DNA of 64,000 nt from assembly GCF_001571385.1 (NCBI RefSeq), contig NZ_BCNW01000001.1, positions 434,001 to 498,000 on the forward strand, in the 5' to 3' direction. Every line of letters begins with the position of its first letter. Position 1 is the stretch's first letter. The position numbers were made by a program, and so were the translations under genes. The notes beneath the pieces were generated by a model that saw nothing but the letters and a program-made list of their open reading frames with translations, had not been told where the DNA came from and did no database searches. Of the stretch, positions 1 through 64,000 are shown one piece after another. The stretch comes from Methanofollis ethanolicus (GTDB lineage: Archaea > Halobacteriota > Methanomicrobia > Methanomicrobiales > Methanofollaceae).

Positions 1-1
1 A

Positions 2-325
2 GGGCAGGGGTCGGCGCCGTCCTTCGACGCAGCGACGAGCGCCGGCATCCTCGGTGCCGCGGAGAGGGGCGAAACCCTCGCCCTCTCCTTCATGGACGCC
101 CTCGGCAGGATCAACGCCCGCGCCCTCTCCGACATCGTCGTCGCCTACGAACCCGAGGTGGTCGTCCTCGACGGTCCCCTGGCGCAGCACCACGGCGACC
201 TCCTGATCAGGCACATGCTCCCGCATGTCGACCGCTACCTCCCCCTCCCGCGGCTTGCGGTCAGTCCCCTCGGGGGCAGGGCGCCCCTCCTCGGTGCGGC
301 GGCGTACGCGCTCGGGATATGGTGA
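2..325 (+). CDS. ROK-family protein, C-terminal part (5' end outside window)
   Basis: The reading frame is open from base 2 and stops at 323-325, so about 107 C-terminal residues are present. The stretch EPEVVVLDG followed later by GGRAPLLGAAAYAL matches the last strand and closing helix of ROK-fold proteins, which are mostly cytoplasmic sugar kinases and some sugar-responsive repressors. The ATP-binding, sugar-binding and zinc motifs lie upstream of the window, so kinase and non-kinase members cannot be told apart. No gene follows on the same strand for several kilobases, so this is probably the last gene of its transcript. Confidence 0.7.
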   Translation, partial: GQGSAPSFDAATSAGILGAAERGETLALSFMDALGRINARALSDIVVAYEPEVVVLDGPLAQHHGDLLIRHMLPHVDRYLPLPRLAVSPLGGRAPLLGAAAYALGIW

Positions 326-983
326 TCGTTCTTCGGGGATGAGAGTTCCCCGGGGTCGATGTCCGATTTTGTCGGTTCTGTAGAATCGCTCATGAAACGA
401 AGTTTCAGGCGGTTCTTTGAAAACCACCCGGCGGTTTTCATGGAGGTCATCCCAAAACGGATCCGAACCTTCATGCACGCCGATGAAAGGACGCACATTT
501 TGTTCTGAAAAATCCTGTTCTGGCGTCTTGTCCGGGGGGTTTCACCCCCCGATCCCCCTCTCATTGCGATAGGGGTGGAGGGCAATCTCCTTCATCAGGA
601 TCTCTCTCTTCCCTGACCCTATCCTGTTTCGGGGTCCGGGGGAACGACCGGAGGGAGTCGAGAAAACTGTGGGTTTTCGAGGTAGTCCCCCGGCGAAGAG
701 GTTGGGGAAGGCGGTGGTTTCGCATGATTCTTCAGGGAATTCAGGAAGATATCGACCCGATCATGATCTTTGATCCCAGGATTGGACGGGGGAAGTGAGA
801 GGAGGAGACCAGCGATCTTCCGGGCAGGCAAATGTTTCATCTGTCAAGTATGGAAAATCGGAGATTTTCCTGTGCGTGCACATCTGAGATCTGCCGCGGA
901 CCGAAGTCTTCGAGGTCCGAACGCAGTGAGGTCAAGAGACCGAAGGTTTCGCTGTCGTCTCCCGGCACGGCCACATCAAATAT
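326..983. other. Intergenic region carrying a dispersed repeat
   Basis: I see no convincing gene in these 658 bases; the short open frames lack homology-like composition and ribosome-binding sites. The region contains an 8-bp-arm hairpin at 418-440 (TGAAAACC/GGTTTTCA), the 200-bp repeat listed separately at 443-641, and around 890-950 two similar GACCGAAG...TTCG stretches that could form hairpins. It lies between the ends of two converging transcripts, so terminators are expected here. Confidence 0.6.
443..641 (-). repeat. Dispersed ~200-bp repeat, copy A (inverted relative to copy B)
   Basis: Read on the minus strand, this block matches 25385-25584 almost base for base, with only about a dozen substitutions or 1-base indels by eye. 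It contains an internal hairpin, GGGGGGT/ACCCCCC around a TTC loop (about 535-551). It has no conserved reading frame across the two copies, which argues for a non-coding or non-autonomous mobile repeat rather than a gene. Both copies lie in long intergenic spaces, about 25 kb apart, bracketing the XRE-ABC operon and most of the glycan island. Confidence 0.85.
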
Positions 984-1193
984 TCATTTCTCCAGGTCCT
1001 CCTCACCGAAGATGAAGACCTCCTCGATCCCGGCGCCGAGTTCGCGGGCGACCCGCCAGGCAAGCCTGAGGGAGGGGTTGTACTTCCCCTTCTCCAGGAA
1101 GACGATCGTCTCCCTCCTGACGCCGACCCGTGTGGCGAGTTCCTCCTGGGTGAGCCCGGTCTTTGCCCGGTATTCGCGCATTTTCGTCTGCAT
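984..1193 (-). CDS. XRE/Cro-type HTH transcriptional regulator (69 aa)
   Basis: A minimal one-domain DNA-binding protein. Residues 10-60 form the five-helix Cro/C1 fold: [12 protein letters not shown] is helix 2-turn-helix 3 and [17 protein letters not shown] is the usual XRE signature. There is no ligand or multimerisation domain, as is typical for the roughly 65-70-residue regulators found with small membrane proteins and ABC exporters. It is the last gene of the minus-strand operon, 6 bases after the permease. I infer that it represses its own operon through the palindromes at 4441-4509; that link is not proven by sequence. The C-terminal acidic tail ([13 protein letters not shown]) may contact the dimer partner. 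Confidence 0.88.
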
Positions 1194-1199
1194 GGGGCC

Positions 1200-1895
1200 T
1201 CAGGGGATGGTGGTCACGATCCGCTCGCGGTCCAGGAACCGCGTCGCCCCCCTGAGGAGGAGGAGGAGGAAGAGGGCGACGGCAAGGAACATCCCCTCCA
1301 CCGTCCAGGTCACCTGGAAGTCGGCCCCCATCAGCCCGGCCGAGGCCGAGAAGAAGAAGATGACCAGGAAGACCACGGCCATGTTGATGATCTGGTTCTC
1401 CCGCATCCCGAGAAGGAGCTGGACAAGCCCGAGCATGCCGACGGCCACGGCGATGAAGGCCGGGACGACGACGAGGAGATGGAAGACCATGGGGCCGGAC
1501 GGGAGAATCAGCGCCCCTGTCACGGCCGAGGGCCCGGCGACGAGGACAGCTGCACCGCCGAGGGTGAGGGCATAGGCCGGGAGGGTGACGCCGATCACCT
1601 TGCCGAGCCAGATCTCCCGCAGGGAGAGGGGCGAACAGAGGAGGGTCTCGATCGTCCCCTCTGTCTTCTCCCGCAGGAAGGCCTGTCCCGAGAAGATGTA
1701 GCCGATGAAGATCCCGATCACGACGAGGAGCATGAACCCGACGCGGTCGAGGGCGGCATAGCCGCCGGTGGCGAGCACGGCCGGGATTGCGGTCGCGGAG
1801 AAGACGAGGGTGACCAGGGCCGCCGAGACCAGAAGCTGGCGCGACCTGAGGATCTGGCCTGCCTCCTTTCTCGCGACAGTGAGGACGCTGTTCAT
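1200..1895 (-). CDS. ABC-2 type transporter permease
   Basis: Integral membrane subunit of about 231 residues with six predicted membrane segments. The N-terminus (VARKEAGQILRSRQ, then a long hydrophobic helix) is the cytoplasmic entry helix typical of NatB/ABC-2 permeases, and LREKTEGTIETLLCSPLS is the coupling-helix region that docks on the ATPase. I chose the start at 1895 because it gives an ATGA overlap with the upstream ATPase gene and removes a non-membrane Arg/Gly-rich extension present if an earlier start is used. Together with the ATPase at 1892-2821 it should form a homodimeric exporter or membrane-stress pump. The substrate is unknown. Confidence 0.85.
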   Translation of the reverse strand: MNSVLTVARKEAGQILRSRQLLVSAALVTLVFSATAIPAVLATGGYAALDRVGFMLLVVIGIFIGYIFSGQAFLREKTEGTIETLLCSPLSLREIWLGKVIGVTLPAYALTLGGAAVLVAGPSAVTGALILPSGPMVFHLLVVVPAFIAVAVGMLGLVQLLLGMRENQIINMAVVFLVIFFFSASAGLMGADFQVTWTVEGMFLAVALFLLLLLRGATRFLDRERIVTTIP

Positions 1896-2821
1896 GCCGA
1901 CCCCTCCGCCTGCCGCACCGCGGCAAGATAGATATCTTCCAGAGACCGGCGCTCCCGCGTGACCTCCTCGATGCCGCACCCGGCGCCGACGAGCATGCGG
2001 ACGACCTCCGCGGCGCTCTCACCTGCAAGGGTGGCGCTGACGGCCTCCCCCTCGCGGGAGAGACCGCCTATCCCGGCCACCCTCCCGAGGGCCGCGACGG
2101 CCCGATCCGCCGAGGCGGCGTCCGAGAGGACGACCCGGAGGTGCGTCCCCTCCCTGCCGCCCCGCAGCCTCTCGACGGTGTCGAAGGCCCTGACCTTCCC
2201 CTGATGGAGGATGGCGACCTTCGAGCAGACCCTCTGGACCTCGTCCAGGTTGTGGGAGTTGACGAAGACGGTCATCCCCTCCTTGCGGGAGAGGTCCAGG
2301 ATCAGGTCCCTGACCATCCTCTGCGCCTCGGGGTCGAGGCCTGCCGAGGGTTCGTCGAGGAAGAGCACCTCCGGGTCGTGGAGGATCGCCCGCCCGAGGC
2401 CGAGTTTCCGCTTCATGCCTGTCGAGAAGGTGCCGACGAGACTGTTCTGTCTCTCTGCAAGTCCGGTGAACTCCAGGATCTCCGTCGCCCGCCCCGCGGG
2501 GTCGGGGACGCCGTACAGGCGTGCATAGTACTCCAGGTTCTCCCGTGCGCTGAGGCTGTCGGAGATCCCGTTTTTGTCGAGGAGGACTCCGACCCGCCCG
2601 CGTGTCCGGTCGTTCACGGCGAGGGACTCGCCGAAGACGAGCGCCTCTCCATCCGTCGGCCGCAGGAGGCCGAGGATGCACCGCATGGTCGTCGTCTTCC
2701 CGGCGCCGTTCGGGCCGAGGAAACCGAAGACCTCGCCCTTCTCCACGGAGAAGGTGATCCCTGTCAGGACTTCTCTCCCGTTGAAGGTCTTTTTCAGGTT
2801 TTTAACGTCAATGATACTCAT
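1892..2821 (-). CDS. ABC transporter ATP-binding protein (CcmA/NatA-like)
   Basis: A 309-residue ATPase. Walker A is GPNGAGKTT (about residue 36), Walker B is VLFLDEPSAG (about 155), and the switch His is in NSHNLDEV. The ABC signature is FSTGMKRKL, a Thr-for-Gly variant of LSGGQ that is tolerated in this subfamily. The last ~90 residues form the extra C-terminal domain usual for ATPases paired with ABC-2 permeases. Its stop overlaps the permease start by 4 bases, so the two are translationally coupled. The gene starts 31 bases after the preceding membrane-protein gene of the same operon. The pair could export a toxic peptide or lipid, but nothing in the sequence names the substrate. Confidence 0.92.
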   Translation of the reverse strand: MSIIDVKNLKKTFNGREVLTGITFSVEKGEVFGFLGPNGAGKTTTMRCILGLLRPTDGEALVFGESLAVNDRTRGRVGVLLDKNGISDSLSARENLEYYARLYGVPDPAGRATEILEFTGLAERQNSLVGTFSTGMKRKLGLGRAILHDPEVLFLDEPSAGLDPEAQRMVRDLILDLSRKEGMTVFVNSHNLDEVQRVCSKVAILHQGKVRAFDTVERLRGGREGTHLRVVLSDAASADRAVAALGRVAGIGGLSREGEAVSATLAGESAAEVVRMLVGAGCGIEEVTRERRSLEDIYLAAVRQAEGSA

Positions 2822-2852
2822 AGTGCTCCCTTTTTGATGGTGTGTTCAGTCA

Positions 2853-3257
2853 CTACGATCTATTCTTTTTTCGGGAGATTCTGAGCACGCCCTTTTCCGT
2901 CACCATAAGAACGAAAATGCCGGCGATCACCGCGACAGGGAGGGAGAGGAGGGCATGCAGTTTCGGGTCGCCTGCCATTGCCTCCCTCAGGGCGACGAAG
3001 ACGACGATTGTCACCGCTCCCGTGACAACCCCCACGTACCATGCCCTCCTGACGATGTCTGCTGGGAACGTCGCCAGATCATCCTGGTACGTCTGTTGCA
3101 GTGCCGGGAAAAAGATCCCGATCATGCCGCCGAGGACCAGGACCAGAGCGACCGGGCTCGTCTCGTCGACGACGCCGAGCCAGACCAGGGTGAGACCGAG
3201 CCATGCCACAAAGAGGCTGGCGAGAGTGACGATGAAGTCCTTTCGCGTGAGGGTCAT
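2853..3257 (-). CDS. Small four-helix membrane protein
   Basis: A protein of about 134 residues with four hydrophobic segments arranged as two pairs around a polar middle (PALQQTYQDDLATFPADIVRRAWY) and a basic C-terminus (RISRKKNRS), which suggests a cytoplasmic tail. The start at 3257 is chosen because it creates an ATGA overlap with the upstream gene; a longer reading would add 21 residues containing Cys and His but no membrane helix. I do not recognise the family. Its position between DUF2178-like proteins and the ABC ATPase suggests it acts with the exporter or with membrane sensing. Confidence 0.75.
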   Translation of the reverse strand: MTLTRKDFIVTLASLFVAWLGLTLVWLGVVDETSPVALVLVLGGMIGIFFPALQQTYQDDLATFPADIVRRAWYVGVVTGAVTIVVFVALREAMAGDPKLHALLSLPVAVIAGIFVLMVTEKGVLRISRKKNRS

Positions 3258-3640
3258 TCGGCATCCCCCCGCAGCGAATAATATCCCTGGAAGAGAATGG
3301 CAGTTGCCACCATCCAGCATAGGGCGATGTAGAGATTCAGTCCGGGATTAAGCGGGATGAAAGGCGTGATATATGCGAGGACGAGCATCCCTGCAAAGGT
3401 GCAATACCAGGAGTACCTGAATCCCAGGCTGGTGATCTTTTCGGTTCTTTCGTCCTGTTCGGGCTCATCGTTTTTTTTCTGATTCATGAACAGCCCTGCC
3501 GCCAGAAATCCTGCGCCGGCGACGATGATCATCAGTATGGACGGCCACGACTTCTCGGACCCCTGCCAGGTTCCGAGGATCAGGAGTCCGGCTGCCAGCA
3601 TGATCCCGCCGAAGAGAATGAGAACGTCAGCTTTTTTCAT
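3254..3640 (-). CDS. DUF2178-like membrane protein, paralogue 1
   Basis: 128 residues with four membrane segments in two hairpins. Between the hairpins lies the motif EPEQDERTEKI followed by a helix rich in aromatic residues (FRYSWYCTF). The same layout recurs in the next two genes upstream, so the three are paralogues from tandem duplication. An acidic DER motif before a third membrane helix is characteristic of DUF2178-type proteins, which are often encoded beside small XRE regulators. That family assignment is from memory and should be treated as likely, not certain. It overlaps both neighbours by four bases (ATGA), which shows tight coupling within the operon. Confidence 0.8.
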   Translation of the reverse strand: MKKADVLILFGGIMLAAGLLILGTWQGSEKSWPSILMIIVAGAGFLAAGLFMNQKKNDEPEQDERTEKITSLGFRYSWYCTFAGMLVLAYITPFIPLNPGLNLYIALCWMVATAILFQGYYSLRGDAE

Positions 3641-4032
3641 TCCACGTCACCCTTCCTGAAGAGCCACCACTGGAAGACCTTCGCCGGGATCGTCGTCAAC
3701 AGGATCGTGGAGAGGATCACGTCCGTCGACGAGAGCGCAAGGATCCCCATGTTCTCCAGCCAGAAGAGGGCGAAGAGGTACACCAGGGTGAGGAACCAGG
3801 CGTACGTGATCCCGTAGGCCCCGATCTTCCTCGTCCTTTCGTCCTGCTCCGGCCCCTCCTCCTGCCGCATCGCCCGCGTACCCGCGAAGAGGAGGACGAT
3901 GATCCCGGAGGTGATGAACATCCCGGCCGTCGTGTCGTTGCTCCCCTCTCCGCGGACCGCCCTGGCGATCCCGAGGATGAGAAAGAGGACGCCGAAGGCG
4001 GTCCAGAGGAAATAGCGCGTTCTGTTCTTCAT
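3637..4032 (-). CDS. DUF2178-like membrane protein, paralogue 2
   Basis: About 131 residues, four membrane helices, with the central motif GPEQDERTRKIGAYGITYAW that closely matches its downstream paralogue. I place the start at 4032 because GAGGTGAT, a near-perfect complement of the 16S rRNA tail, ends four bases before that ATG; two in-frame ATGs lie 6 and 18 bases upstream (the first at 4050, overlapping the preceding gene by 8 bases). The function is unknown. Three tandem paralogues could make a hetero-oligomeric membrane complex with the ABC pump, or each could sense a different membrane condition. Confidence 0.8.
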   Translation of the reverse strand: MKNRTRYFLWTAFGVLFLILGIARAVRGEGSNDTTAGMFITSGIIVLLFAGTRAMRQEEGPEQDERTRKIGAYGITYAWFLTLVYLFALFWLENMGILALSSTDVILSTILLTTIPAKVFQWWLFRKGDVE

Positions 4033-4042
4033 CTCCATCACC

Positions 4043-4429
4043 TCAGGCATCGGCCCCTCCGGCGAGGTGCCAGGAGAAGAACGTCATCGAGAGGGCCATG
4101 ACGAGGACCGTCGCGAGAATGGCGCCCCTGATATCGAGGGCGATGAGGTTGAGTTCGTCGACCCAGAAGAGGACGCAGAGGAAGAGGAGGGTGACGAACC
4201 ACGACCTCGCCGCGGCCTTTGCGCCGATGCTCTCCGTCATCTCGTCAGACTCGATCCCGTCGCCGAAGCGGCGGTGCCTGAGGATGCCGAGAGTGATCAT
4301 CACCGCCCCGACTGCGACAAGAGCGGAGGCGATGGTTGTGTCAGTGACGGCGCCGGTGATGGGGAGGGCGATGCCTGCCGCCGCCACCACGGCGCCGGCA
4401 TATATCTGGAGGAGGTATCGTCTTTTCAT
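4043..4429 (-). CDS. DUF2178-like membrane protein, paralogue 3 (first gene of operon)
   Basis: About 128 residues, four membrane helices and the diverged central motif ESDEMTESIGAKAAARSWF, in which the Arg of DER is replaced by Met. The start at 4429 follows an AAGG about seven bases upstream and avoids a nine-residue extension encoded by the operator region. It is the first gene of the seven-gene operon that ends with the XRE regulator. The 5' leader is about 30 nt if the TATA box at 4482-4488 is used. Confidence 0.8.
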   Translation of the reverse strand: MKRRYLLQIYAGAVVAAAGIALPITGAVTDTTIASALVAVGAVMITLGILRHRRFGDGIESDEMTESIGAKAAARSWFVTLLFLCVLFWVDELNLIALDIRGAILATVLVMALSMTFFSWHLAGGADA

Positions 4430-4440
4430 GCAACGACCTT

Positions 4441-4509
4441 GTGTGAAATACCACACTTTATGTTAGGTATCCCCTACTTCGCATATAGACTTTGTGAGAT
4501 ATTCCTCAC
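4441..4509 (-). promoter_or_regulatory. Operon promoter with three operator-like palindromes
   Basis: Two strong inverted repeats share the consensus GTGWGAWATWCCWCAC: 4441-4456 and 4494-4509 (12 of 16 bases identical). A weaker third match, GTTAGGTATCCCCTAC, lies between them at 4462-4477. Start-to-start distances are 21 and 32 bases, close to two and three helical turns, so all would face the same side of the DNA. The minus-strand TATA box (CTATATG, 4482-4488) sits between sites 2 and 3, and the expected transcription start is near 4460. A protein bound here would block promoter access. The XRE protein encoded at the end of this operon is the natural candidate. Confidence 0.7.
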
Positions 4510-4610
4510 ATCGAGGATAATTATCGGTCCCCCCACCGCCACGTTCAGGCGCGGACTTTTCCAGAGTCGAAAAACAACCTTTTTCCGCTGACGCGAACCA
4601 TCGTCCTGCA

Positions 4611-4910
4611 ATGGCAGAACTAAAACATCTCGGTGTCTTCTCTGTTGCTAAGGTCTCCGGCGTACTCTACCTGATCATCGGGTTGATCGCCGGCCTTTTC
4701 GTCGCCCTGCTCTCCCTCCTCAACCTGGCCGCACCCGCCGGTGCCGGCATGGCCACGGCAGGTTTTGAAGGGGTCGCCATCCTGATCATGGCGCTCTTCA
4801 TCGCCGTCTTCTACGGTGTCATCGGCTTCGTCTTCGGCGGGCTCTTTGCCTGGCTCTACAATCTCACCGCCGGGTGGATCGGCGGGATCGAGATGGAGAT
4901 CAGGGAGTGA
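4611..4910 (+). CDS. Small archaeal membrane protein
   Basis: 99 residues. The N-terminal amphipathic part (MAELKHLGVFSVAKVSGV) leads into a first membrane hairpin, then a Gly/Ala-rich loop, then a second pair of helices (FEGVAILIMALFIAVFYGVIGFVFGGLFAWLYN). The phrase 'xSVAKxxGxLYxIxGL' is typical of a widely distributed family of short archaeal membrane proteins of unknown function. An AT-rich TATA-like stretch (GATAATTATC, 4516-4525) lies about 90 bases upstream. It is divergent from the XRE-ABC operon and stands alone. I cannot assign a role. Confidence 0.75.
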   Translation: MAELKHLGVFSVAKVSGVLYLIIGLIAGLFVALLSLLNLAAPAGAGMATAGFEGVAILIMALFIAVFYGVIGFVFGGLFAWLYNLTAGWIGGIEMEIRE

Positions 4911-4925
4911 TGCCCCTCTCCCCTC

Positions 4926-7226
4926 TCACCGTCCCCTCCCCTCATCGAAGAGGCCATATTGCCTTTTGAGCACGTCCCTCACCTTGTCAGACTCGATCCA
5001 TCCCCGGTCGAGTTCGGAGACGATCCTGTCGATCTCGCGCGCGAGTTCGATGATCTTCGGGGACATCGGCGATTCCTCAAGTGCGGCAATTCCGATGATC
5101 CCCTGGAGGGGGTTCCTGATCTCGTCGTTCAGGACGGCGAACTGCCCCATGTTCTTTTCGATCTGTTGATAGGCCTCCCGCGCCTCCTCCTCTATTCTCT
5201 TCCTCTCGGTGATCTCCCGTGCGATGGAGAGGATGACGTCCTGGCCGTCCTGGGCGAAGAGGTGGAGGTTGACCTCAACGGGAACGGCCCGCCCGTCCCT
5301 GCTGAGGTACGTCCCCTCGACCCTGAAGTGTCTGGTGGAGAGGAGGGTCCGGGTTATCTCGCCGACACGTTCCCGTATGTCGGCGTCAACGATGTTCGTG
5401 AGGGGAACCCGGAGCAGTTCGTCGTAGGGATACCCGAGCATCGCGACGGCGGCGTCGTTTGCCTCAAGGATCCTGACCTCTCTCTCCGGTGTCGGTATCT
5501 CGGTGACGATGATCGCGTCGGTCACGTTTTTGAAGAACTCCCTGTACTTTTCCTCGCTCTTTGCCAGGGTGTATTCTGCCTGTTTCCGTGCGGTGATGTC
5601 GACGAGGGTGCCGACCACTGCCGGTTTCCCCTCGTAGAGATGGGACGAGCAGAAGACCTCGACGATGATAGGACACCCATCGTGTGTCTTTCCTGGGAGT
5701 TCTGCATGAATAGACGCGTCCGGATCCTTCATCAGGAGGTCCCACTCCCCCCTGCCCTTCAAGGAGAGGAAAGAACTGAGCCTGATATTTTCAACGAGTT
5801 CTTCTCCTCTAAAACCGAAGATCTCGCAGAAGCGTGGGTTGACCCGTTTCAGGAGGTCGTCCTGGACAACAAAGACTCCTGCAAGAGATTTCTCGACAGG
5901 CTTGCGGTATATCTCCTCTGCTCTCGTCCTCTGGATGGCCGCCCCGATAAGCCGTCCCACTGCAGGGATTGCATCCAGTTCTGCAGGTGACCAGAGATTT
6001 TCTTCGGTGCAGTAGTCCATGCCGATGAATCCCCACCATTGCCTCTCCACAAAGATCGGCGCCGCCACAAGGGAGAGGATCCCCTGCGGCTCAAGATATG
6101 CACGTTCGATTGCGGGGAAGGTCCGGACAGGCCCGGCGACGACGCCCCCGCCTGAGAGGACCTCCTGCCACCGCGGGGCCTCGGTGCGATACGGCAACCC
6201 CTGCAGGGCAGGGTTTTCGATCTCTCGTGACGTCCTCTCTCCTGTCCACTCCTGCCACTGGTTCATCAGAACCTCGCCGGTGACCGGGTCGATTGTGTTC
6301 TTGAATATATAGACCCTGCTTGCTCCGGTTGCCTGGCCAAGTCGCCTGAGGACGCCCGGTATCTCGTCTTCCCATGCCGAAGCGCCCAGGAACCTTTCCG
6401 CGGCATAGTTGACCGCTTCCAGTATCTGTTCTCTCCTTATCAGTGCCATTTCCGCGGCGTCTCCCCGTGTCCTGCATGCCGGGGCGGGGGACTCTCCCTT
6501 GCCGCCTCGCCCTGCAGCACCGCAGCCTGGAATGACGGATATTGTCGGGGTGTGCCCATATGTTTCGACAGATGTCTGGTATTCTGATGTCTCGTTGCCA
6601 GGTCCGCGCCCGGCGGGACCGAGGGAGATGATCTCAGCGGTCATCTCCCTGATGGTGCCGTCCATCCCCTTTCCGATGGTTATGAGGACTGAACGTTCTT
6701 CCTGTGTGAATTCATGCCTTTCCGTGCTGGCCAGATTGAGCGCCCCGATCACCCGGTCCCCCATGCAAAGGGGGATGCTGGCAAGGGAGGCGAACCCGGA
6801 TGTTTGGACCTTTTCCGGGCATGTCATGGCACAGTCCGTGGTGAAGATCGGCCTTCCTTCGCTGACTGTGGCAGTATAAACCGGGTTGTCGGTTTCGATC
6901 TCTTCGACGTCCCTGAGCCATGTCGCCGGGATGCCGGAACTGCAGACCACCCTGACCGTACTCTCCTCTCCATTGATGAGGGAGACCCATCCCATCGAGA
7001 GGTCCAGTGTGCTGAGGGCCGACGTCAGGGCCGACCGAAGAAAGGTGTGCAGGTTCTCTGTCCCGGCTACGGACATGAGAAGGCTTTCCGGGTTCGCACG
7101 GTTGGGGCAGTGTCTGTCCGGGTCTTTTTCTTCTCCTCTGTTCTGGTCATGGACCCTTTCGCAGGCGCCGTACGCTGAAGCGGAAGCAGGAGATGTTTGT
7201 GGGGATTTTTCCCTCTGGCAGGGCAT
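4926..7226 (-). CDS. GAF-GAF-PAS-PAS sensor protein with degenerate histidine-kinase end
   Basis: A cytoplasmic sensor of about 766 residues. Order: a Cys- and charge-rich N-terminus; GAF 1 (about 55-190, ending GDRVIGALNLAS); a linker; GAF 2 (about 265-415, containing WWGFIGMDYC); PAS 1 (about 420-540, ending GTLVDITARKQAEYTL); PAS 2 (about 545-665, ending SIAREITERKRIEEEAREAY); and a two-helix DHp-like segment (FAVLNDEIRNPLQGIIG). The His of the usual H-box (SHELRTPL) is Asp here, and the protein stops without an ATP-binding domain, so it cannot be a standard kinase. A GTG at 7265 is possible, but the TATA box at 7283-7292 puts the transcript start about there, so I prefer the ATG at 7226. 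Confidence 0.82.
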   Translation of the reverse strand: MPCQREKSPQTSPASASAYGACERVHDQNRGEEKDPDRHCPNRANPESLLMSVAGTENLHTFLRSALTSALSTLDLSMGWVSLINGEESTVRVVCSSGIPATWLRDVEEIETDNPVYTATVSEGRPIFTTDCAMTCPEKVQTSGFASLASIPLCMGDRVIGALNLASTERHEFTQEERSVLITIGKGMDGTIREMTAEIISLGPAGRGPGNETSEYQTSVETYGHTPTISVIPGCGAAGRGGKGESPAPACRTRGDAAEMALIRREQILEAVNYAAERFLGASAWEDEIPGVLRRLGQATGASRVYIFKNTIDPVTGEVLMNQWQEWTGERTSREIENPALQGLPYRTEAPRWQEVLSGGGVVAGPVRTFPAIERAYLEPQGILSLVAAPIFVERQWWGFIGMDYCTEENLWSPAELDAIPAVGRLIGAAIQRTRAEEIYRKPVEKSLAGVFVVQDDLLKRVNPRFCEIFGFRGEELVENIRLSSFLSLKGRGEWDLLMKDPDASIHAELPGKTHDGCPIIVEVFCSSHLYEGKPAVVGTLVDITARKQAEYTLAKSEEKYREFFKNVTDAIIVTEIPTPEREVRILEANDAAVAMLGYPYDELLRVPLTNIVDADIRERVGEITRTLLSTRHFRVEGTYLSRDGRAVPVEVNLHLFAQDGQDVILSIAREITERKRIEEEAREAYQQIEKNMGQFAVLNDEIRNPLQGIIGIAALEESPMSPKIIELAREIDRIVSELDRGWIESDKVRDVLKRQYGLFDEGRGR

Positions 7227-7378
7227 GTTTTCATCTCGCCCGCGGGAATGGGGTTGCGGGTACACCGTGAATGCTCTTAATTACTATATATAATATTTGA
7301 TTTTTCAATCGACCGGGGAATGGGAATTATTATATAATTTGCCAACGATGGTCGTGTCTTCCGAACAGGCCCGGAAAA

Positions 7379-8905
7379 TCACTCTTCCGGAACGCCTGAA
7401 ATCCTGCTCTCCAGATCATATGCTTCTCCCCTCTCTTTTTTCTCCTGTGACGTGAGTATCCTGGCGACAGGCGGCCGTATCATCGTCCGCAGCCCTCCTG
7501 CAGTCGAGAGGTTGCGCATCTCCCGCCGCACTTCTGCGAGGAGTTCGTGGATGACGATCCTCTCCTTCACCTCCCCTTCTTCATGGACGGCCGAGAGCCG
7601 GTGGAGGGAATACAGTCCGATGACGAAGGCGAAGAAGAAGAAGAAGTCCCAGTGCTGGAAGTCGAGGGTGTTCAGGACGATCGTGCCTGCCGGGTCTGTC
7701 CAGGTGAGGGTGAGGGAGGCCTCCCGTGCGGCGAAAAAATCGGCAAAGAGCCCGCCGACGATGGGGGCGATCCCCGCGGCAAGGTAGTTGGTGATGCTCG
7801 CGGCGGCGATGTACGAGGTGGCATGACCCTGGGGAGCGAGTTTGAGGCCGATGTAGTTGGTGGAGAGGGTGACCCCTGCCGTCGAGATGCCGGTGAGGAT
7901 GTGAATGATGATGAGGAGGGGGATGGTGAGGAAGTACGGCTCGGGGAGAGTGGTGAAGGTCCATGCCAGGATCGCGATGATGAAGATCGGGCCGCTGATC
8001 TGGAGGACGGACTTATGACTGAGGCGGTCGGCGGTATGCCCCCACACCTTGAACGAGGCGACCGAGGCGACCTGGCTGAGCACGGCGAGGGCGATCACCC
8101 ACCCGATGTTCATGCCAAGTCTCTGGAGCATATACACGGTGAAGAAGGGGGCGGCGAGGTTGATGGCGAAGTTCCAGGAGCCGAGGAAGGCGAGGAGGTT
8201 CCGGAAGTTCCTGTCGGAGGCCGGTTCCTTCAGGATCGTGCGGAGTTTCGGGGCCTCTTCCTCCCGGATCAGGGGTTCGGGCGTCCTGGAGAGGAGGTAG
8301 ACGCCGACCATCCCGGCGATGTAGCCGCCGAAGAAGAGGACGGAGTAGGCGGTGAGTTCCCCCCCGGCCTCTGTTTTCCAGAAGTCGATGAAGAAAGCGG
8401 CGGCCAGGGAAAGGATGATGGCGAGGATGGTGGAGAGGCGCATCCTCCTGGAGAAGAAGTCCCCGATCTCGGTCTGCGGCAGGAGGTCGTGGATCCATGA
8501 GTTCCATGCGCAGTGCGAGATCCCGGAGAGGATGGAGTAGCAGCACATCGCCCCGACGAGTGCCCAGATCGCTGCCGACGTCGGGACGACGAAGGGGATG
8601 GCGGCGATGACGACCCAGAATGATCGTGCCAGGAAAGAGGCCGTGACCGTGAGGCGCCGGCGGTTCTTGATCCGCGTCACCAGGTAGACCGACGGCATCT
8701 GGAAGAGTTCCGCGAGAGGCGGAATGGCGGCGAGAAGCCCGATGATCGTGTTCGATGCCCCGAGCTGGAGGGCGAAGGCGACGAGGAAGATCCCGCCGGT
8801 GAGGGTGACCATCGCCTGGGTGACCATCCCCTCCTGCAGGACGAGGCGGAGTCCGCGCCTCCGCTCGTCCATGCTCATGTTCTCGGTCGGGCTCAGATCT
8901 GACAT
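7379..8905 (-). CDS. MFS transporter
   Basis: 508 residues with about 12 membrane segments split into two six-helix halves by a cytoplasmic loop (SRTPEPLIREEEAPKLRTIL). The loop RIKNRRRL between helices 2 and 3 is the position of the MFS signature. A long polar C-terminal tail (about 430-508) follows the last helix. The start at 8905 is preceded by GGGGGAACGTGCGGGA, which gives a purine-rich ribosome-binding site. A minus-strand TATA box (CATATAAAT) lies near 8976-8984. Substrate not predictable; the family moves small solutes by proton or sodium coupling or uniport. It is a single-gene transcript as far as I can see. Confidence 0.88.
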   Translation of the reverse strand: MSDLSPTENMSMDERRRGLRLVLQEGMVTQAMVTLTGGIFLVAFALQLGASNTIIGLLAAIPPLAELFQMPSVYLVTRIKNRRRLTVTASFLARSFWVVIAAIPFVVPTSAAIWALVGAMCCYSILSGISHCAWNSWIHDLLPQTEIGDFFSRRMRLSTILAIILSLAAAFFIDFWKTEAGGELTAYSVLFFGGYIAGMVGVYLLSRTPEPLIREEEAPKLRTILKEPASDRNFRNLLAFLGSWNFAINLAAPFFTVYMLQRLGMNIGWVIALAVLSQVASVASFKVWGHTADRLSHKSVLQISGPIFIIAILAWTFTTLPEPYFLTIPLLIIIHILTGISTAGVTLSTNYIGLKLAPQGHATSYIAAASITNYLAAGIAPIVGGLFADFFAAREASLTLTWTDPAGTIVLNTLDFQHWDFFFFFAFVIGLYSLHRLSAVHEEGEVKERIVIHELLAEVRREMRNLSTAGGLRTMIRPPVARILTSQEKKERGEAYDLESRISGVPEE

Positions 8906-9242
8906 TCCCGCACGTTCCCCCTGTATACGTGAAGGGTCTGTACCGCGCTATGAAAGCGTTGTGAAGGGATCAGAATGATTTATATGTGAGGCGGCCTTGA
9001 TGATGTGCCGCTATTCTTAACAAAATTCTGGATTTCAAGGGATATCTGGCGAAGAAGATAGGTAAGATTCTCCTGGTGGCCAGAAATATGTCTCATTGGC
9101 AATATTTTGTGGTCTGAATCGTTGCGAGGCCCGAAGCCAGCATGAAAAACACGGAAACAGGCGTGCTCTGCCATACCTTCCTCATGTCCGGGATCGGCAC
9201 CCTCGCGGATCTGGACGATTTATCCGACGACCGGTGGGGGTC
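8906..9242. other. Intergenic region, promoter of the MFS gene
   Basis: These 337 bases hold the minus-strand promoter of the MFS transporter (TATA near 8976-8984) and, towards 9242, the downstream region of the DUF2115 gene. Two short open frames of 61-64 codons exist, but neither has a ribosome-binding site or protein-like composition. I see nothing else. Confidence 0.5.
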
Positions 9243-9818
9243 TCACACCCCCTCCATCTGCTTCGCCGGACAGACATTGCAGATGGAGAAGAGCACCGCC
9301 TCCTCCTTCTCCCGGATCGGACAGTAATAGTATTCCCCCTTTTTTTCGACGACAAAGCCGCCGGGGAAGGGTGTGCCGACAGGGTGCCCCGGCCCCCCCT
9401 CGACAAACATCGCAAAGCCCGCCATCAGGTAGTAGAAGAGTGTGTGGTGGGGATTTTTCAGGCCGAAGTCCGTATCCCCGTCGTCCAGACATCCCGGGAC
9501 GATGAGGATGACGAACGCGTCGAAACGGTCCCGCTCCTGTATCGGGCCGTCATCACGTGCAAAAGATCCTGAACGGTGGCCGAGCATCAGGCGGTGGTAG
9601 GCGCCGAAGAGTTGCGCCTCGAAGTACGGCCGCACGCGGGACCGGTATGGTTCGGGGAGGCGGTCAACCTCCCTCTTCACCCCCCCGCCGATCTGCTGGA
9701 GGTCGAAAAGGGTGTACCTCTCCGCCTCGGCGGCGATCGCCTCCGCAAGGTCGCCGCGGCTCCTGCACCGGGCAAGGCGGTCGGCAGCGGCATTGATGCG
9801 GTCGGTGGGGTCGGGCAT
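9243..9818 (-). CDS. DUF2115 (UPF0305) family protein
   Basis: 191 residues, soluble. The C-terminus contains the family hallmark CPIREKEEAVLFSICNVCPAKQ: three Cys residues (C-x(13)-C-x2-C, counting from CPIR) that could bind a metal. The family is found almost only in methanogens and has no established function. The gene begins 13 bases after the stop of the GT2 gene at 9832 and so is probably in the same transcript. Start and length agree with the family as I know it. Confidence 0.8.
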   Translation of the reverse strand: MPDPTDRINAAADRLARCRSRGDLAEAIAAEAERYTLFDLQQIGGGVKREVDRLPEPYRSRVRPYFEAQLFGAYHRLMLGHRSGSFARDDGPIQERDRFDAFVILIVPGCLDDGDTDFGLKNPHHTLFYYLMAGFAMFVEGGPGHPVGTPFPGGFVVEKKGEYYYCPIREKEEAVLFSICNVCPAKQMEGV

Positions 9819-9831
9819 GGAATTCTCGGGG

Positions 9832-10524
9832 TCATCCCCACCGGATCTTCATGAGGCTGACAAACATCTTCCACGAATACGACAATCTGAAAGTCGACCC
9901 TTCCGAGTGTTTCCAGGTGATCGGATACTCCCTCACCCGATACCCTTTCTGTTCCAGGCGCCACAGGATCTCGAGGTCGGTTTCAAAGCCCCTCCCCTCG
10001 AGGTCGTCGATGATATCCATGACCGCCTCCCTCGTGAACACCTTCGCGCCGCATTGCGTGTCCCTGAAGGGAAGGCCGAAGAGGATGCGCACGAAGACGA
10101 TATTAAATGCCCTGCTTGCGACCCTCCGCACCAGAGGTTGTTTGATGGTGATCTTTGATCCCTTCAGTCTCCGCGAACCGATCAACCCGTCTGCTCCGTC
10201 CAGGGCATCGAACATCCCCTTTATCTCGGCGGGTTCGGCCGACTCGTCGGCATCGGCAAAACCAATCTTCTGTCCGTGCGACGCCCTGAAGCCCTCGATG
10301 ATCGCACCTCCCTTTCCCAGGCGCTCCTGATATCGCAGGAGTCTGGTCATCGGATTCTCCTTCGAGACCTCATCGACGATATCCGCAGTGCGGTCGGCCC
10401 CGTCGCAGACGACGATGATCTCGTGCCCGGAAAAAGCCTGAATAAAAGTAGTGAGGACCGACCTGATCCTGGTCTCTTCGTTATATGCGGGTATGATCAC
10501 TGAATAAAGGTCTTTCTGCCCCAT
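9832..10524 (-). CDS. Family 2 glycosyltransferase (dolichyl-phosphate sugar synthase-like)
   Basis: About 230 residues, one GT-A domain. YSVIIPAYNEETRI opens the fold, VVCDGADRTADI is the nucleotide-binding strand, KGGAIIEGF and FADADESAEP (the DxD-type metal site) follow, and FRDTQCGAKVFTREA is the DPM1/ALG5 acceptor-loop signature. It should transfer a sugar from a nucleotide donor to a polyprenyl phosphate at the inner membrane face, feeding N-glycosylation. A longer reading from 10728 adds 68 residues encoded by the promoter region; GAGG five bases before the ATG at 10524 supports the shorter start. DUF2115 follows in the same transcript. Confidence 0.87.
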   Translation of the reverse strand: MGQKDLYSVIIPAYNEETRIRSVLTTFIQAFSGHEIIVVCDGADRTADIVDEVSKENPMTRLLRYQERLGKGGAIIEGFRASHGQKIGFADADESAEPAEIKGMFDALDGADGLIGSRRLKGSKITIKQPLVRRVASRAFNIVFVRILFGLPFRDTQCGAKVFTREAVMDIIDDLEGRGFETDLEILWRLEQKGYRVREYPITWKHSEGSTFRLSYSWKMFVSLMKIRWG

Positions 10525-10595
10525 GTATGCCTCAATCCGCCCTGTTTCGATGGTGAACGCGAGGACGATCCTTCCTGTCAGATCATCGGCGTAAC

Positions 10596-10736
10596 CATAT
10601 ATACGGTTTCGTACCGGACGAATTGGCACGGGTTTGAAAAACGGGATATTTTTCAGGGTAACCGACACCTGCCCGTCTTCACATCCCCTTCCGGGCACAC
10701 CTGTTCCCGGGCATGTCCCCGGCGACACTATATATG
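10596..10736. promoter_or_regulatory. Divergent promoters of two GT2 genes
   Basis: A minus-strand TATA box at 10596-10604 (GTATATATG on that strand) should start a transcript near 10570 for the GT2 gene at 9832-10524, giving a leader of about 50 nt. A plus-strand TATA box at 10728-10736 (CTATATATG) predicts a start near 10758, only about eight bases before the ATG at 10766, so the second GT2 mRNA would be almost leaderless. Confidence 0.6.
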
Positions 10737-10765
10737 TGTTGTATTATTATTGGTCTCGCATACCT

Positions 10766-11908
10766 ATGGGCAGATCTCCTCCAGCGCTTTCTGTGGTCCT
10801 TCCGTCCCTGAACGAAGAAGAGACCATCGCCGACTGCATCACAAAGATCAGGCAGGTCTTTGCAGACCTCGGTATCGAGGGGGAGATCATCATCGCCGAT
10901 TCGTCCCGGGACCGGACCCCCGAGATTGCGGCCTCTCTCGGGGCCATCGTCGTCAGGCCCGAGAAGATGGGCTATGGCAACGCGTATCTTGCCGGTCTCG
11001 CACGGGCACGCGGGACGTACGTCGTCATCGGGGACGCCGACAACACCTACGACTTTCTTGAGATCCCGCAACTACTGGTGCCGCTGGATGCCGGGGCCGA
11101 CATGGTGCTCGGCTCGCGTCTCCGGGGGACGATCCTCCCGGGCGCCATGCCCGCCCTCCACCGCCATGTCGGCAACCCCGTCCTGACCTGGCTCCTGAAC
11201 CGGGTCTTCCACACCCACATCTCAGACTCCCATACGGGCTTTCGTGCGATCCGGCGGGACGCCCTGGAGTGCCTCCACCTGAAGACCGGGGGGATGGAGT
11301 TCGCATCCGAGATGATCATCGAGGCGGCGATCGCCGGACTCCGCATCGAAGAGGTGCCGATCACCTACCACCCCCGCCTCACCCCCTCGAAACTCCAGAG
11401 TTTCTCCGACGGCTGGCGGCATGTCAGGTTCATGCTCCTCTACCGGCCCGTGCCGTTCCTCGCGGTCCCGGGCCTCTTCTTCGCCTTTTTCGGCCTCTCG
11501 CTGATGCTTCTCTTCCTTGTGCGGGGCGATGTCGAGACCTACCGCTTCCACTCCTTCATCCTTGCGTCCCTGGCCTTCATCGGCGGGCTGGAGGGCATGC
11601 TGATGGGGCTCATCATCAGGGTCTTCTCCACTGTCCACGGCTATGGGCGGCAGAGTGCGGCCATATCGAGGCTGCTGAACTACAATATCCTGGAGTGGGG
11701 GATCGCCGGCGGCGGTCTCATGATGACGGCCGGCGTCATCGTCGGCCTCGGCATCGTCTACCAGTGGGCCGCCGCGGGCTTCGGTTCCCTCTTCCAGATC
11801 GCGAATGCAGTCTGGGCCCTCGCCCTCTTCCTCGCCGGGATCCAGGTTCTCTTTGCGGCTGTCTTCGTCAGCATGATGCTCCTCAAGGCTGATCAAAAAG
11901 AGGATTGA
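10766..11908 (+). CDS. Membrane-anchored family 2 glycosyltransferase (DPM1-like with TM domain)
   Basis: 380 residues. GT-A domain at 1-225: LSVVLPSLNEEETI, ADSSRDRTPEI, KMGYGNAYLAGL, the metal site IGDADNTYDF, and SDSHTGFRAIRRDAL, the DPM1 family loop. Residues about 230-375 contain four membrane helices in two hairpins. This architecture is that of archaeal polyprenyl-phosphate hexose synthases that feed the oligosaccharyltransferase. I chose 10766 because the TATA box at 10728-10736 excludes earlier in-frame starts. The gene converges on aglB, whose stop is 10 bases away. Confidence 0.88.
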   Translation: MGRSPPALSVVLPSLNEEETIADCITKIRQVFADLGIEGEIIIADSSRDRTPEIAASLGAIVVRPEKMGYGNAYLAGLARARGTYVVIGDADNTYDFLEIPQLLVPLDAGADMVLGSRLRGTILPGAMPALHRHVGNPVLTWLLNRVFHTHISDSHTGFRAIRRDALECLHLKTGGMEFASEMIIEAAIAGLRIEEVPITYHPRLTPSKLQSFSDGWRHVRFMLLYRPVPFLAVPGLFFAFFGLSLMLLFLVRGDVETYRFHSFILASLAFIGGLEGMLMGLIIRVFSTVHGYGRQSAAISRLLNYNILEWGIAGGGLMMTAGVIVGLGIVYQWAAAGFGSLFQIANAVWALALFLAGIQVLFAAVFVSMMLLKADQKED

Positions 11909-11917
11909 TAGGGGATT

Positions 11918-14446
11918 TTACCCGGAGAGGACAGCCTCGTCCGTCGCCGTGAAGGTGGTGTCTGTTCCGGCGATCCTGTACGGCCCCGTCGCCCTGACGC
12001 CGCCGTTCTCGCTTTCGGTGGCATACGGCAGGACAAATGTCCCGTTCATGCTCTGCTGCCTGTAGGTGAATGCACGGCCGCTGTTTGTGACAAGGGGCAG
12101 CTCGACGACACCCTCTCCTTTCACGACTGCACCCGGCACATGCTCGAAGACCTTGATGCTCGTCGCCACATCTGCCGACGACTCATAGATCAACCGGTAG
12201 TGTCCGAGGGCCGGGACCGTGTCGAGGGGCAGGGTCGGGCTGTCGCTGAGCACGACGGCGCCCTGTCCCGCCGGTGCGCTGAGGGTATACACCTCGGCCT
12301 TCTCCCTGATCTCGTCCAGCGGCCCGCGGAACACCTGCCTGATCTGGGGGTACCCCCGCGTGGCGAGCGTGATGTTGTCATATGCGATGCAATAGGCGTC
12401 TGACGGTTCTGTCATCGACCCGTCCAGTATCTGCAACCTGATCGCCATCGTGTGATAGTAGGGAGCGTCATAGACCCACGCTATCTTCTGTCCTTCTGTC
12501 CGGGCGGCGTTCGGCGGCAGGAAACCGCGCGCGTACGGGCGCATCCCTGCTCCGGGATTTATCCAGGACGCGATGGTGGCGAACTTTCCTGTCATGGTCC
12601 TGCCGTCGGTGATGATATAGCGCGACCCCGCCACCCCGACCGCGTCCTCGGCCTCGTCCTCGGTCGTCGCCATGAAGAAGGTGGCCGCGCCGCCCGGGCC
12701 GATGACATTGTCCTGGAAGGGGTTGGTGTTGGGGATACGCCCCGCAAGATACGTGATCCAGTGGCCGAAGTCCCACCATGCCATGACCCCGTAGGCCTGC
12801 TCAGGATACTGGAAGGTCTCCTTCTCATAGACCCCGAGGACGTTCACGCCCGGGTCGGGTGTGTGTGTGCCCAGCCACGTCAGGGTCTCCTGCCACTCGT
12901 TCGAGACGATGGCGGTGCTCTCTGCATGGCTCCCGAGGGTGATGTCGTTGCCGGCAGAGGTGACGACGAAGGCGGCGGCAAGGACGATGACCACGATGAA
13001 TGCCGCCATCTTTCCCGGATGGGTTTTTTTTGCGGGCACTTTCTTTTTTGATCCCTTCTTTAAGGGTTCCGTTCTCTTTTTCCCCCCCCCGAATCCGCGG
13101 AGGTAGCCGACCGTCTCCCGCCCGCCGTACTCAACGGCGGCGGCGATGACGAGTGCCGCAAGGAGGGCGGCGACGGCCGAGAGGTAGTACTCGTACCTGA
13201 TATGCTGGACCGCGGCCACCAGGATGAGGGCCGACCAGACCAGGACGAAGAGGGACTCCGGCCTTGTGCTCTTGAGTGTGCGGTACCCGAGGACCCCGAG
13301 GCCGCCGACGAGGAGGATGAGGCCATAGTTCAGGCTCGTCCATGCGAGTGCCGCGTTCCAGGGCTCCATCTCCCTGATGAGCGAGGTCTCGTGGACTGTC
13401 CCGAAGAAGGTCGTCAGGTTCTGCCAGAACATCCCGGACAGTACAGGGTTGACGACGCCGAGGAGAACAATCGACCCGATCCCGAGTGCACCGATCGCCG
13501 CGGGATACTCCCACGTCTTCCCGGTGAGCACGCGGGAAAGGGCGTACAGGGCCGCGGTCGCCGCGATCAGCATCAGGTAGGCGATGGGGTGGGCGACCGA
13601 GTAGGTCGTGAAGGAGAGGACGTTTGTCTTGACCCCGAAGAGCAGCATATACAGGGCCGGGATGCCGAAGGCGACACCGTTGACGAGCAGGAGGTACTCG
13701 CCGTGCCGTCCCTCTCCGTGCTCCCGCACGAACTGGAGGACGGTGAATGCCCCGGCAATGAGGGCGAAGAGGACCATCGTGGGGGCGTTCAGCAGGCCGA
13801 GGAGATATGCCACGCCTGCCGCCGCCGAGAGAAGGAATGCGTTCCTGAGGACTGCGCTGTCAGGAGACGGGAAGGAGAGCCCTGAGGCGTACCCCAGCGC
13901 CGTGATAGAGCAGAGACAGAAGAGCGTGCTGAAGAGCACCTCGCTCACGTGGTGGTCGACGAAACCGAAGACCGAACGGTAGTAGAATGCCAGGGATACG
14001 AAGGGGATCAGACCTGCAGCGATGATCCCGGTCTTCCAGGACTCTAACTGCCGCCCGAGGAGGTATATCACCGGCACCATCGCCGCCCCGAGGAGGGGCG
14101 GGACCCATGCGGCTACATAGATGAAGTCCGGCCGTGCCGTCGCCCCGGTGAGGACGCACGCGGTTGCGGCGATGAAGGGGAAGAGCGGGCCCCAGCCGAT
14201 CTCTTTGCCCGTGGGGTAGGCGGTCATCGGGTCGAACCAGGAGTACAGGGGATAATGGGCGGCCATTGCCTCGATCTGCCTGAGCGTGTACCAGGTGTCC
14301 GAACCGATGACGACGGTCACGCCGTCCCTGACGAGGTACGCCGCGGGCAGACTTCGTAGCCAGAGTGCGACGAGCATGAAGACGAAAAGGAGGATGATAA
14401 GAATCGTCTGTTTCTTGCGGGAACCCCCCCCGATATTCTGGGACAT
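11918..14446 (-). CDS. aglB: Archaeal oligosaccharyltransferase STT3/AglB
   Basis: 842 residues. The N-terminal ~480 residues are a polytopic membrane domain with about 13 helices; early in it, GSDTWYTLRQIEA carries the acidic loop motif used for metal and lipid-linked donor. The extracellular C-terminal half has the hallmark WWDFGHW (about residue 555) and a DK/MI-type motif D-x3-M-x2-K-x3-I in DGRTMTGKFATI. The enzyme transfers a lipid-linked oligosaccharide to Asn in N-x-S/T sequons of S-layer and other surface proteins. A Lys-rich patch (KKRTEPLKKGSKKKVPAKK, about 455-475) separates the membrane domain from a further helix. Its place beside two GT2 enzymes and a glycan cluster fits. Confidence 0.95.
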   Translation of the reverse strand: MSQNIGGGSRKKQTILIILLFVFMLVALWLRSLPAAYLVRDGVTVVIGSDTWYTLRQIEAMAAHYPLYSWFDPMTAYPTGKEIGWGPLFPFIAATACVLTGATARPDFIYVAAWVPPLLGAAMVPVIYLLGRQLESWKTGIIAAGLIPFVSLAFYYRSVFGFVDHHVSEVLFSTLFCLCSITALGYASGLSFPSPDSAVLRNAFLLSAAAGVAYLLGLLNAPTMVLFALIAGAFTVLQFVREHGEGRHGEYLLLVNGVAFGIPALYMLLFGVKTNVLSFTTYSVAHPIAYLMLIAATAALYALSRVLTGKTWEYPAAIGALGIGSIVLLGVVNPVLSGMFWQNLTTFFGTVHETSLIREMEPWNAALAWTSLNYGLILLVGGLGVLGYRTLKSTRPESLFVLVWSALILVAAVQHIRYEYYLSAVAALLAALVIAAAVEYGGRETVGYLRGFGGGKKRTEPLKKGSKKKVPAKKTHPGKMAAFIVVIVLAAAFVVTSAGNDITLGSHAESTAIVSNEWQETLTWLGTHTPDPGVNVLGVYEKETFQYPEQAYGVMAWWDFGHWITYLAGRIPNTNPFQDNVIGPGGAATFFMATTEDEAEDAVGVAGSRYIITDGRTMTGKFATIASWINPGAGMRPYARGFLPPNAARTEGQKIAWVYDAPYYHTMAIRLQILDGSMTEPSDAYCIAYDNITLATRGYPQIRQVFRGPLDEIREKAEVYTLSAPAGQGAVVLSDSPTLPLDTVPALGHYRLIYESSADVATSIKVFEHVPGAVVKGEGVVELPLVTNSGRAFTYRQQSMNGTFVLPYATESENGGVRATGPYRIAGTDTTFTATDEAVLSG

Positions 14447-14467
14447 CGCTGGATGATTCTCTCTTTC

Positions 14468-14475
14468 CTATATAG
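14468..14475. promoter_or_regulatory. Palindromic TATA box shared by aglB and the divergent GT4 gene
   Basis: CTATATAG is its own reverse complement, so it can serve as the TATA box in both directions. On the minus strand its centre is 25 bases from the aglB start codon, which predicts a leaderless or nearly leaderless aglB mRNA. On the plus strand it would start transcription near 14498, giving the GT4 gene a leader of about 80 nt. No other TATA-like sequence of comparable quality is seen in the 135-bp spacer. Confidence 0.5.
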
Positions 14476-14581
14476 CAATTCCCTCCCGACCCCCAGCCGT
14501 GCGGGATATGTTTTCCTCCCGGCGAATACCTTTTCATCTCCCGGGGCATGCATGGTCCGGAGGGACGTGATCCTTCAGCCC

Positions 14582-15703
14582 ATGAAGATCGCCTATGTCT
14601 ATGATGCCGTCTACCCGTACGTGATGGGGGGCGTCGAAAAGCGGATCAGGGAGGTCTCCACCCGGCTTGCGGCGCGGGGCCACGAGGTCCACCTCTATGG
14701 CATGACGTTCTGGGACGGCCCCGACACGATCGAGGAGGACGGCGTGGTGCTCCACGGCGTCTGTGCGCCTCTGCCGTTCTATGCAGGCGGGAGGAGATCT
14801 GTTGCGCAGGCCCTCCGCTTCGGGCAGGCGGTCCTCGGCCCCCTCCGCGCCTCTGGAGCCGATCTCATCGACTGCCAGAACTTTCCGTACTTCTCCTGCA
14901 TCTCGGCGCGGGCGGCGGCCTCTGCCGGGAAGGTCCCCCTGGTCATCACCTGGCACGAAGTCTGGGGCGAGTACTGGCAGGAGTACCTCGGCCGGAAGGG
15001 CGTCGCCGGAAGGGCGGTCGAGAGGTTTGTTGCAACTCTGCCCGACCGCCACATCGCGGTCTCTCCCTCCACGGCGTCGGCCCTCGCAGGCCTCGGGGTC
15101 AGGGAGGGGGTCGAGGTCGTCCCGAACGGCATCGACCTCGCCCGCATCGCGGCGGTGCCGCCAGCGGCCGAGAGCACCGATGTCATCTTCGTCGGGAGAC
15201 TGATCCGGGAGAAGCATGCCGACCTCCTCGTCGAGGCCCTGGCCCGGGTCAGGGAGGAGGTCCCCGACCTCAGGGCCGTTATCGTCGGTGACGGTCCGGA
15301 GAGGGCGAGCGTGGAGCGACGGGTGCACGACCTCGGGCTTGGCGGTTCGGTATTCTTCACCGGTTTTCTCCCCGACGACACGTCTGTCATCGCCGCGATG
15401 AAGGCCTCGAAGGTCTTTGTCCTCCCCTCGACGCGGGAGGGCTTCGGGATCGCGGCCCTGGAGGCGATGGCCTGCGGCCTCCCTGTGGTGACGGCGGACC
15501 ACCCCGGCAATGCCGTGCGGGACCTGGTGGAAGAGGGGGTGAACGGTTTTGTCTGTGGCCTCTCGGCCGAAGAGATCGCGGCGCGAGTGCTTTTTATCCT
15601 GCAGGGCTGGGTTGATCTTAAAAAAAGCTCGCAGAACGAGGCAGGACGATATGCCTGGGACGCCATAGTGTGTCATCTCGAATCTCTGTATAAAAATATA
15701 TAG
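14582..15703 (+). CDS. Family 4 glycosyltransferase
   Basis: About 373 residues, GT-B fold. The N-terminal domain begins MKIAYVYDAVYPYVMGGVEKR with the Gly-rich acceptor loop; the C-terminal domain has VIFVGRLIREKHADLLVEAL, VIVGDGPER and PSTREGFGIAALEAMACGLPVV, where the E-x7-E motif binds the donor nucleotide-sugar. It acts in the cytoplasm or at the inner membrane face, adding a sugar to a lipid-linked glycan with retention of configuration. An in-frame GTG at 14567 with GGAGGG just before it is an alternative start, as is the ATG at 14552. It is divergent from aglB and precedes the dehydratase gene by 35 bases. Confidence 0.9.
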   Translation: MKIAYVYDAVYPYVMGGVEKRIREVSTRLAARGHEVHLYGMTFWDGPDTIEEDGVVLHGVCAPLPFYAGGRRSVAQALRFGQAVLGPLRASGADLIDCQNFPYFSCISARAAASAGKVPLVITWHEVWGEYWQEYLGRKGVAGRAVERFVATLPDRHIAVSPSTASALAGLGVREGVEVVPNGIDLARIAAVPPAAESTDVIFVGRLIREKHADLLVEALARVREEVPDLRAVIVGDGPERASVERRVHDLGLGGSVFFTGFLPDDTSVIAAMKASKVFVLPSTREGFGIAALEAMACGLPVVTADHPGNAVRDLVEEGVNGFVCGLSAEEIAARVLFILQGWVDLKKSSQNEAGRYAWDAIVCHLESLYKNI

Positions 15704-15738
15704 ATACACGGTGTGCATGGAGTGCAGGTCGGGGTTCA

Positions 15739-16968
15739 ATGAAGTGGAATGAAAAGAATGTCCTTATCACCGGTATCAGCGGGTTTGCCGGTTCGTATCT
15801 TGCACGGCACCTGCTGGACGAGGGTGCGAATGTCTATGGCCTGATCCGCCGGCGGGCAGACGGATCGGTCCCGAAGAATATCGCCGAGAAAGATATAGAT
15901 GGCGGGATACGTTTTATTGAAGGGAACCTCGAAGATATCTCCGGCCTTGCCACCGCCCTCGATGTGGCCGAGCCCGATGTGGTCTTCCACCTTGGCGCTC
16001 AGTCCTATGTCCCGCGTTCGTTCACCCACCCGGTCGAGACGGCGCAGATCAACTCGATCGGCACCAATAACCTTCTCGAAGCCATCCGGAAGAAGGACTG
16101 CGACCCGACCATTGTTTTTGCCGGGTCTTCAGAGGAATACGGGCTGGTCTTCAGTTCAAAGGAGCAGTATGCACGGGCACAGGAGACGTACGGTGCGATC
16201 TTCCCGCAGCCGACTGTCCTTCCCGAGGTGCCCATCAAGGAGACGAACCCGCTCAGGCCGATGTCGCCCTATGCGGTGAGCAAGGTCTATGGCGACCACC
16301 TGATGCGGAACTACTTCTACACCTACGGCACGAAGGCCATCGTCTCCCGTGCCTTCAACCACGAGGGTGCCGGTCGGGGGATCATGTTCGTCACCTCGGT
16401 CGTCACGAACCAGGTGGCGAAGCTCGTTGCCGGCGAGATCGATCAGGTCACCATCGGCAATGTGAACGCCTTCAGGGACTGGTCGCATGTCCGCGACGTC
16501 ATCAACGGTTACTGTCTCCTTGCCGGGAAAGGGAAACCGGGAGAGGTCTACAACCAGGGTTCGATGCGCACGACCTCGGTCCTCTCCTATATCCTCCTCA
16601 GCCTTGAGACGGCAGGGATGCCGGTGGACAGGATCGAGACATTCGGGGGCGAGAAGGCCGTGGACAACCCGACCGGAGAGGACACGGCGAAGATGTTTGG
16701 CGTCCGCTTTGACAAGACAAATGTCGACCGCATGCTCCTCGAAGGATCGATCGACTATACGCTTGCCGACCAGGGGATCACCGCGGTCTGCGGCGACAGG
16801 AAGGTCGGGATCTCCTTTGACGAGACGCGGTTCAGGCCTGCCGAGGTCCCGATCCTGATGGCCGACACCACGAAACTGCAGAAACTCGGCTTTGTCTCGA
16901 CGTACAGTGTTGGAGATATCGTCAGGGACCAGCTCAACTACTTCATGGACGAGAAGAAGCGGGCATGA
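15739..16968 (+). CDS. GDP-mannose 4,6-dehydratase-like NAD-dependent SDR enzyme
   Basis: 409 residues, extended short-chain dehydrogenase fold. [15 protein letters not shown] is the NAD(P)-binding GxxGxx[10 protein letters not shown] carries the catalytic Ser/Thr strand with the Glu typical of dehydratases; YAVSK is the catalytic Tyr-x3-Lys; [12 protein letters not shown] is the GMD nucleotide-binding segment. The family converts GDP-mannose to GDP-4-keto-6-deoxymannose, the precursor of deoxyhexoses such as rhamnose or fucose. Members of this clade may use another NDP-sugar, so I leave the symbol blank. It heads a tightly packed run of five genes (dehydratase, GT4, permease, ATPase, methyltransferase) with 1-14 base overlaps. 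Confidence 0.85.
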
Positions 16969-18035
16969 AGACTGCCATCTTCCATGACTATTTCGGGGCT
17001 ATCGGCGGCGGGGAGAAGGTCGTCGTCACTCTTGCAGAGGTGCTCGGTGCCGACATCATCACCACCGACGTCGATGCCGTCGAGAAGATGGACACATCCG
17101 TCCCGGTCATCAGCCTGGGGAAGACGATACAATTTCCCCCTTTGAAGCAGATCTCCGCAACACGATCTTTTTCCTCCTGTGATCTCTCGGACGACTATGA
17201 TTTTTTTATTTTCACCGGGAACTGGAGCCATTACGCGGCGCACTGTCATCACCCGAATCTCTGGTACTGCTATACTCCGGTGCGGGCCTTCTACGACCTG
17301 TATGACACTTTCCTCCGGCGTCAGGACCCGGTGACCGGGCAGGCCTTCCGCCTCTGGGCGGGCGTTCACCGGAGGCTGGACCAGCGGTCGGTTCGGCAGG
17401 TCGACCGCATCGTCGCGATCTCGGAGACGACCCGTGAAAGGGTCCGTGCCTACCACCAGCGGGAGGCGGATGTCATCTACCCGCCGGTGGACACCGCGAA
17501 GTTCTCCTGCAGGGAGTACGGGGACTTCTGGCTCTCGGTGAACCGCCTGTACCCGGAGAAGCGGATCGAACTCCAGATCGAGGCATTCCGCCGGATGCCG
17601 GAGGAGAGGCTGATCATTGTCGGCGGGTATGCGGCAGGGGATCACGCTGCCGGATATGCACGGAAGATACAGGACAATCTCCCGCGGAATGTGGAGGTCA
17701 GGGGCGAGGTCCCGGAGGCGGACCTGCTCGACCTCTACTCCCGGTGCCGGGGCCTCGTCTGCACCGCGGTGGACGAGGACTTCGGCCTCACCCCTATCGA
17801 GGCGATGGCGAGCGGGAAACCTGTCGTCGCCGTGGACGAAGGGGGCTTTCGGGAGACCGTGACCCCGGAGACCGGGGTGCTCGTGGAGGCGGACGTGGAG
17901 AGGATCCGCGACGCCGTCCTCGCCGTCTCGAAAGACCCCGAACAGTACGGGGGCGCCTGTCTCAGGCGGGCCGAGGCCTTCGCCCTCCCCCGTTTCGCAG
18001 ACCAGATCCGTGCCGTGGTGAATGATGGTGTTTAG
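16965..18035 (+). CDS. Family 4 glycosyltransferase
   Basis: 356 residues. [20 protein letters not shown] is the N-terminal strand and glycine loop; [15 protein letters not shown] and [13 protein letters not shown] are typical of GT4 enzymes acting on O-antigen-like glycans (WbdA/WbaZ-like mannosyltransferases); [18 protein letters not shown] and [20 protein letters not shown] form the donor site. It overlaps the dehydratase gene by ATGA and the permease gene by 14 bases. I infer a mannosyl- or deoxyhexosyl-transferase that builds the polymer exported by the Wzm/Wzt pair; the sugar cannot be read from the sequence. Confidence 0.88.
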
Positions 18036-18804
18036 TCATTTCAAGGAACTCTACGGGCACCGGAACCTCATCTGGACCCTTGCATGGGGAGAGTTCAAGC
18101 AGAGGTACAAGAACTCCGTGCTCGGCTACTTCTGGTCCCTTCTTGAGCCCCTGCTGATGCTCATCGTCCTGTACGTGGTCTTCTCGAACCTGATGCGGGT
18201 CCAGGTGGAGTACTACCAGCTCTTCCTCCTCCTCGGCATCATCCTCTGGAACTTCCTCTCGCGGGCGACCTCGATGGGCCTCAACGCCATCCTGGGAAAA
18301 CCGAGCATGGTCCAGAAGATATACTTCCCGCGGGACATCCTGGTGATCTCGTCCTGCATCACGGCCCTCCTGATGAGTATCTTCGAGTCCGTGATCTTCG
18401 TCATCTTCATGGCGTACTTCCAGGTCCCGCTCTCGGCAAACCTTGTCTACGTGCCCCTGATCATCGCGCTCCTCTTCCTCCTCTCCATGGGCCTCTCCCT
18501 CGCCCTTGCCGCTCTCAACGTCTTTTACCGCGACGTCCAGTTCATCTGGGCGGTGATTCTCCAGGCCGGGTTCTTTGCGACGCCGATCCTCTACCCGATC
18601 ACCATCTTCGACGAGAGCCTGCAGAAGGTCTTCCTCCTCAACCCCATGGCCCATATCATCACGGCCGCACGGGACACGATCATCTATTCCACCCCCGCGG
18701 CACCGGGGTCACTGCTCTATGCAGGGGCTATGGCCGTCATCGCCCTCGGTGTGGGATACCTCATCTTTGCACATTATGAGCCGCGCTTTGCGGAGGAGAT
18801 GTAA
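18022..18804 (+). CDS. Polysaccharide ABC exporter, permease subunit (Wzm-like)
   Basis: 260 residues with six membrane helices. [41 protein letters not shown] is the ABC-2 family 'amphipathic entry helix plus first membrane helix' characteristic of polysaccharide exporters (quoted here in overlapping short parts: [14 protein letters not shown] is the diagnostic core). The protein should pair with the Wzt-like ATPase immediately downstream, whose start overlaps this stop by one base (TAATG). It moves undecaprenyl- or dolichyl-linked glycan across the cytoplasmic membrane. The start at 18022 lies inside the preceding gene; a second ATG follows at once, so either could be used. Confidence 0.9.
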
Positions 18805-20000
18805 TGAGAGTCATCGACGTCGATCATGTAGAGAAGGTCTTTCGCATCCCGCACGAGAAGAGGACGACAGTCTTCGAGGCCCTGACCGGTCTCCTGCGGC
18901 CGACACAATACGAGACTTTCCCGGCCTTGAAGGACGTCTCCTTCTCCGTGGAGGAGGGGGAGATGTTCGGGATCATCGGCGAGAACGGGAGCGGGAAGAG
19001 CACCCTCCTCAAACTCCTTGCACGGATCATGCGGCCGACGCGGGGGGAGGTCTCGGTCCACAAGAAAGTGACGCCCTTCCTTGAACTCGGCGTCGGTTTC
19101 AACCCCGACTTCACCGCAGTGGAGAACATCAGGACCTACGCCACGATCATGGGCCTCTCGAAGCGGGAGATCGAGGGGAGGATCGACGAGATCCTGGACT
19201 TTGCAGGGCTCGAACGGTTCCGGGACACCCGGCTCAAGAACTTTTCCTCGGGGATGCAGGTCCGCCTCGCCTTCTCGACCGCTATCCAGACCGATCCCGA
19301 GGTCCTTCTGATGGACGAGGTGCTCGCGGTCGGCGACATGGAGTTCCAGCAGAAGTGTCTGGACGTGCTGAACAGGTACAGGAAGGAGGGGGTGACGATC
19401 ATCTTCGTCTCCCACGATCTCGGGTCTGTCCGCCGGTTCTGCGACCGGACCCTCCTCCTGAACCACGGCGAGCAGGTCGCCCTCGGGGAGACGGACGAGG
19501 TGATCGACAGTTATGTCTATGGGCGGACTGAGGAGGGACCTGCAGAGGTGGAAGAGCCTGCACGGGCCGAGGAGTCCGAGGGCCGCCGGGGAAATAAAAA
19601 GGTCGAGATCACCGGCGTGACGTTCCTGGACAAGTTCGGCAGGGAGGGCGTGCGTTTCAACTCCTTCGATCCCATGACCATCAGGATCTTCTATGACGCC
19701 CACGAGCGGATCCCCGACCCTGTCTTCGGGATCGCGCTCTATTCAGAACAGGGAGCACACATGTACGGGACGAACACCGAACTGAAAAACATCTCTCTCG
19801 GGCACCTGGAGGGAAAAGGATATATCGATCTCCAGGTCGAGAAGGTGCCAATGCTTACGGGGAGGTTCCTCCTCACGGTGGCGGTGCACACCCACAACCA
19901 GCAGCCCTATGACTGGCATGACCGGGAATATACCTTCGATGTCATCCCGACGGGACGGGATGCCGGGATCGTTGATATCCCCTGTATCTGGCGGAGATGA
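18804..20000 (+). CDS. Polysaccharide ABC exporter, ATPase with C-terminal glycan-binding domain (Wzt-like)
   Basis: 398 residues. ATPase domain about 1-245: Walker A GENGSGKST, signature FSSGMQVRLAF, Walker B VLLMDEVLAVGD, switch VSHDLGSV; the string ELGVGFNPDFTAVENI is a Wzt/TagH hallmark. An acidic linker (about 240-262, rich in Glu) leads to a beta-sandwich domain (about 265-398), like the Wzt C-terminal domain that recognises the finished, capped chain end. This implies that chain termination and export are coupled, as in O9a-type O-antigen systems. The next gene, a methyltransferase, overlaps by 4 bases and is the likely capping enzyme. Confidence 0.92.
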   Translation: MRVIDVDHVEKVFRIPHEKRTTVFEALTGLLRPTQYETFPALKDVSFSVEEGEMFGIIGENGSGKSTLLKLLARIMRPTRGEVSVHKKVTPFLELGVGFNPDFTAVENIRTYATIMGLSKREIEGRIDEILDFAGLERFRDTRLKNFSSGMQVRLAFSTAIQTDPEVLLMDEVLAVGDMEFQQKCLDVLNRYRKEGVTIIFVSHDLGSVRRFCDRTLLLNHGEQVALGETDEVIDSYVYGRTEEGPAEVEEPARAEESEGRRGNKKVEITGVTFLDKFGREGVRFNSFDPMTIRIFYDAHERIPDPVFGIALYSEQGAHMYGTNTELKNISLGHLEGKGYIDLQVEKVPMLTGRFLLTVAVHTHNQQPYDWHDREYTFDVIPTGRDAGIVDIPCIWRR

Positions 20001-21547
20001 GAGAGATGGACGAGAATACCTTTGAGATCCACGACGGCGAGATCGACGTCGAGGAGATCATGGAGCAGATCCGTGAGAACGTCAGGCGGCGGAAGGAGGC
20101 CGGAATCTATCCCGGAGGTGATGCTCTCCCCGCGGGGGATGTGACAACTGCTGCTGGAGCGACTGATCTCCCATGGGATCGTGCCCGCCTGAACACCACC
20201 TCCGATATCCGGAACAGTAGTTACCTCATCAGTTCTCACCGGCCCGTGACGGGAAAATTCCTGGTGAAGGGGCGGGAACTCGTCCACGGCGAGGTGCGGC
20301 GGTACGTGGACCCGGTCTTCTGGAGGCAGAGCGAGTTCAATGGGAGTGCCGTCCGGGTCTTCAATGACATGGATGCGCGGCTTGCAGATCTGGAATCCCG
20401 GTTGCACCCTGATGGTGCATTTGTCAGTACGGTACGGGATGGTGTCACCCGGCAGGTCCTCGGCTTCCTCACCCGGATCAGGGCCGAGGTCAGGGGGGAT
20501 GTCGGCGGCCAGATCCAGCAGACCGAGGTCGAACTCAGGGACGAGATCTCCTCTGTCCAGAGGCAGACCGGGGCAGAGGTGCGTGATATCATCGCGGGCA
20601 TGAAGAGCGACTTCAAGGCGATCATGCAGGAGTGTCTGCGACGTGAGGATGAGGAGATACGGTCCGAGATCTCTTCTGTCACCGATGCCGTCGCCCGGAC
20701 AAAGATCGAGGTGGAATCCCTTGTCGAAGAGAAAGTCAGGGAGAGACTTGCCGGGATGGATGCCGAGATCAGGGACAGGGCCGGACTTGCCCGCGTCCTG
20801 GAGCAGAGGATCACCCGTGCCTCCCGGGAAGGTGCGGGCATTGCCGGGGCCTCTGAAGACGCTGGTGAGACCGGCCTGAACTACTTCGTCTTCGAGGAAC
20901 GTTTCCGGGGCTCACGGCAGGATATCAAGGCGCGGCAGGAGGCCTTCCTCCCCTATTTCGAGGACTGCAGGAATGTTCTCGACATCGGCTGCGGCCGTGG
21001 TGAATTCCTCGAACTGGCACAGGAGCGGGGGGTCGACGCCCGGGGCGTCGATATCGATGATACGATGGTGGAGTTCTGCAGGTCGAAGGGTCTGGCCGTC
21101 GAGAAGGTGGATGCAGTCTCGTATCTGGAGACCCTCGAAGACCGGAGCCTCGACGGCATCTTTATCGACCAGGTCGTCGAGCATCTCGAACCTGCCTACC
21201 TTGTCCGTCTCCTTGACCTCTGCTATCGAAAACTCCAGTACGGCTATTACCTCGTTGCCGAGACGGTGAACCCTCTCTCGTTCGTTTCGCTGGCCAACTT
21301 CTATATTGACATCAGTCATGTGCGGCCGGTTCATCCCGAGACCCTGAAGTTTCTCTTCGAGGTTGCCGGTTTCAGGGAGGTCGAGGCACGGTTCTCCTCA
21401 CCGGTGCCCGAGGAGGGGAGGCTGCAGCGTTTGTCTCCACCAGAGGGGATTTCGACGGCGTTCGTCGAGTCGTATAACCGGAATATCGACCTGCTGAACG
21501 GGATCCTGTACGGGGCCCAGGACTACGCGGTGGTAGGAAAGAAATGA
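19997..21547 (+). CDS. Coiled-coil SAM-dependent methyltransferase, probable glycan chain terminator
   Basis: 516 residues. An acidic N-terminus (DENTFEIHDGEIDVEEIMEQI) precedes a proline/glycine region, then a long helical stretch (about 110-285) with heptad-like repeats such as EVELRDEISSVQRQTGAEV. The C-terminal ~220 residues are a class I methyltransferase: VLDIGCGRGEFLELA (motif I), VDIDDTMVEFC, FIDQVVEHLEP. Known WbdD-type terminators combine a methyltransferase with a coiled-coil ruler that sets polymer length, and this protein has the same elements in the opposite order with no kinase domain. ATGA overlap with the Wzt-like gene supports joint function. ATG at 20006 is an alternative start. 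Confidence 0.82.
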   Translation: MREMDENTFEIHDGEIDVEEIMEQIRENVRRRKEAGIYPGGDALPAGDVTTAAGATDLPWDRARLNTTSDIRNSSYLISSHRPVTGKFLVKGRELVHGEVRRYVDPVFWRQSEFNGSAVRVFNDMDARLADLESRLHPDGAFVSTVRDGVTRQVLGFLTRIRAEVRGDVGGQIQQTEVELRDEISSVQRQTGAEVRDIIAGMKSDFKAIMQECLRREDEEIRSEISSVTDAVARTKIEVESLVEEKVRERLAGMDAEIRDRAGLARVLEQRITRASREGAGIAGASEDAGETGLNYFVFEERFRGSRQDIKARQEAFLPYFEDCRNVLDIGCGRGEFLELAQERGVDARGVDIDDTMVEFCRSKGLAVEKVDAVSYLETLEDRSLDGIFIDQVVEHLEPAYLVRLLDLCYRKLQYGYYLVAETVNPLSFVSLANFYIDISHVRPVHPETLKFLFEVAGFREVEARFSSPVPEEGRLQRLSPPEGISTAFVESYNRNIDLLNGILYGAQDYAVVGKK

Positions 21548-21610
21548 TGTGGAAACACCCTTCCCTCTGGTAAATGGGCCCGGGTTCTGACATCCGGGTG
21601 TTCTGGAACC

Positions 21611-22780
21611 ATGAAAGTTGCATTTGTTATTCCCTGGTATGGGGACATTCCCGGGGGAGCAGAAGCGGCATGCAGGGATACTGCATTGCATCTGGCACGC
21701 GCCGGCATTGAGGTCGATGTTCTCACGACCTGTGTGAAGGAGTTCTTGAGCGACTGGAATACCAATTACTACAGGGAGGGGGTATACCACGAAGACGGGA
21801 TTGTTGTCAGGCGTTTCCCTGTCCGAAAAAGGGACACAAAACGGTTTGATGCGGTAAATTTCAAACTTATCAATAATCGGATAGTGACCCCTGCGGAGGA
21901 AGGCGTGTTTCTTCGCGAGATGATCCACAGTGAAAAATTATATTCGTATGTCGCTGAAAACGGTGAGAACTACGATTTCCTCCTCTTTATTCCCTATATG
22001 TTCGGGACAACTGTTTCCGGATCTCAGATCCACCCTGAAAAATCGATTTTAATTCCCTGCCTTCACGACGAGAGTTATGCGCACATGGGCATATACCGTT
22101 CCATGTTCAGGAATGTTGGGCGAATTATTTATCTTTCCGAGCAGGAGAGACGGATTGCACATCAGATCTATGAAATAACCGGAAAGGAATACACCCTCGG
22201 TACAGGTGTCGATACCGGCATAGAATCGGATCCGCAAAGGTTCCGGGATACGTACGGTATTAAAGACCCATTTATTCTCTATGCCGGGCGGCGGGACGCC
22301 GGGAAGAACGTGGATCAACTGATCTCATTCTTCTGCGACTATAAAGAGAGGCATGGCACCGGTCTTAAACTGATACTTATTGGCAAAGGTGTTAGCCCGG
22401 TTCCGATCGAACACCGGAAAGATATCATCGATCTCGGCTTTGTTCCCGTTCAGGACAAATATGATGCGTATGGGGCCGCGACTCTCTTCTGTCTGCCTTC
22501 GCTTAACGAGAGTTTTTCTCTTGTGATCATGGAAGCCTGGCTCTGTATGGCTCCTGTACTTGTTCATGGAAGATGCACGGTGACACGAAGTCATTGCATT
22601 CGAAGCAATGGTGGTCTGTATTATAATGACTATGATGAATTTGAGGCATGTCTCTCATTTATTCTTCAAAATCCGCACATTTCAGACCTGATGGCCCAGA
22701 ATGGAAAAAAATACGTGATTGAAAATTATGGCTGGAACACGGTCGTGTCTGAATACATACGGTTGTTTTATGAGAGATAA
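21611..22780 (+). CDS. Family 4 glycosyltransferase, paralogue of the gene at 25841
   Basis: 389 residues. MKVAFVIPWYGDIPGGAEAAC opens the GT-B fold; VLTTCVKEFLSDW and VVRRFPVRKRD are shared almost word for word with the enzyme at 25841-27016 (VVTTCAVDYVTW, TVRRFPVDHERD). The donor site is NESFSLVIMEAWLCMAPVLVHG, and IRSNGGLYYNDYDEFEACLSF is again shared with the paralogue. Codon use is more AT-rich than in the genes before it, suggesting a different origin. The gene ended in a TnpB insertion element shortly after its stop; originally the GT at 24021 probably followed directly. Confidence 0.9.
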   Translation: MKVAFVIPWYGDIPGGAEAACRDTALHLARAGIEVDVLTTCVKEFLSDWNTNYYREGVYHEDGIVVRRFPVRKRDTKRFDAVNFKLINNRIVTPAEEGVFLREMIHSEKLYSYVAENGENYDFLLFIPYMFGTTVSGSQIHPEKSILIPCLHDESYAHMGIYRSMFRNVGRIIYLSEQERRIAHQIYEITGKEYTLGTGVDTGIESDPQRFRDTYGIKDPFILYAGRRDAGKNVDQLISFFCDYKERHGTGLKLILIGKGVSPVPIEHRKDIIDLGFVPVQDKYDAYGAATLFCLPSLNESFSLVIMEAWLCMAPVLVHGRCTVTRSHCIRSNGGLYYNDYDEFEACLSFILQNPHISDLMAQNGKKYVIENYGWNTVVSEYIRLFYER

Positions 22781-22782
22781 TG

Positions 22783-24018
22783 TCAACCGCTCCGCGCCTG
22801 TTTGGCCAGGGCTTGTACCTGCACTCTTACGAATGCGCTACATTCGGCTGGTTGACAGACAGCCTGCTCAGGCAAGATATACCCACCTGAGCAATGTTTC
22901 GAGCAGCATTGAGGTCAGCATGGAGTTGAAACCCGCATTTCCGGCACCGGAACGACGAGCCATCCCGATTTCTTTTGCAGGCATGCCCACACACCGAGCA
23001 CTTCTGCGAGGTGTACCGGGCATCGACAAGGACAACCTGCTTTCCCAGAGCCTCGGCCTTGTACCGGAGGAACTGTTCGAGTTCGTAGAACGACCAGGTG
23101 TTCAGTTTTCGGTTGAACCCCGTGCCTCTCCTCTTCTGGACCCGGATCTTCGAGAGGTCTTCCAGTGCGAAGACCGTGTACTCAGAGTTCACAATCTGCT
23201 TCGAGATGCAATGATTTGTATCAGTCACAAACCGTCTTTCCCGTCCGGCCATCCTGCGGAGTTTCCGCTGTGCCGACCGGGTGCCTCCGGACTGCAACTC
23301 CTGACGGAGACGGGCGTACTTCGACCGAACGCACTTCACCTGCCGAGAGTTGAAAAAAGTGTTGTCAGAACAAACAGCAACATTCACGATCCCCCGGTCG
23401 ATCCCGAGCACCTCGACCCGCTGTACCGGCTCTACATTCAGATGCTCCATCGAGATGTGGAGGTAAAACACCTTCTTCCTCCTATCATAGGAGAGCGTCG
23501 AAGAGGTGACAGTCCAGGAGAGGTAATTACGATGATACCCGGAGATTGGGACCGTCGCCTTGATCCGTCCTCGCACCGATGCGATGGTCGCAAGACCATG
23601 CACCAGATTCACCGTGATGACCCGCTGGTTGTACCGCATAGCGGCGAGCGGCTTTCGTTCTGGTATGGTCTTGCACCTGGTGGCTTTCAGTGCCTCACAC
23701 GCGCAGTCTCGCGCACCCTGCACCAGAGAGGACGGGAGATCAGGAACAGACTCACGAACACCCTTGTAGGTCGCCTTGTGGTTCTCCACCTTGTTCCACG
23801 TATGGTTCTCGAACCCCCACTGTGCGGAGACAGAGAACGCGGTGGAATAGGCTCTCATCGTATCGAGGAGAGCAGAGGAGCCGCCATCGGGCAACTGAAG
23901 TTTGAACGTGCTCGTCCTGATCACATGCATATGGGGACCATGGTAGCACAAAACGATATCGGAGGTGAAAAGGGCAATACCTCGCCGCACCTGTTGGCCG
24001 GGGTCTCCCTGCCCATTT
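22783..24018 (-). mobile_element. TnpB-only insertion sequence (IS200/IS605 superfamily, IS1341-like)
   Basis: The element carries tnpB but no tnpA, so it could only have moved with a transposase supplied elsewhere. Ends are approximate. Similar subterminal blocks lie near both ends on the plus strand: CCGCGCCTGTTTGGCCAGGG (about 22795-22814) and CCGCACCTGTTGGCCGGGG (about 23981-23999). Near the right end of tnpB is a hairpin, CGAATG/CATTCG around CGCTA (22830-22846), and a longer inverted repeat TGTCAACC/GGTTGACA (22780-22787 with 22850-22857). No long terminal inverted repeats or target duplications are seen, as expected for this family. It sits between two GT4 genes, in the opposite orientation. 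Confidence 0.7.
22827..23930 (-). CDS. tnpB: TnpB, RNA-guided RuvC-like nuclease of IS605-type elements
   Basis: About 367 residues with everything an active TnpB needs. RuvC-like catalytic acids are Asp178 (LGIDRGIVNVAV), Glu257 (VFALEDLSKI) and Asp339 (LHADLNAARNI), numbering from the ATG at 23930. The zinc ribbon between the last two is CSVCGH...FRCRKCG. A basic helical region (KLRRMAGRERRFV) lies between RuvC motifs I and II. TnpB is the ancestor of Cas12; it cuts DNA next to a short flanking motif, guided by an RNA transcribed from the 3' end of its own gene and the right end. A reading from 24032 would add 34 residues from the element's left end, which I reject. Confidence 0.93.
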   Translation of the reverse strand: MHVIRTSTFKLQLPDGGSSALLDTMRAYSTAFSVSAQWGFENHTWNKVENHKATYKGVRESVPDLPSSLVQGARDCACEALKATRCKTIPERKPLAAMRYNQRVITVNLVHGLATIASVRGRIKATVPISGYHRNYLSWTVTSSTLSYDRRKKVFYLHISMEHLNVEPVQRVEVLGIDRGIVNVAVCSDNTFFNSRQVKCVRSKYARLRQELQSGGTRSAQRKLRRMAGRERRFVTDTNHCISKQIVNSEYTVFALEDLSKIRVQKRRGTGFNRKLNTWSFYELEQFLRYKAEALGKQVVLVDARYTSQKCSVCGHACKRNRDGSSFRCRKCGFQLHADLNAARNIAQVGISCLSRLSVNQPNVAHS

Positions 24019-24020
24019 AG

Positions 24021-25076
24021 ATGAAGATCCACCAGATTTTACCTTCATTTTCTCCCGGGGACGCGATCGGGAATGAAGTGCTGCTGATGCGTGACCTCCT
24101 GCGGAGCTGGGGCTATGAGTCTGAGATTTTTGCTCAGAATATTTCCCCGGCCATGCGGGCCCGCCCCTATCGGGAGTATGAATGGGAATCATCTCCTGAC
24201 AATCTTCTGATATATCATTTTTCGATCGGTTCCGAGGTTTCCGATTTTGTCCGGGGTCTTCCCGATAAAAAAGTACTGATATACCATAATATCACGCCCT
24301 CGCATTTTTTCTGCGGTATAAACGACACCCTCGTCTTTCTGCTGGAAAAGGGACGTGAAGAACTTAAATCGCTCTCCGGGGACTTTGATCTCGCCGTAGC
24401 CGATTCCGAATATAATCGGATCGAGTTAGAGCGGGCAGGATATCATAATACCGGCGTATTGCCACTCATAATCGATTTTTCAAAGTACGGGGCCTGTAAT
24501 CAGGATATTATTGATGCATTTTCCGATGATTGGACGAATATACTTTTTGTAGGGCGTATATCTCCAAACAAAAAACATGATGATCTTCTCCGTATTTTTT
24601 ATTATTACAAGCGTATCAACCCGAAGGCACGGCTGCTCCTGCCGGGGGGGTATGACGGATGTGAGCCTTATCTTCGGCAACTTCAGGATCTGGCCCGGAG
24701 ATTGGGGCTATCTGATATATACTTTCCCGGAAAGGTGCCTTTCAGAGATCTTGTCTCGTATTACATGGCCTCCGATATTTTCCTGTGTATGAGCGAGCAC
24801 GAAGGATTCAACGTCCCGCTGGTGGAAAGCATGTTCTTTGGCCTGCCAATTATTGCCTATCTGTCTTCTGCAATCCCGTACACCCTGGGGGACGCCGGGG
24901 TCCTTGTTCGGTCCAAAAATTATATGGAAATCGCAGAATTGATGAATATCATCCTGGAGGATCCCGGTCTTCGAAATCGGCTGATCGCTCACCAGAGAGA
25001 ACGTTTAAAAGAATTTGAGTATGAGAAGGTGGCGGCGCAGTTCTATGCCATAGTTAAGGGGTTTGAACCGGAATGA
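24021..25076 (+). CDS. Family 4 glycosyltransferase
   Basis: 351 residues, GT-B fold. MKIHQILPSFSPGDAIGNEV resembles enzymes that begin with the 'xGDAIxN' acceptor loop; ILFVGRISPNKKHDDLLRIFYYY, LLLPGGYDGCEPYL and MSEHEGFNVPLVESMFFGLPII form the donor-binding domain. AT-rich codon use matches the GT4 genes on either side. The gene starts within a few bases of the left end of the TnpB element, so its former ribosome-binding site and transcript may have been cut off. A T-rich purine-poor sequence precedes the ATG, and I see no ribosome-binding site. Expression would now depend on a promoter inside the element or a leaderless start. Confidence 0.87.
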   Translation: MKIHQILPSFSPGDAIGNEVLLMRDLLRSWGYESEIFAQNISPAMRARPYREYEWESSPDNLLIYHFSIGSEVSDFVRGLPDKKVLIYHNITPSHFFCGINDTLVFLLEKGREELKSLSGDFDLAVADSEYNRIELERAGYHNTGVLPLIIDFSKYGACNQDIIDAFSDDWTNILFVGRISPNKKHDDLLRIFYYYKRINPKARLLLPGGYDGCEPYLRQLQDLARRLGLSDIYFPGKVPFRDLVSYYMASDIFLCMSEHEGFNVPLVESMFFGLPIIAYLSSAIPYTLGDAGVLVRSKNYMEIAELMNIILEDPGLRNRLIAHQRERLKEFEYEKVAAQFYAIVKGFEPE

Positions 25077-25840
25077 CCGCCCTCTCCATATTTCTGAGTG
25101 TATGCCCTGTCGGGACATCGAACGTGACTGGAGGGGCATGATCGTGAAGCAGGGTTGTTCAAATCGTGGGTCCTGAGATGGGCCGGATTATTTGTGCCGG
25201 AGAATATTGTGGGACGAGCATATCCCCAAACCGGTCAGACTCCTCAACCACGCCGATGACATGGCTCGTATTCAGTTCTGAACAATTTGGCTGTGGGGGT
25301 TTTTTTGGCTCTGGAGAAATCCTCCTCCATAGGTTGATGGTGCGTGCTTGATCCTCTGCCGTCCCGTTCACCCGGGGACTGACGCCCCCTGACCCCCGAA
25401 ACAGGATAGGGTCGGAGAAGAGAGAGATCCTGATGAAGGAGATTGCCCTCCACCCCCTATCGCAATGATGGGGGTCGGGGGGTGAAACCCCCCGGACAAG
25501 ACGCCAGAACAGGATTTTTCAGAACCGAATGTGCGTCCTTTCATCGGCGTGCATGAAGGTTCGGATCCGTTCTGGGATGACCTCAGTGAGAGGACGATCA
25601 CGTGTTCTGGGATGACCTCGACAACTGATATAATCAGGGAAGGAAATTAGAAGCGGCACTCTGTCAGGTTAGACCGGAAGACTGCATGGGGGGGATCGGA
25701 TAAATGGTGTTGCGTTCGTGTCGAAGGATGATGCAACGTCACTCTTCGGTCGGCATGGCATTTGCCCGGCAGTACATTCCGAGAAATGGAGACCTGAAGA
25801 ATCCCGGCGTTGCAATCGGTGTGATGTGAAGGTATCTTAA
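25077..25840. other. Long intergenic region carrying repeat copy B
   Basis: No gene is apparent in 764 bases. The stretch holds copy B of the 200-bp repeat (25385-25584). The last 15 bases of that copy (TTCTGGGATGACCTC, 25570-25584) recur at 25605-25619. From about 25620 the sequence is AT-rich and should contain the promoter of the GT4 gene at 25841. A frame running through the repeat is open for 77 codons, but it is not conserved in copy A. Confidence 0.6.
25385..25584 (+). repeat. Dispersed ~200-bp repeat, copy B
   Basis: This copy matches the reverse complement of 443-641 over its full length. It begins near CCCCTGACCCCCGAAACAGG and ends with GGGATGACCTC. The internal hairpin GGGGGGTGAAACCCCCC (about 25478-25494) is perfectly conserved, including its loop, while scattered differences elsewhere show that the copies have diverged only slightly. 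Confidence 0.85.
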
Positions 25841-27016
25841 ATGCGCCTGTGTTTCATAGTTCAGCGTTATGGTCGTGAGGTTAATGGAGGGGCGGAGTCT
25901 CTCTGCCGTGAAGTAGCAGAGCACCTGGCGAAGTATGTCGCTGTTGATGTGGTCACGACCTGTGCCGTAGATTATGTTACATGGAAGAATGAATGCGCTC
26001 CCGGCGTAAAAACTCAGAATGGCGTCACTGTCAGGCGTTTCCCGGTTGATCACGAGCGCGATATCGTCAGGTTCAACACGTTCTCCGAAGGGGTTTTCTG
26101 TCATCCCCATTCGTATGAAGACGAGATGGAATGGATGAAACTGCAAGGGCCATATTCCGGCCCTCTGCTGGAGTTTCTATCGGAAAATCGAACCAATTAT
26201 GATGCCTTCATATTTTTTACCTATCTCTACTGCACCACCTTTTTTGGTCTGCCTCTGGTTGGTGACAGGGCTCTGCTGGTCCCGGCCGCACATGATGAAC
26301 TCCCTATTTATCTGTCCATTTTTGAAGGTCTCTTCCATGCGCCCCGTATGATCCTTTACAACACCGAGGAAGAGCAACAGTTTGTTACATCAAAATTTCA
26401 TACCGGTGCAATCCCATCTGATATTATAGGGACAGGCATCGATGTTCCTGAGGGTATCGATCCCTCTGCTTTCGAGCAAAAATATGGAGTACGCAATTTC
26501 ATCATCTATGTGGGGCGAATAGATGAATCAAAGGGTTGTAAAGAACTATTCGATTACTTTATTCGATACAAATCGGAAACTGACTCCCCGATAAAACTCG
26601 TTTTGATGGGCAAAGCAGTGATGGATGTTCCAGAAAACCCTGATATCGTACCCCTGGGTTTTGTTTCGGATCAGGATAAATATGGCGGCATTCTGGCCTC
26701 CGAATTGCTCGTCATGCCGTCACCGTTCGAAAGTCTCTCTATAGTGTTGCTTGAGGCATGGCACTGTACCCGGCCCGTTCTGGCGAATGGAAACTGTGCG
26801 GTGCTGAAGGGCCAGTGCTCCCGGAGCAACGCCGGTCTGTGGTACAGGAATTACGATGAATTCAAGGAATGCCTGGATCTTCTTCTTCGACACAAAGAAT
26901 TGAGAGATCTGATGGGAAAGCAGGGTAAAAAATTTGTGGAGGCGAATTATAACTGGGAGATCGTTGAGAAAAAATATTTGCAAAGCATCGGGAAATTTAT
27001 TGCAAGCAGGAGATAG
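25841..27016 (+). CDS. Family 4 glycosyltransferase, paralogue of the gene at 21611
   Basis: 391 residues. The N-terminal loop NGGAESLC, the strand VVTTCAVDY, the donor motif PSPFESLSIVLLEAWHCTRPVLANG and the C-terminal RSNAGLWYRNYDEFKECLDLL all mirror the enzyme at 21611-22780. It probably adds a related sugar or acts on a related acceptor. AAGGT lies about nine bases before the ATG. It is the last plus-strand gene of the glycan island and converges with the sulfatase-fold gene. Low GC relative to flanking genes suggests that the block from 21.6 to 27 kb was acquired together. Confidence 0.9.
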   Translation: MRLCFIVQRYGREVNGGAESLCREVAEHLAKYVAVDVVTTCAVDYVTWKNECAPGVKTQNGVTVRRFPVDHERDIVRFNTFSEGVFCHPHSYEDEMEWMKLQGPYSGPLLEFLSENRTNYDAFIFFTYLYCTTFFGLPLVGDRALLVPAAHDELPIYLSIFEGLFHAPRMILYNTEEEQQFVTSKFHTGAIPSDIIGTGIDVPEGIDPSAFEQKYGVRNFIIYVGRIDESKGCKELFDYFIRYKSETDSPIKLVLMGKAVMDVPENPDIVPLGFVSDQDKYGGILASELLVMPSPFESLSIVLLEAWHCTRPVLANGNCAVLKGQCSRSNAGLWYRNYDEFKECLDLLLRHKELRDLMGKQGKKFVEANYNWEIVEKKYLQSIGKFIASRR

Positions 27017-27134
27017 GCATCGTTTCTGTTGTGCCCGTCTTCTTTCATGAATGGTGTTTGACAGAACTATCCCCTACTCTACGTTCCTGCCTGTCAAAAT
27101 ATATGGTGTCTGAGGCTTACCCTCCCTGTCTCTC

Positions 27135-29288
27135 TCACGCACGGTCGATCCGCAGCGTCTGCATTGCTATGCCGAGATCCCGGGAATCTGTCGACAGGCC
27201 GGCATTGGAGGGAGATGCAGCATCCGGCAACTCGAACACGATGTTCAGGGTCTTCCCGTCCAGGAGGCTCTGGGGGATCTCCATGGATTTTTTCTGAAAT
27301 CCTTCAGTCGAAAGAGTATAATTCCCGACGGCGTATCCATTTGCCCAGACTCGCAGGTCCTGGTTTTCTATCTGTCCTTTCACCAGGAAGGTGCTGAAGC
27401 TCATCGTAAGGACCAGGTCGGAGTCCGTCTCATTGAGAGAGCACGCCAGCGCCGCGGCATGGCCGTCCGTCCAGGTAAACCCGTTTTCCGGGTGATTCCA
27501 GCCCCGTGTGAGATAGCGTTCGGCATTGCCCCCTGACCCCCAGCGCATGACCGACCCGATCTCATAATCGGGCGGAGGAGTATATCCGGCGCCGTCGGGA
27601 GTGTATGTCCGGTATGTCGGTTGCCAGGAGGCACTGTCCCAGCTAAATCCGGTTATCCTGTACTCTTCCAGAGGGGGGAGATACTCTTTGTGCCAGTCGA
27701 AGTACTCGGGACTCCAGTCATAGTAGTAGTGCATCCGCACCCGCGACTCGTTTTCAGGGATCGAAAAGATGGACGAACCGGGAAGATCGTTCTCGATCTT
27801 CAGTTCGTCGGCGACGGTCTTTGCGATGTCTCCCAGGGATACGGGTGCGTCCGAGACGTTCAGGGCCCCGGTAGAATTGAAGGGTTTGACCAGCATCAGG
27901 GGGATGCCCCCGGCGACCACCTCCTCCGACACAAACCCCGGGGATGTCGAGGCGGGTATGCCTGAAGTGTTTATTCCGACCGGGTTTTTATGTGTCCCAT
28001 GATCCGCGATGATGAAGATCACCGAGTTGTCGTATATATTCTGCTCTTTGAGGGATTCGAGGAGGGCATGGGCTATTTTTACGCTTGCTCTGGCCTGGGC
28101 GAGGCACCCGCTCCTGTTCTGAGGCAGGTCTTCAATCGTCAGGTCTTCGTTCAGGGTATAGGGACGATGGGGGCCTTGCAGATGGAACACCTTAAAGTCT
28201 GTCCCGTTCCCCGAGACATGTACCGTCGAACGGAATTTTTGATAGGTTTGCAGGTCCGAATTTTGACCTTCCTCGCTCTCTCTCAGAAGATCGTTGTAAA
28301 ATATTTTTTTCATCTCCTGGGGGAGATACCGGAAAAATGTCAGGTGATACAGCGATGAAAGGCCCTTGTTTCCTGTCTCCGCCGTGCCGCCGCTCTCTAT
28401 GGTATCGTACACCGTGTCGTTGGCATAGATCGCCTTCATGACCTTCGGATTGATCTCTGTTGTCGCTCCGTTCTCTTTCAGGAGAAGGGGCAGCGATCTC
28501 TCCATTGTTGTTGCCCGAATAAATTCCTGGATCGGCACCGAGTTGTCATAGAACTCCCCGGTCAGGATATAATCGATCGAGGGATATGTCGTCGGGAACC
28601 CGCCGGCGCTGTTCCGGTAATACGTAAACCCGTCGAACATCTTTGCATATTCTTCGTCCTCGTCGACGATCTCCTGAAAGAGGTCGGACTGGAAGGTGTC
28701 CAGGATGATGATGATCACATTCGGGCCCGTCGAAAACCTGTACATCCCCCCATCGTCGAACCCCTCCGCATACTTCCACTCTGGTTCGCCCTCCGCGGAA
28801 AATACGGTGACGGCAAGTCCGGCCGCCTGGATGACGATCAGGGCGGCGCAGAGGAGAGCGATGTGCCTGTACAGTCTTTCGGCGTTCAGGAACGAGGCGG
28901 CGATGACGCCGACCCAGACGAGGGCGTCGACGACCCCCTGCCAGACATAGTCGCTCCAGACGATCTCGTGGCCGTCGAGCAGGCCGTAGTCCCGGACCAG
29001 GAGGTTCCCCTGGATCCAGAGGAGGAGTCCCACGGCAAAGATCAGCGCCGCCGCCTTTGTGTGGCAAGGATCTTTCAGCAACGCCATGAGAAGCGCGAGC
29101 GGCAGTGCGACGACAAGCGCGAAGGCAACGAGCATGTACCAGATATCTGAAAATAAAAACGGCATTTCGAGATTATTGGTGAAGTACAGGTGCGCCGGTC
29201 CGAAAAAGAAGAGGGTCAGAGAAAGAAGGAACGGGGCACTGATCGATACGGCGAGTTTTTCTTTTTTTCTGGACTGATCGTTGGACAT
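27135..29288 (-). CDS. Sulfatase-fold membrane protein (LTA synthase/phosphoglycerol transferase-like) with C-terminal beta domain
   Basis: 717 residues. Four or five membrane helices (about 12-165) are followed by an extracellular alkaline-phosphatase/sulfatase domain (about 185-510): NVIIIILDTFQSD supplies a metal-binding Asp, GGFPTTYPSIDYILTG the candidate nucleophile Thr, HLQGPHRPY and IFIIADHGTH further metal ligands. The last ~110 residues form a beta domain with GWNHPENGFTWTDG and LPDAASPSNAGLSTDSRDLGIA, a module (DUF7024-like, from memory) seen on enzymes that modify surface glycans. It may transfer a phosphoalcohol group to glycan, or hydrolyse a sulfate or phosphate ester. It is the last gene of a three-gene operon, 8 bases after the methyltransferase gene. 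Confidence 0.85.
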   Translation of the reverse strand: MSNDQSRKKEKLAVSISAPFLLSLTLFFFGPAHLYFTNNLEMPFLFSDIWYMLVAFALVVALPLALLMALLKDPCHTKAAALIFAVGLLLWIQGNLLVRDYGLLDGHEIVWSDYVWQGVVDALVWVGVIAASFLNAERLYRHIALLCAALIVIQAAGLAVTVFSAEGEPEWKYAEGFDDGGMYRFSTGPNVIIIILDTFQSDLFQEIVDEDEEYAKMFDGFTYYRNSAGGFPTTYPSIDYILTGEFYDNSVPIQEFIRATTMERSLPLLLKENGATTEINPKVMKAIYANDTVYDTIESGGTAETGNKGLSSLYHLTFFRYLPQEMKKIFYNDLLRESEEGQNSDLQTYQKFRSTVHVSGNGTDFKVFHLQGPHRPYTLNEDLTIEDLPQNRSGCLAQARASVKIAHALLESLKEQNIYDNSVIFIIADHGTHKNPVGINTSGIPASTSPGFVSEEVVAGGIPLMLVKPFNSTGALNVSDAPVSLGDIAKTVADELKIENDLPGSSIFSIPENESRVRMHYYYDWSPEYFDWHKEYLPPLEEYRITGFSWDSASWQPTYRTYTPDGAGYTPPPDYEIGSVMRWGSGGNAERYLTRGWNHPENGFTWTDGHAAALACSLNETDSDLVLTMSFSTFLVKGQIENQDLRVWANGYAVGNYTLSTEGFQKKSMEIPQSLLDGKTLNIVFELPDAASPSNAGLSTDSRDLGIAMQTLRIDRA

Positions 29289-29296
29289 GCTCCCCC

Positions 29297-30679
29297 TCAG
29301 GTACGTTTTTTCATGAGGTACAGCGTGCGTGCGGAATCCGTGATCGACTCTTTCCTGAGCGTATCGAAGAACCCGCCGAACGCCTCTTCAAATGCGTCCT
29401 CTGTGTATCCTGCGAAGATGTCCTCCCGGTTCGCCAGCAGTTTTTTGACCTGAGAGTCATCCTTCGGGACGAACTCGACGACAAGGTAGGTGCAGATCTC
29501 CGCAAAAAATGCGGCGATCCTATCCAGCGGGACATTGTTCGAGATGGCCAGGTGATGGACCAGGGCGAGGGCGAAGACCATCTCCGCCGGCCCTCTCTCG
29601 ATCATCGACCTCCTCTCCGCGTTGTCCCAGCCGATTGCGGGGCTCGGGTTGGTGAGGTCTACCACCAGGGGAAGAAGATGGGATTCGTGCTTTTCCCTGA
29701 CATCCCTGTAATTTCTTTCGACGCAGGCGGGATCGATATCGCAGGCCACGGTAGGTATTCCCCGTCCGCTTGAAAGGCGGGAGAAGACCCCGACGTTCGC
29801 GCCGAGGTCCCATACAGTTCCCGGTCCAATCTCGTCCAGGAAACTGGCGATGATCCGTTTCTTGTGATCGAGCCCTGCCGCCGTATAGTTGGTCTCCCTG
29901 TAATACTCCGCCCACTCCGTCCCCTCGGGTCGCCAGGTGAGAGATCCTACAGCATTAGAGAGACTGTCGATGAGGCCCATCAGTGCGTTCTGGTTCACCT
30001 TCGGCGGTTCGATCTTTGTATGGGTGTCGGCGTACTGCGCCTGACTCCGTGCGTGCATGTGCAGGTGCATCGCGATGCGGGCGTTCAGCCAGCTCCGTCT
30101 CGGGAGGAGAGAACCTGCCAGGTCGAGGGGGACGCCGTCGATATGGACCCGCAGCAACTGGTTCAGCCTGATGTCGCGGTAGGCCATGAGCGCCAGAGGG
30201 GCGAGGAAGTGCTGGCAGAACTGTCGGTAGGCGACCCACGGTTCTCCCGGTGTGTAGGCCTCGAAGGAGAGGGTGTCGATGAAGACCGGTCGTCCGTCGA
30301 GGAACTGGATGTTGTAGGCGCTGGCGTCCTTAAGGGTGAGGCCGTGGCCGAGGGCGATCTTTTCGATCTCAAGAGTTGCACGCGCCGCCTCTTTCAATTG
30401 ACTGAACGACCACTCGTAGGGATAGGAGATGAAGGGGACGACCTCGGGCTCGATGACTCTGTACGCCTCTTCCGGTCTTTCCGGTTCTATTTCGGCGTCC
30501 CTGTGGGGGATCAGCAGTCCCCGTTTGACCAGGTCGTCATAGAGTCCGGAAGCGATGAGTATCTCATAGGATTCCGCGTATGACCTGTTGATCTGCCGGT
30601 AGAGGGTGCCGTTGCGTCGAAAGAGAAAACCCGAAGGGTCCCTGAAAGAACTCTCCAGCACGCCTGCGTCTCCTGTCAT
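29297..30679 (-). CDS. SAM-dependent methyltransferase with kinase-like N-terminal half
   Basis: 460 residues. The C-terminal half is a class I methyltransferase: TVWDLGANVGVFSRL (motif I), VACDIDPACVERNY (motif II), ALALVHHLAI (acceptor strand). The N-terminal half (about 1-220) contains LTLKDASAYNIQFLDGRPVF followed by FIDTLSFE, which resembles the catalytic loop (D-x4-N) and metal-binding Asp of kinase-fold enzymes. That resemblance is my inference; family members are usually annotated only as methyltransferases. The gene overlaps the small membrane protein gene upstream by ATGA and precedes the sulfatase-fold enzyme, a three-gene set seen in other surface-glycan loci. Confidence 0.83.
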   Translation of the reverse strand: MTGDAGVLESSFRDPSGFLFRRNGTLYRQINRSYAESYEILIASGLYDDLVKRGLLIPHRDAEIEPERPEEAYRVIEPEVVPFISYPYEWSFSQLKEAARATLEIEKIALGHGLTLKDASAYNIQFLDGRPVFIDTLSFEAYTPGEPWVAYRQFCQHFLAPLALMAYRDIRLNQLLRVHIDGVPLDLAGSLLPRRSWLNARIAMHLHMHARSQAQYADTHTKIEPPKVNQNALMGLIDSLSNAVGSLTWRPEGTEWAEYYRETNYTAAGLDHKKRIIASFLDEIGPGTVWDLGANVGVFSRLSSGRGIPTVACDIDPACVERNYRDVREKHESHLLPLVVDLTNPSPAIGWDNAERRSMIERGPAEMVFALALVHHLAISNNVPLDRIAAFFAEICTYLVVEFVPKDDSQVKKLLANREDIFAGYTEDAFEEAFGGFFDTLRKESITDSARTLYLMKKRT

Positions 30680-30888
30680 ATCTCACGGCGACCCCTGACG
30701 TAGTCCTTGATCCTGCTCCAGTATACTTTCAGGGTGAATACCGCCCCCAGTGCGACGGCGACGAGCATCTGCCAGATCATGCTCCCGACGCCAGGGTCCA
30801 GATACGCGGATGCCGCCTGTGGTACGAGCAGCAGCAGGCCTCCCAGCAAAAGATAGTGAACCTTCACTCTATCCCCCGTCACTTCCAT
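30676..30888 (-). CDS. Small two-helix membrane protein with YLDPGxGS motif
   Basis: 70 residues at most. A hydrophobic first helix (HYLLLGGLLLLVPQAASA) is followed by AYLDPGVGSMIWQ, a second helix and a basic end (KVYWSRIKDYVRGRR). The AYLDPGxGS motif defines a family of tiny proteins encoded next to the methyltransferase and sulfatase-fold genes of glycan clusters. Function unknown. GTG at 30867 with GGGGG seven bases upstream is a plausible alternative start giving 63 residues. A minus-strand TATA box (CTATAAAAA) lies near 30952-30960, making this the first gene of the operon. Confidence 0.78.
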   Translation of the reverse strand: MEVTGDRVKVHYLLLGGLLLLVPQAASAYLDPGVGSMIWQMLVAVALGAVFTLKVYWSRIKDYVRGRREI

Positions 30889-31063
30889 GGGACTGGAAGG
30901 TAATATTCTTTCTGAATAGATCGATATCTCGGCTTTTTTTATCGGTACGTGGTTTTTATAGCAACATTTAATCTTTATTATTTTATTTTTGTTTTATCTG
31001 CCCTGTCTTTTCGACCATCATTCCATAATATTTAAATCTCGCCACACCTCACTCCCGCCATCT

Positions 31064-31333
31064 ATGATCGCCCCTTCCCCCAGGAATGCCCCTGTCCTCC
31101 TTGGCGCCACGACCGGCCTCCCTCTTGGCGTCGCCGCAACGGCGTGTCTCGTCGCCGCTGGCTCCCCTGTCAACGCCGGCATGAACGCCCTCATCCTCCT
31201 CATGGTCGGCATGGTCCTGGCGGTCTGGCGGGAGACCGGTGCCCTGCCCGACAGCGTGGCCTGGCTTGAGGTCGGCGGCATCATCGTCCTCGAACTTGCG
31301 ATCTGCATCGGGTGCGTGCTCTGGGGTGCGTGA
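31064..31333 (+). CDS. Small membrane protein
   Basis: 89 residues with three hydrophobic segments, of low complexity and without recognisable motifs. The start at 31064 is supported by a TATA box (AATATTTAAAT, about 31027-31037) that predicts transcription from about 31058, excluding the longer frame from 30989. It may be a lineage-specific protein. Its nearest neighbour is the convergent membrane protein at 31352. Confidence 0.55.
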   Translation: MIAPSPRNAPVLLGATTGLPLGVAATACLVAAGSPVNAGMNALILLMVGMVLAVWRETGALPDSVAWLEVGGIIVLELAICIGCVLWGA

Positions 31334-31351
31334 GAGGGGAGTCCCTGCCTG

Positions 31352-31750
31352 TTATCTCGCCGCCGCCCGTCCGGTGCTGTAGCCGATCGCGATCGCCATC
31401 GTCGGGATCAGCAGGTACCGAAGGCCGATCTGGCCGAAGTACGTCGCAATGTCCATGCCTGAGACCGGGACGAGGACCAGGAGGTCGAGCGCCCAGTTCA
31501 TCGCGAGCCACACGCCGCCGACGGTCACGCCCTCCCCGAGGTGGCGGGCCTGCACGCCGTCGAACCAGTGGACCAGGAGCAGAGCTCCCGTGACCCCGCC
31601 GACGACGATCATGACGCTCTTGAAGAGGAAGACGTCGACGAGGAGGCCGCCTCCGGGGCCGTAGAAGGGGATTGCAACGAGGAGCGGGACCAGCCATGTC
31701 AGAGCGCCGTAGAGAAGGAGCCTGCCCGTTTTTTTCAGTCTCTGTTCCAT
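31352..31750 (-). CDS. Four-helix membrane protein
   Basis: 132 residues: a basic N-terminus (MEQRLKKTGR), then four membrane helices separated by short loops, with FKSVMIVVGGVTGALLLVHWF and IGLRYLLIPTMAIAIGYSTGRAA as the clearest. I do not recognise the family; similar short hydrophobic proteins of methanogens are annotated as hypothetical. It converges with the small membrane protein at 31064 and has no evident operon partner. Confidence 0.65.
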   Translation of the reverse strand: MEQRLKKTGRLLLYGALTWLVPLLVAIPFYGPGGGLLVDVFLFKSVMIVVGGVTGALLLVHWFDGVQARHLGEGVTVGGVWLAMNWALDLLVLVPVSGMDIATYFGQIGLRYLLIPTMAIAIGYSTGRAAAR

Positions 31751-31867
31751 GATACGAGATCCTCAGACGACCGGCATGATGAGGCTATCGTATCTGCGCC
31801 GTTGAGAGATGGGAATTGAAGATAGACCGGGTGAGTCCTCTCGCGGGTGCCCTCCCCCAAAAAAAGT

Positions 31868-32293
31868 TCAGATGGATTTTTCCCAGCCCTGGCCCCTATC
31901 GATGAGGGGCCGTACTTCTCCGATCTCGAACCTCGCCGAGGCGTGGATCATCGCTGCCGCCTCCTCTCCCGCGGTCCCGGCGATCTCTCTCCTGTAGGCG
32001 TCCAGCGTCTCTCCGGACGTCTCGTACTCCTTCATCGTCATGTAGACGCGGACTCCCTTCCATCCCTCCATCATGCCCAACTCGCCCTGCTCCACGATCG
32101 TGAAGACGGCGTTTGGGTTCTCCTGCAGGTTGGCAAATGTGCGGTTCTTTCCAAAGACTGCAACGACGGTCTTCTCATCGATCATCTGCGGCGAGCCGAA
32201 GATTCCTGCATTGACCTTTCCATCTTTGCTCGCGGTGCTGAGGACGCCTATCCTCGGTTGTTTGTTGAAGTAGTCCATCAGTCTGGTTGACAT
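31868..32293 (-). CDS. Pyridoxamine 5'-phosphate oxidase-fold flavin-binding protein
   Basis: 141 residues, a split-barrel FMN-binding protein. MDYFNKQPRIGVLSTASKDGKVNAGIFGSPQMID is the usual beginning (quoted only to show the 'LSTxSxDGKxNAxxFGS' pattern), and NLQENPNAVFTIVE matches the strand that covers the flavin. Single-domain proteins of this kind bind FMN or F420 and reduce small substrates; they are not the vitamin B6 enzyme itself. GGGGGG lies about eight bases before the ATG. A minus-strand TATA box (TTATTATTTTAAG) lies near 32334-32346. Confidence 0.85.
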   Translation of the reverse strand: MSTRLMDYFNKQPRIGVLSTASKDGKVNAGIFGSPQMIDEKTVVAVFGKNRTFANLQENPNAVFTIVEQGELGMMEGWKGVRVYMTMKEYETSGETLDAYRREIAGTAGEEAAAMIHASARFEIGEVRPLIDRGQGWEKSI

Positions 32294-32486
32294 GGCTATT
32301 CCCCCCTTTGAACCGGGCCTTGCCGCCCCTGCTTAAAATAATAAGGGGGCTGGCGGCCGCAGTGGCGTTCACGGCGAAGTCCCTACCGCCCTCGGGCACC
32401 GGCACTCCGGGACTGGAATTGTCCCGCGCCTGATAAACCTCTGTTTTTGTGGTGGTGCTACGTATTTTATTGTGGTGTGATTTGGT

Positions 32487-32523
32487 GTCACTATCATTCG
32501 GATAATTGTGATATGTTTTTATC
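32487..32523 (+). promoter_or_regulatory. cobN operon promoter with operator-like element
   Basis: GTCACTATCATTCGGATAATTGTGAT (32487-32512; core arms TCACTAT and ATTGTGA) lies immediately upstream of the TATA box TTTTTATC (about 32515-32523). The TATA centre is 27 bases before the ATG at 32546, so the first mRNA would be leaderless. A close relative of the element, with the same outer arms and an inner CGGA, lies upstream of the chlI-chlD fusion gene at 40137-40167. More GTGTGA-like half-sites occur at 32470-32486. Confidence 0.6.
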
Positions 32524-32545
32524 GGACGTTGAAAGATATACTCCT

Positions 32546-32728
32546 ATGGACGACCCGCGCCTCATTGTCCCTGTTCTCCTGTTCCGCCCCGACGATGGAA
32601 TCGATCGCATCCCGACGTCCGGGGTGCTGCCAGTTCTCTCTCCCGCCCGGCCGCGGGGGACGTGCGATCTCGGCATCCCCCGTGATGCGGGTTCGACCTG
32701 CCTTGCGGTTGCAGGAGGGGCGGCATGA
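32546..32728 (+). CDS. Small ORF coupled to cobN (60 aa)
   Basis: A 60-codon frame whose TGA overlaps the cobN ATG (ATGA). Its start codon is 27 bases downstream of a good TATA box, which fits a leaderless start. The protein begins MDDPRLIVPVLLFRPDDGID and ends in a Gly/Ala-rich tail; it has no membrane helix and I do not recognise it. It may be a real small subunit, or a leader peptide that couples cobN translation to regulation. High GC makes spurious frames common, so confidence is moderate. Confidence 0.4.
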   Translation: MDDPRLIVPVLLFRPDDGIDRIPTSGVLPVLSPARPRGTCDLGIPRDAGSTCLAVAGGAA

Positions 32729-35700
32729 AGATCGCCGCAATCGTGTGGGGGAGCGACGCCGTTCTCCTCAGGGCCGCGGCCGCGGAGGAAGGCATCTCCT
32801 GCGCCGTCACCGGCACCCATGAGGTCGACGACCCCGCGGCACGGGACCGTTTTCTTGCCGACCAGGCCGATGCCGACCTCGTCCTCCTCCACCCGTCACG
32901 GGACCGGGCCTGGGACGACCTGATCCCGAAGATACGCACCGATATCCCGGTCGTCTCCTTCGGGCACGACGAGGCGTTCTGGACGCTCTCCACCGTCCCG
33001 CTCAGGGTCGCCGCGGCCGTCTCGGCATATGTCGTCCACGGCGGCATCGAAAATTTCCGGCTCATGGTGCGGTACCTCCGTGCGGTCGCGGACGGGTCGG
33101 GCGACGAACCCGCGCCTCCTCACCCTCTCCCCTGGGAAGGGATCTATCACCCCGACGCACCCGACCCCTTTGTCGACCTTGCGTCCTACCGCGCCTGGCG
33201 GCCCCGGCGCCATCCCTCCTCCGTCGGGATCGTCTTTTCCCGGACCTACTGGGCGAACGGCGACCGGGAGGTCGTGGACGCCCTTGTCAGGCGTATCGAG
33301 ACCTTCGCCGACGTTGTCCCGGTCTTCTGTCTCTCCATGGGCGACCGGGAACTCGGCGCACGGCCCGGCGCCGAGGTGGCGGCAGAGTGGTTCGCGGGGG
33401 GGACAGACTTTGTCCTGAACCTCCAGCCCGTCTTCCATGCCCCGTCCGCCGACGCGGCCGGCGCTCTTCCCCGGCAGGTCGACTGCCCTGTCGCCCATCC
33501 GGTGCTCCTCTACCACAGGAGCCGGGAAGAATGGCTTTCCTCCTCTCTCGGCCTTCCCGCCGCCGAGGTCGGGTGGTCGATCGCCCTCCCCGAGTTCGAG
33601 GGGATGATCGAGATGCTTCCCGCCGGGACGGAGGAATCCTGCGAGGGGACCCACGACCCGATCCCCGACCGGGTCGAGAGGATCTGCCGCCGCGTCGCGG
33701 CCTGGCTCTCTCTCCGGGAAAAACCGGCCGCCGAGAGGAAAGTTGCCTTCATCCTCCATAACAACCCCTGCTCCTCGGTCGAGGCGACCGTCGGCGCCGG
33801 CGCCCACCTCGACACCCTCGAAAGCGTCGCCCGGATCCTCGCCGCACTCCGGGAGAGGGGCTACGCTGTCGACCCCCCCACAGACGGGAAGGCGCTCATC
33901 GACCTGATCATGGCGAAACGGGCGATCAGCGACTTCAGGTGGACCTCGGTCGGATCGATCGTCAGGTCGGGCGGGGCGCTCGCGGAGGTCACCCCCGACG
34001 AGTACGCGGCATGGTTTGCCGAACTCGACCCCTCAGTCAGGGAGACGATGGAAAAGGCATGGGGCCGGCCGCCGGGCGAGGAGGTCGACGGCATCCCGCC
34101 TGCGATGGTCCACGAGGGACGTATCGTCGTCACCGGCGTCAGATTCGGGAACGCCGTCGTCTGCGTCCAGCCGAAGCGGGGGTGCGCCGGGGCGAAGTGC
34201 GACGGCACGGTCTGCCGCATCCTTCACGACCCGGAGACGCTGCCCACCCACCAGTACCTGGCGACCTACCGGTGGCTGGAGCGGGTCTTCAGCGCCGACG
34301 CTATCGTCCACGTCGGGACGCACGGCAACCTTGAGTTCCTGCCCGGAAAATCGGTCGCACTCTCCGGCCGCTGCTTCCCGGACATCGCGATCGGGACGGT
34401 CCCGCACCTCTACATCTACAATGCCGACAACCCGCCCGAAGGGACCATCGCCAAACGCCGGGCCCATGCGACGCTCGTCGACCACATGCAGACCGTGATG
34501 CAGGCCGCCGGCCTCTACGGCGCCCTCAAGGACCTTGAGGCATTGCTCGACGAGTACGGCCGGGCCAGAGGGAACGACCCTGCCCGTGCCCACGCCCTGG
34601 AGCACCAGATCCTCGACGCCATCCACGAGGCCGGACTGGAAGAAGAAACAGATCTCGCCGGACTGGAGGCGGGCCGGCAGGACTTTCCGGCCTTCGTCGC
34701 CCGGACGCACCGGGAACTCGCGAAGGTGGCGTCCTCCCGCATCCCGGACGGCATGCACATCTTCGGCTCCCGCCCCGAAGGGGCCGACCGCATCAGGTTC
34801 ATCCAGGCGGCGCTCAGGTTCGACGACGCCCTCGGTTCGGCCCTCTTCGGCCCCGACGACGACCCGGCGGCGGTCGGGACGCGTGACGGGGCCGAGGCCG
34901 CGTTCGTCGATGCCGTCCTCCGGGGTGCCGACGCCCGGACGGCGGTTGAAGAGGCCTGCGGCAGGCCCCCTCTCCCCGGCACCGCAGACGCCGTCGCGGC
35001 GATGGCAGAGCAGGCGCGGAGTATGGCCGCAGCGCTCGACGCCTCCGCCGAGACCGAGAGCCTCCTCCACGCGCTGGACGGTGGCTTCGTCGAACCCGGT
35101 CCCGCAGGCCTGATCACCCGCGGCCACCCCGAGGTCCTCCCGACAGGGCGAAACTTCTATTCCCTCGACCCCGCCTCCGTCCCCACCCGTGCGGCGTGGG
35201 CCGTCGGGAAGAGACTCGCCGATGCGCTCATCGCCGGGTATCGGCAGGAGCACGGGGAGGACCCCCGCTCTGTCGCGATGTACTGGACGTCCTCCGACCT
35301 GATGTGGGCCGACGGCGAGGAACTTGCCCAGATGCTCGCCCTCATCGGGGTCGAACCGGTCTGGCGCGGCGGGAAGGTCGTCTCATTCCGGGTGGTCCCC
35401 CTCGAAGACCTCGGCCGGCCGCGTATCGACATCACGGTACGGGCAAGCGGGATCCTGAGAGACTGCTTTTTCCGCTGCATCGAACTGCTCGACGATGCGA
35501 TCGCCGCTGTCGCCGCCCTCGACGAACCCGACGAGATGAACCCGGTCCGCGCCAACGCCCTGAAGACCGGTACGACGGCGCGTATCTTCTCCAGCAGGCC
35601 GGGCACCTACGGCAACGGCGTGAACCTGGCGGTCTACTCCTCGGCATGGAAGGAAGAGAAGGACCTCGCCGGGATTTTTATCGAATGGAACGGATACGCC

Positions 35701-36378
35701 TATGGCAGGGACAACGCCGGGCGCGACGAACGCGAGGCCTTCTCCGGCCTCCTTGCCGGTGCGGACGCCACCTTCAACAAGACGGCGACCGACGAGTACG
35801 ACCTCTGCGGGTGCTGCTGCTACTTCGGGACGCACGGCGGCATGACGGCCGCGGCACGGACCCTCTCCGGGAAGCGCGTCCCCGCGTACTACGGCGACAC
35901 GAGGAAACCCTCGCAGGTGGAGGTCAGGACCCTCGCCGCGGAACTCGGCCGGGTGGCCAGGACGAAACTCCTCAACCCGGCCTGGATCGCGGGGATGAAG
36001 AGGCACGGCTATAAGGGCGCCGGAGACATTGCAAAGAGAGTGGGAAGGGTCTACGGCTGGGAAGCGGCGACCGGCGAGGTGGACGACCGGATCTTCGATG
36101 CGATCGCGCGGACCTTCGTCCTCGACCCGGAGAACAGGTCCTTTTTCCAGGAGAGCAACCCCTTCGCCCTCGAAGAGATCGGCCGCAGGCTTCTTGAGGC
36201 GCAGGGCAGGGGCCTCTGGAGTCCTGACCCCGAGGTGGCCGAACGCCTCAGGGACGCCTATCTGGAGACGGAAGGGTGGCTTGAAGACCGGATCGACGGC
36301 GCCGACGGCCCCGTGCAGGGCGGCGGCGTGACCATCACGAACCTCGACGAGATCAGGGCGACACGGCGGCACGAGTAA
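32725..36378 (+). CDS. cobN: CobN-like metal chelatase large subunit, Cys-rich form
   Basis: 1217 residues, the H-subunit-type ATP-dependent chelatase family (CobN, BchH/ChlH). Landmarks: [34 protein letters not shown] (family core, about 510-545; [11 protein letters not shown] is diagnostic) and near the end [18 protein letters not shown]. Two Cys clusters stand out: C487, C492, C497 ([13 protein letters not shown]), and C1028, C1030-C1032 (LCGCCCYFG), where aerobic CobN usually has acidic residues. CobN proper inserts cobalt into hydrogenobyrinate diamide, but methanogens make cobalamin by the anaerobic route with a small chelatase, so the substrate is uncertain. An ABC transporter pair follows 7 bases downstream; the ChlI-ChlD fusion at 38081 is the likely partner. 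Confidence 0.88.
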   Translation: [1217 protein letters not shown]

Positions 36379-36385
36379 TACAGGG

Positions 36386-37348
36386 ATGACAATGGCAGTG
36401 ATCGAGACAGAGGACCTGACCCGGACCTTCGGCGATCTCAGGGCCGTGGACAGTTTGAACCTTGAGGTCGGGACCGAGATCTTCGGTCTCCTCGGGCCGA
36501 ACGGGTCGGGCAAGACGACGACGGTGAAGATGCTGACGACCCTTCTCGGGCCGACGAGCGGAGATGCGAGGGTCTGCGGGTATTCTGTGACGAAAAACCC
36601 CGAGCAGGTCCGCGAGCGGATCAGCTATGTCCCGCAGGACATGGCGCTCGACCCGAAACTGACGGGCCGGGAGAATGTCGTCTTTTTTGCAAAACTCTAC
36701 GGGATCGAGAGCCCGTACGATACCTCGGACGAGGCGATCGCGTTGATGGACCTCTCCGACCGGGCCAACGACCTTGTCCGGACATATTCCGGCGGGATGC
36801 GGCGGAGGCTTGAACTGGCGCAGGCGCTGGTGCACGACCCCGAGGTGCTCTTCCTGGACGAACCGACGATCGGTCTGGACGTCGCGGCCAGGCGGAAGAT
36901 CTGGGCGCACATCACCACGCTGAAGGACCGGGGGATGACGGTCTTCGTGACGACCCACTATATGGACGAGGCCGACCATGCCTGCGACCGGGTGGCGATC
37001 ATCGACCACGGCGCCGTTGCGGCGTCTGATACGCCGGCGGTCCTGAAGGCCCGCCTCTGCAGCGATATCGTGACAATCCGCGCCACGGGGGAGTACACCG
37101 GGGCGAGCGTGGACGGCACCCGGTTTCTCGGGTGCGACGGCGACGAGGTGAGGTTCAGGGCCGAGTGCGGCGAGGAGGCCGGGATCGCACTCGCCCGCGC
37201 CCTCACCGCCGCCGGGATGCATGTCAGTTCGATCTCGATCCGGCAACCGACCCTGGACGACGTCTTCCTGGCACTTGTCGGGTCCCAGGAAGAGACGACC
37301 GCGTTTGACTTCCACAGTTTCCGGACGATGCTCCTGAGGCGGCGATGA
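36386..37348 (+). CDS. ABC transporter ATPase (DrrA-like) in the cobN operon
   Basis: 320 residues. Walker A GPNGSGKTTT (about 37), signature YSGGMRRRLELA, Walker B VLFLDEPTIGLD, switch Thr-His in VTTHYMDEAD (His after the Asp-loop). The C-terminal ~80 residues form the DrrA-type regulatory tail. Together with the permease at 37345 (ATGA overlap) it forms an ABC-2 type transporter, most members of which export hydrophobic compounds. Placed directly behind cobN, it could move a tetrapyrrole or metal chelate, or protect the membrane from one; this is inference from position. An ATG two codons downstream could also be the start. Confidence 0.92.
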   Translation: MTMAVIETEDLTRTFGDLRAVDSLNLEVGTEIFGLLGPNGSGKTTTVKMLTTLLGPTSGDARVCGYSVTKNPEQVRERISYVPQDMALDPKLTGRENVVFFAKLYGIESPYDTSDEAIALMDLSDRANDLVRTYSGGMRRRLELAQALVHDPEVLFLDEPTIGLDVAARRKIWAHITTLKDRGMTVFVTTHYMDEADHACDRVAIIDHGAVAASDTPAVLKARLCSDIVTIRATGEYTGASVDGTRFLGCDGDEVRFRAECGEEAGIALARALTAAGMHVSSISIRQPTLDDVFLALVGSQEETTAFDFHSFRTMLLRRR

Positions 37349-38070
37349 GGCGGACATTCACGTACATCGAGAGGGACTTCCTCCGCTGGGTCCGCGGGCG
37401 GACGTCGGTCGTCTCGGCCCTGGTGATGCCGGCGACCTGGCTGATCTTTGTCGGCCTCGCCCTGCCGACCCGGTTCACCGACAACTACCTGGACTTCATC
37501 ACGCCCGGCATCCTGGTGCTCACCATGCTCGGCACCTCGATGCAGGGCGGGTCTCTGCTGATGTTCGACAAGATCCTGGGCTTCCTCCCGAAGTTCCTGG
37601 CGATGCCCGCACCGCGCGAGAGCATCCTTGCCGGCAAGATCCTCTTCATCACGCTCCGCGGCCTCCTCCAGTCCACGGTGATCCTTCTCATAGCGCTCGT
37701 CCTCGGGGCGCATCTCCTCGACCCCGTCCTGCTGGTCGAGATGTACGGGGTCCTCTTCCTCTTCGGCATCTTCCTCTCGTCGTTCACGACGACGATGGCC
37801 CTCGTCCTCGAGGACCACGACTCCTATGCCGCCTTCAATGCGGTCGTCTCGATGCCGCTCTTCTTTACGAGCAGTGCGCTGATGCCCTACGAGGTGATGC
37901 CGGGATGGCTTGCGGTGCTCGCTCACCTCAACCCGGTCTCCTATGCGATCGACGCGATACGTGCGTTCCAGGTCGGGGTCTTCCCGGCGGCGGCCCTTCT
38001 CCTCCTCGGTCTCGGGGCGGTGGTCGTGCTCGCGGTCTCGATGACGACGTTCCGGAAGGCGACGGTGTGA
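37345..38070 (+). CDS. ABC-2 type permease (DrrB-like) in the cobN operon
   Basis: 241 residues with six membrane helices. YIERDFLRWVRGRTS is the cytoplasmic entry helix; FDKILGFLPKFLAMPAPRESILAGK is the family's coupling-helix region; FFTSSALMPYEVMPGWLAVLAHLNPVSYAIDAIRA is the C-terminal signature (ALMP and NPVSYAIDAIR being the key parts). Encoded with a 4-base overlap behind its ATPase. The gene ends 10 bases from the convergent chlI-chlD stop. Confidence 0.9.
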   Translation: MRRTFTYIERDFLRWVRGRTSVVSALVMPATWLIFVGLALPTRFTDNYLDFITPGILVLTMLGTSMQGGSLLMFDKILGFLPKFLAMPAPRESILAGKILFITLRGLLQSTVILLIALVLGAHLLDPVLLVEMYGVLFLFGIFLSSFTTTMALVLEDHDSYAAFNAVVSMPLFFTSSALMPYEVMPGWLAVLAHLNPVSYAIDAIRAFQVGVFPAAALLLLGLGAVVVLAVSMTTFRKATV

Positions 38071-38080
38071 GAGGGGGGCG

Positions 38081-40069
38081 TCACGTCTCGAAGAGTCGCC
38101 CGCCCTCGTACCGGGCGATCGTCTCGATCTCGCCGGTGGAGAGGTCGGAGAGGGCATAGTACCGCCCCCCGCACATCTCCGCGACCTCGCGGCAGTAGCC
38201 GAGGGTGAGGGGCCGCCCGCTCTCCACCGCCTCCGTGTCGATGACGACTGTCCTGATGCCGGCGCCCGCGATCTCGCCGGAGACGCGGGCGAGTTCCTCC
38301 CTGACCGGCCCTGTCCCGCTGTTTGCCCGGCCGTCGGAGATGAGCATCATCAGGGGGATCACCTCGCGGCGTTTCCTCTTCTCCCTCTGGAGGACCTCCA
38401 TCCCTTTTGCAAGGCCCGCAGCGAGGGGGGTCCGCCCGCCTGTCGGGATTTCGGCGAGGCGGTGGTAGGCAAGGTCGACGCTCCGGGAGAGGGGGAGGAC
38501 GAGGTCGGCGTCCGTCCCCCTGAAGGCGACGAGGCCGACGCGGTCGCGGTGGACGTACGCGTCTTCCAGGAGAGAGAAGACGGCGCCCTTCGCGCATTCC
38601 ATTCTTTTCTCCGCACCCATCGAACCGCTTGCATCGACGACGAAGACGCAGGCGACCTCTGCCCTGCCCGTCCGTCCGGCCTTCCTGAGGTCCTGCGGGA
38701 GGACGGTGACGGCGAGACCGGGGCCGGGCTTTCTGAACCGCTGTGCGGGTGCGGCCGCCCTGAGGGTGGCGTCGAGGGCGAGGTCGCGCCAGGTGTCGGT
38801 CGTGGTGACGGTGGTCCGGCGGCCGCGGCGGTCCTCTGTCGGCGTGGCAATCCTTCGGCCGCGTGCGGTCTTCCTGAGGGTCCGGTCGGGCGTGGTCTCC
38901 TTCCAGACCGGGTCTGTTGCGATCGGGGCGCCGATGCCCTTTGTCTCCGTCCTGCCGCCGTCGGGCGGGGGGACGGCGTCGCCCTCGCCGCCGCCGCCAG
39001 TCTCGTCGCGGCTGTCCTGCGGTCTCTGGTCGTCGCGGTCGGGCACCATGTCGTCGAGGGTCTGCGGGTCGATCTCCGGCTCTTCGAAGGGTTTTCTCCG
39101 CATCCTGTGGGGGAGGGCGAGGGCCATCGCCTCACGGACGTCGGCCGGGAGGACGGTCTCCCGCCCCCGGAAAGCCGCGATCGTCCGGGCCGCCCTGACG
39201 ACCGTGATCTCGGCGCGGTGGGTGGTGATCCCGAGGGAGATGCAGGCCTCGACGACGGTGCGGACGAGGCGGTCGTCGATCGTGACGCCGGGCAGGAGCG
39301 TCCTGGCCCGCACGATCGCCGCCCTGAGGTCGTCCTGCGCCGGGGCGCATGACGCTGCCATCGCTGCGGGGTCACGGTCCCAGGCCTCGGCGGCGGCGAT
39401 GACCGCCATCCTGGCGTCGGGGTCGGTGAAGCCTTCGACAGTGACCATCAGGCCGAAGCGGTCGAGCAACTGGGGCCTGAGTTCCCCCTCCTCCGGGTTC
39501 ATCGTCCCGACGAGCATGAAGCGGGCGGGGTGGGTGACGGAGATCCCCTCGCGCTCGACCGTGTTGACGCCCATTGCCGCCGCGTCCAGGAGGACGTCGA
39601 CGATATGGTCGTCGAGGAGGTTCACCTCGTCGATGTAGAGGATGCCGCGGTGGGCGTCGGCGAGCACGCCGGGTTCGAGGGCGGCCACGCCCTCGCGGAT
39701 CGCCCGTTCGAGGTCGAGAGTCCCGACGACCCGGTCTTCGGTGGCGCCGAGGGGGAGGGTGACGACCCTGACCCGGCGTTCCGACCGTTCGAGGCCGCCG
39801 GTCTCGCGAAGTTTCCCGGCGCAGGTCGGGCAGAATCCGGCAGGGTCGTCCGGGTCGCAGGAGAAGGGGCACCCCTGCACGACGGCGATCTGGGGCAGGA
39901 CCCCGGAGAGTGCGCGGACGGCGGTGGACTTCGCTGTCCCTTTCTCCCCCCGGATCAGCACGCCGCCGACCCGCGGGTTGATGGCATTGAGAATGAGGGC
40001 GAGTTTCATCTGGTCCTGGCCGATGATGGCCGTGAACGGAAGGGTGGGAGGTCGGTCGGTGAGTGCCAT
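38081..40069 (-). CDS. ChlI-ChlD fusion: AAA+ ATPase plus VWA subunit of a metal chelatase
   Basis: 662 residues. N-terminal AAA+ domain (1-335): [14 protein letters not shown], Walker [31 protein letters not shown] (Walker B), [19 protein letters not shown]; a Cys set within the early insert (GCPFSCD...GFCPTCAGK) is usual for this subfamily. A Pro/Arg-rich acidic linker (about 335-430) leads to a VWA domain (about 455-662) with the MIDAS motif VVDASGSMG. Such fusions power the CobN/ChlH-type subunit, so this is the expected partner of the CobN-like protein at 32725. The start at 40069 is preceded by AGGTAGGAG; a longer frame exists but runs through the HD gene on the same strand. Confidence 0.92.
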
Positions 40070-40136
40070 ACTCCTACCTTTGGTATTGTTGGTATTACTT
40101 TTTTGCCACAAAAATGAAGTATGTATCCATAATGGC

Positions 40137-40167
40137 ATCACAATTGCGCATTCCGTGCTATTGTGAC
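40137..40167 (-). promoter_or_regulatory. Operator-like inverted repeat upstream of chlI-chlD
   Basis: Plus-strand sequence ATCACAATTGC...CTATTGTGAC forms an inverted repeat of TCACAAT and ATTGTGA with a 15-base spacer, so the arm centres are 22 bases apart (two turns). Read towards the gene it is GTCACAATAGCACGGA...AATTGTGAT, which shares outer arms and the inner CGGA with the element upstream of cobN. It starts just after the stop of the HD-domain gene, so a role in ending that transcript is the main alternative. Confidence 0.5.
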
Positions 40168-40173
40168 ATGCCT

Positions 40174-41292
40174 TCACTCCGCCCTGTACGTCCCCCTGAC
40201 CCTCTCGGGCAGGACGACCGCCCGGAAACTCTCGGCGAAGTAGCGGTCTGTCATCCCGGCGATGAAGTCCCGCACCTTCTCCCCCTCGCTCGCCTCTTCC
40301 CGGTACTCCCGCGAGACCCAGGGGGCGTCGAGGTAGTCGGTGTAGATGGGCGAGTCCCTCTTCTCCTCCGCGAGGTCGGCGGCGTAGTGCTCGAAGAGGG
40401 CGGCGAACATCCTCCTGATCTTCGCCTTCTGCGAGGTGAGCCGCGGGTGGTTGTAGACGCGGTCGATGCTGAACCTTTGCATCTGTTTCACCCCTTCGGC
40501 TGCGTCGTCCGAGAAGGTGACCTCCTCCTTCCCGAAACTTTCCGTGATGAGATCTTTGATGAGGGTGTCGATGGCCGTCCTGGTGATCGTCCGATAATCG
40601 TCTATCCCGAAGGTCTCCCGGCAGGTCGTCGCCAGGTCCTCGTCGTCCGCGTCGATCAGCCCGACCTCGATCGCGTCCTGGAGGTCGCGGCCGAGGTAGG
40701 CGATGACGTCCGCAGCCCTGACGACGCACCCCTCCATTGTGGACGGGAGGACGGACTCCCCTCCCCGGATCTCCTCGCATTTCGATTTGAGGGACGCCGG
40801 CGTGAGGGGCCCTGCCGGGACGAGGCGGCCGACGAAACTCTCGCCGTCGTGGCAGAGGACGCCGTCCAGGGTCTGGAGGGTGAGGTCCAGGTCTTCGATG
40901 ACGTCGAGGAACTGGACGCTCTGCACGTTGTGCCTGAAGGCGCCGACCCCCGCCCGCCGGCAGATCGCGTCGAGGCACTCCTCCCCCGTGTGCCCGAAGG
41001 GGACGTGCCCGATGTCGTGGCCGAGGGCGACGGCCTCGATCAGGTCTTCGTTGAGGCCGAGGGCCCGGCCGATGGTGCGGGCGACCTTGGAGACGAGTTG
41101 CACGTGGAGGACGCGGTGGGTGATGTGGTCGTTGTCGATGAGGGAGAAGGGCGGGCGGATGACGGGTTCCTCCGCTCTTGCGCCCCTCTTCCTGATGGCT
41201 GAGGTGTTCTGTGCGGCATAAGGGGAGTACGTCCTCTCGACCGCGGCCTGGCGGCGGCGAACTTCTTCGAGGATGGCGGGGGAGATGTCCAT
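40174..41292 (-). CDS. HD-domain phosphohydrolase (dGTPase-like)
   Basis: 372 residues. The HD metal site is [17 protein letters not shown], preceded by [20 protein letters not shown], in which THR is the first His of the H...HD...D set; the fourth ligand is probably the Asp in [17 protein letters not shown]. This arrangement is that of deoxyguanosine triphosphate triphosphohydrolases and related (d)NTPases in the cytoplasm. The actual substrate is uncertain. The gene starts 41 bases after the RNB exonuclease stop and is likely co-transcribed with it. A frame open further upstream lacks conserved sequence and overlaps the exonuclease gene. Confidence 0.87.
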
Positions 41293-41333
41293 AGGAGGGG
41301 GGAGGGCGGGGGCGGTATTTGGGGCTTTCGCCC

Positions 41334-42791
41334 TCACACCCTCTCGAAGTCGATGTAGCCCCTGTACGGGTCGGTGCGTACCAGGCGGACGCGGACCTTC
41401 CGGCCGACGGAGAGGCCCTCCTCGCCCTCCATGACCCGCCCTTCGATGGGGGGCGAGACAATCCTGACGTACGTCCCTTTCTCCGAGGCACCGGTGACGA
41501 GGGCGTCGAAGGTCTCGCCGATCCGGTCCTCCAGGAGCACCGCGGCCGCGGCCTTGCGCATGAACCTCTCCACCTTCTCGGACGCCCTCTCCCTGTCGGT
41601 CAGCCATGCGGCGAGGCTTTCCAGATCGTCGCGGGTGTATGGGGTCCCCTCTTCCCGGAGGGCCGCCTTCACCTGCCTCTGAATGATCACGTCGACGTAG
41701 CGCCTGTTCGGGGCGGTGCCGTGGGTGTAGTCGGTGACCGCGAGGCCGAAGTGGCCGTATGGCGGTTCGCCGGGGTCGAGGGGCAGGTAGATGCCGTGGC
41801 CGATGAGTTTCACGATCGTCAGGGAGAGGTCGGGGAAGCGTTCGGGGTCGGCCGTCTTCCGCCGGAGGAGAAATGTCGAGAGGGCCTTCGCGCTGGGTTT
41901 CTTCGGGAGGCGCCAGCCGTAATCCGCGGCTGTCGCCACGATCCCGTCCCAGTTCTTCGGCGTCAGGACGACCCTCTGGACCATGGGGACCCCGGCCCTG
42001 CCCAGGTACTCCACCACCGCCCCGTTCGCCCCGATCATGAACTCCTCGATGAGGCGCCGGGCCGCGTTCTGCCGCGGGACGACGAGGTCGGTCACCCTTC
42101 CCTCCTCCATCACCGGCGCCGCCTCGATGGTTTCGAGGTCGAGGGCCCCCTGCTCCATCCTGTGTCGTCTCAGTCTCCGGGCCGCCTCGTCCTGCATGCG
42201 GACCTGCTCCTCCAGGCCGGGGACGTCGGCGAAAATTGCGGGCGGATCTCCAACGCCTTCCAGCCAGTCCCCGACCTCCTCGTAGACGAGTTTCGCCCTG
42301 TTGCGGACGACCGCCCGGGAGATCCCGCCGGGCCGGGTGCTCCCGTCCGGGCGGACGGTGTACTCGATGACGACCGCGAGGCGGGCCTGGCCGGGGAGGA
42401 GCGAGGTGATCCCCTTCGAGAGACGGTCCGGGAGCATGGGGAAGGTCTCGACCCCGGTGTAGACCGAGGTGCCGTTATGGGCGGCGTGCCGATCGGCCGC
42501 CGACCCCCTCGGCACGGAGGCGTCGACGTCGGCGATCGCCACCCGCACACGGATCTCGCCGCGGCCTGTGCGTTCGCAGCACTCGATCTGGTCGAGGTCC
42601 AGGGAGTCGATGTTGTCGATGGACGACCAGAGGAGGGACGAGAGGTCGCGGACGCCGTGCGGCACGGCCGGCGCTGCGATCGCCTCGACCTCCCTCTCGA
42701 CGGCCGGGGGGAACCGGGGTTTGAACCCGTACTCCTGCATGGCCTCCCGTGCGATCGCCTGCAGGTCGATGGGGGGATGGGTGGTCATCAT
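41334..42791 (-). CDS. RNB-domain exoribonuclease (RNase II/R family)
   Basis: 485 residues. A short N-terminus leads straight into the RNB domain: [13 protein letters not shown] carries Asp59, Asp65 and Asp67, which match the metal-binding and catalytic acids of RNase II, while the fourth (Asp210 in E. coli) is Gln68; DLDQ is common in a subfamily of small RNB proteins. PEGP-like later motifs include [15 protein letters not shown] (substrate channel Arg). The last ~70 residues ([27 protein letters not shown]) form an S1 domain. It should degrade RNA 3' to 5' in the cytoplasm. Family length is usually longer because of N-terminal cold-shock domains, which are absent. A minus-strand TATA (ATAATTATG, near 42813-42821) predicts a leaderless start. 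Confidence 0.88.
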
Positions 42792-42942
42792 ACGGGAAGG
42801 GGAGACCCGCGAGCATAATTATCTTCTGGCATGCCCCACGGGGATGGGCGCCCGATGTGTATGATGACGTCTCGAAAAAATCCCTCATGGGCGCCAGATA
42901 CAGGATAGTAATAATTAAATCGTTTATATGCGGAAAATACGT

Positions 42943-44226
42943 ATGGAATCAGGCAAATCAGCAATCACTCTCATCATTCTGGGAGCGATCATCTTCGCCT
43001 GTGGATGTACGGGGACGGCGAACCCCTCCGTTGCAGAGGGGAGTATGCAGGAGAACGTCGTCGTACAGGTGAACGTCGTCGGAGTCCTCCTGCCGCTCAC
43101 CGGCGACTCTGCGGAGGGCGGCGAGGCATGCCGCGTCGCCCTGGAGGTTGCCGCCGAGGATATCAACGAGTACTTCCTTTCGATCGGGTCTGACCACCGG
43201 GTACGGCTTGTCGTCGAGGACACGGCGACCGATCCCGCCGTTGCCCTTGAAAAGGTGAAGGCGTTCGACGAACAGGGGATCAGGACCGTCATCGGGCCGG
43301 GTTCCAGTGCCGAACTGGAGGCGATCCGCACCTATGCCGACGAGCACGGGATCCTGATCGCCAGCACCATGAGCACGGCGCCGTCACTTGCGATTGCCGG
43401 TGACACCATCTTCCGGTTCGTGCCGCCTGACACCTGCCAGGCCGATGCGATGGCACGGTGCCTGGAAGAGGACGGGATCGCGGCAATCGTCCCGGTCTGG
43501 CGCGGCGACATCTGGGGCGACGAACTCCAGATCCTGACGGCGACGGCGTTCAAGACCAGGAACGGCACGGTCCTCGACGGGGTCAGGTATACGCCGGGTT
43601 CGAAGGACTACACCGGCGTGATTGCGGCACTCGATCGCGAGGTCGGCGAGGCCATTGCAACGCATGGCGCAGAGAAGGTCGGCGTCTATGCAGTCACCAT
43701 CGAAGAGGTGTCGGCGATCATGGCGGCCGCGGCAGAAACGGAGAACCTCACGCAGGTCAGGTGGTACGGGTGCGACGGCAACATCCTTCTCGAAACGCTG
43801 ACGAGGCCGGGGGATGCGGCCCGCTTTGCGGCGCAGACGAACTTCACCGCCCCGACGTTCTGGACCACTCGCGTCAGTGCCTCCTGGAAGGACACCCTCC
43901 AGACGATCCAGGGCCGCCTGGGACGGCAGCCCGACGGTTCCGGCCTGGCATCGTACGATACGCTCTGGATTGTCGCACTGACCGAAACCCAGACCGATTC
44001 TAAGGATCCGTCTGAGTTGAAAGCTGCTTTAACAGGTACTACGGCTATGTTCAGCGGAAAATTGTGTGCAAAGGTTGACCTTGACGAGGCCGGCGATCGG
44101 TCGACCGCACACTATGGTTTCTGGTCGGTGAAGGCCGACGGCGATGCATACAGGTGGATGCAGGTTGCCAGGTACGATATCTGGTCTGCGGGTGTGCCCT
44201 CTAAGTTCGTACGGGTCGACGCCTGA
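42943..44226 (+). CDS. Branched-chain amino acid-type solute-binding lipoprotein
   Basis: About 427 residues. A signal peptide (ITLIILGAIIFACGCTG) ends in a lipobox-like Cys, so the mature protein is probably lipid-anchored outside the membrane. The rest is a type I periplasmic binding fold: VGVLLPLTGDSAEGGEACR, IGPGSSAELEAIRTYADEHGIL, AIVPVWRGDIWGDEL, SGLASYDTLWIVAL. LivJ-like proteins bind amino acids or amides for ABC uptake, but no permease or ATPase is nearby, so it may act as a receptor. An upstream ATG at 42928 lies inside a TATA-like stretch; the TATA at 42910-42920 puts the transcript start about four bases before 42943. Confidence 0.85.
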   Translation: MESGKSAITLIILGAIIFACGCTGTANPSVAEGSMQENVVVQVNVVGVLLPLTGDSAEGGEACRVALEVAAEDINEYFLSIGSDHRVRLVVEDTATDPAVALEKVKAFDEQGIRTVIGPGSSAELEAIRTYADEHGILIASTMSTAPSLAIAGDTIFRFVPPDTCQADAMARCLEEDGIAAIVPVWRGDIWGDELQILTATAFKTRNGTVLDGVRYTPGSKDYTGVIAALDREVGEAIATHGAEKVGVYAVTIEEVSAIMAAAAETENLTQVRWYGCDGNILLETLTRPGDAARFAAQTNFTAPTFWTTRVSASWKDTLQTIQGRLGRQPDGSGLASYDTLWIVALTETQTDSKDPSELKAALTGTTAMFSGKLCAKVDLDEAGDRSTAHYGFWSVKADGDAYRWMQVARYDIWSAGVPSKFVRVDA

Positions 44227-44233
44227 ACGTCGC

Positions 44234-44259
44234 GGGGGAATGCCAGGCCCCCTTTTTTT
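44234..44259 (+). terminator. Hairpin and T-run after the solute-binding gene
   Basis: GGGGG (44234-44238) pairs with CCCCC (44248-44252) around a nine-base loop and is followed at once by seven Ts. It begins eight bases after the stop codon. Archaeal termination relies mainly on the T-run; this site has both features. Confidence 0.7.
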
Positions 44260-44558
44260 GTTGTTTCCGCCGGTCGAACATGATCGGCGTGCCTCTCCTT
44301 TTCCGGCGGGGTTTTGCACCATTGCACCTGTTTTCTCTCCTTCGCGCCGGTATTGCACCGGGGAGATCCGTCGCCGGCAGCCGTTGATCAGGCAACGGGG
44401 CCGTGCACGCCGGGTGCCCGCCGACGTTTGCACCAGCCCGCGTATCGCAGCACCATACGCCACTCCCGCGGGCGTGCCGTATGTTCTCCGGATCGTGTGT
44501 AAATTTCCCCGGGTATCTGTACACACTTCTCTCTCTATACTCTGTACGCAGATACACC
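44260..44558. other. Region with TTGCACC repeats downstream of the PrimPol gene
   Basis: No gene is evident. TTGCACC occurs four times in the plus orientation (44314-44320, 44322-44328, 44353-44359, 44428-44434), and once inverted just inside the PrimPol gene (GGTGCAA, near 44602). Close to the PrimPol stop, GTATCTG (about 44513-44519) pairs with CAGATAC (about 44549-44555), probably the transcript end of that gene. Short clustered repeats beside a replication gene can be iterons of a replication origin, though coincidence cannot be excluded. Confidence 0.4.
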
Positions 44559-46931
44559 TCAGGAACGCTCCCCTTCTGCGGCCGGATCATTTCCACCGCC
44601 CTGGTGCAAACCGGGCGCGAAGGTGGAAGGGTCGGGGTCATCGTCGATCCAGACATCCGCTTTTGCCATCCAGTCGCGGTAGGCCCGGTGGTCGAACGAA
44701 AAATAATGCTCCCGCCTTTTCATCTCGATACCGAAACGCTCCTCGGCTACCGTGGCGTCGATGAGGCTCACGGCCGGGCACTTGTCCAGGATGCCGGCAT
44801 GGGTCGCCCTGCTGTTCGTGTAGCCGTGGAGCAGGCGGTAGGTCTGCTGGTACGAGAGGCCGAGGGTCTCCTGCAACATATGGACCGTGAACGCGTTCCA
44901 GCCCATTGTTTTAACGGTCTCCAGGGCCGCCGCCTCGTTCCTGGTCAGCTTCGTCTCCTGCCCGCCGGTGTCGCCGTTGATCGCAAGGAACAGCCTGCGG
45001 GCATAGGCGAAGTCCTCGCGGTCGGCGATGAGGCTCCCGTCCTCGTCCCGGTCCCGCCGGCAGGCGTGGAGGAGGGCGGAGGCCTTGATAAGGTCGAAGA
45101 GCATGGCCGGGTTCCGGCGATTCCTCGCGGTCCGGAAAGAGATCCGCGTCGAGAAGGGGATGCGGACGTGGTAGGTCTGTTCCTTGACGATCTCCCAGAT
45201 GGCGCGGCAGACATGGACGTCGGCGTCCTCGTCGTCGCCGCGGCGCTCTGCCTCGGCCATCTTCATGTGGGCGAGCACCCTCTCGTCCTGTTCCTTCGAG
45301 TCGTCGATCCAGACGGTGAGCATGCGGTTCATCACCTGGTCGTCGCCGACACTCTCCACTTTCGCGAGCCACCAGACGCACCTCTCCGGGATGGTGCAGA
45401 CACGCAGGCGCCTTTCGGTGGTGAGGGTGCGGTGCTCGATGGGTTCCCGGAAACCGGCGGTGGCGCTCTTCAGGAGTTCCTGCATGTCGTCGGAGAGGGA
45501 GACGTCGTCGAAGAGGAAGACGGTGCCCGGCCGCAGGGAGTCGTGGTAGTAGAGGGCCTTGTCGGAGACGGTGCCCGTGAGCCTGAAGGTTTCCGGGATG
45601 AGGGTGAGCATGGTGGTGCAGGCATGGGTCTTGCCCTTGCCGGAGTTCCCGGAGATGGCGACGTGGAGGCCGTTCGTGTTCTCGACAGACTGCGAGGCGA
45701 CCGACATGATCAGGCACTCGGCGACGATGGTGTCGCCGACGTGTTCCCGGTGGAAGGTGTCGAGGAGGAAGGCGATCGGGTCGCCGTCCTCCAGGATGGC
45801 GAGGGCCTTCTCGCGATATGCAGGGTCGGGCGCCGGAGGGTTCGGTGGCGGCGCCTCCTTCCGCTTTTTCTTCGGCTCGTGCATGGCCCGCAGTTCCGGC
45901 CACCTCTGCTTCCCGCCGCCGCAACTCGCGTGGTGGCACCCGGCATGGACCGCACCGTTCGGGAACTGGACGGCGAAGGCGCCGTCACGGTGGGCGGTCG
46001 AGAAGGGGCAGTCGGCGAGGACGTGGAGGGTGCCGCCCTGCCAGGGGCGGGTGGAACGCACGGCGAGGCCGTGCTCCGAAAGCCATGTTGCAAGGTCGAT
46101 CTTCCCCCCTGTCGGCGGTGTCGGGGCCTCGGTGGGGAGGCGGGTGGCGATCTGTCGAAGTTTGTCGGCCGTGACGATCTCCGCGTGCTCCGGCACCGAG
46201 AGGAGCTTCGCCCGCCTGTGCGGTCGCTCCGCCGTGTTGTCCCCTTTGCGCGAGCAGGTGCCGTAGAGTTTCCAGATCCGTGCGGCGTTCGCGTTCGCGG
46301 TGTCGACGGTGACTTTTTCGTCGGAGAACAACGCGTCGAGGGTGGCGAGCACCCCTTTGACGAGTCCCCCGTCGTCGTTCGGGAGGTCGACCGCGTAGAG
46401 GAGATGGGCCCCGTTCCCGGAGTCGGCGCGTATGGGTTCGGGGAACCCCTGCTCGTCGAGCCAGCGGGCGATCGCGTCCGCCCGCCTGAGGGCGGCGGCG
46501 TGCTCCTCCTCCGTCGACGACACCCCGCCCGGCCGCACCGGGTCGAGGTCGACAGGCAACCAGCGGCGGCGCACGATGTCGGCGTCCGAGGTCGTGGCGT
46601 CGGAACGGGTTAGCCGCATCTTCACCCTGTTCGCCCGCCGGGCCAGGAGGGCGGGGTCCACCTCGTTCAGGGTGACGTAGATCCCGCGGACCTCCGGGTC
46701 GGTGTCGAGTGCCTCCGCACACGCGGCGAGTCTTGCGAAGTCGTCGAAGTAGCCGGAGTGCGTCGCATAGTCCCCGAGCGCCCGCACCTCCACCACGCCG
46801 CCGGAGAACAGGGCGGCAAGGGCCTGAGCCGGGGTGTCTCCGGTCGACGGAGACGCGGCGGTCTTCCCGGGTCTGGTGTTGGCGCACGGGGGATCGTGAA
46901 GGCTGCCGTGTATTTTTTTCGTGCTGTGCAT
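44559..46931 (-). CDS. PrimPol (AEP primase) plus zinc finger plus AAA+ helicase-like replication protein
   Basis: 790 residues. The N-terminal archaeo-eukaryotic primase domain (about 40-270) shows motif I LPVDLDPVRPGG (DxD), motif II SGNGAHLLYAVDLP (His) and motif III ANAARIWKLYGT. A CHC2-like zinc finger follows (about 315-360: CPFSTAHRDG...HAGCHHASCGGG). An ATPase domain (about 385-600) has Walker A ISGNSGKGKTHA and Walker B VFLFDDVSLSD. The C-terminus looks like a winged helix (NAFTVHMLQETLGLSYQQTYRLL). Such proteins replicate plasmids, viruses and integrated elements. No integrase or capsid gene is seen here, so this is either a relic or part of a replicon whose other genes differ from known ones. 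Confidence 0.85.
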   Translation of the reverse strand: MHSTKKIHGSLHDPPCANTRPGKTAASPSTGDTPAQALAALFSGGVVEVRALGDYATHSGYFDDFARLAACAEALDTDPEVRGIYVTLNEVDPALLARRANRVKMRLTRSDATTSDADIVRRRWLPVDLDPVRPGGVSSTEEEHAAALRRADAIARWLDEQGFPEPIRADSGNGAHLLYAVDLPNDDGGLVKGVLATLDALFSDEKVTVDTANANAARIWKLYGTCSRKGDNTAERPHRRAKLLSVPEHAEIVTADKLRQIATRLPTEAPTPPTGGKIDLATWLSEHGLAVRSTRPWQGGTLHVLADCPFSTAHRDGAFAVQFPNGAVHAGCHHASCGGGKQRWPELRAMHEPKKKRKEAPPPNPPAPDPAYREKALAILEDGDPIAFLLDTFHREHVGDTIVAECLIMSVASQSVENTNGLHVAISGNSGKGKTHACTTMLTLIPETFRLTGTVSDKALYYHDSLRPGTVFLFDDVSLSDDMQELLKSATAGFREPIEHRTLTTERRLRVCTIPERCVWWLAKVESVGDDQVMNRMLTVWIDDSKEQDERVLAHMKMAEAERRGDDEDADVHVCRAIWEIVKEQTYHVRIPFSTRISFRTARNRRNPAMLFDLIKASALLHACRRDRDEDGSLIADREDFAYARRLFLAINGDTGGQETKLTRNEAAALETVKTMGWNAFTVHMLQETLGLSYQQTYRLLHGYTNSRATHAGILDKCPAVSLIDATVAEERFGIEMKRREHYFSFDHRAYRDWMAKADVWIDDDPDPSTFAPGLHQGGGNDPAAEGERS

Positions 46932-46954
46932 GCCTCTCCGTCGGCGACGGGGGT

Positions 46955-47033
46955 CTTAAGCCTGACTTAACCGGGGTTAAAATAGATGTCCCGGTTGTTA
47001 TTCCGCCCCGGGTCCGGACACTGTCCGGGGCGG
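46955..47033. promoter_or_regulatory. PrimPol promoter region with palindromes, and hairpin ending the Cache-protein transcript
   Basis: CTTAAGCCTGACTTAACCGGGGTTAA (about 46955-46980) contains overlapping TTAA-based inverted repeats beside a minus-strand TATA-like TATTTTAA (about 46976-46984). They are well placed to control the PrimPol gene, which starts at 46931. Further up, CCGCCCCGG...CCGGGGCGG (about 47003-47033) encloses the perfect palindrome CCGGACA-C-TGTCCGG (47014-47028). It lies just after the Cache lipoprotein stop and probably forms its transcript-end hairpin. Confidence 0.45.
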
Positions 47034-47052
47034 ATGCCGGTGGGAAAAATCG

Positions 47053-47592
47053 TTACTGCACTGGAGACTGGTTTACCGGGCCGGTGTATATTCCGGAACC
47101 AAGCCACCAGTCATCATCGATCTTCACACCATACACCAGTTTTGATTCGAGCGTCCGGTTGTGTGTGGGATTGACATACTTTATCGGGTAAAACCCGCTT
47201 CCATTCCTGACTGCATCGATGGTACCCCGGAGGAATGTCCCTGTCTCTCCCTCATCCATACGGTTTACTCCGACCTTCTCGGGATTGACCGGGTGGGCGA
47301 GGGTCGTGCCGTTGAAGTCGTAGGCGTAGATATAGAGTTCGCCCCTGACAAATGAACCATTCGGGTTGTTAAATTCTGCAAGAGCTTTCTCTTTGCCGTT
47401 TGCTTTCACATAGGCGGCTGCACTCTCAACGAAGGCGACGAGCGTTTCATTGGAGGTGTAGTTCTCCTGCTGAATGTCAGTACTTCCCGGCGTTGGAGTG
47501 GCCACGCCGGGCTGGTTCTGTGTGCACCCGGCTGTTACAAGAAACAGGCCGAGAACAAGCAGAATCAGGAATGAAATCGACGATTTTTGCAT
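47053..47592 (-). CDS. Lipoprotein with single Cache-like sensor domain
   Basis: About 179 residues. MQKSSISFLILLVLGLFLVTAGCTQ is a signal peptide with lipobox (TAGC), followed by a Pro/Thr linker. The remainder resembles a single Cache domain: ETLVAFVESAAAYVKANGKEKALAEFNNPNGSF, then ELYIYAYDFNGTTLAHPVNPEKVG, then KYVNPTHNRTLESKLVYGVKIDDDWWLGSGIY; this order (helix, DYNGTxLAHP, G(V/I)Y) is that of sCache_2 modules of chemoreceptors. With no cytoplasmic part, it may bind small acids or amines at the cell surface and hand them to a partner. The ATG at 47592 is preferred to the upstream ATG at 47634 because it starts the signal peptide. Confidence 0.78.
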   Translation of the reverse strand: MQKSSISFLILLVLGLFLVTAGCTQNQPGVATPTPGSTDIQQENYTSNETLVAFVESAAAYVKANGKEKALAEFNNPNGSFVRGELYIYAYDFNGTTLAHPVNPEKVGVNRMDEGETGTFLRGTIDAVRNGSGFYPIKYVNPTHNRTLESKLVYGVKIDDDWWLGSGIYTGPVNQSPVQ

Positions 47593-47740
47593 GATATTAA
47601 TGCGATTTTTCCGTTGATAAAGATGCTGTCTCAACGAATGTCCGGGAGGGAGTTATTATCGATAATTCCGCTCTATCTAGGGCTATTATCCGCAATATCG
47701 GCTATTCTGGAGTCATCATGGGGTCCTCGACGTTCCCGGT

Positions 47741-47830
47741 CTACGCGGCGGTCAGGTTTGCCGAACTTTTCCGGACAGCGGGATCGTGCTCGCCTTCGAC
47801 CTCCCTGACGTCCGCTTCGATGCCGGTCAT
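47741..47830 (-). pseudogene. Fragment of MazF/PemK-type antitoxin gene
   Basis: The 29-codon frame starts MTGIEADVREV, against MSGIEADVREI at the start of the intact antitoxin at 49291. DNA over about 30 bases (47801-47830 against 49264-49293) is almost identical. After that the frames diverge and this one stops. It is best explained as the 5' end of a duplicated antitoxin gene joined to unrelated DNA. Confidence 0.6.
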
Positions 47831-47934
47831 GATCTGTCCTCTCCAGAATTGATCCTGCCGGGGCGGCGATCACGTTTTGTGTCCTGGTCGGATCGCCGGA
47901 ATGATCGTGAACTGTCTCCCCATTGAACACATTT

Positions 47935-47952
47935 TGTATACGGCCGTATACA
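47935..47952. promoter_or_regulatory. 18-bp perfect palindrome, operator-like
   Basis: TGTATACGGCCGTATACA is a perfect palindrome flanked by AT-rich sequence (ATTT on the left, TTTTTG on the right). It is upstream of the antitoxin fragment and downstream of hepT. Toxin-antitoxin loci are often controlled through such sites, so it may be a surviving operator. No regulator can be assigned. Confidence 0.4.
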
Positions 47953-48012
47953 TTTTTGATACGCGATCGGGCAGTTCATCCCCTCGATGAAACGTGTGAA
48001 ACTTCGCCGGTC

Positions 48013-48357
48013 TTACGATATCTCTCCGAGGATCGTCTCGATCTGTTTCCTGAAATGCGGGAGGTCGGTGCGGGTCGTCTCCCAGATGATCCTCATGTCG
48101 ACACCGAAGTAATGGTGGATGAGTTTGTCCCGCATCCCCGCGACGGCCCGCCACTCCACCCCGGGGTGCGCCTCCCTGAAATCGGCCGGGAGATTCTTCA
48201 CCGCCTCCCCGATGATTTCGAGGTTTCGTATGACGGCGTCCTGAGTCTTTGTATCTCCGAGAAAATCGTCGAGAGTGATCGAGCCTGTATAGCGTTCTAT
48301 GCGGTCGATGGCTTCGAGAATGTCATGACAATAGAGGAGGGGATCGGGCTCAGACAT
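48013..48357 (-). CDS. hepT: HepT toxin (HEPN RNase, DUF86)
   Basis: 114 residues. The HEPN active site is MRDKLIHHYFGVD: R-x4-H (RDKLIH) plus the Tyr of HYF, the residue modified by AMP addition in the type VII HepT/MntA systems. DDILEAIDRIERYTG-like and EIIGEAVKNLP helices match the four-helix HEPN bundle. The toxin cuts RNA, probably tRNA ends; the adjacent nucleotidyltransferase antitoxin silences it by adding AMP to the Tyr. The start overlaps mntA by 8 bases, so the antitoxin is made first. Confidence 0.92.
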   Translation of the reverse strand: MSEPDPLLYCHDILEAIDRIERYTGSITLDDFLGDTKTQDAVIRNLEIIGEAVKNLPADFREAHPGVEWRAVAGMRDKLIHHYFGVDMRIIWETTRTDLPHFRKQIETILGEIS

Positions 48358-48643
48358 AGGCCGTCTCGCGTCCTATCCTCTCCCTCATCACCGGCTTGAT
48401 GGCGGCGGGTGTCACCAGGTCGACCCGGGCGCCGAGCTGTTCGGAGAGGAACGCCTCCAGCTCCATGAAGGTGAAAAAACCGACCGGCCTGGAGAACTCG
48501 ACCAGGATGTCGATGTCGCTCTCCGGCGTCTGCTCGCCGCGGGAGACCGACCCGAAGACGCCGATCTTCGCGACGTGGAAGCGGGTCGCGAGCTCGTCCT
48601 TGAGGTCTGCAAGGGTGGCGAGGACGGTCGACCGGGAGTGCAT
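48350..48643 (-). CDS. mntA: MntA nucleotidyltransferase antitoxin
   Basis: 97 residues, minimal nucleotidyltransferase fold. The catalytic signature is GVFGSVSRGEQTPESDIDILVEF (G-S-x-R-G, then D-x-D), with a third acid in RVDLV. It should use ATP to AMPylate the Tyr of the neighbouring HepT toxin. Its last 29 codons are duplicated as a fragment at 49406-49494. A minus-strand TATA-like ATTTATC near 48670 fits a short or absent leader. Confidence 0.92.
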   Translation of the reverse strand: MHSRSTVLATLADLKDELATRFHVAKIGVFGSVSRGEQTPESDIDILVEFSRPVGFFTFMELEAFLSEQLGARVDLVTPAAIKPVMRERIGRETAYV

Positions 48644-48773
48644 GAGGGGTGATCGGCGGGGGAGCGGGATAAATGTTGTGGGGTGTGGGGCGGATGAGAG
48701 GATCTCTGGCGTAAGTCTTGGTCGTTTGTATTTTTGGTAGAATTTTTATTGGTCGGGATCTCTTCGCCGCGGA

Positions 48774-49103
48774 TCAGATCGTGAAAAGAGCGGCGAGTTT
48801 AGCATTGACCTCGTCCCTGAGGTCGTCGTCGAGTTCTCCAAGTTCGCCGACCATCAGGTCTTTCAGGACTGTTGCGATCTTGTCCAGCCTGATCACCGAA
48901 TTGACCTTCAGGCCGCTTTTCGAGAAGCCTGCGTGTGACGTGGTGACGATGATCTCTGCCCGACCCGCTCTGGCAGGAATTTTTGATGAGATGAATGCGA
49001 GAACGACGTCGCGGTCCCCTTCGTGGAGGACGAGTGCCGGACGCAGTTTTGCCGCGGTGAGGTCGGTGAAAGGGAAGGGTATCAGGACGATCTTTCCTTT
49101 CAT
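48774..49103 (-). CDS. PemK/MazF-family endoribonuclease toxin
   Basis: 109 residues. MKGKIVLIPFPFTDLTAAKLRPALVL is the usual beginning (key parts: VLIPFPFTD and RPALVL, with the catalytic Arg), followed by VVLAFISSK and SVIRLDKIATV, the strand with the conserved R-x-D-K. These toxins cut mRNA at short motifs in the cytoplasm. ATGA overlap with the antitoxin gene upstream gives the standard antitoxin-then-toxin order. Confidence 0.88.
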   Translation of the reverse strand: MKGKIVLIPFPFTDLTAAKLRPALVLHEGDRDVVLAFISSKIPARAGRAEIIVTTSHAGFSKSGLKVNSVIRLDKIATVLKDLMVGELGELDDDLRDEVNAKLAALFTI

Positions 49104-49291
49104 CGGTACACGACCTTCAGGTCCCTGACGGTATAGAGGTCGGGCTCCTCCTCCAGGAATGCGGAGAGCGACCGCTCCGAGAGTTTCATCATTGCTGCGG
49201 TCTCCCTCTCCTGGAGGAGTTCGTCCAGCTTTTCGGTGAGCACCCTGATGCTCTCCTTGATCTCCCTGACGTCCGCTTCGATACCGCTCAT
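49100..49291 (-). CDS. Antitoxin of the PemK/MazF-type pair
   Basis: 63 residues. A helical coiled-coil-like N-terminus (EADVREIKESIRVLTEKLDELLQERET) leads to a C-terminal segment (SERSLSAFLEEEPDLYTVRDLKVVYR) that probably wraps around the toxin. This type, with the coiled coil instead of a classical DNA-binding domain, is common beside PemK-like toxins of methanogens. The start of the gene is duplicated as a fragment at 47741-47830. Confidence 0.8.
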   Translation of the reverse strand: MSGIEADVREIKESIRVLTEKLDELLQERETAAMMKLSERSLSAFLEEEPDLYTVRDLKVVYR

Positions 49292-49405
49292 GGTGTACCT
49301 CTCCGGGAATTATGCAGATGATCGGCGGGACGGAACTATCAATCTTTGCGTTGTGGGATGCAATTGTCGGCAGGACAGGGGAATGGGATCGTACGACTCT
49401 CCGGT

Positions 49406-49494
49406 GGGCTCAGACATAGGCCGTTTCGCGTGTTATCCTCTCCTTCATCACCGGCTTGATGGCGGCGGGCGTCACCAGGTCGACCCGGGCGCCG
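49406..49494 (-). pseudogene. 3' fragment of a duplicated mntA gene
   Basis: The DNA matches 48346-48434 with about five changes: it encodes the MntA ending ARVDLVTPAAIKPVM..R...AYV and the stop. The match stops abruptly at the GGCGCC/CGTCGC junction near 49494, where MntA's ELGARV is replaced by unrelated sequence. It must be a truncated duplicate, now without start or catalytic motif. Confidence 0.8.
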
Positions 49495-49686
49495 TCGCAG
49501 GTCTACTATTTCTCCTTCTGCAAGGTCGCTATCCCCGACGAGGCCTCGGCGAGCGAGCCAGGAAGCAGTGCCATGGCGATAGGCGGCGCGGGGGATTGCT
49601 CCGTCATCTTCACGCCCGAGGAACTGGAAAAAACGTCTTACCGGAAAATGGACACGGGAGAGGACGATTCAGGGTCCTCTTCATAA
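49495..49686 (+). pseudogene. Orphan C-terminal gene fragment
   Basis: A plus-strand frame of 63 codons reads QVYYFSFCKVAIPDEASASE...FTPEELEKTSYRKMD and ends in an acidic/serine tail. The composition is protein-like and the tail looks like a natural C-terminus, but there is no start: the frame runs backwards only into the inverted mntA fragment. I infer that it is the end of a gene cut by the recombination that brought the mntA fragment. The family is not recognised. Confidence 0.45.
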
Positions 49687-49727
49687 AAGGTGGGGATGTA
49701 TCGGGCCCGGCGTGATGGATTGGCCGA

Positions 49728-51329
49728 TCACTCCCCGATCTCCCCCCGCACCGTCAAAAACACCGGCCCGCGGACATCCACCTTCCTCTTATTATCCGTG
49801 ATATACCGCATCGCCCATTCGGGTATCTTCACGTTGATGTCGGAGGGCGTCTTCGCCATCTTCGTCTGCACCACAACGCCCTCGCCGACCCTCGCCGCCT
49901 CCTCGATCCGTGCCGCCGCCAGGTTCGCCGCTGCCATCAGGTACGAGATCCCGGTCGGGGCGCCATTCGCCCGCGCGTCCGCGAACTTCTCGGTGTCAGG
50001 GACGCCGAGCACCTTGCCGTCCTGCACGAAGACCTCGTTGAAGGTCGCCGGGCCGCAGAGTTTCGAGTTCTCCTCCGGCTCCTCGACATAGACCCTGATG
50101 TTTCGGCCCGCGAACGCCCCTTCGAAGGCGACGAAGGAGCACGGCCCCACCGCCGTGGCGTGCTCGGTCGCCGCCGCCATGATCGCGGAGACGAGACGCC
50201 GCCCCTCGACGGTCCGCGGCTCCTCGCGGAGACCGATCGCCGCCGCGATATCGCGGTCGGTGAGAGTGCGGGGGAAGAACTGCGGATACGTGAGTTTGCG
50301 GACGTCGTTCGCCTGGTACAGGATCATCGCCAGACGCTCGACCCCCAGGCCCAGGTTCATCACAGGCACGCCGACGCCGTACTCGCCCAGTGCCGAGGGC
50401 GAGTACATGCCGAAGGTGGCGACCTCCACCCACCCGATCTCCGGGTGCTTCGCATAGACCTCTGTCTGGGTGTCGGGGATGTAGTACTTCGACCTCTTCT
50501 CGTCAGGACGGAACTCGAAGTCCTCGAAGCCGAAGGCAGAGAGCAGGGCCTCGGAGACCGCCTTGCCGTCCTCGATCGTGACGTCCTCGCCCGCGATGAT
50601 GCACGAGGCCGAGTGATAGGTCATGAGGCGGGTCGGCCCCTCCTCCTGCTCCCGGCGGAAACAGCGGTCGATCGAGAAGAGGCGGATCGGGTGGGCGTAG
50701 TGCTCCCACATCGACCCGAGAGAGAGGAACCACCCGCTCGTCATGTGGGAGCGGAGGGTCGTGTGCGAGGACTCGGGCTCAAGACTCCTGAACTCCGGGA
50801 AGACCGCATCCAGGACCCGGACCACCAGGCCGTCGTCGACCGAGAGAGAACCGGCGATCTCGTGGGTCAGTTCGTCGCCGTCGATCTCGGCCTTCTTGTA
50901 GGCGTGGAAGATCTTCTGGAGTTTCTCCTTCGCCTCCTCGGTCGTCACCGGCGCCTCCGCGTACTCGGCACCGATCATTGCCATCACCTGCTCCATCTGG
51001 CGGTCTGAGATCCCGATATTCGGCCGCGGCAGGCCGCCGAGATAGAAGACCCGGTCCAGGACCGCGCTCGCCTCGGGGCCGAACTGCCTGTAGACGTCCG
51101 ACTCCTCGATCATCACCGGGACGCGGGCCTCGTCGAAGCCCATCGAGAGGTACACCTGGCGGAGCCTCTCGATCGTCTCCGCGATCGGGTGCGGCCTCGC
51201 ACGCGTGTAGGCCTTCCGCGGGTACGTCTCCGCCAGGGCCGGCGGCGTCAGCACCTCGGGGCCCCGGTGCCATGCCTCTTCAAAGTCCTTCCTCGACAGT
51301 TCCTTCCTTTCCTCTGGATCAAATCTCAT
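49728..51329 (-). CDS. sepS: O-phosphoseryl-tRNA(Cys) synthetase
   Basis: 533 residues, class II aminoacyl-tRNA synthetase related to the PheRS alpha chain. Landmarks: [20 protein letters not shown] (characteristic N-terminus), [55 protein letters not shown] (motif 2) and [19 protein letters not shown] (motif 3). It charges tRNA-Cys with O-phosphoserine, which SepCysS then converts to Cys; this indirect route is found in methanogens. The length fits the family. The gene ends a four-gene operon and its start overlaps taw1 by ATGA. SepCysS is not in the window. Confidence 0.95.
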
Positions 51330-52255
51330 TCTGTTTCATCCCCTCTCTCTGTTCTCTCCATCAGGACGACCCTGGATATGGGGCTTTCGTCCACGATCCG
51401 GTAGTTTGTGCAGTGTCCGGCGACCTCCTCCGCAAAGCGGCGGATCTCCTCGTGCGCCGGCATGTTCTCCCGCGACAGGCGGTTACGACTGTATCCGAGA
51501 TACATGTATCCCTTGATCTCGATAAAACGTGCGCCCGACGCCTCGTACTGCTCGGCATATCCGGCCGGGTCGATGTCGTTGATACCCTTCACGACTGTCG
51601 TCCTGACCGCCGACCTGCGGCCGGAGAGGAGTTTGAGACTCTCGTGGATCCTCTCCCACGACCCCTCCTCCGCCGGGTTGCAGAGGGGGAGGTAGGTCTC
51701 CTCGTCCGGTGCGTCCAGGGAGATATAGGTCTGGAAGGGGTGACAGCGAGCGATAACGTCGGGCCGCGTCCCGTTCGAGACCAGGAAGGTGGTGAAGCCC
51801 TCCGCGTTGAAGAGGTCGATCATCTCGGGCAGGCCCGAATACAGGGTCGGTTCGCCGGAGAGGGAGATCGCCACCATCGTCGGGTCGAGGGCCTCGGCAA
51901 AACGATCGGGTGTCACGTACTGCGAGACCTTGTACCCGGAGAGCGCCCTCTTCTGGAGGCCGCGGACCTTTTCAAGGATCTCCGCGGGCGTGCACTCCCT
52001 CTCCGCGGAGACATCGTGCTCGAAGGACCGCCAGCAGAAGAGGCAGCGCTGGTTGCAGCGGAGAGTCGGTGTCATCTGCACGCAGCGGTGGCTCTCGATC
52101 CCGTAGAACTGGTGCTTGTAGCACATCTCGCCGCCCTTCAGGGCGCGCTTGTTCCACATGCACGGCTTCACGGCCGCCGTGGCGTCGGGGGAAAAAAACT
52201 GGTAGCCCTGCTTTTGCAGGGCGACCCGTGCGTCTTCACATCGTGGAGATCGCAT
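51326..52255 (-). CDS. taw1: 4-demethylwyosine synthase (radical SAM)
   Basis: 309 residues from the ATG at 52255 (or 312 from 52264). The radical SAM cluster motif is [12 protein letters not shown] (C-x3-C-x2-C), followed by [10 protein letters not shown] and KGINDIDP. Three earlier Cys residues ([27 protein letters not shown]) bind the second 4Fe-4S cluster typical of TYW1/Taw1. The enzyme adds a two-carbon unit from pyruvate to m1G37 of tRNA-Phe. The 5' end lies inside argS (overlap of 20-29 bases) and the 3' end overlaps sepS. Confidence 0.93.
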
Positions 52256-53900
52256 CGATACCAAGGGTTTCGAGAGATTCTTTCAGCGTGTTCTCTGCAG
52301 CCTTCACGAGAGTGAGCCTGCTCGCCCGCGTCTCCCCCTCGCTCTTCAGCACAGGCACGTACCGGTAGAAGGTGTTGAACTGGTCGGCGAGGTCGCGGGC
52401 ATAGGTGGCGAGGAGGTGAGGCCGGAGTTCGCGGACCACCTGGTCGATCACCGCGGGGAAACGGGCGATCTGTTTGGCAAGGGCGATCTCGTGCTCGTCC
52501 GCGTACGCGAAGGCCTCGTCGAAGGCCCCGGCCTTCTCCAGGATCGAACAGGCGCGGGCATGAGAGTACTGGATGTACGGGCCGCTCTGGCGTTCGAAGT
52601 TCAGGGCCTCCTTCCAGTCGAAGACCGTCGACTTCTCCGGCGAGATCCTGACGATATCGTAGCGGATCGCGGAGATGGCGACGGCGCGGGCGATCTCCTC
52701 GCGCTGTTCGGACGGGAGTTCGGGCCTCCTCTCCGAGACCTCGGCGAAGGCCTTGTTCGTCACCTCGGCGACGAGTTCGTCGGCCGAGATGAACTTCCCG
52801 GCCCGCGTCGACATCGAGCCCTCGGGCAGGGAGACGAACTCGAAGATGACGATCTCCGGGGCCTTCTCGCCCAGGAGTTTCAGGGTGCACTGGAGCTGCG
52901 AACCGATCAGTTTGTGGTCGGCACCCAGCACGTCGATCATGCGGTCGGAGTTCCGGCCCTTCCAGGTGTGGAAGGCGAGGTCGCGGGCCGCGTAGACCGA
53001 CGTCCCGTCAGACCGGCGGATCACGTAGTCCTTCTCGAACCCGCACTCCGTCAGGTCGAGAGAGAGCGTGCCCTCGTGCTTCGCCTGGGGCAGGCGGTCG
53101 ATCCGGTCGATGATCCTCTCCATGTCGCCGTTCCGCACGAAGTCCGACTCCCAGACAAAGCGGTCGTGGACGACGTTGAGGTTCGCCATCGTCACCTTGA
53201 AACCGTCGAGGCAGTGGGAGACGACCTCGCGGAACTTCCTCTGCGTCTCCGGGTCGCCCTGCTCGATGAGCTGCATCAGGTGGTCGACCTCGCCGGTGAT
53301 CGCGGGCTCTTTCTCGATCTCGCGGTTCGCGGCGATGTAGACGCGGGCGATGTGGTGGTCCTCCTTCTCGTCCTCAAGGCGCTCCTTCGGGACATGGTCG
53401 AAGCCCCAGGAGACGATGGCGATCTGGCGGCCCATATCGTTCACGTAATACTGGACCTCCAGGGGGTAGCCCGCCTTCCGGAAGCAGCGGGCCAGGGTGT
53501 CGCCGATGATCGAGTTCCTGATGTGGCCGACATGGAGGGGGCCGTTCGGGTTCGCACTCGTGTGCTCCAGGATCACCTTCCCGGCATGTGCCGGGAGGTT
53601 CCCGTAGCCGGGCTCCAGGGCTTCCCTGACCGCGTCCTGCACGTATGCGGCGTCCACGTGGAAGTTGATGTACGGGCCCTTCGTCTCGACCGTGATCCCT
53701 GCGTCGGCAAGACGCCCGGTGAGATCTGCCGCAAGGTCGGTCGCGATGACCATCGGGGACTTTCTCAGTTTCTTCGCGAGGGAGAAGGCGACGGTGGTCG
53801 CATAGTCCGCGTGCTCGCCGCCGTCTGTGAGTTCGACTGTCTCTTCTCCGGTGCACGCCCGGAGCGCCTCTTCTATCTGCCGGTAAGTTTCAAGGAACAT
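52236..53900 (-). CDS. argS: Arginyl-tRNA synthetase
   Basis: 554 residues, class I synthetase. An N-terminal Add1 domain (1-85, reading DGGEHADYATTVAFSLAKKLRKSP) recognises the tRNA elbow; NPNGPLHVGHIRNSIIGD carries the HIGH motif; SMSTRAGKF stands in place of KMSKS, as usual for ArgRS; the C-terminal anticodon-binding helices include FNTFYRYVPVL. It charges tRNA-Arg in the cytoplasm. The ATG abuts the prf1 stop with no spacer, and the 3' end overlaps taw1. Confidence 0.96.
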   Translation of the reverse strand: MFLETYRQIEEALRACTGEETVELTDGGEHADYATTVAFSLAKKLRKSPMVIATDLAADLTGRLADAGITVETKGPYINFHVDAAYVQDAVREALEPGYGNLPAHAGKVILEHTSANPNGPLHVGHIRNSIIGDTLARCFRKAGYPLEVQYYVNDMGRQIAIVSWGFDHVPKERLEDEKEDHHIARVYIAANREIEKEPAITGEVDHLMQLIEQGDPETQRKFREVVSHCLDGFKVTMANLNVVHDRFVWESDFVRNGDMERIIDRIDRLPQAKHEGTLSLDLTECGFEKDYVIRRSDGTSVYAARDLAFHTWKGRNSDRMIDVLGADHKLIGSQLQCTLKLLGEKAPEIVIFEFVSLPEGSMSTRAGKFISADELVAEVTNKAFAEVSERRPELPSEQREEIARAVAISAIRYDIVRISPEKSTVFDWKEALNFERQSGPYIQYSHARACSILEKAGAFDEAFAYADEHEIALAKQIARFPAVIDQVVRELRPHLLATYARDLADQFNTFYRYVPVLKSEGETRASRLTLVKAAENTLKESLETLGIDAISTM

Positions 53901-55184
53901 TCAGTATCCCGTCCTGTATCTGAGGATCGCTGCAATCCCGCCGAAGGCGGAGTAGAGCATCGAGCCCTCTTCGAAGTCGTCTGAGATGATCTCGACCTTC
54001 GCACTGCTCTGGTCGGCGAGGGTCGTCATCTCCTCGATGATGTCGACTTCCTCCTCGATCTGGAGGGGGGAACTGCACTTCGGGCAGTTCCCGAGGTCGA
54101 TATCCTTTGTCGTCTTGCCGGGCTCGGTCTTCACCGTCTTCTCCTCGCCGTAGCCGCAGTTCCCGCACCTGATCTTCAGGCGGGACTCGCGCAGCCTGTC
54201 GGAGAGGATCAGGACCGCGACGGCGCCGTCCTCGAGGTTCTTTCGCACGCTCTCCTCGCCGTAGGCGGCGACGCCGTCGTCCTTGACAAGTTCTTTCAGG
54301 AAGCGGTTCATCACTTCCTTCTCCTTGACGACCTCGACGCCCTTCAGGGCGTCCTGTGCGTTGTCGACGAGTTCGGCAAGGCCGCTCTCGTTCGTGTACG
54401 CGACGTCGAAGAGGCCGAGCACACGCTTCTGGACCTCGTGGTGGAGGAAGCCACCCTCGTTGAACTCCTCTTTCGTCGGCGACGGGCCGCCGATCAGGAG
54501 GCCCTGGAAACGGTTGAAGAAGTCCTTCTCGGCAAGGAAGGTGTCGCTCGCATGGTCGCCGACCTTTTTGTAGAACTCGTTGATGGCGATGAGACGCAGA
54601 CGCTGGAATCGCACCGACGACTGACCGCCTTTACGCTGCTTGCCCGGCACCATCGAGGTGGACCCCCCGATGGGCTCGATCCTGTTGCCCCGCAGGAAGC
54701 CCCAGTACGCCTCTCGCCTGTCGATGACCAGAAGACCGTAGACCTGCTTCTCTTCGAGCATCTGCTTGAGGGGTTCGAGCTCGAAGTTCGAGGAGCAGCG
54801 GTACATGTACAGGTTGATGGGCTCGGGCGGGTGGACGATCTCGCACTGGAGGTCGGTGCGGTCGCCGACCGTGCTGACCGTCCCGCAGAAAACGGCCATG
54901 CCCTTTTCCGGCGGCCTCTTGAAGTATTTGAGCCGGGAGAGGATGGAAGAGATGGCGCTCTGCACGTTCGTTCGGGTCTGTTTGCTCTTGATGTTCGCGC
55001 ACTGCCCGAACTCGTCCCGTAACTGGGCGGTCACGTCATAGATCTGCTTGTCCGGGGGGATATAGAGGGAGATGAGCTCGGTGCCGCTCCCTTGCTTCGC
55101 TTCGAGGCGTTCGAGCATCTTCTTGAACTCGTATCGCAGCCTCGCCGAGTCCATCTCCACTATATTTTCGGCGTTTTCGGTCAT
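53901..55184 (-). CDS. prf1: Peptide chain release factor aRF1
   Basis: 427 residues. Domain 1 has NIKS at 64-67 (stop-codon decoding), domain 2 has GGQ at 186-188 (peptidyl-tRNA hydrolysis), and domain 3 contains the zinc-ribbon-like mini-domain with CGNCGYGEE and NCPKCSSPL. The factor recognises all three stop codons and releases the peptide. As first gene of prf1-argS-taw1-sepS, it makes an operon devoted to tRNA charging, tRNA modification and termination. A frame upstream of the start is closed. Confidence 0.96.
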   Translation of the reverse strand: MTENAENIVEMDSARLRYEFKKMLERLEAKQGSGTELISLYIPPDKQIYDVTAQLRDEFGQCANIKSKQTRTNVQSAISSILSRLKYFKRPPEKGMAVFCGTVSTVGDRTDLQCEIVHPPEPINLYMYRCSSNFELEPLKQMLEEKQVYGLLVIDRREAYWGFLRGNRIEPIGGSTSMVPGKQRKGGQSSVRFQRLRLIAINEFYKKVGDHASDTFLAEKDFFNRFQGLLIGGPSPTKEEFNEGGFLHHEVQKRVLGLFDVAYTNESGLAELVDNAQDALKGVEVVKEKEVMNRFLKELVKDDGVAAYGEESVRKNLEDGAVAVLILSDRLRESRLKIRCGNCGYGEEKTVKTEPGKTTKDIDLGNCPKCSSPLQIEEEVDIIEEMTTLADQSSAKVEIISDDFEEGSMLYSAFGGIAAILRYRTGY

Positions 55185-55238
55185 CTCTCATTCACCAGTC
55201 ATCAAAGCTAGTACTTGTTCTCTTCAGATTCCTATAAA

Positions 55239-56081
55239 TCACACGCATACGGCGATCACGCGGGCGTCCACCTCGGCATTGACGCCATGCGTCCCGTTGA
55301 ACGGGACGAACTCTTTTGGTTCTTTCGCCGCGTCGGAGAGGGCCTGGCCGTCGGCGAAGGGGATCACCGGGTCGTCGGGGGCGTGGAAGACCGTGACAGG
55401 CCGCGGCGATATCGAGGCGACCGAGACGGAGGGGTCGACGGAGAGGAGGAACCGCCGTGCGTCCCCGGCGTACCTGTCGCCGGAGCGGCAGAAGCCCGAG
55501 GTCGAGACCCCGATATAGCCTGCGAAGGCCGGGTCGGCCGCCGCCGCCATCGCCGCGTATCTCCCGCCGTTCGACGCCCCCATCGCGTGGACGGGCGTGC
55601 CGGGGCAGCGTGCCACCAGCACCTCTCGCGCCGCGATCATGTCCGCGGCGACCGCGTACATCTGCGGCCAGTCGCCCTTCTCGAACACCTCGAAGTCGGC
55701 GTCGAAGTCCAGGGGGTGTCCGGGTGTTGCGCCGCCGTTGCCGCGGACGTCCACGATCAGGAAGGCGATGCCGTTCTCCGCGTACTCGATTGCCCGGTCG
55801 CGGTGCGCCTCCTTCTTCACCCCGGCGCCGGGTGCGTAGACGATCCCCGCCCGCGGGTCTGCCGGTGCGGCGAGCAGGCAGGCGACCTCGACGTCGCGGT
55901 GGAGGACGATCTCCGAGACGGTGACATTCCCGGTCGTGTTCTGGACCGTCTCGTCGTAAGACGGCGTCGGCACGGAGAGGGAGAGGACACCGTCCCCGTC
56001 CACTCCATAGGACGGCGCCGCCGTGCACCCCGCGGCCGCCAGGACGACGACCAGCAGGACGCCGAGAACGCCCTCCCTCAT
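55239..56081 (-). CDS. Alpha/beta-hydrolase lipoprotein
   Basis: About 280 residues. [21 protein letters not shown] is a signal peptide with lipobox Cys, so the enzyme is anchored outside the cell membrane. The hydrolase core has the nucleophile elbow GASNGG (Ser), the acid in HAPDDPVIPF and the His in NGTHGVN; IVDVRGNGGATPG supplies the oxyanion region. The likely reaction is ester or amide hydrolysis of an unknown substrate. The start at 56081 overlaps the Nudix gene by ATGA and makes this the last gene of the que operon; a longer frame to 56141 would add 20 non-signal residues. Confidence 0.83.
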   Translation of the reverse strand: MREGVLGVLLVVVLAAAGCTAAPSYGVDGDGVLSLSVPTPSYDETVQNTTGNVTVSEIVLHRDVEVACLLAAPADPRAGIVYAPGAGVKKEAHRDRAIEYAENGIAFLIVDVRGNGGATPGHPLDFDADFEVFEKGDWPQMYAVAADMIAAREVLVARCPGTPVHAMGASNGGRYAAMAAAADPAFAGYIGVSTSGFCRSGDRYAGDARRFLLSVDPSVSVASISPRPVTVFHAPDDPVIPFADGQALSDAAKEPKEFVPFNGTHGVNAEVDARVIAVCV

Positions 56082-56575
56082 CGCAGGCACCGGCAGAGGG
56101 CCGCGATCGTCTTCGCGTCCGAGATCCGCCCGTCCCGGCACATGGCGACGGCCTTTGCGAGGGGCATCCTGACCACCTCGATCACCTCGTCGTCGTCAGG
56201 GTCGAACTCCCGCGACGGCGTGAGGCCGCGGGCCTCGAAGAGGTAGACCTTCTCGTCGGTGAAACCCGGCGAGGTGTAGATGAAGCCCCGCGGGATGAAC
56301 TCGTCGGCGGCGATCCGGCACTCCTCGACGAGTTCTCGCCGGGCCGTCTCGATCGGTTCCTCGCCCGGCTCCAGAGTCCCGGCCGCCGCCTCATAGATGT
56401 ACTCTCCGATGGCGAAGCGGTACTGCCGCACAAGGTAGCAGTCCTCCCCCTCGATAGGGAGCATCACCGCGGCGTTGCCGGGTTTGACGACGACTCTTTC
56501 CTTCTCCTTCCCGTTCGGGAGGGTGTACCTGTTCAACTCGACCGAGAGCCTCTTTCCTGTGTAGATCACGGTCAT
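56078..56575 (-). CDS. Nudix hydrolase (ADP-ribose pyrophosphatase-like)
   Basis: 165 residues. The Nudix box is [22 protein letters not shown] (G-x5-E-x7-R-E-x2-E-E), followed by ITSPGF-type sequence ([18 protein letters not shown]), which marks the ADP-ribose/nucleoside diphosphate-sugar group. It cleaves a phosphoanhydride bond of a nucleoside diphosphate derivative. It is coupled to queC by ATGA and to the lipoprotein by ATGA. A link to dihydroneopterin phosphate processing is possible but speculative. Confidence 0.9.
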
Positions 56576-57243
56576 GGCCGCACCTCGTACGGGATCGGGT
56601 CCTCGATGCCGAGGGCGCGGAAGGCTTCGAGCCTGAAGTGGCAGGACTCGCAGACCCCGCAGGCGGTATCGTTGGTGCTGTAGCAGGACCAGGTGTGCTC
56701 GTACGGCACGCCGAGGGCGAGGCCCCTCTCCAGGATCTCCGTCTTGTTCATGTGCACGAAGGGCGTCATCAACCGGATCGGCTTTTCCTGCGCCGTGCCG
56801 AGGTCGACGGCACGCTGGAAGGCCCGGATGAACTCTTCCCGGCAGTCCGGGTAGCCCGAGAAGTCTGAGGACTGCACCCCGATAAAGACCGCGTCGGCGT
56901 CGCGGGACTCGGCAAAACTCGTCGCCATCGCCAGGAGGTTCCCGTTCCTGAAGGGGACGTAGGTCTTCGGGACACCCGCGTGCTCCTCCCTGAAATCGTT
57001 CACCGGGATCTCCTCGTCGACAAGGGCGCTCTTTCCGAACTGCCTGAAGTAGCCGACGTCCACTTCGAGGAACTCCTTCGCCCCGAGGAGGCCGGCGACC
57101 GTCCGTGCGCACTCGCGCTCCTTCCTCTCTGTCAGCTGGCCGTAGTTGAGGTGGAGGGCGAGGACATCGTAGCCCATATCTTTCGCCACATAGGCGAGGG
57201 TGGACGAGTCCATCCCGCCCGAGAGGAGGCATACCGCTTTCAT
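56572..57243 (-). CDS. queC: 7-cyano-7-deazaguanine (preQ0) synthase
   Basis: 223 residues. The PP-loop SGGMDSST binds ATP; the zinc site is [11 protein letters not shown] with an earlier Cys (WSCYSTND). QueC converts 7-carboxy-7-deazaguanine to preQ0 with ATP and ammonia. In archaea preQ0 goes to archaeosine in the tRNA D-loop. The start at 57243 is 2 bases after the queE stop, so queD-queE-queC form one transcript. Confidence 0.95.
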
Positions 57244-57245
57244 CC

Positions 57246-57860
57246 TTACTTCATCTCCAGGTACTTGTGGAGCTGGATCTGGAAACGCACCGGGAACCCC
57301 GACTCGAGCACCCAGCGCGCGATCCCCTTTTCGTCCGCGCCGTACACCGGCGAGACGAAGACCTCGCCCTTTATCGGGCAGTGTTTGAGGACCTTCTCGA
57401 CATAGGCGAGGTCCTCGTTCGTGCCGACGACGAACTTCACGCTGTCCTTCTCCCTGATATACGGGAGGAGGGAGAGGTCGCTCGTCTCCCCCGACGACGG
57501 GCACTTCACGTCCATGCAGACAGAGGCGAAGGGCTGGACAGGCCTGAAGTCCACCGTCCCGTTCGTCTCGATCTCGACGGCATAACCCATCCCCGACAGG
57601 CGGCGGGAGGCCTCGACCACCTCGTCCATCTGGAGGAGAGGTTCGCCGCCGGTGAAACAGACCGTCCGGCACTTTTTGCGCCAGAGGTGGTCGAGGAGAG
57701 CATCGGCCGCGACCTCTTTCCCGGCGGTTGCGTCCTGCGCCTCCGGCGTGTCGCACCAGGCGCACGCCAGGTTGCAGCCTGCAAGCCTCACGAACGCGGT
57801 CGGCCTGCCCTGCTCTGTCCCCTCGCCCTGGAGAGAGTAAAAGACCTCACAGATCCGCAT
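57246..57860 (-). CDS. queE: 7-carboxy-7-deazaguanine synthase (radical SAM)
   Basis: 204 residues. [20 protein letters not shown] is the typical beginning, [10 protein letters not shown] (C-x3-C-x2-C) binds the 4Fe-4S cluster, and FTGGEPLLQ is the Gly-rich SAM motif. It rearranges 6-carboxytetrahydropterin to 7-carboxy-7-deazaguanine. It overlaps queD by 14 bases and feeds QueC. Confidence 0.95.
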
Positions 57861-58263
57861 CGGTCGCCTCCGCGTAGCAGGTCTCCGCTTCCCAGACCCG
57901 GATCTTCTCGACGCGTGCGTCTCTCCCGTCCGTGCCGCACATCTCGTTGATGAGACCGGCGATCACCCTGGCGAGCACCTCGCTCGTCGGGTCGCCGGTC
58001 GTGGTCACCACGTCCTGGAACTGCCGCAGGCAGGCCACCATCGGGTCATCCTCGTTGAGGACCACCTGGTGGTCGAACCGGTCCACGACCTCTTTAATAT
58101 CATTGTAGTCGATGAGAATACCGGTCGTCTCGTCGGGCGTCCCCCTGATCCAGACCTCGACCCTCCACCTGTGACCGTGGAGGCGGTGGCACTTCCCCTG
58201 GTAGTGGAGGAGGCGGTGACTCGCGTCGAAGTAGGTTTCTTTGTAGATACAGGTGACCATCAC
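57847..58263 (-). CDS. queD: 6-carboxytetrahydropterin synthase
   Basis: 138 residues. Zinc ligands are in FDASHRLLHYQGKCHRLHGHRW (His, then H-x-H; the Cys in GKCHRLHG is catalytic), with the D-H pair in DRFDHQVVLN and the Glu in VWEAETC. It makes 6-carboxy-5,6,7,8-tetrahydropterin from dihydroneopterin triphosphate or a related precursor. A TATA-like CTTATATCC (58282-58290 on the minus strand) is 22-25 bases before the start, so the operon mRNA should be nearly leaderless. A second ATG follows the first. Confidence 0.95.
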   Translation of the reverse strand: MMVTCIYKETYFDASHRLLHYQGKCHRLHGHRWRVEVWIRGTPDETTGILIDYNDIKEVVDRFDHQVVLNEDDPMVACLRQFQDVVTTTGDPTSEVLARVIAGLINEMCGTDGRDARVEKIRVWEAETCYAEATDADL

Positions 58264-58341
58264 CTATCATTCGGCGGGTGAGGATATAAGATTATTATAG
58301 TGGACGTCCCATGAATACTACAAGATTTCGAGATGATGGAG

Positions 58342-58376
58342 AATATATAAATTCATTCCGCGCTTTGGTATATACC
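58342..58376 (+). promoter_or_regulatory. Promoter of the str operon
   Basis: Two TATA-like elements precede rps12: AATATATAAATT (about 58342-58353) and the palindromic GGTATATACC (58367-58376). Starts would fall near 58374 or 58398, giving leaders of about 50 or 30 nt. A good ribosome-binding site, GAGGG, lies seven bases before the rps12 ATG. Confidence 0.6.
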
Positions 58377-58426
58377 ACAGTGAGGAGTTTCCACATCGAG
58401 AAAATCTACTCTAAAGAGGGTATTCA

Positions 58427-58855
58427 ATGGGAATGGGTAAATTTGCAGCCAGAAAGCTGAAGCGTGACGCCAACAGCACCCGGTGGAGCGACAAGAACTA
58501 CGCTCGCCGCGAACTGATGCTCGATATCAAGTCTGATCCCCTCGAGGGCGCCCCGCAGGCCCGTGGCATCGTGCTCGAAAAGGTCGGTGTCGAAGCCAAA
58601 CAGCCGAACTCGGCCATCCGTAAGTGTGTCCGCGTGCAGTTGATCAAGAACGGTCGCCAGGTCTCGGCCTTCGCCGTCGGCGACGGCGCGATCAACTTCA
58701 TCGACGAGCACGACGAGGTCACCATCGAAGGTATCGGTGGCCGTCTCGGCAGGTCGAAGGGTGATATTCCTGGTGTTCGTTTCTGTGTCACCAAGGTGAA
58801 CGACGTATGCCTCCAGGAAATGGTCCTCGGCCGTAAGGAGAAGCCGCGCAGGTGA
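58427..58855 (+). CDS. rps12: Ribosomal protein S12 (uS12)
   Basis: 142 residues, the normal archaeal length. [22 protein letters not shown] is the universal decoding-centre loop (the PNSAxRK core contacts the A site), and [16 protein letters not shown] is the archaeal ending. It helps check codon-anticodon pairing on the small subunit. First gene of the str operon; its 3' end carries the ribosome-binding site of rps7. Confidence 0.98.
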
Positions 58856-58860
58856 TCATG

Positions 58861-59490
58861 ATGGTGGAAGAAGTAGAAACTCCTGTCCAGGAACAGGTAG
58901 AACAGGTAGAAGAGAAGGAAGCCGGCGTACCGAGGCTCCTTTTCAACAAGTGGGACCTTTCCGAAGTCCAGATCGCCGACCCCGGCCTTCTCCGCTACGT
59001 GAACCTCACCTCGATGATCGTCCCGCACTCCTGCGGCAAGCTCTCCCAGCAGCAGTTTGCCAAGAGTGAGATGCTCATCGTCGAGCGGCTCATCAACAAG
59101 CTGATGCAGAAGGAACAGAACACCGGCAAGAAGCAGGTCACGATCGGGATCGTCGAGGAAGCCTTCGACAGGGTCAATAAGAAGACCAAGAAGAACCCGG
59201 TCCAGGTGCTTGTCGACGCGATCGCCAATGCCGGCCCCCGCGAGGAGACCGTCCGCCTGAAGTACGGCGGCATCAATGTCCCGAAGGCGGTCGACACCGC
59301 CCCGCAGCGCCGGGTCGACTCCGCCCTCGGCTTCCTCGCCATCGCCACCTACAACGGCTCCCACAAGAGCAAGCGCTCGGCTGCCGACGTGCTCGCAGAC
59401 GAGATTATCGCTGCGGCGAAGGGCGATGCAAAGGCCTACTCCGTCTCGAAGAAAGAAGAACGCGAACGTGTTGCAAAGGCTGCACGGTAA
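58861..59490 (+). CDS. rps7: Ribosomal protein S7 (uS7)
   Basis: About 209 residues. [26 protein letters not shown] is the archaeal beginning (LFNKWD is the diagnostic part), and [32 protein letters not shown] (key: [11 protein letters not shown]) the C-terminal rRNA-binding region. It binds 16S rRNA and organises the subunit head. AGGTGATC just before the ATGs at 58858/58861 is a perfect ribosome-binding site; a GTG at 58852 overlapping rps12 by ATGA-like coupling is less likely. The acidic Glu/Val-rich N-terminus is an archaeal feature. Confidence 0.96.
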
Positions 59491-59520
59491 AACCCTTTTT
59501 TTTGGTTCTGAGGCACTCCC

Positions 59521-61713
59521 ATGACACGAAGAAAAAAGATGGTAGAGCGGGTCACCGAGCTGATGGACAAGCCGGACCGGATCCGCAACATTGGTATCGT
59601 AGCACACATCGACCACGGGAAGACCACCCTTTCTGACAACCTGCTTGCAGGCGCCGGGATGATCTCCGAGGAGCTCGCCGGTCACCAGCTCTTCATGGAC
59701 TCCGACGCGGAAGAGCAGGCCCGCGGCATCACGATTGACGCCTCGAACGTTTCGATGGTCCACGAGTACAAGGGGCAGGAGTACCTCATCAACATGATCG
59801 ATACTCCGGGCCACGTCGACTTCGGCGGCGACGTCACCCGTGCGATGCGTGCGGTGGACGGTGCGGTCGTCGTCGTGGACGCTGTCGAGGGCACCATGCC
59901 CCAGACCGAGACGGTGCTCCGCCAGGCCCTCAAGGAGGGTGTCAAGCCTGTCCTGTTCATCAACAAGGTGGACCGCCTGATCAACGAGATCAAGGTCGAC
60001 CAGACCGAGATGCAGATCCGCCTCGGGCGTGTCATCGACAAGGTGAACAAACTCATCAAGGGCATGAACGAAAAGATGTACAACGATGGCTGGAAGCTCG
60101 ACGCCGCACAGGGCACCGTCGCCTTCGGCTCCGCGCTGTACAACTGGGCCGTCTCTGTCCCGTACATGAAGACGTCGGGCGTGAACTTCGGCGAGGTCTT
60201 TGACCGCTGCCGCGCCGAGGACATGAAGACTCTCGCCAAGAAGAGCCCGCTCGCTGACGTTCTCCTTGACATGGTCGTCAAGCACCTGCCAAACCCTATC
60301 CAGGCACAGGACCGCCGTGTCCACATCATCTGGCACGGCGACTACGAGTCTGAGGTCGGCAAGTCCATGATCGGCTGTGACCCGCACGGTCCTATCGCCA
60401 TGATGGTCACCGACATCTCCTTCGACCCGCACGCGGGCGAGGTCGCCACCGGCCGTCTCTTCTCCGGCACTCTCCGCCGCGGCGAAGAGGTCTACATCTC
60501 CGGCACCGCCGGGAAGTCCAACCGCCTCCAGCAGGTCGGTATCTTCATGGGCCCCGAGAGGATCGAGGTCGAGAGCCTCTGCGCCGGCAACATCGCCGCC
60601 GTCACCGGTCTCAAGGACGCGATCGTCGGTTCCACCGTCACGTCGATGATGGACATGACGCCGTTCGAGTCTCTCCAGCACTACTCCGAGCCTGTCATGA
60701 CCGTTGCGGTTGAGGCGAAGAACATGAAGGACCTTCCGAAGCTCGTCACCGTCCTCCGGCAGGTCGCGAAGGAAGACCCGACTGTCCGCGTCACGATCAA
60801 CGAGGAGACCGGCGAGCACCTGATCTCCGGCATGGGCGAACTCCACCTGGAGATCATCACCGGTCGTATCAAGCGCGACAAGGGCGTCGAGATCGTCACG
60901 TCCCCGCCGATCGTGGTGTACCGCGAGACTCCCACCCAGAAGGCGGGTCCGGTCGAGGGTAAGTCCCCGAACCGCCACAACAGGTTCTACATCGAGCTCG
61001 AGCCCCTGAGCGACGAGGTCGTGCAGCTGATCAAGGACGGCGAGATCACGATGAACCTCCCTGAAATCGAGAGGCGTGACATCCTGATCAAGGCCGGTTT
61101 CGAGAAGGATGAGGCGAAGAACCTCAGGGCCATCGAAGCGACGAACATGTTCTTCGACATGACCAAGGGTATTCAGTACCTCAACGAGACGATGGAACTT
61201 GTCCTCGAAGGCTGGCGCGAGGCCCTTGCGGGCGGTCCGCTTGCCGAGGAACAGGTGCAGAACCTGAAGATCCGCCTCGTCGATGTCAAGCTCCACGAGG
61301 ACGCGATCCACCGTGGTCCGGCGCAGGTCATCCCCGCGGTCCGTTCCGCGGTCAAGGCCGGCATCCTGATGGCCGGCGACTCCCTCCTCGAGCCGCTGCA
61401 GAAGATCCAGATCACTGTCCCGATGGACCAGATGGGTGCCGCAACCGGTCAGATCCAGGGACGGCGCGGTCAGGTCTTCGACATGCAGAGCATGGGCGAC
61501 ACGATCACTGTCTCCGGCAAGGCGCCGGTGGCGGAACTCTTCGGCTTTGCCGGCGACATCCGCTCCGCGACCGAGGGCCGTGCGATGTGGTCCACCGAGT
61601 TCGCCGGTTTCGAGGTTGTTCCCCAGGGTCTCCTCCCCGAGGTCGTCAAGGCGATCCGGAAGAGGAAGGGTCTGAAGGAACAGATCCCGAGGCCTGACGA
61701 TTATCTGGCGTGA
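59521..61713 (+). CDS. fusA: Translation elongation factor 2 (aEF-2)
   Basis: 730 residues. The GTPase domain has AHIDHGKTT (P-loop), DTPGHVDF (switch II) and NKVDR; the later domains contain GMGELHLEI. His597, in the loop DAIHRGPAQ, is the residue converted to diphthamide in archaea and eukaryotes. It moves tRNA and mRNA through the ribosome by GTP hydrolysis. A run of eight Ts (about 59494-59501) separates rps7 from fusA and may partly terminate transcription, lowering fusA relative to upstream genes. EF-1A and S10, which often follow in archaea, are not here. Confidence 0.98.
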
Positions 61714-61745
61714 GCAGAGGAGCGCACAACCGTTCCCGGGGAATA

Positions 61746-61775
61746 CCCTCCCCACCAATCTTTTTTGGGAGGGGT
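61746..61775 (+). terminator. Terminator after fusA
   Basis: CCCTCCC pairs with GGGAGGG around a loop that contains six Ts (61746-61774). More T-runs follow downstream (61818-61825), giving the poly-U stretches that archaeal RNA polymerase uses to stop. The site lies about 35 bases after the fusA stop. Confidence 0.65.
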
Positions 61776-61941
61776 GTCGTTCTGCTCTTTTCTGCCCGGC
61801 AGGGGCGGGTGTGATCTGTTTTTTTCAGGGTGTTTCGATGGTGATGTCTTCTGTTTCCCTGTCGTGGATCTCTCCTGTTCGAACCCGTTGCAATAACTCT
61901 TCCTGCACACAATGGCGGGATAAAAAAAGATTTCTTTCGGG

Positions 61942-62928
61942 TTATCCGGCAATCTCTGTTTCAGATGATCTCCAGAGCGTTTCGAATGCCGCCCCCGTCC
62001 CCAGGAAGAGGGCGAGCACCTGCACGAGGAAGCCGAGGACGGGGATGAAGAGAACGATCTGGAAGAGGACGAATCCGCTCACAAACCGCCAGTAAGGGTT
62101 CATTGAGGGAGAGAACCGGTCGGCGATCAGGCCGCCGATCCAGGCGGAGACGAAGAGCCCTGAGATCAGGAAGGAGAGTATCAGGAGCATGCCGATGATA
62201 GCGGCGAAGGGGATGCCGATGATGGTGATCGCGAGGACAAGGCAGGCGAGCGCACCGCCGAGGGTCAGGCCGATGCCGACCAGCGTGTTGATGATCGGCC
62301 GTTCTCTGAGGGTGCCGACGACCGCGCCGAACTGGAGCGGCATGAACCTGATGAGCGCCAGGCCGAGGAGCAGAAAACCGATGGCCGTGATGATCGAGAC
62401 CGGTCCAGGGATCAGGGAGTCGTCAGGCTCTTGCCGCTGGAACTCGACCGAACCTGCGGTGCCGCTGTTTTCAAGACTTTCCGCACTGACGCTCAACACG
62501 CCGGCGACCGCTCCGGCGTTCGAGACGGTTCGCCCCGATATATGGGCGTCCCTGCCGACCGAGGCGTTCTTCCCGATCGTTACCGTGTCGCCGGTGCAGA
62601 CGACGTTCCTCCCGACCGGGGAGTTGATGTCGATCATGCCGCCTGCGGCGACCACCTTTCCGCCCACGTCGGCGTCGATGGTGACCGTGCCCCCTGCGAG
62701 GATCACGTCTCCCCTGACCGGGGCGCGGACGACGACCTCTCCGCCGGCGGCGACCAGGCTTTCGACAGGCGCCTCCACGGTGACGCGGCCCCCAGAGGCG
62801 ACGACGTCGTCATCGGAGGGTTCGGTGATCACGACGTCTGAGCCTGAGAAAAAGAGAACGGCCGACGAAGGAGGGATCAATACGAGAAGGAAGAGGATGA
62901 GGACTGCATACCTGGAGCATCCGGTCAT
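61942..62928 (-). CDS. Bactofilin-like repeat domain with C-terminal membrane domain
   Basis: 328 residues. A signal peptide (YAVLILFLLVLIPPSSAVL) precedes a beta-helix-like domain (about 28-165) made of short repeats alternating VxVxAPVxGxVxxAGGxVxID, typical of polymer-forming cytoskeletal (bactofilin) folds, here placed outside the cell. A linker leads to four or five membrane helices (about 175-315), with the Gly-rich GIGLTLGGALACLVLAITIIGIPFAAIIGM. It may form a surface scaffold anchored in the membrane. A TATA box at 62949-62955 is 24 bases before the ATG, predicting a leaderless mRNA. Confidence 0.82.
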   Translation of the reverse strand: MTGCSRYAVLILFLLVLIPPSSAVLFFSGSDVVITEPSDDDVVASGGRVTVEAPVESLVAAGGEVVVRAPVRGDVILAGGTVTIDADVGGKVVAAGGMIDINSPVGRNVVCTGDTVTIGKNASVGRDAHISGRTVSNAGAVAGVLSVSAESLENSGTAGSVEFQRQEPDDSLIPGPVSIITAIGFLLLGLALIRFMPLQFGAVVGTLRERPIINTLVGIGLTLGGALACLVLAITIIGIPFAAIIGMLLILSFLISGLFVSAWIGGLIADRFSPSMNPYWRFVSGFVLFQIVLFIPVLGFLVQVLALFLGTGAAFETLWRSSETEIAG

Positions 62929-63033
62929 AGTTCCCGTGTGCCCGGAACATATATAGGGTTGTCCGGGTTTGTTATGGCGAGTCCTGTCGTCGTCTCTTCG
63001 GGGCTCGACGATCTCCTGATGTGCCCCTGCGTT

Positions 63034-64000
63034 CTACCGGTGCGTCCCGGCGGGGGTGGGGAGAGGCACCGTGGGTGGTACCGTGGGTGTTTCGCCTCCC
63101 GGCGGCGTCGATGTCGGCTGCGTTGCCGAAGGCATGATGACCGGCGTCCGCAGGTAATTCTTTGCGATTGCGCTCACCGTCTCCGTCTCCAGGTCCACGT
63201 ACACCCGGAGTTGTGCGTCTTTTGTTTCTATTGCGACGGTCAGCACGGTGTCCGACGTTTCCACGCCTCTGGAGGCGCGTGTTATGGTGGTATAGTCCAC
63301 GCCGTGATCTCGTCGTTTTCAGGGAGATAGTCCTGCACGGTGGCGTTCGCAAGGGCGATCCGGATCACCTCAGTCTTTGTCGTGGTATTGAGATCGGTCG
63401 TCTCATTAGTCGGGTGCATGCTCTCTTCAGGCACCGTGCGGACGAGGAGGGCGTGGCCCCAGCGTTCGGGCGACGCCGGCGTCGTCTCGTACACCAGCCA
63501 CCCGATCCTTGCCCAACCGCCGTCCATGTCTATCCTGGTTCTTGTAAGCAGATGCCACTGGGTCTCATTCTCCAGCGGCTGGATGCCTATGATCTCAAGG
63601 GTCGTGAAAAAGTGCAACGGATCTGTGGCCAGGTCGTCGAAGTACCCCACCTTCACGTTCCAGAATATCTCGTCTTCTGGGACGTGTCTGACGTGGGCGA
63701 TGACCGATCGACCGAAGAGGACGCCGGAGATATCCAGGGCACTCGGGTAGTTCCTGGAGGTCTGCGGGTTAAAATGGGTCCCCAGGATCGGAAATTTCCG
63801 GATATCACCATAGGTGGTGTTGAAAAGATAATGCGCGTTCACTCCCCTGTTCCTCCATCCCTCCCCTCCCGAAGATGCGTCCTCCGGAGTCTCGACGATG
63901 CATGAGCAGGTGCAGAAATATTCGTTGTCAGGGTCGCCGTCGTTCGGGTACTGGTACAGAACCGTCGTGGCGGCTACCTCCCCGATCCCCGGGTAGTCCC
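63034..64000 (-). pseudogene. Surface protein, C-terminal part, broken by a one-base frameshift
   Basis: On the minus strand a frame is open from the window edge (EVAATTVLYQYPNDGDPDNEYFCTCSC... onwards, first complete codon 63998) down to a stop at 63282. Its end, ATVQDYLPENDEIT, continues sensibly in the -1 frame as VDYTTITRASRGVETSDTVLTVAIETKDAQLRV, which runs to a stop at 63034. The switch point is near 63296-63300 (GCGTGG), where one missing G would explain it. The protein ends in a Thr/Pro-rich tail. It is probably an exported protein of unknown family, cut by frameshift or by a sequencing error. A GTG at 63842 is not needed as a start because the frame continues upstream. Confidence 0.6.

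What the first reader, a model, noticed from the sequence alone, without database searches (positions are those of the whole stretch)
22783..24018. Intact TnpB nuclease with no TnpA inside a glycosyltransferase operon
All three RuvC acids and the zinc ribbon are intact, while tnpA is absent. Subterminal blocks near both ends and a hairpin at 22830-22846 suggest functional ends and a right-end guide RNA, whose guide would be read from the DNA beyond about 22783. The element lies antisense between two GT4 genes and may reduce expression of the downstream one.
Basis: partly seen in the sequence, partly recalled or inferred. Interest (0 to 1): 0.6.

Follow-up and report, generated by a model that had tools for sequence, protein, structure and literature searches.

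The report
TnpB-only transposon abutting a start codon
This is an ordinary kind of archaeal mobile element, a stand-alone TnpB RNA-guided nuclease with intact ends and its own guide RNA but no transposase, whose target word TTCAT is the mirror image of a gene start (ATGAA), so it repeatedly lands exactly in front of start codons and may supply them with a new ribosome-binding site.

Summary
Window 22782-24020 (minus) is a complete 1,239-bp IS1341-type (TnpB-only, IS200/IS605 group) element in a Methanomicrobiales genome. tnpB (22827-23930, 367 aa) has all RuvC and zinc-ribbon residues. It evolves under purifying selection (dN/dS 0.16 against a second copy in the same genome). No Y1 TnpA was found anywhere in the genome. 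Homologous copies fix the ends as TTCAT|CTAAATGGGCA...GTTGAC|. Relatives carry exact empty sites for two sister insertions, without target duplication. The right end has the anatomy of an omega-RNA, including a loop GTCAAC/terminal GTTGAC pseudoknot like that of ISDra2. Guide: ATTATCTCTCATAAAACAAC.

About one third of 37 related elements lie exactly at an ATG start, against about 8% of all such words (in the window). The left end, read toward that gene, carries an invariant GGAGGTGA and a hairpin that would place it 7-9 nt from the retained ATG. GGAGG-bearing elements sit at starts more often (10/17 vs 3/20, p=0.008). I infer, but have not shown, that the left end is a portable ribosome-binding site. 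The element itself is a new member of a known kind.

The parts
22782..24020 (-). whole TnpB-only element, 1,239 bp
   Evidence: ends fixed by alignment to the second copy in the genome and to homologous copies whose flanks differ
22827..23930 (-). tnpB, 367 aa, start ATG (M[HN]VIRT, conserved), RuvC D/E/D and zinc ribbon intact
   Evidence: full-length fold match to Cas12f and TnpB structures
24021..24025 (-). target pentamer / presumed TAM TTCAT; on the + strand it is ATGAA, the start of the downstream glycosyltransferase
   Evidence: TTCAT precedes the homologous left ends examined
23972..24014 (-). left-end structure: outer stem GGGCA/TGCCC and inner hairpin around CCCCGGCCAACAGGTGCGG (23985-24003)
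   Evidence: outer stem invariant and inner hairpin re-paired with different sequence in related elements; the inner hairpin of this copy has a mismatch
23961..23968 (+). GGAGGTGA, Shine-Dalgarno-like, pointing at the downstream gene; 9 nt from the ATG if the hairpin between is looped out
   Evidence: TCACCTC invariant in 11 of 11 left ends of this subfamily, less conserved sequence follows; role inferred
22866..22892 (-). omega-RNA stem 1 (GCTCAGGTGGG-TATATC-TTGCCTGAGC), inside the tnpB 3' end
   Evidence: 96% of cells paired in 9 copies; different but complementary arms in non-autonomous relative L131
22846..22864 (-). omega-RNA stem 2 GGCTG...CAGCC with loop GTCAAC (22851-22856)
   Evidence: invariant here; the same stem-loop with other arms in distant TTGAC-ended families
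22782..22787 (-). terminal GTTGAC: end of the element and 3' half of the pseudoknot with loop GTCAAC
   Evidence: standard pairs in all 9 copies
22788..22811 (-). right-end subterminal hairpin (GGCCAAACAGGCGCGG and neighbours), eroded in this copy
22762..22781 (-). predicted guide ATTATCTCTCATAAAACAAC, antisense to the 3' end of the upstream glycosyltransferase
   Evidence: position directly after the right end; its only match in the genome (up to 3 mismatches, with the TAM) is this junction, where TTGAC stands in place of TTCAT
21611..22780 (+). upstream GT4-type glycosyltransferase, stop codon 1 nt from the element
   Evidence: PF00534
24021..25076 (+). downstream GT4-type glycosyltransferase, ATG abuts the element
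   Evidence: PF00534

Best explanation
This is a complete IS1341-type element. It moved into the site with help from a Y1 TnpA supplied in trans that the genome no longer carries. TnpA inserted it 3' of TTCAT by single-strand transfer without target duplication (ends and empty sites of sister copies shown; enzyme inferred). The tnpB transcript runs through the right end into the neighbouring gene; its 3' part folds into an omega-RNA closed by the GTCAAC/GTTGAC pseudoknot, and the 20 nt beyond is the guide (anatomy shown; RNA and cleavage inferred). TnpB-omegaRNA would cut TTCAT + guide, that is, the reconstituted empty site on a sister chromosome, so that the element is copied back by repair. 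The occupied site is spared because the right end reads TTGAC. Because TTCAT is the reverse complement of ATGAA, one common non-disruptive site is directly in front of a start codon. There the ATG is kept and the left end becomes the gene's new leader. In this subfamily that leader carries GGAGGTGA plus a hairpin that brings it 7-9 nt from the ATG, which I infer lets the gene still be translated.
For: Two 93%-identical copies in the genome with different flanks. The ends TTCAT|CT... and ...TTGAC| recur in homologous copies. Exact empty sites for the HD-gene and rpiA insertions in many relatives, no duplication. dN/dS 0.11-0.19. Omega-RNA helices paired in 96-100% of cells and pseudoknot pairs kept in all 9 copies. 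The GTCAAC stem-loop recurs in distant TTGAC families; terminal pseudoknot in ISDra2 (PMC10097598). 13 of 37 related elements at true gene starts against 11 of 142 ATGAA words in the window, p=2e-6. GGAGG-bearing ends at starts in 10/17 against 3/20, p=0.008. TCACCTC invariant in 11/11 left ends.
Against: No TnpA in the genome now, and both end hairpins of this copy carry mismatches, so it may be stranded. No expression data. The Shine-Dalgarno association is correlative, rests on a sample biased to a few genera, and could reflect lineage rather than function. TCACCTCC could instead serve tnpB expression or end recognition. The start-site excess partly reflects selection against insertions inside genes. 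The background fraction comes from one 64-kb window with gene starts judged by eye.
Confidence: 0.85

Rival explanations
1. A decaying, immobile IS1341 copy: tnpB is still open only because the insertion is recent, and the element does nothing except break up the glycosyltransferase operon.
For: No TnpA in the genome; mismatches in both subterminal hairpins of this copy.
Against: dN/dS of 0.16 between the two resident copies and 0.11-0.19 across the family; omega-RNA helices and pseudoknot intact.
Confidence: 0.25
2. A domesticated RNA-guided regulator (TldR-like) that uses the antisense guide to repress the neighbouring glycosyltransferase gene.
For: The guide is antisense to the end of the upstream gene.
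Against: All three RuvC residues are intact, unlike TldR (known from the literature); the guide is just whatever flanks the insertion and differs in every copy; the intact site lacks the TTCAT TAM.
Confidence: 0.04
3. The start-codon placement is only a by-product of target choice and purifying selection, and the GGAGGTGA is a coincidental part of the left end (tnpB leader or TnpA recognition).
For: Most TTCAT words lie inside genes, where insertion would be lost; families with other left-end sequence also occur at starts (L138, L144, L225).
Against: Invariance of TCACCTC among divergent copies, its spacing to the ATG once the conserved stem is closed, and its association with start sites.
Confidence: 0.55
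4. An IS607-type element moved by a serine recombinase.
For: TnpB also occurs in IS607 elements.
Against: No recombinase gene in the element; IS607_TnpB model 50 bits against a cut-off of 350; pentanucleotide target and subterminal hairpins of the IS605 kind.
Confidence: 0.02

Closest known systems
IS1341-type (TnpB-only) elements of archaea, e.g. in Natronomonas and Haloquadratum (PMC3119063)
   Same: tnpB without tnpA, near-terminal palindromes, no target duplication, many per genome, non-autonomous (PATE) and about 50-bp terminal-only derivatives
   Different: target TTCAT with recurrent placement at ATG starts and a conserved outward GGAGGTGA in the left end; not mentioned in the passages of that paper read here
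ISDra2 TnpB-omegaRNA (PMC8612924, PMC10097598)
   Same: RuvC/zinc-ribbon TnpB, guide RNA from the right end, TAM equal to the insertion target, pseudoknot between a loop and the terminal nucleotides
   Different: ISDra2 has tnpA and TTGAT; here no tnpA and TTCAT; activity here not tested
IS605-type elements of Halanaerobium with tnpA lost (PMC7290912)
   Same: many copies with intact ends presumed mobilised by TnpA acting in trans; a PATE-like derivative
   Different: there one intact tnpA remains in the genome; here none was found
AsCas12f / Cas12f (8j12, 7wju)
   Same: closest solved relatives by sequence and by predicted fold
   Different: encoded inside a transposon with defined ends; Cas12f2 model 135 bits against a cut-off of 450

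Membership tests
IS1341-type (TnpB-only IS200/IS605) element | tnpB with intact RuvC and zinc ribbon | tested here: met
IS1341-type (TnpB-only IS200/IS605) element | no tnpA in the element | tested here: met
   none in the whole genome either
IS1341-type (TnpB-only IS200/IS605) element | insertion 3' of a fixed tetra- or pentanucleotide without target duplication | tested here: met
   TTCAT at homologous left ends; empty sites of sister copies; not shown for the window's own site
IS1341-type (TnpB-only IS200/IS605) element | subterminal hairpins at both ends | tested here: met
   slightly eroded in this copy
TnpB-omegaRNA (OMEGA) nuclease system | structured guide RNA at the right end, including the pseudoknot | tested here: met
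   sequence and structure only; no Rfam match
TnpB-omegaRNA (OMEGA) nuclease system | RNA-guided cleavage next to a TAM | not testable with these tools
   needs biochemistry
TldR (nuclease-dead TnpB regulators) | loss of RuvC catalytic residues | tested here: not met
   residues present
IS607 | serine recombinase partner | tested here: not met
   no recombinase ORF in the element; model score far below cut-off
Cas12f | score over the family cut-off | tested here: not met
   135 bits against a cut-off of 450 for Cas12f2
Cas12f | association with a CRISPR array | not tested
   no array search was run on the window; the gene lies inside a transposon with defined ends

The most novel reading that the evidence does not exclude
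A family of RNA-guided-nuclease transposons makes its insertions harmless in a specific way. Its target word is the antisense of a start codon, and its left end is a portable, structured ribosome-binding site (GGAGGTGA plus a hairpin that sets the spacing) that re-supplies translation to the gene it displaces from its own leader.
Probability: 0.3. Interest if true: 0.65.

Novelty: new member of a known kind. Interest (0 to 1): 0.42.

Why it matters
TnpB-only elements are abundant in archaea, and how they persist without a transposase, at low cost to the host, is still open. This family gives defined ends, a TAM, an omega-RNA model with a pseudoknot, exact empty sites, and tnpB-free derivatives that keep the guide-RNA part. 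It also gives a simple testable idea for harmlessness: the target word TTCAT is a start codon read backwards, and the left end may replace the lost ribosome-binding site.

Tried and rejected
A plasmid-collection search gave no match. An Rfam scan of the element gave only chance hits. The window's own empty site was sought in 12 congeneric genomes with the joined flanks: no hit outside the genome itself, because the glycosyltransferase pair is absent there. Within the subfamily the omega-RNA helices vary too little for a covariation test (no pair changed on both sides, although 96-100% of cells are paired in helices 1-3; helix 4 was entered one column off and should be disregarded). Support for stem 1 and the pseudoknot comes from comparison between families instead. 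IMG/VR held only a chance match and one 46-bp remnant. A literature search for TTCAT with TnpB and TAM found no paper in the open library.

Full report
What was checked. The window is part of a 2.71-Mb archaeal genome (G000, 3 contigs, 99.7% complete). Relatives named in the results are Methanoculleus and other Methanomicrobiales. G000 is in another family than M. chikugoensis (its contig length identifies G089), so the genus is probably Methanofollis, which is my inference. The element's protein is TnpB: PF07282 and OrfB_IS605 over cut-off, NF040570 guided_TnpB 181 bits. RuvC motifs GIDRG, ALEDLS and HADLNAARN and the CxxC pairs are intact and conserved. A predicted model of moderate confidence (pLDDT 70, pTM 0.46) matches Cas12f and TnpB structures over its whole length, ISDra2 TnpB included.

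Ends. A second copy at C1:1612423-1613667 is 93% identical and lies between unrelated genes. Homologous copies in Methanoculleus and uncultured relatives (L091-L095, L099) and in congeners (L017, L018, L037, L072) share the left end TTCAT|CT..., the right end GTTGAC| (GTTGGC in one), or both where both are held, with unrelated flanks beyond. The element is therefore 22782-24020. For two sister insertions (before an HD-domain gene and before rpiA, both in G098) many relatives carry the uninterrupted sequence across the junction, with no duplication and no loss. The window's own site could not be compared because the glycosyltransferase pair has no match in the genus.

No transposase. Y1 TnpA (PF01797) is absent from G000 but present in 6 of 12 congeners, while G000 has ten TnpB matches over cut-off. 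The TnpA-bearing elements of the genus have right-end hairpins of the same type (CGCCCAACAGG...GTAGTTCAC). Movement by TnpA acting in trans is thus plausible but not shown. In IS605 elements the target is read by a guide tetranucleotide of the element itself (PMC7290912), so one TnpA could serve elements with different targets.

Selection. dN/dS is 0.16 between the two resident copies and 0.11-0.19 across six copies, so the protein has been maintained.

Guide RNA. The last about 110 nt form stem 1 (22866-22892), stem 2 (22846-22864) and the subterminal hairpin. The stem-2 loop GTCAAC is complementary to the terminal GTTGAC. These pseudoknot pairs are standard in all nine copies. The same stem-loop, with different stem arms, recurs in distant TTGAC-ended families. 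The solved ISDra2 omega-RNA has a pseudoknot between upstream nucleotides and the nucleotides just before the guide (PMC10097598). In G004 a 341-bp element without tnpB keeps this RNA with different but complementary arms in stem 1. The guide would be ATTATCTCTCATAAAACAAC. With its TAM it matches the genome only at the element's own junction, where TTGAC replaces TTCAT, as expected of a nuclease that spares the occupied site.

Start codons. TTCAT is ATGAA read on the other strand. Scanning 232 genomes of the order for the left end gave 37 related elements, 36 plus L225. In 13, the flank starts exactly with the ATG of an evident gene: this glycosyltransferase; Mre11-like (twice); HD (twice); RpiA; TrmB-type regulator; DUF2098; a dehydrogenase; two more glycosyltransferases; a weak DUF2238 match (L144); and a P-II-like protein (L225). 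Assignments are, except the P-II-like protein and the L163 HD gene, which I recognised by sequence. In the window about 11 of 142 ATGAA words are gene starts (judged by eye). The binomial p is 2e-6, or 4e-5 with orthologous sites collapsed. Selection against insertion inside genes contributes to this.

Left end as leader. The outer stem GGGCAA/TTGCCC is nearly invariant and the inner hairpin is re-paired with different sequence. On the strand read toward the displaced gene, GGAGGTGA lies just outside the stem in this subfamily. TCACCTC is invariant in 11 of 11 copies, while the sequence that follows is less conserved. With the stem closed, GGAGGTGA is 7 nt (relatives) or 9 nt (window) from the ATG. 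Elements with GGAGG or AGAGG at this place sit at gene starts in 10 of 17 cases, others in 3 of 20 (p=0.008; 0.027 with orthologous sites collapsed). This is an association, not a demonstration. The rpiA and HD cases matter most: the native leader (AAGGAG before rpiA; a TATA-like CTTTATC close to the ATG of the HD gene) is cut off from an intact, conserved gene.

Verdict. The element is a new member of a known kind. The TTCAT = start-codon relation and the possible portable ribosome-binding site are, as far as the held open literature shows, not described, and are cheap to test.

Noticed in passing
L071 / L221 (G002:C1:1420487-1420518): A CRISPR array of about 91 repeats in a congener has a spacer (TTCGTTCCGGTGTCGGAAATGTGGATTTCAACT) matching the zinc-ribbon DNA of this tnpB at 29 of 32 bases, so host CRISPR appears to target the tnpB family.
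   Followed up: partly
L131, L138, L140, L141, L150, L151, L152, L164: 330-341-bp relatives without tnpB keep the left end and an omega-RNA-like right end: PATE-like elements that may borrow TnpB in trans.
   Followed up: partly
L167, L172; L223 (IMG/VR contig): Left-end hairpin fused directly to a right-end-like GTAGTT... terminus, about 45-bp terminal-only remnants; the L223 one abuts the ATG of an ORF starting MNQQEFDLNIGGITPFSTIDFPNHL.
   Followed up: no
L049 (G011) and L131 (G004): A tnpB-bearing and a tnpB-less element sit at the same start codon of an Mre11-like gene in two species: shared ancestral insertion or repeated use of the site.
   Followed up: no
L163 (G014) and L166 (G098): The same HD-domain gene start carries an element (degenerate in G014) in two species of one genus.
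   Followed up: no
L011, L013 (own genome), L079, L080 (G004): A second family with target TTTAT and right end TTCAC shares the CCAACAGGTGCGG hairpin with the window element, including short copies without tnpB.
   Followed up: no
G000 whole genome: Ten TnpB matches over the Pfam cut-off but no Y1 TnpA at all.
   Followed up: partly
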